This document shows positions 1 through 48,229 of a DNA stretch of 48,229 nucleotides, piece by piece. The stretch is from NCBI GenBank assembly GCA_017984755.1, contig JAGNYW010000021.1, positions 1 to 48,229 of the forward strand, given 5' to 3'. The translations under genes were made by a program, and so were the position numbers. Source of the DNA: Methyloversatilis sp. (GTDB lineage Bacteria; Pseudomonadota; Gammaproteobacteria; Burkholderiales; Rhodocyclaceae). The stretch's first letter is position 1. The number at the start of each line of letters is the position of its first letter. The notes below the pieces were generated by a model. The model was not told the DNA's origin. It did no database searches and saw only the letters and a program-made list of their open reading frames with translations.

Positions 1-4
1 GGCG

Positions 5-1655
5 CTATCGCGCGTCCGGCAGCACATGGGTTTCGAACTGCTGCCGCAGCCTGAGCTTCAGCATCTTGCCGGTTGCCGTGTGGGGAATGTCGTCGACGAA
101 CACCACGTCGTCCGGCACCTGCCAGCGCGCGACCTTGCCGTCGTAGAAGGCGAGCATCGTGTCGCGGTCGAGTTCGGCGCCCGGTTTCCTCACCACCACC
201 AGCAGCGGCCGTTCGTCCCACTTCGGGTGCCGGCAGGCGATCACTGCGGCTTCGAGCACCGCCGGGTGCGCCATGGCGATGTTCTCCAGCTCGATCGAAC
301 TGATCCATTCACCGCCCGACTTGATCACGTCCTTGCTGCGGTCGGTGATCTGCATGAAGCCGTCGGCATCGATGGTGGCGACGTCGCCGGTGGCGAACCA
401 CATTTCGCCGTCGAGTTCGCGCAGCGCCGCGCCGGTTTCGCCGAAGTAACGCTCGATCACCCAGGCGCCGCGCACCAGCAGGTCTCCGCTGCTGTGGCCG
501 TCCCACGGCAGCTGCTGCCCGTCATCGCCGACGATGGCCAGATCGATGCCGCAGATCGCGCGGCCCTGCTTGTTCAGCAACGCATGTTTCGCATCATCCG
601 GCAGCTGCGCGTGCTGCGCCCGCAGACGCGACAGCGTGCCCAGCGGCGACAGTTCGGTCATGCCCCAGGCGTGGATCACCTCGACGCCGTAATCCTGCTC
701 CAGCGTCTGCCGCATGGCAGGCGGACACGCGGCACCGCCGATCACGGTGCGCTTCAGGCTGGACATCTTCAGCCCGGCACACTTCAGGTGATTGATGACG
801 CCCAGCCACACGGTCGGCACACCGGCGCTGAAGGTGACCTGTTCCTGCTCGAACAGCTCATGCAGCGACTTGCCGTCGAGGAAGGGGCCGGGAAACACCA
901 GTTTGGCGCCGACCATGGGTGCGCTGTACGGCAGCCCCCAGGCATTGACGTGGAACATGGGCACCACCGGCAGGATGACGTCGCCGGCGGAGCAGCCCAT
1001 CGCATCCGGCAGCGCCGCACCATACGCATGCAGCAGCGACGAGCGGTGGCTGTACAGCGCGCCCTTGGGGGTGCCCGGTCGTACCCGACGTGTAGCACAG
1101 GCTCGATGCGGTGTTCTCGTCGAAGGTCGGCCAGCGGTAGTCGCCGTCTTCGGCGTCGATCAGGTCCTCGTAGCACAGCAGGTCCGGCAGGCTGGTTTCA
1201 GCCGGCATGTGCGCACGGTCGGTCATCAGCACGAAGCGTTCGACCTGCAGCAGCGACGGCGCGATCTTCTCGACCAGCGGCAGGAAGGTGAGATCGAAGC
1301 ACAGCACGCGGTCGGCGGCGTCGTTGGCGATCCACGCGATCTGTTCCGGGAACAGGCGCGGATTGATGGTGTGGCACACCTGCTGCGAACCGGACACGCC
1401 ATAGTAGATTTCGAAGTGGCGATAGCCATTCCAGGCCAGCGTGCCGATGCGGTCGCCCGCCTCGCAGCCGAGCCGTGACAGCGCCTGCGCCAGCTTGCGG
1501 CTGCGCAGTTCGGCAGCGCGATACGTGTAGCGGTGAATGTCACCCTCGACCCGCCGCGACACGATTTCGGTGTCGCCGGAATGACGCGCCGCGTGCCTGA
1601 TCAGACAGGAAATGAGCAGCGGCACCTGCATCATCTGGCCCGACATCGGATTCAT
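5..1655 (-). pseudogene. AMP-forming acyl-CoA ligase (DmdB/medium-long-chain type), frameshifted
   Basis: Activates a carboxylic acid to an acyl-CoA through an acyl-adenylate; the closest family I recognise is the fatty-acid/3-methylthiopropionate CoA ligases. The N-terminal part reads from 1655 to the core motif YTSGTTGHP. The frame then shifts and the rest ([54 protein letters not shown] with its catalytic Lys) continues in another frame to the stop at 5-7. The break is in a run of five G (1067-1071): removing one base restores [12 protein letters not shown] and gives a full-length 549-residue protein. ATG 1655 is preferred over the upstream GTG because GAGGAAA (1662-1668 on the plus strand) lies 6 nt before it. 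It could be a real pseudogene, a phase-variable tract or a sequencing error; everything else looks intact. Confidence 0.85.
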
Positions 1656-1680
1656 GCGCGCTTTCCTCACTGGACAAGAA

Positions 1681-1732
1681 CGGCAGGCGCCCGCCCGCAG
1701 CGGGCCGCGGACGGGTTTCGGTCAGCCTGCCG
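1681..1732 (-). terminator. Nested inverted repeats between hydrolase and ligase genes
   Basis: An 8-bp perfect inverted repeat, CGGCAGGC (1681-1688) and GCCTGCCG (1725-1732), begins right after the hydrolase stop codon. It encloses a second GC hairpin (about 1693-1705). No clear T-run follows, so termination or partial read-through into the ligase gene is only a guess. Confidence 0.3.
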
Positions 1733-2785
1733 TCAGGCCGGCAGCGCGAGCAGTTCGCTCAGATGCTTGTCGACCTGCGTCGTATAGCCGGCATCGGTGC
1801 CGAACAGGCCGAGGTGGCCGTCGATCGTGTTGAGCACACGCAGTTCGCTGTTCGGAATGAGCTTCTGTTCTGCCTGGCAGTCAGCCGGCGGGAAGAACAT
1901 GTCGGTGGCGATCGGCATGACGAAGGTTTTCGCCTTGATGCGGCCCAGCGCCGCCTTCAGGTCACCGCCGGTGTGACGGCTCACGTCGCCGCGCTGCCAC
2001 TTCCAGGCCATGCACAGCAGGTCGTTGGGGTCCATCACGCCGAAGTAGCCGTTCATGAAGTTGGTGATGAAGTCATCGACCGACGAGAAACCGAGCGCCT
2101 GCGGACGACCCTGCTGGAAGAACTCGGTGCTCCAGCCCATGACCGCCCACATCTTGGCGTGACGGCGCAGGCCCTGATGCACGTCGAGCGGCGAGGAATA
2201 CCAGCCGTCCCTGAAGCCCGGATCGGACGTGATGGCTTCGATCAGCGTTTCGGCGAACAGGTAATCGTGCGGCGTGTTCTTCGCAGTGCCGGCGATGGGT
2301 GCTGCGCGGCGCACCATGTCCGGATAGCGCACGGCCCATTCGTAGGTCTGCTGCGCACCCATCGAACCGCCGACCACCAGGGCCAGCTTTTCGATGCCGA
2401 ACTTTTCGGTGATCAGCTTGTGCTGCGCACGCACGTCGTCGCCGATGCGCACGCGCGGGAAATTCGGACCACCGCCCGGGAAGGGCGTGTTGTGCGGGGA
2501 GGTCGACAGGCCATTGCCGATCTGGTTGATCGCGATGATGAAGTACTTCGCCGGGTCGAGCGCGCGGCCGGCGCCGATGTACACCTGCTCCATGATCTTG
2601 GTGGTGCCCGAATACCAGGTGGGCACCAGAATGGCGTTGTCCTTCGCTGCGTTGAGCGTGCCGAAGGTCACGTAGGCCAGCGTGCAGCCGCGGACGGTGC
2701 CGCCCTCTTCCAGCACGTGATCGCCGATGTCGTGGGTTTCGTAGGGGCCGTGCACCGCCTGGCTGTAGTAGTCGTTCGCGTTCAT
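1733..2785 (-). CDS. Alpha/beta-fold hydrolase, homoserine O-acetyltransferase (MetX)-like
   Basis: A 350-residue cytoplasmic alpha/beta hydrolase without a signal peptide. It has the MetX-like architecture: an N-terminal region with YVTFGTLNAAKDN, an oxyanion-type segment NQIGNGLSTSP, a nucleophile elbow GGSMGAQQTYEW (Ser near residue 140), an acid candidate in MPIATDMFFPP and a C-terminal histidine in IDGHLGLFG. True MetX proteins usually have GGSMGGMQ at the elbow, and no metW or methionine gene is nearby, so an acyltransferase or hydrolase of unknown substrate is a safer call than methionine synthesis. AGGAG lies just before ATG 2785. The acyl-CoA ligase follows on the same strand after 77 bp, so a shared role in acid or ester metabolism is possible. 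Confidence 0.85.
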   Translation of the reverse strand: MNANDYYSQAVHGPYETHDIGDHVLEEGGTVRGCTLAYVTFGTLNAAKDNAILVPTWYSGTTKIMEQVYIGAGRALDPAKYFIIAINQIGNGLSTSPHNTPFPGGGPNFPRVRIGDDVRAQHKLITEKFGIEKLALVVGGSMGAQQTYEWAVRYPDMVRRAAPIAGTAKNTPHDYLFAETLIEAITSDPGFRDGWYSSPLDVHQGLRRHAKMWAVMGWSTEFFQQGRPQALGFSSVDDFITNFMNGYFGVMDPNDLLCMAWKWQRGDVSRHTGGDLKAALGRIKAKTFVMPIATDMFFPPADCQAEQKLIPNSELRVLNTIDGHLGLFGTDAGYTTQVDKHLSELLALPA

Positions 2786-3033
2786 GTCGTCTCCTCTTAT
2801 TGTGGGCAGTCGCCCTGCTCGGCCCTCCCGGCGGGCCAGCGCAGACAGCGAGCGGAAGGATCATAACGGACTGCGGCAGGCGCGGCGAACCGGGCCCGTG
2901 TGCCGAAGAAAACCACGCAGATCAGTGCAGAACGAAGGGGGACGACGGATGGACGGGGGTTGAGCCATTGCGCTCGTGTTCGGGGAAGAACGGGGACACG
3001 CGAGCGTGCAGCCGGACTGCGCCATGCAGAAGT

Positions 3034-3058
3034 CCGGGCCGAGGGCGCCCCGGCCCGG
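3034..3058 (-). terminator. GC-rich hairpin downstream of the PEP-CTERM gene
   Basis: CCGGGCC (3034-3040) pairs with GGCCCGG (3052-3058) across an 11-nt loop, 11 bp past the stop of the minus-strand PEP-CTERM gene. There is no T-run, so it is a weak terminator candidate. I see nothing else recognisable in the 284-bp gap 2786-3069. Confidence 0.35.
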
Positions 3059-3069
3059 GCTGGGTCGTT

Positions 3070-3771
3070 TCAGGACGGCCGGCGACGCCCGGCGCGATAT
3101 CGCATCGCCAGCAGCAGCGTCGTGCCGGCCGCCAGCAGATGCCAGCGCTCCGGCTCCGGAACCGGAGTGACCGACACGTCGGTCAGCGTGAAGTTGTTTC
3201 CCTGGCTCGCACCGGGGGGAAGATAGGTGACGAAGCCGGTGGTCACCTGAAAGGCTGCCGGGTCGAACAGAACCGGCAGTGCGTCATCCTGCAGCACCGA
3301 AGGCGCCGTCGCCGCGCCCACAGAGAAGGTCAGCTGCAGGAACCGTGCGACACCCGGCTGTGCGACATCCTCGACAGCCACCCTGAAGTAGAGGCTGTCG
3401 CGATAGAGGCCCGACACGAAGTCGTCGTTCAGCACGACGATTTCACTGGTCGGCGATGGTGGCGAAGCAATCATCGCGAAGCTCTGGTCGCCGATTTCTG
3501 CGCTGAAGCGTGTGATCGCGTCCTGGTAAAGGCCGATCCAGTCGAGCGGCTGCGTGTCGGACGCAGCCGTGTCGTAGTCGAGCGAGCCCGAAATCGCCTC
3601 TCCGACGTCGATGCCGGGGATCGCGTACGGCACGCTCACACTGGTGACCGTGCCTGAGAAGGTCACCCGGGTACTGGCGGCGACTGCCGGGCCTCCGGTC
3701 AAGCAGGCTGTGCCGAGCAGGAGCGCTGCAACGAACGGGTGCATCGGACGACGGGTGTCGTGAATCTTCAT
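3070..3771 (-). CDS. PEP-CTERM sorting-domain protein
   Basis: A secreted protein of 233 residues predicted to be processed by an exosortase (EpsH/XrtA family). It has a Sec signal peptide (MKIHDTRRPMHPFVAALLLG followed by a small-residue region ending AVAAS). The body is beta-rich, with FSGTVTSVSVPY and GSLDYDT motifs common in this class. The C-terminal sorting signal starts VPEPERWHLL, continues through one hydrophobic helix and ends in the basic tail RYRAGRRR. ATG 3771 is chosen because AGGAG stands 7 nt upstream; the frame is also open from an ATG five codons earlier. No exosortase or EPS genes are in the window, so its partner must lie elsewhere. The body has no function I recognise. 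Confidence 0.85.
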   Translation of the reverse strand: MKIHDTRRPMHPFVAALLLGTACLTGGPAVAASTRVTFSGTVTSVSVPYAIPGIDVGEAISGSLDYDTAASDTQPLDWIGLYQDAITRFSAEIGDQSFAMIASPPSPTSEIVVLNDDFVSGLYRDSLYFRVAVEDVAQPGVARFLQLTFSVGAATAPSVLQDDALPVLFDPAAFQVTTGFVTYLPPGASQGNNFTLTDVSVTPVPEPERWHLLAAGTTLLLAMRYRAGRRRPS

Positions 3772-3868
3772 CTGCCATCTCCTCATTTATCGGGACGCCC
3801 TCACGTCGTCGATTACACTGCATCCTGCGATCCGGTCACGGATCAGGGCGAACATGCCTCGATTCAAG

Positions 3869-3883
3869 CATTTCGTCGAAATG
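3869..3883. promoter_or_regulatory. 15-bp palindrome between divergent PEP-CTERM and fpr genes
   Basis: CATTTCG-T-CGAAATG is a perfect 7-bp inverted repeat around one base, in the 212-bp region shared by the two divergent genes. It sits about 100 bp upstream of each start, where an operator would be expected. The binding protein is unknown. Confidence 0.35.
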
Positions 3884-3983
3884 GAACCTTGATTTTTCTT
3901 AAGGTCTGACACTTCATGCCGGCAACCGTGTGACCGTCGCCCGGCGATGCATGGTCCGGGGTGACCCGGTGAAGGGAAAAAAC

Positions 3984-4763
3984 ATGAGCACACCGTCAAC
4001 GGGATCTCCTGTCCCGCCCCGCGCGACCAGGCAGACCGTGACCTCGGTGCAGCGATGGACGCACAATCTCTGGTCGCTGCACATCGATCGCCCCGACGGA
4101 TTCGGGTTCGCGCCGGGCCATTACGCGAAGCTCGGCCTGCCGGTGGGCGACGACCGTGCGGTATGGCGTCCGTATTCCATCGTGTCGGCAGAAGCGGACG
4201 ATGAACTCGAATTCCTGATCGTGCTGATTCCGGGCGGCGCGTTCAGCGCTCATCTCGAATCGATCGAACCAGGTCGGCCGATCATGCTGGCATCTTCCGT
4301 TTTCGGCTTCTTCCTGGAGCCGCAGCTGTCGCCCGGCGACACGCTGTGGATGCTGGCCACCGGCACCGGGCTCGGGCCATACGTGTCACTGCTGCGCACA
4401 CCGGGCGCGCTTGACCGCTACCGGCGCATCATCGTCGCGCATAGCGTGCGCCTGACGGGCGAACTGGCCTGCCGCGACGAAATCGAGGCACTCGCCGCAG
4501 CGTCCGATGGACGCCTCGACTATCTGCCCATCGTCACGCGGGAAACCGGCGCCTCACCGCTGTGCCGGCGTATTCCGCAGCTCATCGCCGACGGCACGCT
4601 GCCGCTGCACGCGCGGGCGACGCTCGATCCGGCGACCAGTCGCGTCATGGTGTGCGGCAATCCGGATTTCACGACCGACATGCGCGCCCTGCTGAACGAG
4701 CGTGGTTTCGTGCCCTGCCGACGCGGCAGCGCAGGCAGCATGCTGTTCGAGAAATACTGGTGA
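3984..4763 (+). CDS. fpr: Ferredoxin/flavodoxin-NADP(+) reductase
   Basis: A cytoplasmic FAD enzyme of 259 residues that exchanges electrons between NADP(H) and ferredoxin or flavodoxin, often to supply iron-sulfur and oxidative-stress enzymes. Visible signatures are the FAD-binding WRPYSIVSA motif, the NADP-binding ATGTGLGPYVSLL segment, VMVCGNPDFT, and the C-terminal FEKYW, whose aromatic last residue is typical of bacterial Fpr. Start ATG 3984 has GAAGGGA (3971-3977) upstream; the frame is open further 5' but without a better ribosome site. The gene is alone on its strand, divergent from the PEP-CTERM gene and convergent with alkA. Confidence 0.93.
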   Translation: MSTPSTGSPVPPRATRQTVTSVQRWTHNLWSLHIDRPDGFGFAPGHYAKLGLPVGDDRAVWRPYSIVSAEADDELEFLIVLIPGGAFSAHLESIEPGRPIMLASSVFGFFLEPQLSPGDTLWMLATGTGLGPYVSLLRTPGALDRYRRIIVAHSVRLTGELACRDEIEALAAASDGRLDYLPIVTRETGASPLCRRIPQLIADGTLPLHARATLDPATSRVMVCGNPDFTTDMRALLNERGFVPCRRGSAGSMLFEKYW

Positions 4764-4778
4764 GCGGATGACCGCTCA
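4761..4778. terminator. Hairpin spanning the stop codons of convergent fpr and alkA
   Basis: TGAGCGG (4761-4767) and CCGCTCA (4772-4778) form a perfect 7-bp stem with a 4-nt loop. The outer three bases on each side are the stop codons of fpr and alkA, so one symmetric element may end both transcripts. There is no T-run on either side. Confidence 0.5.
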
Positions 4779-5402
4779 CTTCGGCACCCGCCACAGATAC
4801 CAGCTGGCCGCCGAACGGTAAGGACTGCACGGCGCGCCGAGCGCCGTCATCTGGCGTGCGGTCGGCAGCGCGTCGAGCGATTTGAGCCGGCGGTAACCGT
4901 CGCGCACGCCGAAATCGTCGCCTGGCAGCACGTCGGGGTGTTCGAGCGTGAAGATGCGCAGCATGTCCACAGTCCAGCGGCCGATGCCGCGAAGGCCGGT
5001 CAAGCGCGCCGCGAGTTCGGCGTCGTCCATCGCCAGTGCATCGTCGCGGGCGGGCACGATACCACCCTGCACGGCTTCGGCGATGCCCCGTATCGTGTCG
5101 ACCTTGCGCGCCGAGAAGCCACAGCCGCGCAGCGCCGCCGGATCGGTCGCCAGCAGCCTGCCGGGGGACGGAAAGTCACCGCCGTGCAGCGCGAGGAAGC
5201 GCCCGAAGATCGCTTCGGCCGCGCGGCCGTGCAGTTGCTGCCAAGCCACGGTGCGCACGAGCGCCTGCCACGGTTCGCTCTGCTGGCCGGGCGCGAGACC
5301 GCACGGGCCGACGGTGGCGATCAGCCTTGCCCAGTCGTCGTCGAGCGACGCCAGATGGCGTTCCGCCGCATGCCGGCGGTCGGCGTTTTCGGTAGGGTTC
5401 AT
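4776..5402 (-). CDS. alkA: DNA-3-methyladenine glycosylase II (AlkA-type, HhH-GPD)
   Basis: Excises alkylated bases (for example 3-methyladenine) from DNA, starting base-excision repair. The 208-residue protein has the HhH-GPD fold: WQALVRTVAWQQLHGRAAEAIF, FSARKVDTIRGIAE, the helix-hairpin-helix LTGLRGIGRWTVDML, and the catalytic-Asp segment PGDDFGVRDGYRRL. The AlkA amino-terminal domain is absent, as in the shorter bacterial family members. Start ATG 5402 is chosen because homology begins there (MNPTENADRRH) and the longer upstream frame is the reverse of ada. It is divergent from ada-alkB, which supports a role in the same alkylation response. Confidence 0.9.
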   Translation of the reverse strand: MNPTENADRRHAAERHLASLDDDWARLIATVGPCGLAPGQQSEPWQALVRTVAWQQLHGRAAEAIFGRFLALHGGDFPSPGRLLATDPAALRGCGFSARKVDTIRGIAEAVQGGIVPARDDALAMDDAELAARLTGLRGIGRWTVDMLRIFTLEHPDVLPGDDFGVRDGYRRLKSLDALPTARQMTALGAPCSPYRSAASWYLWRVPK

Positions 5403-5444
5403 GACGCCCCAGTATCTGGATTTGCCGGTCGCACGGCAAGCCGG

Positions 5445-5457
5445 AATTCGAAAGCAG
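5445..5457 (+). promoter_or_regulatory. Possible Ada box upstream of ada
   Basis: AAT-N6-GCAG at 5445-5457 resembles the Escherichia coli Ada box (AAT-N6-GCAA), and the intervening TCGAAA is partly similar. It lies in the 125-bp region shared by alkA and ada, about 70 bp before the ada start. One mismatch and no clear -35/-10 keep this tentative. Confidence 0.35.
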
Positions 5458-5527
5458 CCAGCGGAGTGCGTTGCGCAGGGCAGCCGATTACAGTGCGGTC
5501 TTCGACACGATGAACGGGAGCCGGGCG

Positions 5528-6598
5528 ATGGATGCAGCGATCTGCCACGCACTGCACGACACGGCAGCCGATCCGCGCTGGGCAGCCGTCGTAGCGCGTG
5601 ACGCAGCGGTCGATGGCCATTTCGTCTACGCCGTGAAGACGACCGGTGTGTTCTGCCGCCCGTCGTGCGCCGCGCGAACCCCGAAGCCGGAGAACGTGAG
5701 CTTCCACCTTTCGCCGGCCGACGCGCGGGCCGCAGGCTTTCGCCCCTGCCTGCGCTGCCGGCCGGAAGAGCCACCGCTGGCCGCGCGGCACGCCGCCACC
5801 GTCGCCGCGGCATGCCGGCTGATCGACGCCGGCGACCCGCCACCGACGCTGGAGGCGCTGGCCCGTCACGCCGGACTCAGCGTGTTTCACCTGCACCGCG
5901 TGTTCAAGGCGGTGACCGGGCTGACGCCGCAGGCCTGGGCGCGCGCGCGCCGCGCCGAGCGGCTGCGCGAGGGGCTGGCGCGCGGCGCATCGGTGACCGG
6001 CGCGCTGCTCGACGCCGGCTACGGCTCGCCCAGCCGCTTCTACGAACACGCCGACCACACACTGGGCATGACGCCCGGGCGCTATCGCGCCGGTGGCACC
6101 GACACCGATATCCGCTTCGCGCTCGGTCAGTGTTCACTCGGCGCCATCCTGGTCGCCGAAAGCCCGCGCGGCGTGTGCGCGATCGCGCTCGGCGACGACC
6201 CGGACGCGCTGCTGCGCGACCTGCAGGACCGCTTTCCATGCGCCCGGCTGATCGGCGCCGACGCCGCGTTCGAAGAGCGGGTGGCGCAGGTGGTCGGTTT
6301 CATCGAAGCGCCGCGCATCGGCCTCGGCCTGCCGCTGGATCTGCGCGGCACCGCTTTCCAGCAGCGCGTATGGCAGGCGCTGCGTGACATCCCGCCCGGG
6401 CACACGCTGAGCTACACCGAACTGGCGGCACGCATCGCCATGCCGAAAGCGGTGCGGGCGGTCGCCAGCGCCTGTGCTGCGAATACGCTGGCGGTGGCCA
6501 TCCCGTGTCACCGCGTGGTGCGCAGCGACGGCGCATTGTCCGGCTATCGCTGGGGCGTCGGGCGCAAGCGCGCGCTGCTGGCGCGCGAGGCGGAATGA
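5528..6598 (+). CDS. ada: Bifunctional methylphosphotriester/O6-methylguanine methyltransferase and transcriptional activator Ada
   Basis: A 356-residue suicide methyltransferase and activator. The N-terminal domain has the zinc/methyl-acceptor cysteines in TTGVFCRPSCAAR and FRPCLRCRP. An AraC-type helix-turn-helix follows (LEALARHAGLSVFHLHRVFK, then GYGSPSRFYE), and the C-terminal AGT domain has GTAFQQRVWQALRDIPPGHT and the active-site IPCHRVVRSDG. All key residues of both repair activities are present. ATG 5528 is preferred because GGGAG lies 7 nt upstream; ATG 5510 is an alternative. The stop overlaps alkB by 4 bp, giving a translationally coupled ada-alkB operon. Methylated Ada would be expected to activate it, and a possible Ada box lies upstream. 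Confidence 0.95.
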   Translation: MDAAICHALHDTAADPRWAAVVARDAAVDGHFVYAVKTTGVFCRPSCAARTPKPENVSFHLSPADARAAGFRPCLRCRPEEPPLAARHAATVAAACRLIDAGDPPPTLEALARHAGLSVFHLHRVFKAVTGLTPQAWARARRAERLREGLARGASVTGALLDAGYGSPSRFYEHADHTLGMTPGRYRAGGTDTDIRFALGQCSLGAILVAESPRGVCAIALGDDPDALLRDLQDRFPCARLIGADAAFEERVAQVVGFIEAPRIGLGLPLDLRGTAFQQRVWQALRDIPPGHTLSYTELAARIAMPKAVRAVASACAANTLAVAIPCHRVVRSDGALSGYRWGVGRKRALLAREAE

Positions 6599-7242
6599 GC
6601 AGCCTGTTCGACGCGCTGGAGCGCGCAGCCGGCGTGATGCCGCTGGCGCCCGGGGCGGCTCTGCTGCGCGGCTTCGCCACCGATCAGGCACCCGAACTTC
6701 TGGCGGCGATCGATGACATTGCGACACGCGCGCCACTGCGCCATCTGGTGACGCCCGGCGGCTATACGATGTCGGTCGCCACCACCAGCTGCGGCGAACT
6801 CGGCTGGACCTCCGACGAACAGGGCTACCGCTATGCCGCACGCGACCCGGCCAGCGGCGAGCCCTGGCCTGCCATGCCGGCGCCACTCAGGGCGCTGGCG
6901 CGCAACGCTGCGGCGCAGGCCGGTTTTCCGGGCTTCGAACCCGACGCCTGTCTGATCAACCGCTATGCCCCCGGCGCGCGCCTCACGCTGCATCAGGACA
7001 GGAACGAACGCGACTTCGGCGCGCCCATCGTGTCGGTGTCGCTGGGCATTTCCGCAGTGTTCCTGCTGGGCGGCATGAAACGTCACGACCCGACGTCGAA
7101 ACTGCAGTTGTCGCACGGCGACGTGGTGGTGTGGGGCGGGCCGGCACGGCTGCGCTTTCACGGCGTGCTGCCGCTCGTTCGCGGCAGTCACCCGCTGACC
7201 GGCGAGTGCCGCATCAACCTGACGTTCCGCAAGGCGGGCTGA
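6595..7242 (+). CDS. alkB: Alpha-ketoglutarate-dependent DNA dioxygenase AlkB
   Basis: Oxidatively removes 1-methyladenine and 3-methylcytosine lesions using Fe(II) and 2-oxoglutarate. The 215-residue protein shows the iron triad in TLHQDRNERD (His, Asp) and LRFHGVLP (His), and the 2-oxoglutarate arginine region CRINLTFRKAG at the end; NRYAPGARLTLHQD is characteristic of the family. Length equals E. coli AlkB. The start overlaps the ada stop as ATGA, and the next gene is convergent after 15 bp, so alkB is the last gene of the operon. Confidence 0.95.
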   Translation: MSSLFDALERAAGVMPLAPGAALLRGFATDQAPELLAAIDDIATRAPLRHLVTPGGYTMSVATTSCGELGWTSDEQGYRYAARDPASGEPWPAMPAPLRALARNAAAQAGFPGFEPDACLINRYAPGARLTLHQDRNERDFGAPIVSVSLGISAVFLLGGMKRHDPTSKLQLSHGDVVVWGGPARLRFHGVLPLVRGSHPLTGECRINLTFRKAG

Positions 7243-7257
7243 GCCGCGCGTATCAGA

Positions 7258-8043
7258 TCAGGCCAGCAGCGCCTGCATGATCTGCCGTTGCATGCTGCGC
7301 GGCGTCAGGCGCGCCGACCAGGCGGACAGCTTGTTCGCCAGGCCCGGTACCACGCTGACGCGCCCCCGGTACAGCGCGCGGATGCCGGCCTCGGCGACCG
7401 GGCGCGGCGCCATCATCATCACGTTCAGGGTGGCCGACACCTGGTGGCCGGAACCTTCGAAGAACGCCGTCTTCGTGACGCCGGGCGACAGCACGGTGAC
7501 CGTCACGCCGGCCGGCGCCAGTTCGTCGTGCAGCGCCTCGCCCAGCGCCAGCACATAGTGTTTGGTGCCGGCATACGCGGCGTAGAACGGCGCCGCCATG
7601 TAGCCGAGCAGACTGGCCACCAGCAGGATGCGGCCGCGACCGCGACCCACCATGTCGCGTGCGTACTGCTGCGTCAGCTCGGTCAGCGTGACCATGTTGA
7701 GTTGCAGCATCTGCGGCAGCCGCAACGGATCGGCACCGAGCAGCGGGCCGTGCAGACCGAAGCCGGCGTTGTTGATCAGCGTATCGATGTGCAGGCCACG
7801 CGCGTCGGTGCGTCGCTTCAGGTCGGCGGCGGCGCCGGGCTGGGACAGGTCGATGCCTTCCACGACCACGTCGATGCCATGCGCGCTGCGCAACGCCTCG
7901 GCCAGCCGCTCCATGTCGGCTACGCCGCGCGCGGCCAATACCAGGTTCATGCGCCGGGCGGCGAGGATGTGAGCGAACTCCACGCCCAGACCGCTCGATG
8001 CGCCGGTAATGAGTGCCCAGCCGCTGCTGTTCAGTGTCTGCAT
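7258..8043 (-). CDS. Short-chain dehydrogenase/reductase
   Basis: A classical SDR of 261 residues. It has the NAD(P)-binding TGASSGLG near residue 14, the NNAG motif (LINNAGFGLHG), Ser in LLVASLLGYM and the catalytic YAGTK. The substrate is unknown. Start ATG 8043 has a GGAGC ribosome site inside the end of the pump gene. Only 1 bp separates it from the RND stop, so it is the third gene of the adaptor-pump-SDR operon and shares TetR control. It might modify a compound the pump handles, but the sequence does not show which. Confidence 0.88.
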   Translation of the reverse strand: MQTLNSSGWALITGASSGLGVEFAHILAARRMNLVLAARGVADMERLAEALRSAHGIDVVVEGIDLSQPGAAADLKRRTDARGLHIDTLINNAGFGLHGPLLGADPLRLPQMLQLNMVTLTELTQQYARDMVGRGRGRILLVASLLGYMAAPFYAAYAGTKHYVLALGEALHDELAPAGVTVTVLSPGVTKTAFFEGSGHQVSATLNVMMMAPRPVAEAGIRALYRGRVSVVPGLANKLSAWSARLTPRSMQRQIMQALLA

Positions 8044-8044
8044 G

Positions 8045-11000
8045 TCAGTGCTCCGTCTGCAATGAATGGGGGGTGGGACGCGCATTGTCGGACGCTGGCG
8101 CGCCGATGCGGAACCACAGTGCGAACAGCGCCGGCAGGAACAGCAATGTCAGCACGGTGCCGACCGCCGTGCCTCCGATCAGGGTATAGGCCAGTGCACC
8201 CCAGAAGGTCGAGGTGGTCAGCGGGATGAACGCCAGCACGGCGGCCACTGCGGTCAGCAGCACCGGCCGGGCGCGCTGCACGGTGGCCTCGACGACCGCG
8301 TCGTGGCGATCCAGGCCGGCGGCACTGTTCGCTTCGATCTGGCCGACCAGGATGAGCGTGTTGCGCATCAGGATGCCGGCCAGCCCGATCAGGCCGAGGA
8401 TGGCGTTGAAGCCGAACGGCTGGTCGAACAGCAGCAGCGCAGGCGCCGCACCGATCAGCCCGAGCGGCGCCGTCAGGAACACCATGGTCATCGCGGAAAA
8501 GGAGCGCACCTGGATCATGATGACCGTGAGCATCAGCAGCAGCATGATCGGGAATACCGCCGCCAGCGCGACATTGGCCTTGTCGCTTTCCTCGATCGAA
8601 CCGCCGGTGTCGATGCGATAGCCGTCCGGCAGCGCGGCGCGCAGGTCGGCCAGCGCACGGTCGATGCCGGCCGACACGTCAGGCGGCTGCACATGCTCGG
8701 CGATGTCGCCGCGTACCACGATGGTCGGATGGCGGTCGCGCCGGTGCAGCACCGGCTCTTCCTGCCGGACCTCGGTGCGGCCGATCTGCGCCAGCGGTAT
8801 GCGGCGCCCGTCGGCGGCGATCAGCGACAGGGCATCCAGCGCGGCCGGGTCGCTGCGCGGGTCACTGCGATCAAACCCGCCGGTCGTGCCGCCGACGCGC
8901 GCCACCACGGCCACCGAACGGATGTCTTCGCGCAGTTCGGTCACCGTCACGCCATCGAGCAGGAACTGCAGCTGCTGTGCCGCTTCGGCCGGCGACAGGC
9001 CGATCTGCCTGAGCCGCGCCTGATCGAGCACGAAGCGCAGCGTGGCGGCCGGCCCGGTATTGTCGCGGTGCACCTCGCGCATGTCCGGGTGGGCGCGCAT
9101 CACCGCTTCGACGTCGGTGGCGATGGCGCGCAGCCGGTCGATGTCCGGTCCGCTGACGCGGTAGGACACCGGGAACGGCACCGGCGGGCCGAACAGCAGT
9201 TGCGTGGCACGCACGCGTGCCTCCGGCGCGAAGCCCCCGGCGATGTGCTCGCGCAGGCGCTGCCTGAGGCGATCGCGTTCCGCCGCACCCGGCGTCAGCA
9301 CGATGATCTTGGCGAACGCAGGGTCGGGCAGTTCCTGCGACAGCGAAAAGAAGAAGCGCGGCGCGCCCTGCCCGATGTAGGCGGTGACGACGCGCGACTC
9401 CGGCTGCTGCCGCAGCCAGGCTTCGACCTTCTCGGTCGTGCGCTGCGTGGCCCCGATATCGGTACCGGACGGCAGCGTCACCTCGACGATCAGTTCCGGC
9501 CGCTCGGACACCGGGAAGAACTGCTTCTTCACGACGGCCATCGCCGCCACCGAGGCACCGAACATGAGCAGCACGACCAGCGCCACCGTGCCCTTGCGCC
9601 GCACGCACCACCTGATCAGCGCACGCAGCTGCCGGTAGCGCGGCGTATCGTAGATGGCGCGGGCACCGCCGGGCACGGCTGCCACGGCGGGCAGCAGCTT
9701 GACGCCCAGATAGGGCGTGAACACCACGGCGACCAGCCAGGACATCAGCAGCGAAAAGGCGACGATCCAGAAAATGTTGCCGGCGTACTCTCCTGCGCTG
9801 GATGCGGCGAAGCCGACCGGCATCAGGCCGATCACCGTCACTGCGGTGCCGGACAGCATGGGCGCGGCGGTCACCGTCCATGCGTGGGCGGCCGCTTCGA
9901 CGCGCGCCATGCCTTCCTGCATCTTCACCACCATCATTTCGATGGCGATGATGGCGTCGTCGACCAGCAGACCGAGCGACAGGATGAGCGCACCCAGCGT
10001 GATGCGGTCGAATTCGCGCCCGGTCATCAGCATGACGATGAATACTGCGGCCAGCGTAAGCGGCACCGCTGCCGCGACGATGACGCCTTCGCGCCAGCCG
10101 AGGGACAGGAAACTCACGCCGGTCACCACCGCCAGCGCGACGAAGAACTTCAGCATGAATTCGTCCACCGCCTGGGTGATGTTCACCGCCTGGTCGGACA
10201 TCTTGGTGAAGGTCAGGCCGAGCGGCAGATCGGCGGCGATCGCCGCCTCTTCGGTGACCAGCGCGCGGTCAAGGTCCAGGCCGTTCCAGCCCGGTTGCAT
10301 GACCACGCCGACAATCATGGCCGGTTCGCCGTCGTGGCGGATCAGGAAGGTGGCCGGGTCTTCGAAACCACGGCGGATGTCGGCGATGTCGCCCAGCCGG
10401 AAAGTGCGGCTGCCGGCGCGCACCGGCGTATCGCTCAGCGCCTCGAGACCGGCGTAGGCGCCATCGAGCCGCAGGAACACGCGCGGGCCGTCGGTGCCGA
10501 CAGAGCCGGCCGGCGTCACCGCGTTCTGCCGTGCCAGCGCATCGAAGATGTCCCGCACATCGATGCCCAGCGTGGCGAGCCGCTCGTACGACAACTCGAC
10601 GAACACCCGCTCCGGCCGCTCGCCGATGATGTTCACCTTGTTCACACCGGGCACGCGCAACAGGCGTTCGCGCAGCCGCTCCGCCTCGCGCACCAGATCG
10701 CGCTGCGGCAGGTCGCGCGCCTTGAGCGCATAGAGCGCGAAATTCACGTCGGCGTATTCGTCGTTGACGAACGGCCCGAAGACGCCGGGCGGCAGGCGGC
10801 GCGCCTCGTCGCCGAGCTTCTTGCGCGCCTGGTAGAACTGTTCCGGCACGTCTGCCGGCCGGGTCGAATCCTTCAGCGTCAATGTGGCGAACATCTGGCC
10901 AGGCCGGGTGAAGGTTTCCACCCGGTCGTAGCCGGCCAGTTCCTGCATGCGCTTTTCCAGCGGCTCGGCGACCAGATCCTGCATCTGCTGCGCGGTGGCG

Positions 11001-11167
11001 CCCGGCCAGACGGCGCTGAAGGTCATCACCTTGATGCTGAACACCGGGTCTTCGGCCCGACCCAGCTTGAAGAAGGCGTACAGGCCCGACAGCGCGACAG
11101 CGATGATCAGGAACAGCGTGACCGCGCGTTCGCGTACCGCAAGCGCAGACAGGTTGAGCCCCTTCAT
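8045..11167 (-). CDS. RND multidrug efflux transporter, inner-membrane pump (AcrB/MexF-like HAE family)
   Basis: A 1,040-residue proton-driven trimeric pump of the inner membrane. The N-terminal transmembrane helix is in VTLFLIIAVALSGLYAFF. Two large periplasmic loops alternate with helix bundles, and the proton-relay pair is in LGLLVDDAIIAIEMM. The second half repeats the layout (FPIMLLLMLTVIMIQ, GLAGILMRNTLILVGQIE). Length is normal for HAE-type RND pumps. The true start is ATG 11167, which overlaps the adaptor stop by 4 bp. The pump should assemble with the adaptor upstream and the divergent outer-membrane factor. The family subtype and substrates cannot be read from sequence alone. Confidence 0.93.
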   Translation of the reverse strand: MKGLNLSALAVRERAVTLFLIIAVALSGLYAFFKLGRAEDPVFSIKVMTFSAVWPGATAQQMQDLVAEPLEKRMQELAGYDRVETFTRPGQMFATLTLKDSTRPADVPEQFYQARKKLGDEARRLPPGVFGPFVNDEYADVNFALYALKARDLPQRDLVREAERLRERLLRVPGVNKVNIIGERPERVFVELSYERLATLGIDVRDIFDALARQNAVTPAGSVGTDGPRVFLRLDGAYAGLEALSDTPVRAGSRTFRLGDIADIRRGFEDPATFLIRHDGEPAMIVGVVMQPGWNGLDLDRALVTEEAAIAADLPLGLTFTKMSDQAVNITQAVDEFMLKFFVALAVVTGVSFLSLGWREGVIVAAAVPLTLAAVFIVMLMTGREFDRITLGALILSLGLLVDDAIIAIEMMVVKMQEGMARVEAAAHAWTVTAAPMLSGTAVTVIGLMPVGFAASSAGEYAGNIFWIVAFSLLMSWLVAVVFTPYLGVKLLPAVAAVPGGARAIYDTPRYRQLRALIRWCVRRKGTVALVVLLMFGASVAAMAVVKKQFFPVSERPELIVEVTLPSGTDIGATQRTTEKVEAWLRQQPESRVVTAYIGQGAPRFFFSLSQELPDPAFAKIIVLTPGAAERDRLRQRLREHIAGGFAPEARVRATQLLFGPPVPFPVSYRVSGPDIDRLRAIATDVEAVMRAHPDMREVHRDNTGPAATLRFVLDQARLRQIGLSPAEAAQQLQFLLDGVTVTELREDIRSVAVVARVGGTTGGFDRSDPRSDPAALDALSLIAADGRRIPLAQIGRTEVRQEEPVLHRRDRHPTIVVRGDIAEHVQPPDVSAGIDRALADLRAALPDGYRIDTGGSIEESDKANVALAAVFPIMLLLMLTVIMIQVRSFSAMTMVFLTAPLGLIGAAPALLLFDQPFGFNAILGLIGLAGILMRNTLILVGQIEANSAAGLDRHDAVVEATVQRARPVLLTAVAAVLAFIPLTTSTFWGALAYTLIGGTAVGTVLTLLFLPALFALWFRIGAPASDNARPTPHSLQTEH

Positions 11168-12279
11168 GGCGCGCGCTCCACGGCGGTGAATGTCGTGTCG
11201 AGGCTGCGCACTGCGCTGCCGTCGCGCAGCAGGTGAGCGCCGAGCGCGACGATGCGTTCGCCGACCCGCAGGCCGGCGGAGATCGTCGCGCTGTCGTGAC
11301 CCAGACCGGCCAGCGTGACCAGTCGGAAGGCGACGCGGCTGGTGTCGCCAGCCTGTTCGATCACCCACACGCCCGGGCCCTGGCCGGCGTCGTGCAGCGC
11401 GGCGATCGGCACCCGCACCCGCTCGCCGGCTGCGTCGCCCGACATGCGGTCGAGCGCAAGGGTCACCGTGCTGCCGATCGGTGCCTGCGCCGCGGCGCCG
11501 TCGAGCAGGTAGCGCGCTTCGAAGGTGCGACTGCGCGGGTCTGCCGCATCGGACAACTGACGCAGACGGGCCTTGAAGGTGGCGCCCGGCAGGTTGTGCA
11601 GCGTCGCGATGGCACCGGAGCCGACCGCAGGGCGCACCGATTCGGGCAGATTGACCAGCGCCTCGCGCGCACCGGCGCGCGCCAGCCGCAGGACCGGCTC
11701 GCCGGCGCGCACCACCTGGCCCGGTTCGACGAGGGTGTCCACCACCACGCCATCGCTGTCGGCGACCAGCAGCGCATAGCCGGCGGCGTTGCGTGCCACC
11801 TGCTGCTGCGCCAGCGCGGCATCGAGCAACGCCTGCGCGCTGTCGGCGCCGGCAACCGCCTGGTCGCGTACCTGGGCCGACACGGCGCCCTGTTCGAGCA
11901 TGCCGCGCAGCCGCTGCTCGTCGGCGCGCGTCTGCAGCGCGCGTGCTCGTGCCGCCTCGACCGCCGCGGCCTGCGCCGCGAGCGCCAGATCGAGATCGGC
12001 GGCATCGAGGCGCATCAGCGGCTGGCCCCGCCGCACGGTCTGACCGGTATCGACCAGACGCTCGACCACCTTGCCGGCAACCCGGAAACCCAGATCACCG
12101 ACCACGCGCGACGTCACCACCCCGGTGTAGGACGGCGACGCCGCGCGATCCGGCTGCACCACGGCCACTTTGACGCGCGGCACACCGGTGCGCGGGTCGG
12201 GCGGCGGCGGCTGGGTGCAGCCCGCAAGGGCGAGCACGAGTGCAACAAGGACAGACGGGGGAAGCAGGCGGGCATTCAT
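11164..12279 (-). CDS. RND efflux periplasmic adaptor (membrane fusion protein), lipoprotein
   Basis: A 371-residue adaptor linking the RND pump to the outer-membrane channel. The signal peptide ends in a lipobox (LALAGC), so Cys20 should be lipidated. The barrel-sandwich half-motifs are seen in LGFRVAGKVVERLVDTGQTV and DGVVVDTLVEPGQVVRAGEP. They flank an Ala-rich coiled-coil hairpin (about residues 100-165), followed by the beta-barrel and membrane-proximal domains. It is the first gene of the minus-strand operon. The operator inverted repeat at 12319-12348 lies about 40 bp upstream. Confidence 0.92.
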   Translation of the reverse strand: MNARLLPPSVLVALVLALAGCTQPPPPDPRTGVPRVKVAVVQPDRAASPSYTGVVTSRVVGDLGFRVAGKVVERLVDTGQTVRRGQPLMRLDAADLDLALAAQAAAVEAARARALQTRADEQRLRGMLEQGAVSAQVRDQAVAGADSAQALLDAALAQQQVARNAAGYALLVADSDGVVVDTLVEPGQVVRAGEPVLRLARAGAREALVNLPESVRPAVGSGAIATLHNLPGATFKARLRQLSDAADPRSRTFEARYLLDGAAAQAPIGSTVTLALDRMSGDAAGERVRVPIAALHDAGQGPGVWVIEQAGDTSRVAFRLVTLAGLGHDSATISAGLRVGERIVALGAHLLRDGSAVRSLDTTFTAVERAP

Positions 12280-12318
12280 GACCGGGCTCCATCAGAAACA
12301 GAGCGCCCAGTTTCATAA

Positions 12319-12348
12319 CAAGTTACGAATAAGTCAACCAGTAACTTG
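12319..12348. promoter_or_regulatory. TetR-type operator upstream of the efflux operon
   Basis: A perfect 8-bp inverted repeat, CAAGTTAC (12319-12326) and GTAACTTG (12341-12348), with a 14-bp spacer. It occupies the 80-bp gap between the tetR stop and the adaptor start. A TTGACT hexamer readable on the minus strand inside it could be a -35 element. It matches the second site at 13025-13053 at 19 of 29 positions when that one is read on the minus strand. Confidence 0.7.
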
Positions 12349-12359
12349 AAAACAAACCA

Positions 12360-12989
12360 TCAGGGAGACAGGCTGCGCAGCACCAGGCTGGACACCGCGG
12401 CCGCATTGCCGGCAACTTCCTCGCGCGGCGTCTGTTCGAGCATCACCGGGTGGCAGAACGGCGACGTGGTGACGAAGATGGCGCGACACACCTCGTCGAG
12501 CGGCGTCTTGCGCTCGAACTCACCGCGCTCGCGACCGTCGGCCACGATGCGGCACAGCGCCTGCAGGATGGCTTCCTTGTGGCGTGCCACGGAACCCCAG
12601 CCCTCTTCGACCGCCGCCACCACGATGTCGTGCAGCCGGCGTTCGTTGAAGAACAGCTCGAACCCCTCTTCGAAAAGGGCCCGGTAGAGCCGTCTCAGCC
12701 GATCGGATGCCGAAGCGTCCTCGCTGGCGATGGCCAGCAGCCGCTCGTCGAGCGGCAGCAGCGTCATCATGCAGACTGCCTCGCCGATGGCCTGCTTGGA
12801 CTCGAAGAAACGATAGACGTAGGCACTGGACACACCGATGGCGCGGGCCAGATCGGCCACAGTGGTCTTCTGGTAGCCGAAGTGGCGGAAGTGTTCGTCG
12901 GCGGCAGCGATGATCTGCTGGCGCCGTTCGTGCTCTACCGGACCGCGCTGCCCGGCGAGCGGGGTGTCGTGTTCTGCATTGTCGTCCAT
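12360..12989 (-). CDS. TetR-family transcriptional repressor of the efflux locus
   Basis: A 209-residue one-component regulator. The N-terminal helix-turn-helix is RRQQIIAAADEHFRHFGY, then TTVADLARAIGVSSAYVYRF and FESKQAIGEAV, a standard TetR DNA-binding domain at about residues 20-65. The rest is a helical ligand-binding domain of unknown inducer. Start ATG 12989 is chosen by family length; the frame is open to GTG 13058 but that extension overlaps the putative operator. It sits between the pump operon and the divergent outer-membrane factor gene, each with a related inverted-repeat site in its upstream region, which points to local control of all pump parts and of itself. Confidence 0.9.
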   Translation of the reverse strand: MDDNAEHDTPLAGQRGPVEHERRQQIIAAADEHFRHFGYQKTTVADLARAIGVSSAYVYRFFESKQAIGEAVCMMTLLPLDERLLAIASEDASASDRLRRLYRALFEEGFELFFNERRLHDIVVAAVEEGWGSVARHKEAILQALCRIVADGRERGEFERKTPLDEVCRAIFVTTSPFCHPVMLEQTPREEVAGNAAAVSSLVLRSLSP

Positions 12990-13017
12990 GAACCAAGGGT
13001 ACAAGGTCGGTGCAGCG

Positions 13018-13045
13018 TTGACAACGAGTAACTGATGTATAAACT
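13018..13045 (+). promoter_or_regulatory. Sigma-70-type promoter of the outer-membrane factor gene
   Basis: TTGACA (13018-13023) and TAAACT (13040-13045) are separated by 16 bp; TATAAA at 13038 is an alternative -10 with a short spacer. The putative operator 13025-13053 covers the spacer and -10, which fits repression by the neighbouring TetR protein. AAGGAGA at 13059-13065 is the ribosome site. Confidence 0.55.
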
Positions 13046-13053
13046 CGTAACTC
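13025..13053. promoter_or_regulatory. Second TetR-type operator in the tetR/outer-membrane-factor divergent region
   Basis: Read on the minus strand it begins GAGTTACGAGT and ends CAGTTACTCG. It is the same length as the 12320-12348 site and agrees with it at 19 of 29 positions, mostly in the two arms. It overlaps the promoter of the divergent gene. Confidence 0.6.
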
Positions 13054-13069
13054 TTCACAAGGAGACGTC

Positions 13070-14560
13070 ATGACTGCGCTTGCCCATCGACCGAGAGCAA
13101 CTGCCGCGTTGCGGTCTGCCGTGACGGTGCTGACCGCCCTCTCGTTCGGCGGTTGCGCGGTCGGCCCGGCGTTCCATCGGCCCGCGCCACCCGTGGCTAC
13201 GCACTTCGTGTCGGCCACGGCAGTCGACGCGCGCAGCGCACCGGCGGGCGCGGCGAATCAGGCGCAATGGTGGACCGGCTTCGACGACCCGCTGCTCGAT
13301 CGCGTCGTCGCGCGCGTGCTGTCGGGCAACCTCGATCTGGCGGTGGCCGCAGCCCGGCTCGAGCAGGCGCGCGCCGGGCTTGAGGTGCGCAAGGCTGTGC
13401 AGCGCCCGTCTGGCCAGCTGGGAGCCGAGGCCGCAACCGGTCGCGTATCGGTGCAGACACCACTGGGGCGCCTGCTCGACGCGCGTCCCGGCTTCGACCG
13501 CACGGCCGACGAATACGCGCTCAATGCAGGTTCCAGCTGGGAGCTTGATCTGTTCGGCGGCCTGCAGCATGGCGAAGACGCAGCCCACGCCGACTATCTG
13601 GCGGCCGGTGCCGGCGAGTCCGGCGCACGACTGGCCGTCGTGGCGCAGGCGGCCGACACCTATATATATGTACGTGCGCTGCAGTCGCGGCTGCAGGTGC
13701 TGCAGGAACAGATCGATACGCAGCACCGGCTGGTCGGGCTGATTGCGCTGCAGGTGTCGCGCGGTCTGGCTGCAGAACTGCAGCTCGATCAGGCGCAGGG
13801 CGCGCTGGCGGAAGTCGAAGCGGCGCTGCCCACGCTGGAAGCCGGGCGCGATGCCGCGATGTTCGCGCTCGACGTGCTGACCGGCGATACCCCCGGCCAT
13901 TGGCGCGCCGAACTGGAGGCGCCCGCGGCGCTGCCGCGTGCGCCGGCCGTCGCCACGGCGGGCGGCCCGGCCAGCCTGATCCGGCGCCGGCCCGACCTGA
14001 TGGCGGCGGAATACCGGTTGGCGGCCTCGAATGCGCGCATCGGCGAGGCAGTCGCCGCCTACTATCCCCGCCTGGCGCTGTCCGGCCTGCTGGGTTTTGC
14101 CACGGCGGGCGGCGGCAGCCTGATCGCATCGGGCGCCGCGCAGGCGCGTCTGGCCGCCGGCCTGCGCTGGCGCCTGTTCGATTTCGGACGTGTCGATGCC
14201 GAAGTGGCCGCCGCCCGCGGTGGCGAGGCCGAAGCGTTGGCGCTGTATCGGCAGGCGGTGCTGCGCGCCACCGAAGAGGTCGAGAATGCCTTCACCGCGC
14301 TGGCCAAGCGCGAGGCGCAGGCCGCAACGCTCGGCTCCGGCGAAGCGGCGCTGACCCGTGCGCGGGAGCGCGCCTTTGCAGCGTGGCAGGGCGGTGTGGT
14401 CAGTCTGGTCGAGGTGCTCGATGCCGACAGCAGGCTGCTGCGCACGCGTGACGCGCGCATCCAGGCCGAGGCCGCGGCCGCGCGCGCCGCCGTGGCGTCT
14501 TTCCGGGCACTCGGCGGCGGCTGGCAGCCTGTCGCGGGTGCTGTGGATACCGGCGGGTAA
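13070..14560 (+). CDS. Outer-membrane efflux lipoprotein, NodT/OprM family
   Basis: A 496-residue outer-membrane channel (TolC-type) completing the tripartite pump. The signal peptide carries a lipobox (LSFGGC, then AVGPAFHRP), the usual start of NodT-family proteins. Two repeated OEP halves follow: QWWTGFDDPLLDRVV with long helices, and IRRRPDLMAAEYRLAASNAR, then LSGLLGF, GLRWRLFDFGRVDAEV and VLDADSRLL. AAGGAGA stands 4 nt before ATG 13070. It is divergent from tetR, whereas the pump and adaptor are on the other strand, so stoichiometry can be set by two promoters. Confidence 0.93.
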   Translation: MTALAHRPRATAALRSAVTVLTALSFGGCAVGPAFHRPAPPVATHFVSATAVDARSAPAGAANQAQWWTGFDDPLLDRVVARVLSGNLDLAVAAARLEQARAGLEVRKAVQRPSGQLGAEAATGRVSVQTPLGRLLDARPGFDRTADEYALNAGSSWELDLFGGLQHGEDAAHADYLAAGAGESGARLAVVAQAADTYIYVRALQSRLQVLQEQIDTQHRLVGLIALQVSRGLAAELQLDQAQGALAEVEAALPTLEAGRDAAMFALDVLTGDTPGHWRAELEAPAALPRAPAVATAGGPASLIRRRPDLMAAEYRLAASNARIGEAVAAYYPRLALSGLLGFATAGGGSLIASGAAQARLAAGLRWRLFDFGRVDAEVAAARGGEAEALALYRQAVLRATEEVENAFTALAKREAQAATLGSGEAALTRARERAFAAWQGGVVSLVEVLDADSRLLRTRDARIQAEAAAARAAVASFRALGGGWQPVAGAVDTGG

Positions 14561-14614
14561 GGTTCGCCGCTTCGGGGCGGTCTGATCGAGGGTCAAGCGA
14601 CCCCGTGATGCCCG

Positions 14615-16663
<2,049 letters not shown>

Positions 16664-16826
16664 AGCGCAGACACGCCCTCCACACCAAACCGGTACGTTC
16701 TCCGGCAACCGGCCTGACGCTGCATCCCCTCCTCCCGACATCCGGCGCAGCAGCGCCCCTCCGCTCGCCGCTCCGGCTGATCGGTCGCGCCCGCGACGAC
16801 GATCACGCCGGGGTTTGCGCACCCCA
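16664..16826 (+). other. Intergenic region before the SUF promoter
   Basis: No gene is visible here. A short hairpin, GGGGT (16810-16814) and ACCCC (16821-16825), stands directly before the first IscR-like site and could end the upstream transcript. Together with 16827-17003 this makes the longest gap between confident genes in the window (340 bp). Confidence 0.4.
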
Positions 16827-16851
16827 ATAGTTTACTAATTTAGTCGGACTC
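16827..16851 (+). promoter_or_regulatory. IscR type-1-like site 1 (weaker)
   Basis: The 25-bp site keeps the ATA edge, an ACT half and the AGTC half with an A/T centre. By eye it agrees at 20 of 25 positions with the published IscR type-1 consensus (ATA, GACT, AGTC, TAT elements). It contains the -35 TTTACT of the SUF promoter. Confidence 0.6.
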
Positions 16852-16859
16852 TATATAGT
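16831..16859 (+). promoter_or_regulatory. Sigma-70 promoter of the SUF operon
   Basis: TTTACT (16831-16836) and TATAGT (16854-16859) are 17 bp apart. The -35 lies inside the first IscR-like site and the -10 runs into the second, an arrangement that would allow repression by holo-IscR. Confidence 0.6.
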
Positions 16860-16879
16860 TGACTAAACTAGTCGGGTAT
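16855..16879 (+). promoter_or_regulatory. IscR type-1-like site 2 (strong)
   Basis: The site starts ATAGTTGACT and ends TAGTCGGGTAT. It matches the IscR type-1 consensus at 24 of 25 positions by eye, the only deviation being a C in the central A/T track. It overlaps the -10 by five bases and probably the transcription start. No iscR gene is in the window. Confidence 0.8.
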
Positions 16880-16881
16880 CC

Positions 16882-17007
16882 ATGATGAACGCAAGGTTAT
16901 GCCGCAGGGAAGATGCCGGCATCCGTATCCGCCGGACGCCAGCCGGAGGAATGTCCCAACCCGACCCCGTCCGGGGCTTACCCGCACCCGAGGAGCTTGA
17001 CGAATGA
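16882..17007 (+). CDS. Possible 41-codon leader ORF overlapping the sufA start
   Basis: An open frame beginning MMNARLCRRED and ending PEELDE starts 3 bp after the strong IscR-like site. Its TGA (17005-17007) overlaps the sufA ATG (17004). No ribosome site is obvious before its first ATG, whose position close to the transcription start would make it nearly leaderless. An internal ATG at 16951 follows GGAGGA without a normal spacing. It resembles no family I know. It may be a regulatory leader peptide or chance. Confidence 0.25.
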   Translation: MMNARLCRREDAGIRIRRTPAGGMSQPDPVRGLPAPEELDE

Positions 17008-17354
17008 CCATGACCTTGACCGAAAACGCGGCCCGGCAGATCCGGCGGCAGATCGACAAGCGGGGCAGCGGCATTGCGCTGCGCATCGGCATCCGGAAGG
17101 TGGGCTGTTCCGGTCTGGCGCACACCTTCGAAATCGTCGACGCGATCGCTGCGGACGACCACAGCTTCGAGTCGCACGGTGCGCGTCTGGTGCTCGACGC
17201 CGACAGCTTCGCGGCACTGGACGGATCGCACATCGACTTCGTCACCGAGGGCCTCACGCAGCGCTTCAGGTTCGACAACCCGAACGTCGCCAGCGAGTGC
17301 GGCTGCGGCGAAAGCTTCAACCTGAAGACATCGGGCGATATCGCCCAACCGTGA
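17004..17354 (+). CDS. sufA: A-type iron-sulfur carrier (IscA/SufA family)
   Basis: A 116-residue HesB/IscA protein that carries Fe-S clusters from the scaffold to target enzymes. The three conserved cysteines are in KVGCSGL and ECGCGESF near the C terminus, as in SufA/ErpA/IscA. The ribosome site GAGGAG (16990-16995) is 8 nt before ATG 17004. It is the first confident gene of the SUF operon, and sufB follows after 58 bp. Calling it sufA rather than iscA or erpA rests on its position. Confidence 0.9.
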
Positions 17355-17412
17355 TCGCTTCATCGCCGGCCCGATTTTCGTTCAGGGCGGGCAACACGCC
17401 GGAGGAATCAGC

Positions 17413-19651
<2,239 letters not shown>

Positions 19652-19655
<4 letters not shown>

Positions 19656-20971
19656 GCGCCATCACCGCAATCCGCCAGACGCCGGACGACGGCCTCGACG
19701 CGCTGCTGCTGGCCTGTCCGCAGCTGCCGCCCGGCCCGTGGGCGCACGTCAATGCACTGCGTGCGGACGGGCATGCGGAACTGAACACGCTCACCCTGCC
19801 TTCGCTGCGCGACGAAGCATGGCGCTTCACCGACCTGAAGCCGCTGACACGCATGTCGATCAAGCCGCTGCGCGCGGCCAGCCCGATTCAGGCGGCCGAC
19901 ATCGCGCAATTCGAACTGCCCGAGGCAGCGATCCGGCTGGTGTTCGTCGACGGCATCCATGCGCCGCACCTGTCCAGCAGCAGCGTCGACAACGGCGGTC
20001 TGGTGGTGGCCAACCTGCCCGAAGCGATGACCGCCGGCGCGTCGACCGTCGCAGCCCACCTCGGTCGCCATCAGGCCATTGCGGGCGACATCTTCACGGC
20101 GCTCAACAACGCCTGTCTGGCAGATGCGGCCGTCATTCTCGTCCCGCGCGACCGGGTGCTCACGGCGCCGGTACACGTGCTGTTCGTCGCGACCCGGGAA
20201 GCGGTCGTCAGCCACCCGCGCTGCCTGCTGGTGGCCGAACCGGGCAGCAGCGTGACGCTGATCGAGGACTACGCAGCCCTGCTGGATGCGCCCTACCTGA
20301 GCAATCCGCTGACCGAGATCGTGCTTGCGGAGGGTGCATCGGTCCGGCACATCCGCGTGCAGCGCGAAGGCAGCGAGGCTTTCCACATCGGCAGCGGTAC
20401 GGTATCTCTCGGTCGTTCAAGCAGTTACCAGTCGGTCAGCGTGAGCTTCGGCGCACGCATTTCGCGCTGCAGTTTCAAGGCATCGCTGGGCGAAGGCGCC
20501 GAATGCACGATGGACGGACTGGCGCTGGTCACGGGCAGCCAGCTTGCCGACACGCACAGCATCGTCGACCACACGATGCCGCACGGCACCGCCCGCCAGC
20601 TGCACAAGTGCATCGCAGGCGGAGGCGCGCGCGCAGTGTTCAACGGCCGGATCATGGTGCGCCGGGGCGCACAGCAGACCGACTCCGTGCAGATGAGCCG
20701 CAACCTGCTGCTGAGCTCGAAAGCCCGCATCGACACCCAGCCGCAGCTGGAAATCTTCGCCGATGACGTGAAGTGCGCGCACGGCGCCACCGTTGCGCCG
20801 CTCGACGAGGAAGAAGTGTTCTATCTGAACAGCCGGGGCCTGGGCGACAAGGCGGCGCGCGAGCTGCTGACCTACGCCTTCGGGGCCGAAATCATCGAAC
20901 GCATCCCTGTGGCATCGCTGCGCGGACAACTGACCCGGCACATGCTGGCGCAGACCGGAGCCCCGTCATGA
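19652..20971 (+). CDS. sufD: Fe-S cluster assembly protein SufD
   Basis: A 439-residue paralogue of SufB that completes the SufBC2D scaffold and helps iron entry. Recognisable parts are [17 protein letters not shown] at the N terminus, the beta-helix core, [20 protein letters not shown] and the C-terminal block [20 protein letters not shown], then [16 protein letters not shown]. It overlaps sufC and sufS by 4 bp each, so translation is probably coupled to keep subunit ratios fixed. Confidence 0.95.
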
Positions 20972-22242
20972 ACGCGCGCCCGAGCGGACTGGCAAGCGCG
21001 GCGACGCCTGGAGTCGTGGCAGCGGCATTCGATGTCGAGCGCATCCGCTCGGACTTCCCAATCCTGCAGCTGCAGGTCGACGGCAAGCCGCTGGTCTATC
21101 TGGACAACGCTGCGTCGAGTCAGATGCCGCAGGCCGTCATCGATCGTCTGGTTCGCTACCAGACGACGCAGCACGCGAACATCCACCGTGGCGTGCATTG
21201 GCTGTCCGAAGTGGCGACCGAGGCATACGAGGCGGCAAGGCGCACGGTGCAGCACTTCATCAATGCGGCGGACGAACGCGAAGTGATCTTCACCAGCGGC
21301 ACCACCGACGCGATCAATCTGGTGATGCATGGCTACGGCCGGAAGTTCATCAAGGCCGGCGACGAAATCATCCTGACCACGATGGAACACCACGCCAACA
21401 TCGTGCCGTGGCAGATGCTGGCGGAAGAGACCGGCGCAAACATCCGCGTGGTGCCCATCAATGACGCCGGCGAGCTGTGCCTCGAAGCGTACGAAGCACT
21501 GTTCAACCCGCGCACGCGCCTGGTCTGCGTGACCCAGGTATCGAATGCGCTGGGCACCGTCAATCCGGTCCGGCAGATGATCGCACTGGCGCACGCGCAC
21601 TGCGTGCCCGTGCTCGTGGACGGCGCCCAGGCCGTACCGCACATGGCGGTCGACGTGCAGGATCTGGACTGCGACTTCTACGTCTTTTCGGGCCACAAGC
21701 TGTGCGGCCCCACCGGCATCGGCGTGCTGTACGGCAAGGCAACCCTGCTCGAAGCCATGCGCCCCTACAAGGGCGGCGGCGACATGATCCTGTCCGTGTC
21801 TTTCGAAAAGACGGTCTACAACGTCATTCCGCACAAGTTCGAAGCCGGCACACCGCCGATCGCGGCAGCCATCGGCCTGGCGGCCGCAATGGACTATCTG
21901 TCGAGCATCGGTCTGGGAGCCATCGCGGCGCATGAGCACGCGCTGCTGCTGCACGCCACCGCGCGCCTGAGCGAGCTGCCGGGCGTGAGACTCATCGGTA
22001 CGGCGCGGGACAAGGCAGCGGTGCTCTCGTTCACGCTCGACGGCGTGCACCCGCACGACGTGGGCACGCTGCTGAGTCAGGAAGGCATCGCCGTGCGTAC
22101 CGGTCACCACTGCGCGCAGCCGGTCATGACGCGCTTCCGGCTGCCGGCGACGTCGCGGGCTTCGTTCGCCTTCTACAACACCGAGGCCGAAGTCGACGCA
22201 CTGGTCGACGGGGTCCGCGCCGTGCAGAAGGTATTCGCGTGA
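20968..22242 (+). CDS. sufS: Cysteine desulfurase SufS (group II)
   Basis: A PLP enzyme of 424 residues that takes sulfur from cysteine as a persulfide for cluster assembly. It has the substrate-pocket LDNAASSQMP, TSGTTDAINLV, MEHHANIVPWQ, the PLP lysine in FSGHKLCGPTG and the catalytic cysteine in RTGHHCAQP. The short catalytic-loop form is that of group II desulfurases. ATG 20968 overlaps the sufD stop by 4 bp. It has about 20 more N-terminal residues than E. coli SufS; a later start is possible, but the coupled one is favoured. Confidence 0.96.
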   Translation: MNARPSGLASAATPGVVAAAFDVERIRSDFPILQLQVDGKPLVYLDNAASSQMPQAVIDRLVRYQTTQHANIHRGVHWLSEVATEAYEAARRTVQHFINAADEREVIFTSGTTDAINLVMHGYGRKFIKAGDEIILTTMEHHANIVPWQMLAEETGANIRVVPINDAGELCLEAYEALFNPRTRLVCVTQVSNALGTVNPVRQMIALAHAHCVPVLVDGAQAVPHMAVDVQDLDCDFYVFSGHKLCGPTGIGVLYGKATLLEAMRPYKGGGDMILSVSFEKTVYNVIPHKFEAGTPPIAAAIGLAAAMDYLSSIGLGAIAAHEHALLLHATARLSELPGVRLIGTARDKAAVLSFTLDGVHPHDVGTLLSQEGIAVRTGHHCAQPVMTRFRLPATSRASFAFYNTEAEVDALVDGVRAVQKVFA

Positions 22243-22706
22243 TGGCCGACCACAAGGCGCTGTATCAGGAGGTCATCCTCGACCACAACAGGAAGCCGCG
22301 AAACTTCGGCACGCTGGAACACCCTAGCCACCATGCCGAAGGCCACAACCCGCTGTGCGGAGATCACATCGCCGTGGCACTCGAGCTTGCCGAGGGCCGC
22401 GTCGACCAGATCGCCTTCCAGGGCGAATCGTGTGCGATCTGCAAGGCATCGGCTTCGATGATGACGGTGGCCGTCAAGGGCAGATCGCTGGACGAGGCAC
22501 AGACCCTCACCCGGGAGTTCCTCGACATGGCCACGGGAAAGCTCGACGTCGACGCCCCCAACCACATCGGGCGGCTCGCCGTGTTCGCCGGCGTGCGCAA
22601 CCTGCCCACGCGGGTCAAGTGCGCCATCCTGCCCTGGCACACGCTGCAGGCCGCCTTCAACGCCCAGCCCAGCGTATCGACCGAGGCAGGCGATGACCGG
22701 AGCTGA
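22242..22706 (+). CDS. sufU: SufU-type sulfur acceptor/transfer protein (IscU-like fold)
   Basis: About 154 residues. The Zn-binding SufU ligands are visible: NPLCGDHI (Cys, Asp), SCAICKAS and RVKCAILPW. The region between the second and third cysteines carries the insertion typical of SufU rather than IscU, and SufU proteins accept persulfide sulfur from SufS. The operon has no sufE, so SufU most likely fills that role. Start is ATG 22242 (TGATG overlap with sufS) or GTG 22239 (GTGA overlap), which cannot be resolved. SufU is best known from Gram-positive bacteria, so its presence here is worth noting. Confidence 0.9.
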   Translation: MADHKALYQEVILDHNRKPRNFGTLEHPSHHAEGHNPLCGDHIAVALELAEGRVDQIAFQGESCAICKASASMMTVAVKGRSLDEAQTLTREFLDMATGKLDVDAPNHIGRLAVFAGVRNLPTRVKCAILPWHTLQAAFNAQPSVSTEAGDDRS

Positions 22707-22766
22707 TGCGCAGCCTGCCGCCGCGATGGAACCGGCGCCACCGCCACACCCTTCCGAATGGAAAAC

Positions 22767-23015
22767 ATGATGACCGCAGACGAATTGAGAAACCACATCG
22801 CCAATGGTCTGCCCTGCGACCACCTGCAGGTGCTGGGAGACGACGGCCAGCACTTCGAAGCGGTGATCGTGAGCCCGCAGTTCGCAGGACAGAACCGGGT
22901 TCAGCAGCACCAGCGGGTCTATCAGGCACTGGGCGACCGCATGCGCTCGGAAATCCATGCCCTGTCCCTGCGCACCTTCACGCCCGAAGCCTGGGCACAA
23001 ACCACTCGTGAATGA
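22767..23015 (+). CDS. BolA/IbaG-family protein
   Basis: An 82-residue protein of the BolA family, which forms [2Fe-2S]-bridged complexes with monothiol glutaredoxins. It has the class-II KH-like fold motifs HFEAVIVSPQFAGQNRVQQH, VYQALGDRMRSEIHALSLRT and FTPEAW. It sits directly before grxD, the expected partner. Start choice among ATG 22758, 22767 and 22770 is uncertain; GGAAA at about 22760 best serves 22767 or 22770. The gap after sufU is 60 bp. Confidence 0.9.
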   Translation: MMTADELRNHIANGLPCDHLQVLGDDGQHFEAVIVSPQFAGQNRVQQHQRVYQALGDRMRSEIHALSLRTFTPEAWAQTTRE

Positions 23016-23030
23016 CATCGGGGAATGAAC

Positions 23031-23351
23031 ATGAACATCCAGGACACCATCCGTCGGCAGATCAGTGAATCACCCGTCGTGCTCTACATGAAGGGCACGC
23101 CGCAGTTTCCGCAATGCGGCTTTTCGGGCGCCACGGTGCAGATGCTCAAGGCCTGCGGCGTGCAGCACTTCGACGCCATCAACGTGCTGGAGGATCCGGA
23201 AATCCGGGCCGGCATCAAGGCGTTCTCCAACTGGCCGACCATTCCCCAGCTCTATGTGAAGGGCGAACTGATCGGCGGCGCCGACATCGTGCGCGAGTTG
23301 CACGAGTCGGGTGAGTTGCAGACCTTGCTTGATTCAGCCCGGGCTGGATGA
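23031..23351 (+). CDS. grxD: Monothiol glutaredoxin (Grx4/GrxD type)
   Basis: A 106-residue CGFS glutaredoxin. The active motif is in QFPQCGFSGATVQML, with the glutathione-binding elements YMKGTP, WPTIPQLYV and GGADIVREL. CGFS proteins ferry [2Fe-2S] clusters, alone or with BolA. ATG 23031 is preferred over ATG 23025 because GGGGA (about 23020-23024) is 6 nt upstream of the former. It lies 15 bp after the BolA-like gene. Confidence 0.94.
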   Translation: MNIQDTIRRQISESPVVLYMKGTPQFPQCGFSGATVQMLKACGVQHFDAINVLEDPEIRAGIKAFSNWPTIPQLYVKGELIGGADIVRELHESGELQTLLDSARAG

Positions 23352-23418
23352 CATCACAGGGGTTCATGCACGGCCGCCATCCCGCATCCGGCGGCTGCGC
23401 AGGCACCAGGAGGATCGA

Positions 23419-23979
23419 ATGCCCAAGATCGCAGAAATCGACGACACACCCAATCCCAATGCGGTGAAGTTCACGCTGCACGAACCGCTGACCTGGGGTG
23501 TTTCGCATTCGTACGAAAACGCCGAGCAGGCCAGCGGGGATGCGCTGGCGTCGGCCCTGTTCGCCATCGAGCACGTGACCAACGTCTTCTATGTCGACCG
23601 GTGGCTCACCGTGACGCAGGACGGAGAGGCCGACTGGCCGGAGCTGGTCAGGCTGATCGCCGTGCCGCTGCGCGCCGCCCCGGCAGCCGCTGCACAGTCG
23701 GCAGCAGCGGTCTTTGCAGCACGCATGTCGATCGACGATCTCGATGCAGCCGACCAGGCGCGCCTCGATGCGATCAACGCCCTGCTGGACGCACAGATCC
23801 GCCCGTCACTTCAGGGCGATGGCGGAGACCTGCATGTGGTCGGCCTGTCCGGCAACCGTCTGAGCATTCACTACCAGGGCGCATGCGGTACCTGCCCGAG
23901 CTCGCTGTCGGGCACGCTGATGGCCATCGAAAATCTGGTCCGCACCCTCGAGCCGGACATGGAAGTCACAGCAGTCTGA
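23419..23979 (+). CDS. Nfu1-type Fe-S cluster carrier (Nfu N-terminal plus NifU C-terminal domains)
   Basis: A 186-residue protein. The N-terminal domain (about 1-85) has DDTPNPNAVKFTL, FAIEHVTNVFYVDRWLTVT and DWPELV, the signature of the Nfu/NFU1 N-terminal family rather than the degenerate IscA domain of E. coli NfuA. After an Ala-rich linker, the C-terminal NifU-like domain has LQGDGGDLHVVG and the cluster-binding GACGTCPSS. AGGAGG stands just before ATG 23419. It is the last gene of the SUF operon and probably delivers [4Fe-4S] clusters. Confidence 0.92.
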   Translation: MPKIAEIDDTPNPNAVKFTLHEPLTWGVSHSYENAEQASGDALASALFAIEHVTNVFYVDRWLTVTQDGEADWPELVRLIAVPLRAAPAAAAQSAAAVFAARMSIDDLDAADQARLDAINALLDAQIRPSLQGDGGDLHVVGLSGNRLSIHYQGACGTCPSSLSGTLMAIENLVRTLEPDMEVTAV

Positions 23980-24024
23980 TCGCGGCAGGCAGGTTGCGCC
24001 GGCGACGGGTGAGACAGGTCGGAA

Positions 24025-24047
24025 GGGCCGCGACATATCGCGGGCCC
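24025..24047 (+). terminator. Hairpin after the SUF operon
   Basis: GGGCC-GCGA (24025-24033) pairs with TCGC-GGGCCC around a CATA loop, with one bulged base. It is 45 bp after the nfu stop. No T-run follows. Confidence 0.4.
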
Positions 24048-24148
24048 ACCGCATTTCGTGGCTTCCCACACCCGTGAAATGTCACAGCCAAGCGCCCGAT
24101 TATTTACAACTTATTGTTTTAAAAGGGATTAAAAAAGAAGGTCGAAAC

Positions 24149-24164
24149 TGGCACGCAAGCTGCT
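24149..24164 (+). promoter_or_regulatory. Sigma-54 (-24/-12) promoter of the HES-repeat gene
   Basis: TGGCACG at 24149-24155 and CTGCT at 24160-24164 give GG and GC dinucleotides exactly 10 bp apart, matching the RpoN consensus (TGGCACG-N4-TTGCW) except for one C. The predicted start is near 24175, 66 bp before the ATG. An AT-rich stretch (24101-24140) and a small inverted repeat, GTGAAATGTCAC (24074-24085), lie upstream, where IHF and an activator would be expected. Confidence 0.7.
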
Positions 24165-24240
24165 GAAGGGAAGGCGTCGAGCACATCGCTTGAACCCGGA
24201 TCCGGGCGACGAAACAAACCAACCTTCAAGGAGCTTTACC

Positions 24241-24657
24241 ATGAACAGGATCGCAACCCTTCTGATGACCGCCGGCCTCGTGCTCTCTTCTGCTTCCTTC
24301 GCTGCAGGCGGCGCCTACACGACGCACGAATCCACCTACGAGCCGGCTTACCTGACGAGCCTCTCGAGCAACGGCGCACTGGGTGGAAGCGCCACGGCCA
24401 AGGCCCCGATCGCACACGAGTCGACGTATGACCCCGCCTTTCTGCGCGCCCTGTCCGACACCCCGGCCCGTCGCAGTGACGGCGGCCGGGTGATCGCCCA
24501 TGAGTCGATCTTCGAGCCGGGCTACATCCGAGGCATCACGGGAGACGGCATGCAGCCGGCACGAACCGCCGACGGTCCGCTGCGCACATCATCGGTCTCC
24601 TGCCCGCAGCACGAAAGCACCTTCGACGCCTGCCACCTCAAGTCGCTGCAGGGCTGA
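24241..24657 (+). CDS. Small secreted protein with four HES(T/I) repeats, unknown function
   Basis: A 138-residue protein with a clear Sec signal peptide (MNRIATLLMTAGLVLSSASF, cleavage near Ala21-Ala22). The mature part is mostly four copies of a short repeat whose His is at residues 29, 59, 87 and 124: HESTYEPAYLTSL, HESTYDPAFLRAL, HESIFEPGYIRGI and HESTFDACHLKSL. Variable linkers of 15-24 residues separate them. The last copy is flanked or interrupted by the only cysteines (121, 131), which could form a disulfide. The His-Glu-Ser core with acidic and aromatic residues could bind metal, but this is a guess. AAGGAGC stands 7 nt before ATG 24241. It is monocistronic behind a sigma-54 promoter. 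I do not recognise the family. Confidence 0.85.
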   Translation: MNRIATLLMTAGLVLSSASFAAGGAYTTHESTYEPAYLTSLSSNGALGGSATAKAPIAHESTYDPAFLRALSDTPARRSDGGRVIAHESIFEPGYIRGITGDGMQPARTADGPLRTSSVSCPQHESTFDACHLKSLQG

Positions 24658-24682
24658 TGCGCTTGACTCGAGGCGGGGCGAT

Positions 24683-24706
24683 GGGCGGGCGGGCATCGTC
24701 CCGCCC
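24683..24706. terminator. Bidirectional GC hairpin between convergent genes
   Basis: GGGCGGG (24683-24689) and CCCGCCC (24700-24706) form a 7-bp all-GC stem with a 10-nt loop, between the convergent HES-repeat and Hsp70-like genes. No T-run. Confidence 0.45.
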
Positions 24707-24714
24707 CGCAGGGG

Positions 24715-25968
24715 TCAGCCGTAGCGGTGTCCCGCCACCACGGCAAGCCCGCACCCCACGCTGCCGTATAGATCACCCTCGACCGGCCGCGCGAGCGGGA
24801 AGCGGCGGGACAAGGCTTCGCGCAGCGCCGGCACCGCGCTCGACCCACCGGTGAAGAACAGCGTATCGAGCGTATCCGCGCGCACGCCGGCGTGATCGAG
24901 GCAGCGCTGGGCCGCGGCACAGACGCGTTCTATTTCGGCCGCAATCGCCGCTTCGAACTGATCACGCGTCATCGCAACCTGCAGACCCGCCTCGGCCACG
25001 TCGAGATCGAACAGGCAGCTTTCGACGTCCGACAGCTCGATCTTGGCCGCTTCCGAGCGCATCGCGATCTGGTGCCCCTTGCGTTCGCGCACCACACGCA
25101 GCAGGCGGCCGAAACGATGCGGGTCGGCCACGTCGAGCAGCATGTCCTGCAGGCCGGTAAGTACGCTGCGGTGGTAGGTCAGATGGATGGTGTGCCAGGT
25201 GGCCAGCTGGAAATACGTCGTATTGGGCACGATCGCCCCGCTCTGCATGAGGGTGCCCATGCCCAGTTCGGGCATCACGCAGGCCAGCGACAGCCGCTTG
25301 TCGAAGTCCGTGCCGCCGATGTGCACACCGCTGTTGCCGAGCAGATCGACGCTGCGATCCGTTGCGCGGCGCCGGTCGGGCGACAGGCGGACCAGTGAAA
25401 AGTCCGATGTGCCGCCGCCGATGTCGACCACCAGCGTGAGCGCCTCGCGCGTGATGGTCTGTTCGAACGCATGCGCGGCGGCGATCGGTTCGAACTGGAA
25501 GCTCACGTCGCGAAAGCCGAGCCCGCGCACGATCTGCGCCAGCGTGTCTTCCGCCAGCCGGTCGGCTTCGCTGTCGTCATCGACGAAGCGTACCGGCCGG
25601 CCCACCACGACGGAATCGAAATCACCTTTCACCTGCGTCTCGGCGCGTCGCTTCACTTCGCCGATGAAGCTGCCGATCAGGTCACGGAACGCCAGATGCC
25701 GTCCACCTACATCCGTGCCGGTCTCCATGAGGCTGCTGCCGAGCAGGCTTTTCATCGAGCGCATGAGGCGCCCTTCGTAACCATCCAGATACTCCTGAAG
25801 CGCCGCCCGCCCGTAGGCCATGGTGTTTTCCTCGACATTGAAGAAAACAGCCGAAGGCAGCGTGAGCCGTCCGTCTTCGAGCGGAAGCAGGCGCGCACCG
25901 GCGGCGTCGCTCACGGCGGCGGTGGTGTTGGACGTGCCGAAATCGATGCCGCAGGCGGTGAAGCTCAT
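24715..25968 (-). CDS. Hsp70-family chaperone-like ATPase (YegD type)
   Basis: A 417-residue actin-like ATPase of the Hsp70 superfamily. It has phosphate-1 GIDFGTSNTTAAV, phosphate-2 LVVDIGGGTSDFSL and the adenosine motif LFFTGGSSAVPAL. A characteristic insertion carries HIGGTDFDKRLS, and the protein ends soon after the nucleotide-binding domain, lacking the DnaK substrate-binding half and lid. This size and layout match YegD-like proteins, whose function is not well known. No dnaJ or grpE is nearby. The start at 25968 follows family homology (MSFTACGIDFG); its ribosome site is poor. Confidence 0.88.
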   Translation of the reverse strand: MSFTACGIDFGTSNTTAAVSDAAGARLLPLEDGRLTLPSAVFFNVEENTMAYGRAALQEYLDGYEGRLMRSMKSLLGSSLMETGTDVGGRHLAFRDLIGSFIGEVKRRAETQVKGDFDSVVVGRPVRFVDDDSEADRLAEDTLAQIVRGLGFRDVSFQFEPIAAAHAFEQTITREALTLVVDIGGGTSDFSLVRLSPDRRRATDRSVDLLGNSGVHIGGTDFDKRLSLACVMPELGMGTLMQSGAIVPNTTYFQLATWHTIHLTYHRSVLTGLQDMLLDVADPHRFGRLLRVVRERKGHQIAMRSEAAKIELSDVESCLFDLDVAEAGLQVAMTRDQFEAAIAAEIERVCAAAQRCLDHAGVRADTLDTLFFTGGSSAVPALREALSRRFPLARPVEGDLYGSVGCGLAVVAGHRYG

Positions 25969-26111
25969 GAAGAACCCGGATTGAACTGAGCGCGGGGGCG
26001 CAGCGTAATGGTCGGCGCAGGTGCGGTCAAACCAGTCTGCTCCCGAATGGTCAGCCGAAACCACGATCGTTGCCGAGTTTGCCGGAAAGACCGGCATGCG
26101 CAGCGAGCGGC

Positions 26112-26117
26112 TAGAAT
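26112..26117 (+). promoter_or_regulatory. Possible -10 element of glnS
   Basis: TAGAAT lies 34 bp before the glnS start in the 182-bp gap shared with the divergent Hsp70-like gene. I see no convincing -35 at the right distance, so this is tentative. Confidence 0.3.
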
Positions 26118-26150
26118 CCGGTCTGAATACATCATCCTGTCCCGCACACC

Positions 26151-27926
26151 ATGTCCGACCGCAGTACTGCAGCCCCCGTCTCGAATTTCCTCCGTGCCGT
26201 GATCGAACGGGATCTCGCCGCCGGCACCTATGCCAGCCGGCGCTGGGCACGCAGCCCCGGCGACGCGGCCCACCACGCCGCCGGTGAAGCGGACCCGGCG
26301 AAGATCCGCACCCGCTTTCCGCCCGAACCCAACGGCTACCTGCACGTCGGCCACGCCAAGTCGATCTGCCTGAACTTCGGCCTCGCTCGCGACTACGGTG
26401 GCGTGTGCCACATGCGCTTCGACGACACCAACCCGGAAAAGGAAAGCGTCGAATACGTCGAATCGATCAAGGATTCGGTGCAGTGGCTGGGCTTCGGCTG
26501 GGAGGCCTTCGGTGCGTCGCACCTGTATTTCGCCAGCGATTACTTCGACTTCATGTATCGCGCGGCCGAGTACCTGATCGAAGCCGGCCACGCCTATATA
26601 GATGAGCAGACGCCGGACGAAATGCGCGCCAGCCGCGGCACGCTGACCGAGCCGGGCAAGGCATCACCCTGGCGGAACCGTGCTCGCGAGGAGTCGCTGG
26701 CGCTGTTCCGCGCCATGCGCGACGGCAGGCACGCCGACGGCGCGATGGTGCTGCGCGCGAAGATCGACATGGCCAGCCCGAACATCAATCTGCGCGATCC
26801 GGCCATCTACCGCATCAAGCGCGCGCATCACCACAACACCGGCGACAAGTGGTGCATCTACCCGATGTACACCTACGCCCATCCTCTGGAAGATGCACTG
26901 GAAGGCATCACCCACTCGATCTGCACACTTGAGTTCGAAGACCAGCGCCCGTTCTACGACTGGGTGCTGGAACGTCTGGCCGAAGGCGGCCTGCTGGCCC
27001 ACCCGCTGCCGAAGCAGTACGAATTCGCCCGCCTGAACCTCACCTACGTGGTGACCAGCAAGCGCAAGCTGATGCAGCTGGTGACCGAAGGCCACGTCAG
27101 CGGCTGGGACGACCCGCGCATGCCCACCATCGTCGGTCTGCGCCGGCGCGGCTACACGCCGGAAGCCATCCAGCTGTTCGCGGAACGCATCGGCGTATCG
27201 AAGGCGGATTCGTGGATCGACTATTCCACGCTGGAAGGCGCGCTGCGCGACGACCTCGACGGCCGCGCCGCACGCGCGATGGCCGTGCTCGATCCGGTCA
27301 GGCTCAAGCTGACCAACTGGACCGCCGTGCTCGGCGACGGTCGCAGCGAACCCTGCTCGGCACCGGTGCATCCGCATCATCCCGAACAGGGTCAGCGCAG
27401 TTTCAACCTGACGCCGGAACTGTGGATCGAGCGCGAAGATTTCATGGAAGAAGCACCCAAGGGCTACCACCGGCTCTTCCCCGGCAACCGTACGCGCCTG
27501 AAATACGGCTTCGTGATCGAATGCACCGGCTGCGAGAAGGACGCCGACGGCACCATCACCGCCGTACTGGCCGAACTGGTGCCGGATACCAAGAGCGGCA
27601 CGCCGGGCGCCGACAGCGTCAAGGTCAAGGGCGTCATCACATGGGTCAGCGCCAGCGAGGGCGTCCAGGCCGAAGTGCGGCTGTACGACCGACTGTTCAC
27701 CGAAGCGCATCCGGATGCCGGCGGTCGTGACTTCCTGACCGTGATGAACCCGGATTCGGTCCGATCGGTCGCCGCCTTCGTGGAACCGGGACTGGCCGCC
27801 TGCGCACCGGACGACCGCTTCCAGTTCGAGCGTCACGGCTATTTCGTCGCCGACCGCAAGGACAGCCAGCCCGGCCGGCCGGTGTTCAACCGCACCGTGA
27901 CGCTCAAGGACAGCTGGGGGAAATGA
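26151..27926 (+). CDS. glnS: Glutaminyl-tRNA synthetase
   Basis: A class I synthetase of 591 residues charging tRNA-Gln. It has the HIGH-type motif in PPEPNGYLHVGHAKS, RFDDTNPEKE, LEGITHSICTLEFEDQRPFY, a KMSKS-type loop in VTSKRKLMQLV and the anticodon-binding beta barrels ending in VFNRTVTLKDSW. It is longer than E. coli GlnRS (554), mainly because about 22 residues (from RRWARSPGDAAHH) are inserted between the N-terminal helix NFLRAVIERDLAAG and TRFPPEPNGY. A glnS implies direct glutaminylation rather than only the amidotransferase route. The next gene starts 4 bp after its stop. Confidence 0.97.
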   Translation: MSDRSTAAPVSNFLRAVIERDLAAGTYASRRWARSPGDAAHHAAGEADPAKIRTRFPPEPNGYLHVGHAKSICLNFGLARDYGGVCHMRFDDTNPEKESVEYVESIKDSVQWLGFGWEAFGASHLYFASDYFDFMYRAAEYLIEAGHAYIDEQTPDEMRASRGTLTEPGKASPWRNRAREESLALFRAMRDGRHADGAMVLRAKIDMASPNINLRDPAIYRIKRAHHHNTGDKWCIYPMYTYAHPLEDALEGITHSICTLEFEDQRPFYDWVLERLAEGGLLAHPLPKQYEFARLNLTYVVTSKRKLMQLVTEGHVSGWDDPRMPTIVGLRRRGYTPEAIQLFAERIGVSKADSWIDYSTLEGALRDDLDGRAARAMAVLDPVRLKLTNWTAVLGDGRSEPCSAPVHPHHPEQGQRSFNLTPELWIEREDFMEEAPKGYHRLFPGNRTRLKYGFVIECTGCEKDADGTITAVLAELVPDTKSGTPGADSVKVKGVITWVSASEGVQAEVRLYDRLFTEAHPDAGGRDFLTVMNPDSVRSVAAFVEPGLAACAPDDRFQFERHGYFVADRKDSQPGRPVFNRTVTLKDSWGK

Positions 27927-27930
27927 GTCG

Positions 27931-28524
27931 ATGAAGGACGCGTCGGGCATTCAGCCGGTCGAACTTGCGAAGGCCTATCGCCTGCTCAATCACGGGCCGA
28001 CCGTGCTGGTCAGCACCGCCGCAGGCGAACGGCGCAACGTGATGGCGGCGGCCTGGTGCATGCCGCTCGATTTCGATCCGCCCAAACTGCTCGTCGTGAT
28101 CGACAAATCGACCTTCACGCGCGAACTGATCGAAGCCTCGGGAGAATTTGCGATCAACGTGCCGACCCGCGTCCAGCGCGATCTCACCGTGGCAGTGGGC
28201 ACCGACTCGGGCCGCGGACACGACAAGTTCGACGCACTGTCCATCGACACCTTTGCCGCCGATCGCATCCGCCCCCCCCTGCTCCACGGCTGCGTCGCCT
28301 GGCTGGAATGCCGCGTCGTGCCGGAAACGCACAATCAGAGCCGTTACGACCTTTTTATCGGCGAAGTGCTCGCCGCACACGCCGACAGCCGCGTGTTCAG
28401 CCACGGACGCTGGCATTTCGGCCCCGACGACGATGACCTTCGCACACTGCATCATGTGGCCGGGGGCGCGTTTTTCGTGACCGGCGAAGCCATCGGAAAC
28501 GGCACCGACACGGCAGCCGACTGA
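27931..28524 (+). CDS. Flavin reductase-like (FMN-binding) protein
   Basis: A 197-residue cytoplasmic protein of the flavin-reductase/FMN-binding split-barrel family. It has PTVLVSTAAGERRNVMAAAW, DPPKLLVVIDKSTFTRELI, GEFAINVPT and HGCVAWLECRVV with IGEVLAAHAD, the usual order of this fold. The substrate is unknown; such proteins reduce flavins or act on small organics. It starts 4 bp after glnS with a GGGGGA ribosome site in the glnS end, so it is probably co-transcribed. Confidence 0.87.
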   Translation: MKDASGIQPVELAKAYRLLNHGPTVLVSTAAGERRNVMAAAWCMPLDFDPPKLLVVIDKSTFTRELIEASGEFAINVPTRVQRDLTVAVGTDSGRGHDKFDALSIDTFAADRIRPPLLHGCVAWLECRVVPETHNQSRYDLFIGEVLAAHADSRVFSHGRWHFGPDDDDLRTLHHVAGGAFFVTGEAIGNGTDTAAD

Positions 28525-28623
28525 GCCGTTTCACCGGGTGCAGCCCGGCCGCAAGAACTTTTCGGGTGTGCCGGCATTCCCATGCGGGCTCGTACCGTCA
28601 ACCTGTCCTGCCGAGGCCGCCCC

Positions 28624-29646
28624 ATGCTCCGTCTGCTCGCTTCCCTCATCGGTTTGTCCAGCCTGCCGGCATTAGCCGCTGACGCACCGGCGGAATTCGG
28701 ATCGGCCTTCTACACCGGCCTGTCGATCAGCGTGGTGCAGGTGCGCGTCGCCAATACCGCCGGCAAGAGCTTCTTCGGTTCCGGCGTGGTGGTGGCCGAA
28801 AACGAAGTGATCACCAACTGCCATGTCACGCGACAGGCGGCACGCATCGAGGTCGCGAAGGGCGCGCTGGTGTATCCGGTGTTCGGCCAGAAGGCAGACA
28901 TGAACAACGACCTGTGCCTCCTGCGCACCGCACCGATGCCGCTGCGTGTGGCCGCGCTGCGTGAAGCGTCGTCGGTGCAGGCGGGCGAAAAATCCTTCTA
29001 TTACGGTTACTCGGGCGGGATCGAGGCGTTCTTTGCGCCCGGCCGCGTCGCCACGACACATCCGTACGAAGGCAGCGCGGTGATCGAAACGTCGAGCGGC
29101 TTTGCTCTCGGCGGGAGCGGCGGCGGCCTGTTCGACACCGAAGGCCGGTTGCTGGGCATCACGACCTTCCTCGCATCCGGCCACGCCGGCGGCTACTTCG
29201 CGATGCCGGCCGAACTGATCGCGCGCGTCAGAAAGCTTCCCGAAACCGACGTGGGGCCGATTTCCGGCCTCGCCATCTGGGAGCGCCCGGACGCCGCGCA
29301 GCCGTGGTTCCTCCGTGTTGCCCGACTCGGCACACAGTCGCGATGGGAGGCTGCGGCACAGCTTGCGCTGGCGTGGACCGTGGAAGAGCCGGACAACGCC
29401 GACGCGTGGCATCAGGCCGGCGTGGCGCTGTCGCGGGCCGAGCGGCATGCGCCCGCGCTGGACGCCCTGCAGCGTGCGCTGACGCTGTCGCCTGACCATC
29501 CGGACATACTTTTCCACAAAGCAGTCGCCCTGTCGCGCACGGGCAGCCGCATGGAAGCAGAGCGCATCCGCGAGCGGCTGGCGCTCGCGGATGCCGCGCT
29601 GGCCGAGCAACTCGGACAGGCAATAGGCTGTTTGGCTAGCTGCTAA
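28624..29646 (+). CDS. Secreted trypsin-like serine protease with TPR-like tail
   Basis: A 340-residue exported protein. The signal peptide is MLRLLASLIGLSSLPALAAD. The trypsin-like domain (about 35-210) shows His in VITNCHVTR, Asp in KADMNNDLCLL and Ser in ALGGSGGGLFD, the last a variant of the usual GNSGGP. There is no PDZ domain. The C-terminal part (about 235-335) has two TPR-like helical repeats (NADAWHQAGVALSRAERHAP, SPDHPDILFHKAVALSRTGS). ATG 28624 is chosen as the start of the signal peptide. It stands just before the tpsB-tpsA pair, on the same strand with a 61-bp gap; a role in processing the exoprotein is possible but unproven. Confidence 0.87.
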   Translation: MLRLLASLIGLSSLPALAADAPAEFGSAFYTGLSISVVQVRVANTAGKSFFGSGVVVAENEVITNCHVTRQAARIEVAKGALVYPVFGQKADMNNDLCLLRTAPMPLRVAALREASSVQAGEKSFYYGYSGGIEAFFAPGRVATTHPYEGSAVIETSSGFALGGSGGGLFDTEGRLLGITTFLASGHAGGYFAMPAELIARVRKLPETDVGPISGLAIWERPDAAQPWFLRVARLGTQSRWEAAAQLALAWTVEEPDNADAWHQAGVALSRAERHAPALDALQRALTLSPDHPDILFHKAVALSRTGSRMEAERIRERLALADAALAEQLGQAIGCLASC

Positions 29647-29707
29647 ACCGCGACAAACCTTCTAAACTCCGTCATATACAAGAACTTAAGACAAACGGGG
29701 GCCGGAA

Positions 29708-31294
29708 GTGTCGCTTATCAGAGCATGGGTGTGCTGCGCGCTTGCCAGCGGTGCAACGCTTGCCTCGGCCAACCTTCGCGCTGAAGAGATCGCCGAGGGC
29801 CCCCGTTTCGAAGTCCGCAGCTACTCGGTTGCGGGCGGCACCGTGTTCCGTCCGTCCGAGGTGGACGCGCTGCTCACGCCCTACGTCGGCAGCGAAGTGA
29901 GCTTCGCCCAGCTTGAGGCAGCCCGCACTGCACTGCAGACCGCCTACCATCAGCGCGGTTTCGGCGCTGCTCAGGTGTCCATCCCGGAGCAGGAACTGAA
30001 CGACGGCACGGTCATCCTCGAGGTGCTTGAACCGAAGCTCACCGAACTGACGCTGCAGGGCGCCCAGCATCACGACGACGAGAACATTCGGCGCAGCCTG
30101 CCGGCGCTGGCGGACGGCAGCATGCCGAATACCGAAGCCGTGGCGCGGCAGCTATCGCTGGCCAACGAAAACTCTTCGAAGCAGACCGACGTGACTTTCC
30201 GCTCGGCGCGCAAGCCGGGTGAGATCGCCGCCACTGTTTCGGTCGCCGACAGCAACCCGTTGCGCCGCTTCCTCACGGTGGACAACAGCGGCACACCCGC
30301 CACCGGCACGCACCGCATCTCGGTCGGCCTGCAGCACGCGAACCTCTTCAACCGCGACCACGTCGCGACCGTTCAATTCACCACGTCGATCGAAAAACCG
30401 TCGGAAGTCACCATTGTCGGCGTCGGTTATCGCATCCCGCTTTATGAAAGCGGCAACTCCATCGATCTGGTGGGCGGTTTTTCAAGCGTCAGTTCGGGTC
30501 AGGTGCAGGTGCTCAACACGACGGCCAGCGTGTCGGGCAGCGGCCGCATCTTTTCGGCGCGTTACAACTGGCATCTGCCGCGCATCGGCGAACTTTCGCA
30601 GCGCGTGAGCATGGCAGCGGACTGGCGCGATTTCGACAGCAGTTTCCAGCTCGACAATGCGCCCGGCAATCAGGTGCCGCGCGTCATCACACACCCGATC
30701 TCGCTGTCCTGGAGCGGCAACTGGCGCAACGACCTGCGCGAAGCCGGCCTGAATGTCAGCGTCGCACGCAACCTGCAGGGCGGCGAACATGGCCGGGACG
30801 CCGATTTCAACATCCTGCGGACCGGTGCCAATGCTCGTTTTGCCGTGATGCGCGCCGGCGCGTCCTGGTTCCAGCTGCTGCCGCGCGACTGGCGCATTCG
30901 CCTTCAGGCCCAGGCGCAATACACCCGCGACGAACTCGTGTCGGGCGAACAGCTCGGTGTGGGCGGCGCCGATTCGCTGCGCGGTCTGCGCGAGCGGGTG
31001 CTGGCCAATGACAGGGGCTGGCGTGCCGGCATCGACTTCGACACGCCGGCCTGGACACACGACACATGGGTGATGCGCGGCGTGCTGTTCGGCGACCTTG
31101 CACATCTTTACAGAGTGAATCCGCTGCCGGGAGAGAATTCAGGCGACGGCGTTGCGTCGGCAGGTATCGGCTTGCGCGTCAACTATTCCACATGGCTTTC
31201 CGGCCGTGTCGATTACGCTCGACTGGTCGACGGTACGCAGGATTACGCCTCAGGCAGCCACCGCGTGCATGCATCCTTCAGCCTGAGTTTCTAG
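29708..31294 (+). CDS. Two-partner secretion outer-membrane transporter TpsB (ShlB/FhaC family)
   Basis: A 528-residue Omp85-superfamily pore that secretes the TpsA protein. After a signal peptide (ending near LRAEE) comes a POTRA_2 domain (FRPSEVDALLTPYVG, FAQLEAARTALQTAYHQRGF, GTVILEVLEP), a second POTRA-like segment, and a 16-strand barrel. The barrel has the L6-type motif SLRGLRERVLANDRGW and ends in Phe (HRVHASFSLSF), the usual BAM signal. The start is GTG 29708 with a G-rich ribosome site. tpsA follows after 163 bp on the same strand. Confidence 0.93.
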   Translation: MSLIRAWVCCALASGATLASANLRAEEIAEGPRFEVRSYSVAGGTVFRPSEVDALLTPYVGSEVSFAQLEAARTALQTAYHQRGFGAAQVSIPEQELNDGTVILEVLEPKLTELTLQGAQHHDDENIRRSLPALADGSMPNTEAVARQLSLANENSSKQTDVTFRSARKPGEIAATVSVADSNPLRRFLTVDNSGTPATGTHRISVGLQHANLFNRDHVATVQFTTSIEKPSEVTIVGVGYRIPLYESGNSIDLVGGFSSVSSGQVQVLNTTASVSGSGRIFSARYNWHLPRIGELSQRVSMAADWRDFDSSFQLDNAPGNQVPRVITHPISLSWSGNWRNDLREAGLNVSVARNLQGGEHGRDADFNILRTGANARFAVMRAGASWFQLLPRDWRIRLQAQAQYTRDELVSGEQLGVGGADSLRGLRERVLANDRGWRAGIDFDTPAWTHDTWVMRGVLFGDLAHLYRVNPLPGENSGDGVASAGIGLRVNYSTWLSGRVDYARLVDGTQDYASGSHRVHASFSLSF

Positions 31295-31344
31295 GCGGGA
31301 CACAACGACAGGCGACACCACAGTCGCCGCTTCCATACATGACT

Positions 31345-31362
31345 GCCCGCATCGCAGCGGGC
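31345..31362 (+). terminator. Hairpin plus T-run between tpsB and tpsA
   Basis: GCCCGC (31345-31350) and GCGGGC (31357-31362) enclose a 6-nt loop and are followed by GTGTTTTC. This is the most terminator-like element in the window and could lower tpsA transcription relative to tpsB. Confidence 0.55.
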
Positions 31363-31397
31363 GTGTTTTCGGGGTTGGCCCGCTGCTGCCGCAGCTT

Positions 31398-31420
31398 GAT
31401 CACCTGAACTGCGGGTGATC
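31398..31420 (+). promoter_or_regulatory. Inverted repeat in the tpsA leader
   Basis: GATCACC (31398-31404) and GGTGATC (31414-31420) form a perfect 7-bp stem with a 9-nt loop, 37 bp before the tpsA ATG. It may be an operator, or an RNA stem influencing tpsA expression. Confidence 0.4.
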
Positions 31421-31457
31421 GTGTTCACGGTCGTACGGAGAAGAACTTGAGGTCAAA

Positions 31458-34400
31458 ATGAACAAGGGGCGCTACAGACTGGTTTTTTCCGCCGAGAAGG
31501 GCACTTATGTCCCTGTGCCGGAAGAAGCCAAGGCATGCGGCAAGGGCGGCGGCGCACGCGCGCTGCGGCGCATGGTCGCTGCACTGGCAGCAGCCCTGCC
31601 CGGCCTGGTCATCGCCAACCCGGGCGGTCACCAGATCATCCATGGCCAGGTCGGCGTTCAGCAGCAGGGCGCCACGCTGAACATCACGGCCAGCGATCGT
31701 GCGGTCATCAACTGGCAGCAGTTCTCGATACCGCCGGGGGAAACGACCCGCTTCATCCAGCCCAGTTCGACCGCATCGGTGCTCAACCGCGTGGTCGGCC
31801 AGGATCCGTCGAAGATTCTCGGCAACCTCATCGCAAACGGTCGCGTCTTTCTGATCAATCCCAACGGCGTGTTGTTCGGCGCCGGTGCGAAGGTCGACAC
31901 CGCCGGGCTGGTGGCGTCGACGCTCAACATCAAGACCGAAGACTTCCTCGCCGGCAGGATGAAATTCGACGCCGACGGCGCGGCCGGCAAGCTGCGCAAT
32001 GAAGGCACGCTCAGAACCACGGGCGGACCGCTGATCCTCATCGCGACCGACGTCGAAAACACCGGCATCATCACGGCGGAAAATGGCGACATCGTGCTTG
32101 CCGCCGGCAAGAGCGTCGAGATCGCCGATCCGCATCAGCCCTCGCTGCGGGTGAAGATCGAAGCCGGTGGCCAGGCCATCAACCTCGGCCAGCTGATCGC
32201 CAGCGGCGGCAATGTCGGCATGTTCGGCGCGGCGCTGACACAGGCTGGCAAGATCAGCGCAACAGGCGCACATGTCGGGACGGACGGGCGCATCGTGCTG
32301 CGCGGATCGAAGTCCGTCACACTGACCGCTCAATCCGAAACGAAGGCAGTAGCGGCGGACGGTGCCGGCGGGCAAGTCAACATCAGTGCGCCCGAGGTAA
32401 AGGTCGAAGCCGGTGCGCAGGTCGATGCCAGCGGCACCCGCGGTGGATCGATCGCCATCGAGGCCGTGCACCGCGCCACGGTCGAAGGCACGCTGCGCGC
32501 CACCGGCAGCAGCACGCCGGCTCCCGCAGCGGCGCCCGTCACGGCCACATCCGATGGCGCGCCCGACCTCGCACTGCCGGTCACGGCGGCGGGCCCGGTG
32601 ACAAAGTCGGCGCCAGCGCCGGCCGATGCCGGAAAGGGCGGGCAGATCGTCGTCACGGCCGAAACCGTGGTGCTCGACGGTGAAGCCACGCTCGATGCAT
32701 CCGGCGACAGCGGCGGCGGCTCGGTGCTGGCGGGCGGCGACTGGCAGGGCGCAAATGCCGGCGTGCGCAACGCGCAGTTCACCTGGGTGGGCCCGAAAGT
32801 CAGCCTGCTGGCCGACGCACTGCTGGAAGGCGATGGCGGCAAGGTGGTGGTGTGGGCCGATCAGGCCACGGCATTCGCCGGCAACATATGGGCGCGCGGT
32901 GGCAGCCAGGGCGGCAACGGTGGCGAGGTGGAAGTGTCGGGCAAGCTCGCCCTGCTCTACCGCGGCCGGACCGACACCAGCGCCGCACGCGGACGCAACG
33001 GCATGTTGCTGCTCGATCCGCTGGCCATCGTCATACAGGGCGGCAGCGGCGACGGCAGCAACGACGGCAGCCTGATTTTCAGCGGTGGCGTGACGCCCGG
33101 GACGATCACGGCAGAAGCACTCGGCCCCACGGTCATTTTCGAAAGCGAGATCGAAGAACAGAGCAAGACCACCGACATCATCCTGCGCGCGCTGCGCTCG
33201 GTCACGGTCGGCGGAAGTTCGTTCAACTACACCGGAAGCGGCAACCTCGCCGGAGAAACGGCCGGTGCGCTGGCGCTTGCCACCGGCAGCAGCCTGCTGA
33301 TCGAAACGCGCAATATCGGTGGCGAAGAAGGCGGGCCGAGCGCAGGCATCGACCTCGTGACCGGCGGCGCACATGGCGCCAACCTGCGCATCATCACGCA
33401 GGGTGCCGGCAACATCACGATGCAGACCGGCTACAGCAACGGCACGGCAGTCGGAAATCAGCGCGCCGACATCATTGTCCCGGTGCTCACCGCAGGCGAG
33501 GGCAACATCCTGCTTCGCACCATACGGGGTACCGGGTCCACGATCCAGTTCCGCAATGCGGTCACGACGGAAGGTGTGCTGCAGACGGCGGCCGACTCGC
33601 ACACCGGCGCGCAGCGTCTGCAGGGCACCGCCGGCGTCGCGATCGACGGCGACTACACGCTGGACAACGGCACGCTGGATATCGACGGCACGACTGCAGC
33701 GATCTCCGGCATGCTGTCCCTCTCCGGCACGCTGGACGGCAGTGCCCCGCTCACGCTCGGCGGGCTGACCTGGTACAGCGGCGTCATGACCGGCACCGGT
33801 GCCGTCACGCTGACGGGTGCAGGCGAACTGCCGCCGAATTTCAACTACCGCTATCTCGACCGTACGCTCAACGTCGCGGGCACCCTGGACCTGAAGAACA
33901 ACCTTCAGCTCTACATCCGCAACGGCGGCACCCTGCACCTCACGTCGACCGGCGTGCTGCAGTCAACAACGCATGACGGCAACATCTACTTCAACAGTGG
34001 CGCCAGTGGCACGGCGCTGTTCAGCGCAGACGCCGGCGCACAGGTCAGTGTTGCCGCCGGACGGCAGCTCAGCCTGTACTCCGACAACAATGTCGGCAAC
34101 CAGATTTCAGCCAGTTTCACGACCAGCGGTGCAGGAACGCTTGCGCTGACCGGCGGACGCTTCACGCTGACCGGCAATTCGGTGATCAGCGGCAGCGGCA
34201 ACTTCGCAATGGCGGGTGCCGACCTGTTCGGCAGCGGCAACCTGACGCTCGGCAACAACTTCCGCTGGCTCAATGGCGGCATGTATGGCGATGGTGTCAC
34301 CCGCATCACCGGTCAGGCCCAGCTGCCACAGGCAGCCGGCAACAGGTTCATCCAGCGCAGGCTGGAGGTGTCTGGCACGCTCGACGCCAACAACAACCAG

Positions 34401-37400
34401 TGGTTGTACGTGCAGAACGGCGGCGAGTTGCACATCACGTCGACCGGCACGCTGCGCTCGGTGACGCACGACGGCAACATCTACCTGCAGGCCGGCGGCA
34501 GCGGCAGTGCCGCGTTCAGCGCCGATGCTGGCGCCCGGATCGATGCAGGTGCCACGCGCACGCTGAACCTGTTCTCGGACGGCAATGCCGGCAACACCTT
34601 CTCGGCCGATCTCGACCTGACCGGCGCGGGCAGTCTTGCATTCAGCGGAGGCCTGATCACGCTGACCGGTGATTCATCGATCGGCGGCGCCGGCCTGTTT
34701 GCAATGACTGGCGCGGATCTTGGCGGAGGCGGAAATCTCGACATCGACAGCCGCTTCGTCTGGACGGGCGGCTCGATGGGCGGCAGCGGCATCACGCGCA
34801 TCGGCGGGCTCGCGTCGCTGCCGCAATCGAACGCCAACAAATTCCTGCAGCGCAGGCTCGAAGTCAGCGGCACGCTCGACGCGGACAACAACTACTGGCT
34901 CTACGTCCAGGCTGGCGGCACGCTGCACCTGACCGCAACCGGCCGACTGCGCAGCACGACGAACGACGGCAACATCTATCTGCAGGCCGGTACCACCGGC
35001 ACCGCGCGCCTCACGGCGGTCGCCGGTGCGGAAATCGATGTCGCGGCAGATCGCACGCTGAACCTGTTGTCGGACAGCAACGTCGGCAACGAAATGTCGG
35101 TCAATGTCGATCTGACCGGGTCCGGCACCTTTGCCCTGAGCAACGGCAACATCACGCTGACCGGCGATTCCGTCATTGGCGGCACGGGACTGCTGGCGCT
35201 GACCCGATCCAATCTTCTGGGCGCCGGCAATCTCGACATCGACACCGCCTTCAGCTGGACCGGTGGCGGGATGTACGGCACCGGCACGACGCACATCAGC
35301 GGCCATGCCTCGATGCCGCAGATCACGGCCAACAAGATCCTGCAGCGGCGGCTGGAAATCTCCGGCACGCTGGACGCCGACAACAACTACTGGCTGTACG
35401 TCCAGAACGGCGGCGCGCTGCACCTGACATCGACGGCCATCCTGCGCTCGACTACGAACGACGGCCATGTCTACTTCGACGCAGGCGCCAGCGGCGTCAC
35501 ACTGTTCAGCGCCGATGCAGGCGCCACCGTCGACATCGCCGACGGCCTGACGTTGCGCCTGTTTTCGGACAACAACCTCGGCAACCAGTTTTCAGCACGC
35601 CTGAACGTGACCGGCGCCGGCGCACTCGCGATGACCAGCGGTCGTTTCACGCTCGAAGGCGATTCCGTCATCGGCGGCACCGGCACGTTCAACCTGTCGA
35701 ACACCGATCTGGTCGGCAGCGGCAACCTGATGCTGCGCGACAACTTCAACTGGCTGAGCGGCAATATGGGCGGTACCGGCCGCACCGTGCTCGATACCTC
35801 GATCACGCTGAGCGGTACGCGCATCATCGATCGCGAACTGGTCATTGCCGAAGGCCGCACGCTGCTGCTGAACGACAACGCCGTGCTGCGCGGTTCGAGT
35901 TCCGCGACCGGTGGTGGCCGACTGACTGCACTGGGCACGCTGGCCAAGGGTGAAGGCAGCGGCAATGCCTACCTGCAATACCTGGACATCGGCGGCAACA
36001 TCCAGAGCCGCGGCGGACTGTTGCGACTGCATGGCTACAGCGACGGCCAGGGCGCCTCGATCGGCGGGATGAGTGTGTCGTCGCTGAACGGCGGCGATCT
36101 GCTGATGGAATCCGGCACCTTCAATGTGGCCGGGCAGCCTCTGCAGATCGCGGCAGATTCGACGCTTCAGCTGTCGGCCGGCACGGTTCATCTCGACGGC
36201 GCACAGATCGCCGGGGCGGGCACCTTCCTCGTGTCCGGCGGCACGCTGCTCGTGAACGCCGATTCGGGCATCACGAGCCGCTTCACGATGACAGGCGGCA
36301 CGCTGGCAGGCGCCGCAGACTTCACGATCGGCAACGCTTTCGACTGGTCGGGTGGCACCATGTCCGGTACCGGGCGCACCGTGTTGTCGGCAGGCACGAT
36401 GGCAACCGTCGGTCCGGCGAGCGCCTACAAGTTCCTGCATCGCCGGCTTGATGTCGCCGGCACGCTGACCTTCGGAAACAGCACCAACTACGATTTGTAC
36501 ATCCGCGATGGCGGCACGCTGCACGTCACGGACACCGGTACCCTGGCAACGTCGGCCAATGGCTACATCTATCTGAACGAAGGCAGCAACGGCAGCAACA
36601 ACGGCAGTGTCGCCATCACTGCCGACGCAGGTGGGCGAATCGCCGTCGCGGACGGCACTGCGCTTTTCCTGACGGCAGACGGCACGGCCAGCAATTACCT
36701 CCGCGGCAACTTTGCGCTGAGCGGGCCCGGCGCCGTTCAGTTCAACAGCGGTCTGTTCACCGTCGATCAGGCGAGCGAATTCAGTGGTTCCGGTGTGCTG
36801 CGGCTCAATGGCGGCACGCTGGCCACCAACGCCGCCACGCAGATCGCCAATCTGGAAATGACCGGCGGTACGCTGGACGGCACGGCCACCTCCACGCTGG
36901 GTCAGTTGCTGTGGCAGTCCGGCACGATGATCGGCACGGGCACGACCGTGCTCGCCGGCAATGGCGCGATCAACAGTGCATCGGCGTACAAGTACCTGCA
37001 GCGCCGGCTTGAAGTCGCCGGCATGCTGACCCTCGGCAACAGCACCAATTACGACCTCTACATCCGTGACGGCGGCACGCTGCATGTCGCTTCGACCGGC
37101 ACGCTGGCCACCTCGTCGAATGGCTACATCTATTTCAATGAGGGCTACAACGGCAGCAACAACGGCACAGCCGCGCTGACATCGGCGGCGGGCGGGCGGA
37201 TTGCCGTCGCGGACGGCACAACGCTGTTCCTGACTGCGGACGGTGCAGCGAGCAATCTGATCAGCGGCAATTACGCCCTGACAGGTCCGGGTGCGGTGCA
37301 GATGAATTCCGGCCTGTTCACCATCGACCAGGCGAGCGCGTTCAATGGCTCCGGCGTGATGCGGCTCAATGGCGGCACGCTGTTCGCCGGCGCCACGACC

Positions 37401-40400
37401 GGCATCGCGAATCTGGAACTGACCGGCGGCACGCTCGACGGCAACGCCACGGTCACGCTGGGCCAGTTGCTTTGGCAGTCGGGCACGATGAGCGGGACCG
37501 GTACGGCCGTGCTCGCCGGCAACGGCACGATCAACAACGCGTCGGCCTACAAGTACCTGCACCGCCGACTCGAAGTGGCCGGCACGCTGACCTTGGGCAA
37601 CAGCACCAATTACGATCTGTACATCCGCGACGGCGGCACACTGCACATCGCGTCGACCGGCACGCTGGCCACCTCATCGAACGCATACATCTACTTCAAC
37701 GAAGGTTACAACGGATCGGGCAACGGCCTGGCGCAGCTCTCGGCAGGGGCGGGCGGACGCGTTGCCGTGACCGAAGGCAGCACGCTTTTCGTGTCTGCGG
37801 ACAGTTCGTCGAACAACGTCATCGGCGGCGATTTTCTGTTCGCGGGGCCGGGCGCCGTGCAGCAGACCGGCGGCACTATCACGGCCGACCTCGCCACGCA
37901 GATCGCGGGTCCCGGTCTGCTTCGCCTGAGCGGGGGCACCCTCGCCGCCACTGCGGCGACCGGCATTGCCAATCTGGAACTCAGCGGCGGCACGCTCGGC
38001 GGAACTGCCGACGTCACCATCGGCAACCGCTTTACCTGGAACAGCGGTTCGCTGTCCGGTGGCGGCGTTCTCGCGCTTGCGGGCACGTCCACCATTGCAT
38101 CGACCAGCGCCTACAAGGACAGCTCGCGTGAAATCCGCGTCACCGGCAACCTGACGGTTGCCGACCAGAACAGCTACGCGCTGCGCCTTAACGGCGCACG
38201 CCTCGCAATCGCCGCGGGCGGCAGCGTCGTGCTCGAGAACGATGCACGCGTCACGCACACCACCACCGGCCGAATCGACAACGCAGGTCTGCTGGTCAAG
38301 CGCGGACCGATCGGACTGACGCTGGCAATGCCGCTGACCAATACCGGTACGCTGCGCGTCGAAGAAGGTGTTCTGACGGCAAGTGCGTTCCCGATCAACG
38401 ACGGTCGGATAACGCTGTTGAACAACGCCACTCTGGCCACCGGCAACGCCAACCTGCTGAACAACGGCAGCATCGACGGCATCGGCGCGATCAATGTCGG
38501 CACCGGGACGCTGACCAATGCCGGCCTGCTCCAGCCCGGCAGCGCGGGTTCGGCAGGTCTGCTGAGCATTCAGGGCAATCTGGTGCAGACCGCGGCCGGA
38601 TCGCTGGAAGCCGATCTGCTGGGCACATCGCTCGGGCAGCAGGACGGGCTGCAGGTCAGCGGCAGCGTGGCACTCGGGGGCGATCTCATCATCACGCCGG
38701 CGGCCGGTGTCACGCTCGGTGCGCAGGACCGCTACACCGTCCTCTCCTGTTCGACCGACGGTTGCCTGACAGGCAGTTTCGCAAGCATCGACACCAACGG
38801 ACTCACGGCGACGGCCACCACGTTCTCGAACGCGCTGAGCTTTGCCACCGGCACCATTTCCAGCACCTGGACGTCGGCATCGTCGGGCTTCTGGGACGTT
38901 GCCGCCAACTGGGCCGGCGGACTGATTCCGACCGCCGGCAACGATGTCGTCATCGATCAGGCGGGTGACCTCACTGTCACCGTGCGTACCGCAACCAGCG
39001 GACCGTTCACGGTCAACAGCCTGTTCTCGAACGAGAACATCTCCATCATCAGCGGCGGACTGACGCTGATCGACGACTCGCTCATCAACGGCGTGCTGTC
39101 GGTATCGGGCGGCACCCTGAACATAGGCGCAAAGCTCGATCTGAACCGACTGTCGCTGAGCGGCGGGACGGTGACCGGTGGCGTGCTGAACCTCCTCGGC
39201 GCGCGATCGGGGATCGCCGGTGGCAATCTGAACAATGTCGCGGTGGCGATCGGCGGCGCCGGACTCGAAGTGACCGGCGGCATCATGAACAACGTGACGC
39301 TGGGCAAGCTCGCCAGCGTCACCGGCAATTCACTTGTCACGATCAGCAACGGCGGCTTCCTGGAAGCCCGCGGCACGCTCACGCTCGACGGCGCCACCGT
39401 CCGTCTGGCCAGCACCGGCAATTGGACCTATCTGCGCGGCAACACCAGCGCCGGTCTCACCACGCTCAACATCGCCGGCAACGGCACCATCGATTTCGCC
39501 GGCAGCGCCATCTACAACAGCTTCACCGCCTGGCACGGCAACAGCACACTCAACATCGGCACCGGAATCAACCTCACCGGCACGCAGTCCGCCGACATCT
39601 TCATGGGCACCGGCGGCACCTTCTCCGGTACCGCCATCGCCGCCGCAACCGGCAAGACCTTCGAATTCAGCGGCAGCAACTGGAACAACGCCGGCACCCT
39701 GCGCGCCGCAGGCGGCATCGTCTCGCTGACATCCAGCAGCGGCACGACCTGGGCCTCCTCCGGCACGCTCGATCTGGACAGCGGCTCACTCAACCTCGGC
39801 GGCACCTTCAACACCGCTTCGTTCAATTCCCTCGACCGCGACGGCGTCGCCGCAGGCGCCCTCTCCATCACCGGAGCACTGAACAACACCAACGCCACAC
39901 TGCTGCTCGACGACTCCACCGGCGCCGTGCTGCTCAGCGGATCGATCACCGGCGGCGCCATCCGCGCCAACAACCCGGCCGGTGGTGCGCTCGTCATGAA
40001 TGGCGTCGGCTACCTCATCGACACCACGCTCGCCAATGTGGATGGCGTCGCAGGCTCCGGCCTGTACACCATCGACAACGGCCAGAGCATGGAAGCCCGC
40101 GGCACGCTCACGCTCGACGGCGCCACCGTCCGTCTGGCCAGCACCGGCAATTGGACCTATCTGCGCGGCAACACCAGCGCCGGTCTCACCACGCTCAACA
40201 TCGCCGGCAACGGCACCATCGATTTCGCCGGCAGCGCCATCTACAACAGCTTCACCGCCTGGCACGGCAACAGCACACTCAACATCGGCACCGGAATCAA
40301 CCTCACCGGCACGCAGTCCGCCGACATCTTCATGGGCACCGGCGGCACCTTCTCCGGTACCGCCATCGCCGCCGCAACCGGCAAGACCTTCGAATTCAGC

Positions 40401-43400
40401 GGCAGCAACTGGAACAACGCCGGCACCCTGCGCCTTGAGGGCGGCGCGATCACATCCTCAACCAGCTTCGTCAGTTCAGGCGTCATCCGCGGCTTCGGCA
40501 GCCTGAGCCTCGGTGCGAACACGCTGACGAACAACGGCGTGCTGCGTCCGGACGGTCTGCTGACCGTGACCGGCAATCTGGTACTCGGCGGCGCCGGCAC
40601 GCTGGAAATCGGCATCGCCGGCAGCGAGCGCGGCACCGGTTTCGACGCGCTCGACGTCAGCGGCACGGTCACCTTCGGCGGCGCGCTGCGTGCGACGCAC
40701 GAAGGCGGATACACGCCGGGCGCCAACACCGGCTTCCGGGTAGTGCGCTACAACGCGCGCATTGCCGGTCGCGAGTTCGCGTCGCTGGATGTACCTGCCG
40801 GCTTCGGCTACGGCAGCTACTACGGGGCGGCCAACTACGTTCTTGGCAACGGCAGCGCGCTGACCGGCATCAACGAGTGGGTCAGCAACGTCGACGGCAA
40901 CTGGTCGGTCGGCAGCAACTGGTCACTGGGTGCCGCGCCGAATTCCGCGACGCAGACTGTCCTGATCGACCGTGTGGGCGTCACGCCGACCGTCACGATC
41001 AGCACCGGCACATGGACGGTCGGTTCGCTCTCGTCCGAAGAATCGCTGACGATCAGCGGCGGCAGCCTGACCGTCAATGGCGCAACGCGCGTCGGCCGCA
41101 CGCTGACCCTCAACGGCGGCCGCTTCGAAGCGCTCGGCACGCTGGACCTGAACGGGGTATCGGTCAGCAACGCGGCCAGCCAGTTCATTGCGAATGGTGG
41201 CGGTGCGATTGCCGATTTCGATCAGGGCAGCGGCACATCGAGCTTCAATGCCGGCGGTCTTGCCTTCTCGGTGCTGACACCACGCGGCGGCACGATGAAT
41301 TTCAACGCGGCCGTCACGCTGCCGTCGTCGACGCTGCGCGTCGCGAACTATGTCGCCAACATCAATGCCGACCTCGGCCTGGCCACACTGGACATCGATT
41401 CGGGCACAGCCAACCTGAACGTGGCGAACAGCGCGGCGAGCATCGACCTTTCGGGCGGCACGCTGAACGTTGCAGGCAATACCGCGATGGCGGGAAACCT
41501 GACCTGGAGCGGCGGCGCGATTGCCGGCGGCGGCGTGCTGTCGCTGGCGGGTGTGCTCGACCAGACCAGCAACACGACGGTCTATCTGCGCCAGACCACG
41601 CTGGTGCATTCGAACAGCAGCGGCAACAGCCGCATCGCAAACACCTCGGGCAGCGGATTCAACATCGAAAACGGCGCGTTGCTGCGCAATACCGGCTCGC
41701 TGACGCTGTCGGTCGAGGCGCCTGGCGGCATCCTCTACATCGATCAGGACACCGGCCCGCTGGGTGGCCGCTTCGAAAACACCGGCACGCTGACCAAGAT
41801 CGGCGCCGGCCGTGCCGACATCGGCAACTTCGGTGCGATGACCTTCGTACAGGGCGGCACGCTCAACGTGGAAGCCGGCAGTCTGACGCTCGGCAACACG
41901 GTCAGTCTCGCCGGCACGCAGAACGTTTCGGCCGGTGCGTTACTGCAGGTACTCGGCGGTACGACCACGCTGTCGGCCGGCCGCTCGATCGACGGCGCCG
42001 GCACCTTGACCCACAGCGCCGGCGTACTGTCTCTGGGCGACGGCGCACGCATTACGTCGATCTACACGCTGAGCGGCAGCGGCACGCTGAACATCGCCGC
42101 CGGCAGCACGGCGGATATCGATGGCCGCTTCAACTGGAACGGCGGCACGATCGCAGGCGGTGGCGTGCTCGACGTGAGCGGCGTGTTCGACCAGAGCGGG
42201 AACGTGACGGTCCGCCTGGACGCCACGACGCTGCAGCATCACAACACCAGTGGTGAAAGCCGCATCTCCAACACATCGAGCAGCGGTTTCAACATCGAAA
42301 ACGGCGGACTGTTCCGGAACACCGGCACGCTCGGCCTGATTGCCGCAGCGCCGACCGGAAACCTCTACATCGACCACGACTCCGGTGCCGCCAGCCGCTT
42401 CGAAAATACCGGCACGCTGACCAAGAGCGGAGCCGGCAATGTGGACTTCGGCAGCTTCGGCAACGTGAGCTTCGATCAGCTCGGCCACTTCGCAGTGAGC
42501 GAAGGCACGGCCACATTCAACAATGCGGTCATGCTGGCTGGTACGCAGCAGGTGGCGGAAGGTGCCACGCTGCAGGTCAATGGCGGCACCACGACGCTCT
42601 CGGCAGACGGCCGCATCGACGGTGCGGGCCAGTTCCGGCTGAACAGCGGCACGCTGGCGCTGGGCGACAACACCGTCGTCGCCTCCAGTTTTGCGCAATC
42701 GGGCGGCACCCTGCGGGTTGCACCGGGCGTCAACGCACGGATCAGCGGACGCTACGACTGGAGCGTGGGTACCGTCAGCGGCGGCAATACGCTGGTCGAT
42801 GGTGTGCTTGCAAGCGGTGGCACGCTGACCGTGTCGGGCGAGCTGCAGCAGGTCGGCACCAGCACCGTCACGCTGGAGAACGCCACGCTGCTTCACACCC
42901 ATAGCGGTGGCGGCAGCCGGATCGGTACGAACAACGGCCGCAGCATGCTGATCAACAACGGCGCCGTATTCAGGAATGCTGCTGGCACGGTGCTCACACT
43001 CGATACGCCCGACAGCGGCAACACGCTGTACGTCTACCAGAGCGGTGGTACCGGCAGCCGGTTCGAAAACTTCGGCACGCTGGTGAAGTCCGGCGGCGGA
43101 ACGCTCGACCTAGGCTACAACGGCAACCTCGTCGTGCAGCAGTCCGGCACCCTGCTGATCAACCAGGGCACGCTCTCCAACAATGCGGTCAGTACTTTCG
43201 CAGGTACGCAGCAGATCGCTGCCGGCGCGCTGCTGCTGCTGGGCAGCAGCACGAGCACGCTGGACGGCGACTCCGGTTTTTCCGGTGACGGACGCGTGCA
43301 GCAGAATGGCGGCACCACCACGCTGGGCGATGGCGCGTCGATCACGGCAGATGTGCTGCTGAGCGGCGGCACGCTGAATGTCGCAACCGGCGGTGCGGTC

Positions 43401-46400
43401 ATCGTCGACGGCGACCTGCAATGGACCGCCGGCACGCTGGGCGGCGCCGGCACGCTGACGTTGAATGGCGTACTGACACAGGCCAGCGCCAACACGCTCA
43501 CCCTGAACGCCACGCGCCTGATTCATACCAATTCATCCGGCAACAGTCGCATCGGCAACAACAACGGCCGCAGCCTGCTGCTGAACAATGGCGCGCTGCT
43601 GCAGAACGCCGCGGGCGCACTGCTGACCCTGGAAACCGAAAACAACAACAACACGCTGTACCTCTACCAGAGCGCAGGCACCGGCAGCCGCTTCGAAAAT
43701 CTCGGCACCTTGACCAAGACCGGTGCCGGTACGCTCGATTTCGGCTACAACGGCGGTCTGCTCATCGATCAGCGCGGTGTGCTGAACGTCCAGCAGGGCA
43801 CGCTGAGCATCAATGGCGTGGCGCTGCTGAGTGGCGCACAGCAGCTCGCCGCGGGCGGTACGCTCGACATCCGGGGTGCCACGACCACGCTTGCCGCAGC
43901 AGGCAGCGTGACCGGAGCCGGCACGCTTTCGCTGAGCGGCGGCACGCTGAATCTGGCCGATGGTGCAGGCATTGCATCCACGCTGCTTCACAGTGGCGGC
44001 ACGCTGCTGGGTAGCGGTGCCAACACGATCAGCGGTCGCTACGACTGGACTGCCGGCATCATCGACGGTGACGGCACGCTGACGGTCAGCGGCCCGCTGC
44101 AGATCACGGGCAGCAACACGCAGTTCCTGAATGCACGCGCGCTCGTTCACACCAATACGAGCGGCAGCAGCCGCATCTTCAAGACCAGCGGCTCGGTGAA
44201 TCTGAACAACGGTGCCGTGCTGCGCAATGCCGGCGGTGCCCGCCTGCTGTTCGATACCGGCAGCGGCAACTTCAGCGTGAATTCAAGCAGCGGCGGATCG
44301 CTGGTGAATGAAGGCACAGTCACCAAGGTCGGCAGCGGTTCCATGTCATTCGGCTCCAATGTCGGCTTCACCCAATCCGGTCTCCTCACCGTCGGACAGG
44401 GTTCGCTGAGCGTGGCGAGCGCGTTCACGAATGCGGGCACGATCGAGCTGCTCAACGCCACAACCTTCGGCAACACCAGCGCCGCCTCGGGCAACACCGG
44501 TACGGTCAGCGGCTTCGGCACGCTCGCACTGGGCTCGCAGGCCTTCACCAACAGCGGCATCGTGCGTCCGGGCGGCGCCGGCGCGATCGGCACGCTCAGC
44601 ATCACCGGTCGTTACATTCAGGACGCGGCCGGCACGCTGCAGATCGAACGCGGCACCGCAGGCACCGATGCACTTGTCGTCAGCAGTACGGCCACACTGG
44701 GCGGCACACTCGTGGTCAGCGAACTGCCGGGATACGTCGCAGTCGGCGGTGAAGCCAATATCGTGACGGCCGGCACCCTTGGCGGCGAATTCGCCAGCCG
44801 CACGCTGCCGAGCGGCTACAGCACGCTTGCCGTCGGCAACCGGCAGGTACTCAGCTATGCCGGCGCCATCTGCGGCGGCATCTGCTGGGACGGCGGTGCC
44901 GGCACCGGCATGTGGACCGATGCAGCCAACTGGACCGGCGACCTGCTGCCGGGCACCAGCGATCTGGTATTCATCGATCTCGCCGGCGCGCAGGTGACGC
45001 TGGCCTCCGGCAGCCATGCGATCCGCAGCCTGCAGAGCGTGACCGGTACGACGCTGACGCTGTCCGGCGGCGTCCTGAACGTCAGTGACGTCGCCACGCT
45101 GGCCGGCAACCTGGTCATCAGCGGCGGTACGCTGAATTTCAACGCAGCATCGCAGATCGCCCGCCTCGCGCTGTCGGCCGGTACTTTCGGTGGCAGCGGC
45201 ACGGTCACCTTCACCGGCGCAGGCTCGACATGGACCGGCGGTGACATGACGGGCAGCGGGCGTTCGGCGCTCGCTTCCGGATCGACCTTCAGCTATACGG
45301 CCGGCGCGCGCAGCACGACGCGCGGCCTCGACATTGCGCAGGGCGCCCGGTATTCGGTGGCCAGCGGCGCACTCACCACGACCGGCGGTGCGACCAACGC
45401 CGGCGTCGTCGACGTCGCAACCGGCGCTACCGTCCGCTATGGCGGCACGGCAAGCTACGCGCTCGACAGCACCGGACAGTTCGACGGCGGTGGCCGCATC
45501 GAATTCATCGATTCCGCGATCGTCGTCAGCTCGACCCTGGCGCCTGCAATCGCCGACAACACCTTCACCGTGCGCGTGCAGGACGCAGCACGCTTCACTG
45601 CAACTACCGCGGCCGCCATCGCCAATCTGGAAATCGCCGGCAGCGCCACGGTGGCGATGTCGGGCAATTTCCTTGGCGGGCAGGTGACGCAGACCGGCGG
45701 CAGCTTCACCACCCTCGGCGCAACGTCCGTCAACCAGTTCGATCTGGGCAGTGGCACGCTGACGCTGAACGGCCCGTCATCCGGCATTTCAACGTTGAAC
45801 ATGAGCGGCGGCAGCGTGGCGGGCACGGGCAATCTCACGGTGGGCGCACTCACGCTCGCTGGCGGCAGCTTCGCGCGCAGCGGCGCATCGGCGGTGACGG
45901 CGCTCGCCTTTTCCGGCGGCACGCTGGGCGGCAGCGGGCTGACGACACTCACGGGCGGCGGCAGCTGGTCGCGCGGACTGTTCCAGGGCAACCTGCTCGT
46001 ACAGAACGGCGCGACGCTGTCCATCGAGACGACCGGAAGCGATGACGCCACATCCAGCACCTACAAGCGCTTCGGTGCCGGTACGCTGGTAAACGACGGC
46101 ACGTTGAACTGGCGTGCCGGTCACATCGACGTCGTCGGCAGCGGCCGCCTGACGAACAACGGCCGCTTCGACATCAGTGGGGATTTCAATTTCGGCGACC
46201 GCTGGACCGGCACCGGCACGGTGACGATGATCAACAGTGCCGGTGGCCTGATCGTCAAGTCGGCAGGCGTCGGCGAAACCGCGATCGGCAGCCTGGGCAT
46301 TCCGGGCGGCACCGCCAATTACGTCGACTTCACCAACGATGGCGACATTCGCGTCGAATCCGGCCGGCTGCGCTTCAACATCGGCTACAGCGGCGCGCCC

Positions 46401-48229
46401 GGCGGTGGCACCTTCACCCACAACCGCTTCATCGACGTCCGTGCCGGTGCGACTTTCGAAGTCGGCGGCACGCTGACCTACAACGGCGACGCCGACCTCG
46501 CTGCCGGCGCCACGCTGCGCCGCATCGGCGGCTTCACCATCGCCAGCAGCGGCGACATCTTCGGCAACGGCACGATAGACGTCGGCCCCGGCGGCACGCT
46601 GACCAATGCGGGTAAGCTGGGCACCCTCGAGTACGGCACGCTGAGCGTGACCGGCAACTTCGTGCAGACCGGTACTGGCGAGCTCGATCTGTGGATAGGC
46701 GGCAGCACTGCCGGCACCTACGACCAGCTCGCCGTCGCCGGTTCGGTCACGCTCGGCGGCACGCTGGCGATTACGGAAGATCCGTCCTACACGCGCGGGC
46801 CTCTGTCGGCCACCCTGATCACCGCCGGAAACGGCATCAGCGGAACGTTTGCGACGATAGACATCCCTGCAGCAGGCTACTCGACGGCGGTGGACGGCAA
46901 CAGCTTCCGCATCAGCTTCGGCAGCATCCTGTGCGGCGGCATCTGCTGGGACGGTGGCGCCGGCACAGCACGCTGGACGGACGCAGCGAACTGGACCGGC
47001 GACCGCCTGCCCGGCGTGGACGATCTGGTATTCATCGGGCTGGATGGTGGCAGCAACGTGCTGCTCGACAGTGGCACACACCTCATTTCAGCCCTGACCA
47101 CCAGCACCGGAAACCACCTCACGATCAACGGTGGCTCCCTCACGCTGGCCGGACTCGATTCCGTGCTCGCAGGTGATCTGGTGCTGGGTGGCAGCGGGAC
47201 ACTGATCGCGGATGCAGCCCTGACCGCCGCCCGCTTCACGCAGACCGGCGGCAGCTTCACCGGCACCGGCAACCTGTTCGTATCGACGGGATTCAGTCAG
47301 ACAGGCGGCAGCCACACCGGCAGCGGCCGCACCGTGCTCGGTGATGCCATCACCTTCGCGCCCGGCAGCTACGTCTTCAACCGCGACTTCGAAATCGACG
47401 GAACGCTGAACCACAGCACGGGTACGCTGAGCATCGCATCAGGCCGTGCGGTCGGCATCGATGGCAGGCTGAACTGGAATGCGGGAGCGACCATCACCGG
47501 TCCGGGTACACTCAATCTTCGTACTGGCAGCATCGCCGACATCAACGACAGCGTGGGCGGTGGCTTCCACACGCTGAGCGCGGTCACCGTCAACAACGCC
47601 GGCACCGTCAATTACGCCGTCGCCGCCGGCAACAGCCGCGAACTGCTGATCAACGACGGCGCGGTGTTCAACAACACCGGTCGCTTCAACTTCACCGGCG
47701 ACAACGTCGTTTCCGAGAACTCCGGCAACGGCGGCAACTTCAACAACATCGGCACGCTCGCCAAGACCGCGGGCGCCGGCAACAGCGGCTTCGCCGGCCA
47801 GGTGCGTCTGAACAACCTCGACGGCGGCATCATCGATTCCGGTACCGGCACGATGCTGATCCAGACCGAGGGCAATCACACCGGCGTATTCAACCTCGCC
47901 GGCAGCAACGTCCGATTCAACGGCAGCACGCAGACCTTCGCCGACGGCTCCGTGCTGCGCGGCGTCTCGAACTTCAATGGCGCAACCATCCGCGCCGACG
48001 GCAACCTGACCATCGACGGCACGCTCAACTGGACCGGCGGCACCACGGTGACCCACGCCGGTGGCACCGGCACGCTCAATGTGCTCGGCACCAGCACGCT
48101 CAACATCAACGACAGCGTGGGCGGTGGCTTCCACACGCTGAGCGCGGTCACCGTCAACAACGCCGGCACCGTCAATTACGCCGTCGCCGCCGGCAACAGC
48201 CGCGAACTGCTGATCAACGACGGCGCGGT
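31458..48229 (+). CDS. Giant TpsA exoprotein (filamentous haemagglutinin-like), 3' end beyond the window
   Basis: A secreted partner of TpsB. The frame from ATG 31458 stays open to the last base, at least 5,590 codons, so the C terminus is not seen. It begins with an extended signal peptide (MNKGRYRLVFSAEKGTYVPV, the ESPR type, then a hydrophobic core near residues 36-52). The TPS domain follows, with NWQQFSI and NPNGVLFGAGAKV (about residues 134-146) and further beta-helix coils to about 300. The rest is Gly/Thr/Ser/Asn-rich predicted beta-helix made of several in-frame repeat families and four W...NW junctions listed separately. GAGG is 5 nt before the ATG. Cysteines are rare outside the junctions. 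Adhesion or aggregation is the usual role of the family; the target here is unknown. Confidence 0.93.
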   Translation, partial: MNKGRYRLVFSAEKGTYVPVPEEAKACGKGGGARALRRMVAALAAALPGLVIANPGGHQIIHGQVGVQQQGATLNITASDRAVINWQQFSIPPGETTRFIQPSSTASVLNRVVGQDPSKILGNLIANGRVFLINPNGVLFGAGAKVDTAGLVASTLNIKTEDFLAGRMKFDADGAAGKLRNEGTLRTTGGPLILIATDVENTGIITAENGDIVLAAGKSVEIADPHQPSLRVKIEAGGQAINLGQLIASGGNVGMFGAALTQAGKISATGAHVGTDGRIVLRGSKSVTLTAQSETKAVAADGAGGQVNISAPEVKVEAGAQVDASGTRGGSIAIEAVHRATVEGTLRATGSSTPAPAAAPVTATSDGAPDLALPVTAAGPVTKSAPAPADAGKGGQIVVTAETVVLDGEATLDASGDSGGGSVLAGGDWQGANAGVRNAQFTWVGPKVSLLADALLEGDGGKVVVWADQATAFAGNIWARGGSQGGNGGEVEVSGKLALLYRGRTDTSAARGRNGMLLLDPLAIVIQGGSGDGSNDGSLIFSGGVTPGTITAEALGPTVIFESEIEEQSKTTDIILRALRSVTVGGSSFNYTGSGNLAGETAGALALATGSSLLIETRNIGGEEGGPSAGIDLVTGGAHGANLRIITQGAGNITMQTGYSNGTAVGNQRADIIVPVLTAGEGNILLRTIRGTGSTIQFRNAVTTEGVLQTAADSHTGAQRLQGTAGVAIDGDYTLDNGTLDIDGTTAAISGMLSLSGTLDGSAPLTLGGLTWYSGVMTGTGAVTLTGAGELPPNFNYRYLDRTLNVAGTLDLKNNLQLYIRNGGTLHLTSTGVLQSTTHDGNIYFNSGASGTALFSADAGAQVSVAAGRQLSLYSDNNVGNQISASFTTSGAGTLALTGGRFTLTGNSVISGSGNFAMAGADLFGSGNLTLGNNFRWLNGGMYGDGVTRITGQAQLPQAAGNRFIQRRLEVSGTLDANNNQWLYVQNGGELHITSTGTLRSVTHDGNIYLQAGGSGSAAFSADAGARIDAGATRTLNLFSDGNAGNTFSADLDLTGAGSLAFSGGLITLTGDSSIGGAGLFAMTGADLGGGGNLDIDSRFVWTGGSMGGSGITRIGGLASLPQSNANKFLQRRLEVSGTLDADNNYWLYVQAGGTLHLTATGRLRSTTNDGNIYLQAGTTGTARLTAVAGAEIDVAADRTLNLLSDSNVGNEMSVNVDLTGSGTFALSNGNITLTGDSVIGGTGLLALTRSNLLGAGNLDIDTAFSWTGGGMYGTGTTHISGHASMPQITANKILQRRLEISGTLDADNNYWLYVQNGGALHLTSTAILRSTTNDGHVYFDAGASGVTLFSADAGATVDIADGLTLRLFSDNNLGNQFSARLNVTGAGALAMTSGRFTLEGDSVIGGTGTFNLSNTDLVGSGNLMLRDNFNWLSGNMGGTGRTVLDTSITLSGTRIIDRELVIAEGRTLLLNDNAVLRGSSSATGGGRLTALGTLAKGEGSGNAYLQYLDIGGNIQSRGGLLRLHGYSDGQGASIGGMSVSSLNGGDLLMESGTFNVAGQPLQIAADSTLQLSAGTVHLDGAQIAGAGTFLVSGGTLLVNADSGITSRFTMTGGTLAGAADFTIGNAFDWSGGTMSGTGRTVLSAGTMATVGPASAYKFLHRRLDVAGTLTFGNSTNYDLYIRDGGTLHVTDTGTLATSANGYIYLNEGSNGSNNGSVAITADAGGRIAVADGTALFLTADGTASNYLRGNFALSGPGAVQFNSGLFTVDQASEFSGSGVLRLNGGTLATNAATQIANLEMTGGTLDGTATSTLGQLLWQSGTMIGTGTTVLAGNGAINSASAYKYLQRRLEVAGMLTLGNSTNYDLYIRDGGTLHVASTGTLATSSNGYIYFNEGYNGSNNGTAALTSAAGGRIAVADGTTLFLTADGAASNLISGNYALTGPGAVQMNSGLFTIDQASAFNGSGVMRLNGGTLFAGATTGIANLELTGGTLDGNATVTLGQLLWQSGTMSGTGTAVLAGNGTINNASAYKYLHRRLEVAGTLTLGNSTNYDLYIRDGGTLHIASTGTLATSSNAYIYFNEGYNGSGNGLAQLSAGAGGRVAVTEGSTLFVSADSSSNNVIGGDFLFAGPGAVQQTGGTITADLATQIAGPGLLRLSGGTLAATAATGIANLELSGGTLGGTADVTIGNRFTWNSGSLSGGGVLALAGTSTIASTSAYKDSSREIRVTGNLTVADQNSYALRLNGARLAIAAGGSVVLENDARVTHTTTGRIDNAGLLVKRGPIGLTLAMPLTNTGTLRVEEGVLTASAFPINDGRITLLNNATLATGNANLLNNGSIDGIGAINVGTGTLTNAGLLQPGSAGSAGLLSIQGNLVQTAAGSLEADLLGTSLGQQDGLQVSGSVALGGDLIITPAAGVTLGAQDRYTVLSCSTDGCLTGSFASIDTNGLTATATTFSNALSFATGTISSTWTSASSGFWDVAANWAGGLIPTAGNDVVIDQAGDLTVTVRTATSGPFTVNSLFSNENISIISGGLTLIDDSLINGVLSVSGGTLNIGAKLDLNRLSLSGGTVTGGVLNLLGARSGIAGGNLNNVAVAIGGAGLEVTGGIMNNVTLGKLASVTGNSLVTISNGGFLEARGTLTLDGATVRLASTGNWTYLRGNTSAGLTTLNIAGNGTIDFAGSAIYNSFTAWHGNSTLNIGTGINLTGTQSADIFMGTGGTFSGTAIAAATGKTFEFSGSNWNNAGTLRAAGGIVSLTSSSGTTWASSGTLDLDSGSLNLGGTFNTASFNSLDRDGVAAGALSITGALNNTNATLLLDDSTGAVLLSGSITGGAIRANNPAGGALVMNGVGYLIDTTLANVDGVAGSGLYTIDNGQSMEARGTLTLDGATVRLASTGNWTYLRGNTSAGLTTLNIAGNGTIDFAGSAIYNSFTAWHGNSTLNIGTGINLTGTQSADIFMGTGGTFSGTAIAAATGKTFEFSGSNWNNAGTLRLEGGAITSSTSFVSSGVIRGFGSLSLGANTLTNNGVLRPDGLLTVTGNLVLGGAGTLEIGIAGSERGTGFDALDVSGTVTFGGALRATHEGGYTPGANTGFRVVRYNARIAGREFASLDVPAGFGYGSYYGAANYVLGNGSALTGINEWVSNVDGNWSVGSNWSLGAAPNSATQTVLIDRVGVTPTVTISTGTWTVGSLSSEESLTISGGSLTVNGATRVGRTLTLNGGRFEALGTLDLNGVSVSNAASQFIANGGGAIADFDQGSGTSSFNAGGLAFSVLTPRGGTMNFNAAVTLPSSTLRVANYVANINADLGLATLDIDSGTANLNVANSAASIDLSGGTLNVAGNTAMAGNLTWSGGAIAGGGVLSLAGVLDQTSNTTVYLRQTTLVHSNSSGNSRIANTSGSGFNIENGALLRNTGSLTLSVEAPGGILYIDQDTGPLGGRFENTGTLTKIGAGRADIGNFGAMTFVQGGTLNVEAGSLTLGNTVSLAGTQNVSAGALLQVLGGTTTLSAGRSIDGAGTLTHSAGVLSLGDGARITSIYTLSGSGTLNIAAGSTADIDGRFNWNGGTIAGGGVLDVSGVFDQSGNVTVRLDATTLQHHNTSGESRISNTSSSGFNIENGGLFRNTGTLGLIAAAPTGNLYIDHDSGAASRFENTGTLTKSGAGNVDFGSFGNVSFDQLGHFAVSEGTATFNNAVMLAGTQQVAEGATLQVNGGTTTLSADGRIDGAGQFRLNSGTLALGDNTVVASSFAQSGGTLRVAPGVNARISGRYDWSVGTVSGGNTLVDGVLASGGTLTVSGELQQVGTSTVTLENATLLHTHSGGGSRIGTNNGRSMLINNGAVFRNAAGTVLTLDTPDSGNTLYVYQSGGTGSRFENFGTLVKSGGGTLDLGYNGNLVVQQSGTLLINQGTLSNNAVSTFAGTQQIAAGALLLLGSSTSTLDGDSGFSGDGRVQQNGGTTTLGDGASITADVLLSGGTLNVATGGAVIVDGDLQWTAGTLGGAGTLTLNGVLTQASANTLTLNATRLIHTNSSGNSRIGNNNGRSLLLNNGALLQNAAGALLTLETENNNNTLYLYQSAGTGSRFENLGTLTKTGAGTLDFGYNGGLLIDQRGVLNVQQGTLSINGVALLSGAQQLAAGGTLDIRGATTTLAAAGSVTGAGTLSLSGGTLNLADGAGIASTLLHSGGTLLGSGANTISGRYDWTAGIIDGDGTLTVSGPLQITGSNTQFLNARALVHTNTSGSSRIFKTSGSVNLNNGAVLRNAGGARLLFDTGSGNFSVNSSSGGSLVNEGTVTKVGSGSMSFGSNVGFTQSGLLTVGQGSLSVASAFTNAGTIELLNATTFGNTSAASGNTGTVSGFGTLALGSQAFTNSGIVRPGGAGAIGTLSITGRYIQDAAGTLQIERGTAGTDALVVSSTATLGGTLVVSELPGYVAVGGEANIVTAGTLGGEFASRTLPSGYSTLAVGNRQVLSYAGAICGGICWDGGAGTGMWTDAANWTGDLLPGTSDLVFIDLAGAQVTLASGSHAIRSLQSVTGTTLTLSGGVLNVSDVATLAGNLVISGGTLNFNAASQIARLALSAGTFGGSGTVTFTGAGSTWTGGDMTGSGRSALASGSTFSYTAGARSTTRGLDIAQGARYSVASGALTTTGGATNAGVVDVATGATVRYGGTASYALDSTGQFDGGGRIEFIDSAIVVSSTLAPAIADNTFTVRVQDAARFTATTAAAIANLEIAGSATVAMSGNFLGGQVTQTGGSFTTLGATSVNQFDLGSGTLTLNGPSSGISTLNMSGGSVAGTGNLTVGALTLAGGSFARSGASAVTALAFSGGTLGGSGLTTLTGGGSWSRGLFQGNLLVQNGATLSIETTGSDDATSSTYKRFGAGTLVNDGTLNWRAGHIDVVGSGRLTNNGRFDISGDFNFGDRWTGTGTVTMINSAGGLIVKSAGVGETAIGSLGIPGGTANYVDFTNDGDIRVESGRLRFNIGYSGAPGGGTFTHNRFIDVRAGATFEVGGTLTYNGDADLAAGATLRRIGGFTIASSGDIFGNGTIDVGPGGTLTNAGKLGTLEYGTLSVTGNFVQTGTGELDLWIGGSTAGTYDQLAVAGSVTLGGTLAITEDPSYTRGPLSATLITAGNGISGTFATIDIPAAGYSTAVDGNSFRISFGSILCGGICWDGGAGTARWTDAANWTGDRLPGVDDLVFIGLDGGSNVLLDSGTHLISALTTSTGNHLTINGGSLTLAGLDSVLAGDLVLGGSGTLIADAALTAARFTQTGGSFTGTGNLFVSTGFSQTGGSHTGSGRTVLGDAITFAPGSYVFNRDFEIDGTLNHSTGTLSIASGRAVGIDGRLNWNAGATITGPGTLNLRTGSIADINDSVGGGFHTLSAVTVNNAGTVNYAVAAGNSRELLINDGAVFNNTGRFNFTGDNVVSENSGNGGNFNNIGTLAKTAGAGNSGFAGQVRLNNLDGGIIDSGTGTMLIQTEGNHTGVFNLAGSNVRFNGSTQTFADGSVLRGVSNFNGATIRADGNLTIDGTLNWTGGTTVTHAGGTGTLNVLGTSTLNINDSVGGGFHTLSAVTVNNAGTVNYAVAAGNSRELLINDGA
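33861..35840 (+). repeat. Four tandem 495-bp (165-residue) units in tpsA
   Basis: The marker (R)RLEVSGTLDA or its variant begins at 33861, 34356, 34851 and 35346, exactly 495 bp apart. Each unit continues with a WLYVQ or LYIRNGG strand, LHLTSTG, DGNIY, a LFSD.N.GN segment, LTGDS.I.G and a W.(S/G)G.M.G turn. A degenerate fifth start (RELVIAEGRT) is at 35832, 486 bp on. The first copy is the most diverged. Confidence 0.85.
36441..38126 (+). repeat. Three tandem units of 561-564 bp (187-188 residues) in tpsA
   Basis: Units begin with RRL(D/E)VAG at 36441, 37002 and 37563, and the next related start (REIRVTG) is at 38127. The first two periods are exactly 561 bp and the third is 564. Each has NSTNYDLYIRDGGTLH, STGTLATS, GG(R)(I/V)AV, LQ(L)-type turns and ANLE(L/M).GGTL. 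Similarity is high between units 1 and 2, and unit 3 diverges in its second half. Confidence 0.85.
38862..38960 (+). other. TpsA module junction 1 (W...NW motif)
   Basis: STWTSASSGFWDVAANWAGG with LIP...DVVIDQAG. It is preceded by a domain-closing segment, YTVLSCSTDGCLTGSFASID, and followed by a new run of beta-helix coils. It is the first of four such junctions in the exoprotein. Confidence 0.7.
39361..39704 (+). repeat. 344-bp identical direct repeat, copy 1
   Basis: Base-for-base identical to 40090-40433, with an offset of 729 bp (243 codons, in frame). It encodes a coil set starting EARGTLTLDGATV and ending NWNNAGTLR. Confidence 0.95.
40090..40433 (+). repeat. 344-bp identical direct repeat, copy 2
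   Basis: Identical to 39361-39704. The flanks differ at once on both sides (SMEAR versus LEAR before; LRLEGG versus LRAAGG after). Confidence 0.95.
40872..40980 (+). other. TpsA module junction 2 (W...NW motif)
   Basis: NEWVSNVDGNWSVGSNWSLG followed by AAP and QTVLIDRVG, after a closing segment with FRVVRYNARIAGREFASLD. Same layout as junction 1 without cysteines. Confidence 0.7.
41607..44450 (+). repeat. Five units of about 630 bp (208-219 residues) in tpsA
   Basis: The marker H.NSSG.SRI occurs at 41607, 42237, 42894, 43524 and 44148, giving periods of 630, 657, 630 and 624 bp. Each unit then has an (I/L)NNGA..RN.(G/A) strand, a (L)YIDQD or LYVYQS strand, RFEN.GTLTK.GAG and AGTQ.(V/I)(S/A)AGA(T)L. 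The last copy is partial and leads into the C-terminal module junction. Confidence 0.8.
44871..44988 (+). other. TpsA module junction 3 (CGGICWD...NW motif)
   Basis: CGGICWDGGAGTGMW, TDAANWTGD, LLPG and DLVFIDLAG. It carries a C-x3-C pair and is nearly identical in protein sequence to junction 4. Confidence 0.75.
46932..47043 (+). other. TpsA module junction 4 (CGGICWD...NW motif)
   Basis: CGGICWDGGAGTARW, TDAANWTGD, RLPG and DLVFIGLDG, after a closing segment ISGTFATIDIPAAGYST. It is 2,061 bp after junction 3. Confidence 0.75.
47539..47665 (+). repeat. 127-bp identical direct repeat, copy 1
   Basis: Identical to 48103-48229, offset 564 bp (188 codons). It encodes the coil beginning INDSVGGGFHTLSAVTVNN. 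The first copy continues past 47665, so the repeat may be longer than the window shows. Confidence 0.95.
48103..48229 (+). repeat. 127-bp identical direct repeat, copy 2, cut by the window end
   Basis: Identical to 47539-47665 through the last base of the window, so the true length of identity is unknown. Confidence 0.95.

Follow-up and report, generated by a model that had tools for sequence, protein, structure and literature searches.

A candidate sigma-54 switch in Methyloversatilis: a membrane-anchored activator, a tandem enhancer and an exported HES-repeat protein

Analysis of 48,229 nucleotides of DNA from Methyloversatilis sp. (contig JAGNYW010000021.1 of assembly GCA_017984755.1; hereafter the window) points to a probable two-part module, in which a membrane-anchored activator, acting through an upstream enhancer (UAS) and a sigma-54 promoter, would cause a small exported protein with HES repeats to be made on demand (Table 1). 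Orphan secreted proteins seldom offer a handle on when they are produced: comparison here supplies a promoter, an enhancer specific to the gene and a candidate for a dedicated sensor, so that the inducing signal of the HES protein – and then its function – become testable.

Table 1. Features of the proposed module and its surroundings (positions in the window).
Feature	Position	Strand	Remarks
Membrane-anchored sigma-54 activator gene, candidate HES regulator	14615..16663	+	682 aa
Tandem palindromic enhancer (UAS)	24028..24061	+	boxes 24028-24043 and 24046-24061; box centres separated by 18 bp; UAS end to TGG, 87 bp
IHF-like site in the enhancer-promoter interval	24107..24119	-	matches 8 of 9 specified positions; weakly supported
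Sigma-54 -24/-12 promoter CTGGCACGCAAGCTGCT	24148..24164	+	GG 24150-24151, N10, GC 24162-24163
Conserved start of predicted transcript, GGAAGRCGTCGARMRC	24169..24184	+	just downstream of the -12 element
HES-repeat exported protein gene	24241..24657	+	138 aa; ATG at 24241, stop codon ends at 24657; signal peptide approximately residues 1-21, cleavage site read from sequence
Repeat 1, HESTYEPAYL	24325..24354	+	residues 29-38
Repeat 2, HESTYDPAFL	24415..24444	+	residues 59-68
Repeat 3, HESIFEPGYI	24499..24528	+	residues 87-96
Repeat 4, HESTFDACHL	24610..24639	+	residues 124-133; Cys on both sides; window species only
yegD-like Hsp70 gene, locus marker	24718..25968	-	adjoins the activator gene in G009, G011 and G012

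An earlier note on this DNA had placed HES motifs at residues 29, 59, 87 and 124 of an exported protein: the positions are correct, all four repeats fit HES[TI][YF][ED], and the reading frame is genuine. When the mature part of the protein (12.1 kDa) was shuffled 200,000 times no shuffle contained four HES motifs and none more than one, so the motif count is far above that expected from composition. Comparison of the window gene with four orthologs gave dN/dS values of 0.40-0.47, with dN of 0.12-0.22 for the repeats vs. 0.63-0.66 for the linkers: judged from these sequences, the frame is under purifying selection and selection is strongest on the repeats. Export, also part of the earlier reading, is supported by a hydrophobic N-terminus followed by a predicted SFA/A-type cleavage site (MNRIATLLMTAGLVLSSASFA/AGGAYTT..., where the slash is the cleavage site as read from the sequence). 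The count of four repeats stands for the window species alone: each of the four orthologs carries three, and a paralog in genome G012 has two full repeats plus one that lacks HES. All six HES proteins keep the His, Glu and Ser in repeats 1 and 3 without exception. The second repeat of the G012 paralog, although without HES, retains YDPAYLRAL, which suggests that the helix-like tail of the repeat is no less important than the histidine. An AlphaFold2 model built from six sequences was uninformative for the fold (mean pLDDT 42, a low value that comes from a six-sequence alignment and is not proof of disorder): it shows a helix in the signal peptide and another, short, at residues 65-72, directly after the D-P of a repeat.

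The family appears, within what was searched, to be undescribed and so far confined to a single genus. A search of 101 genomes chosen around that of the window gave matches in 21 at E≤0.1, from which eight places in six genomes of the genus were accepted (G000, G003 in two pieces, G007, G009, G011, and G012 twice); a further 15 places with weaker E values of 0.004 to 0.1, among which L007 was screened for the motif, were left out of the count. Intact genes are thus present in 5 of 13 genus genomes – two of them in G012 – together with one decayed copy. Identity to the window protein is 51-57% for the orthologs and 46% for the G012 paralog. When a profile of the six intact proteins was run against a sample of 399 genomes of the order it gave no credible match beyond the genus (one other match, in G328 at E 0.001, lies inside a 779-aa frame and was not counted as a member); in a sample of 369 genomes of the class it matched only its own genome, and plasmids, phages and viral contigs yielded no credible relative. 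The protein reached no curated cut-off in Pfam or NCBIfam and showed no credible kinship to PHROGs or PDB sequences, which agrees with the earlier note, whose author knew of no family with such a motif. Nothing on the HES-repeat protein or the membrane activator turned up among the open-licence papers listed by literature searches.

Other candidate relationships were rejected. Two Lachnospiraceae loci contained none of the sought motifs in three plus-strand frames. A match to the PtrA N-terminal domain (NF041599) scored 17.3 bits against a cut-off of 31, and the aligned residues (1-29) are those of the signal peptide. Kinship with the ZraP/heavy-metal-resistance family was also discarded: a Pfam search to E 10 returned COX4_pro_2 alone, at E 0.027 and below cut-off.

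The site directly upstream of the gene, which had been read as a -24/-12 promoter with GG-N10-GC spacing, is as described: it has the arrangement of a sigma-54-dependent gene, differs from YTGGCACGNNNNTTGCW at one position, and is the sole site in the window with at most one mismatch (at two mismatches there are seven sites, vs. 6.7 expected). As a genome-wide predictor the motif alone was rejected, there being no excess above the reversed control (10 exact matches to TGGCACGN5TGCW in the window genome vs. 8). Conservation is another matter: TGGCACG-N5-TGC stands 92-105 bp upstream of the ATG in all six intact HES genes, and because it is kept in every one of them the promoter is credible, even though the motif by itself is no rarer than chance.

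Upstream of the promoter, two copies of CCGCGANATNTCGCGG with an 18-bp period precede each of the six intact HES genes, matching at 24-27 of 28 specified positions. From the end of this UAS to the promoter TGG the distance is 87 bp in four of the genes and 77 bp in the remaining two, a difference of one helical turn. This is what a bound activator that has to face the polymerase would require, and both spacings would put the enhancer on the correct side of the helix. Across the 13 genus genomes a 31-nt pattern of the UAS had 33 matches at up to three mismatches: every one of the 12 with two or fewer belongs to an HES gene, and the remaining 21 all have three. Since the pattern was derived from the HES sites themselves, the independent part of this result is the absence elsewhere only. 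Single boxes gave fewer matches than the reversed control in five of five genomes and only the tandem form is therefore informative. A looser pattern gave 22 sites at up to three mismatches in the window genome, two of them being the site in the window and its counterpart on the reverse strand; the surroundings of six others (L037, L039, L042, L053, L054 and L055) were read and contained no convincing sigma-54 site. The IHF-like site, for which the evidence is weak, occupies a fixed place in five of the six genes (8 of 9 positions) and matches at 7 of 9 in the sixth. Taken together, conservation of the promoter, a gene-specific tandem enhancer, its helical phasing and a co-inherited activator lend good sequence-level support to the sigma-54 control proposed earlier: the HES gene is very probably sigma-54-dependent, with an enhancer of its own.

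The predicted transcript begins with GGAAGRCGTCGARMRC, common to the window gene and the diverged G012 paralog (L022 1900-1915, minus strand), and this stretch may serve as a signal in the mRNA or for a regulator. Folding of five HES 5' UTRs gave z-scores of -0.39 to +0.23 and hence no structure signal, and neither Rfam nor a tRNA scan gave a match in the window.

Evidence concerning the activator comes from its pattern of inheritance. The sensor part of the activator is present in 4 of the 13 genus genomes (G000, G009, G011 and G012) and absent from the other nine, with a weak partial match in G023, from another genus; all four genomes that have it carry an intact HES gene. The association is significant by Fisher's test (P = 0.007 for 13 genomes; P = 0.002 without G007), although the genomes are not independent. 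The exception is G007, which has an intact HES gene (in an assembly that is 91% complete) but neither the activator nor yegD, the latter present in the other 12 genomes: because this neighboring marker is also absent, the activator locus of G007 is probably missing from the assembly.

Decay in G003 is the second line of evidence. An efflux outer membrane protein gene and yegD are present in this genome, and between them remain 48-55 bp of the 3' end of the activator gene. The HES gene of G003 is a pseudogene that has lost its start, promoter and UAS and is frameshifted and in two pieces. The two genes thus look to have been lost together, for which reason the orphan HES gene probably has its own sensor. 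In a tree of yegD – the single gene that serves here as species tree for these related genomes – G003 falls among G009, G011 and G012, while G000 stands apart with G008 and G006, neither of which has either gene. These positions of G003 and G000 argue for at least two joint changes of activator and HES gene. For comparison with other sigma-54 activators (EBPs), 8 of 9 EBPs of the window genome could be matched at ≥80% identity to an ortholog in G003 or G008, a control that covers 9 of the 14 other EBPs and for which 9 of 18 activator loci in G003 and 10 of 17 in G008 were compared. EBP L168 had no ortholog among the loci taken from those two genomes. On this comparative evidence the membrane activator is likely to be the regulator of the HES gene.

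If instead the HES gene answers to another activator, such as PrsR of the PEP-CTERM system, then the membrane EBP is merely part of the gene content of its clade. PrsR is encoded in the window genome (TIGR02915, 622.6 bits against a cut-off of 502.6); PEP-CTERM genes are, according to PMC1569441, typically single genes behind a sigma-54 site; and TTTACA at 24104-24109 of the window equals the 3' end of PrsR motif 1 as given there. However, the TTTACA is not conserved in relatives, PrsR orthologs are found in both G003 and G008, neither of which has an intact HES gene, and the HES protein has no PEP-CTERM tail (its C-terminus is HESTFDACHLKSLQG). The HES UAS is, moreover, a different, tandem palindrome with no counterpart at up to two mismatches elsewhere in the 13 genomes, whereas PrsR serves many genes. 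Control by PrsR or another such activator is accordingly improbable, and we retain the membrane activator as the candidate.

The activator gene is one of 15 sigma-54 activator genes in the window genome. Its product is laid out as a first transmembrane helix (residues 27-45), a predicted periplasmic helical domain (46-196), a second transmembrane helix (197-215), a PAS-like domain, an AAA+ domain (371-537) and a Fis-type HTH (630-673), the two transmembrane helices corresponding to its hydrophobic segments. The AAA+ domain has the hallmarks of a bEBP (PF00158, 247.4 bits; GAFTGA at residue 446 and Walker A at residue 399), and the HTH exceeds the cut-off of its family (PF02954, 25.5 bits against 22). 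PADLOC matches are confined to the AAA+ part. The N-terminus scored below cut-off against Pfam 4HB_MCP_1 (15.9 bits against 27). An AlphaFold2 model (mean pLDDT 64) has long helices over residues 24-234, at moderate confidence, and a PAS-like sheet domain; Foldseek returned nothing at E≤0.001, and the best four-helix match was Vc1313-LBD (E 0.03, TM 0.79 by target). With a profile of the sensor and PAS parts, 23 other genomes among 399 of the order matched at E≤1e-8. Eleven of these loci were read and ten scanned (L187 was left out): nine encode GGDEF plus EAL domains and one a hybrid histidine kinase, and none has a sigma-54 domain. In these proteins of other families the input module is thus coupled to other outputs, and in the activator to a sigma-54 ring.

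Activator and HES gene need not be neighbors, being approximately 0.4 Mb apart in G012. In G009, G011 and G012 the activator gene lies 110-312 bp from yegD; in the window the interval between the two (16913-24657) holds Fe-S assembly genes, which we take to be suf-like, and the HES gene, an arrangement that is a lineage-specific rearrangement. In G011, G009 and G012, and for the pseudogene of G003, HES instead lies between what is presumably a pseudouridine-synthase-like gene and a TonB/ExbB/ExbD/porin cluster. At L143, L145, L146 and L148 it stands just 5' of a gene for a DUF2341/laminin-G/ExbB fusion, followed by ExbD, TonB and Porin_5 (Pfam was run on L143 only, the other three being read by blastp). 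In G012 the second HES gene and an HD-domain (HD-GYP-like) gene are oriented divergently (L144 8387-9313). Both decayed loci of G003 contain GTGGGAGC or its reverse complement (L151, 1+1 copies; L148, 3+4), and copies also occur in other relatives (13+9 in L143) while the window has 0+0: these repeats may have mediated the deletions in G003.

The ORF, export signal, repeats, promoter, enhancer and phasing of the proposed module, and the co-inheritance and co-decay of its two genes, come from sequence and comparison; for what would join them – that the activator binds the UAS, which way the signal runs and what the protein does – we infer the following scheme. The activator, a one-component regulator, would read a periplasmic signal through a chemoreceptor-type helical domain and pass it via the second transmembrane helix and the PAS domain to its AAA+ ring. 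Bound to the tandem palindrome, and with the DNA bent back (perhaps with the help of IHF), it would open the sigma-54 RNA polymerase waiting at the promoter. The single target seen (two in G012) is the small exported HES-repeat protein, which would then be made on demand.

For the function of the protein our preferred, though tentative, reading is a ZraP-like periplasmic accessory of an envelope response, with HES...(E/D)Px(Y/F)(L/I) marking the starts of short ligand- or metal-binding helices and with possible feedback on the sensor. We think it unlikely that it is a dedicated periplasmic metal-binding or buffering protein with the His and Glu of the repeats as ligands, along the lines of the metal- or ligand-binding array suggested in the earlier note: the invariant residues of repeats 1 and 3 and the Cys that flank repeat 4 of the window protein would suit such a role, but His is sparse (one per approximately 30 residues), the paralog repeat described above dispenses with HES while keeping its tail, and no metal gene was identified adjoining the HES gene. 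A secreted peptide precursor, whose repeats are released as short signals for the sensor of the activator or for a neighboring cell, would account for a 10-residue unit repeated within variable linkers, for the export signal and predicted mostly disordered chain, and for the co-inherited sensor; the number of repeats nevertheless varies from two to four and no processing enzyme or cleavage motif was identified, making this quite improbable. Returning to the two-part module, it is conceivable, though speculative, that the whole constitutes a self-contained trans-envelope switch: a sensor module otherwise met on c-di-GMP enzymes and on one histidine kinase, fused to a sigma-54 AAA+ domain, with a single orphan exported target that acts on or through the sensor, by feedback or as a peptide signal. 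If the pairing is true, a membrane sensor is wired directly to sigma-54 without a two-component relay.

Three known systems invite comparison. ZraP is a small exported protein of Salmonella and E. coli, made from a sigma-54 promoter in response to an envelope signal sensed in the periplasm (PMC4987338), and the HES protein would likewise be the exported product of a predicted periplasm-sensing sigma-54 switch. In ZraSR, however, sensor and activator are two proteins, whereas here they are one; the HES protein has no detectable sequence kinship to ZraP, and zinc binding and chaperone activity are traits of ZraP. In the PEP-CTERM/PrsK-PrsR regulon (PMC1569441) genes for exported proteins stand singly, each preceded by an upstream motif and a -24/-12 site, and the regulator was found by matching phylogenetic profiles: both the gene layout and the route to the regulator resemble those described here. 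HES differs in having no PEP-CTERM tail, another enhancer motif, one or two targets and a one-component activator. Finally, the activator has in common with PAS-domain bEBPs a Fis HTH and an AAA+ domain that carries both GAFTGA and Walker A. Among Clostridiales the majority of EBP input domains are, according to PMC6615313, without transmembrane regions. The input of the activator differs from that of PAS-domain bEBPs in being a helical domain held between two transmembrane segments, and its nearest relatives, as read, are GGDEF-EAL proteins at nine of the ten loci scanned and a hybrid histidine kinase at the tenth.
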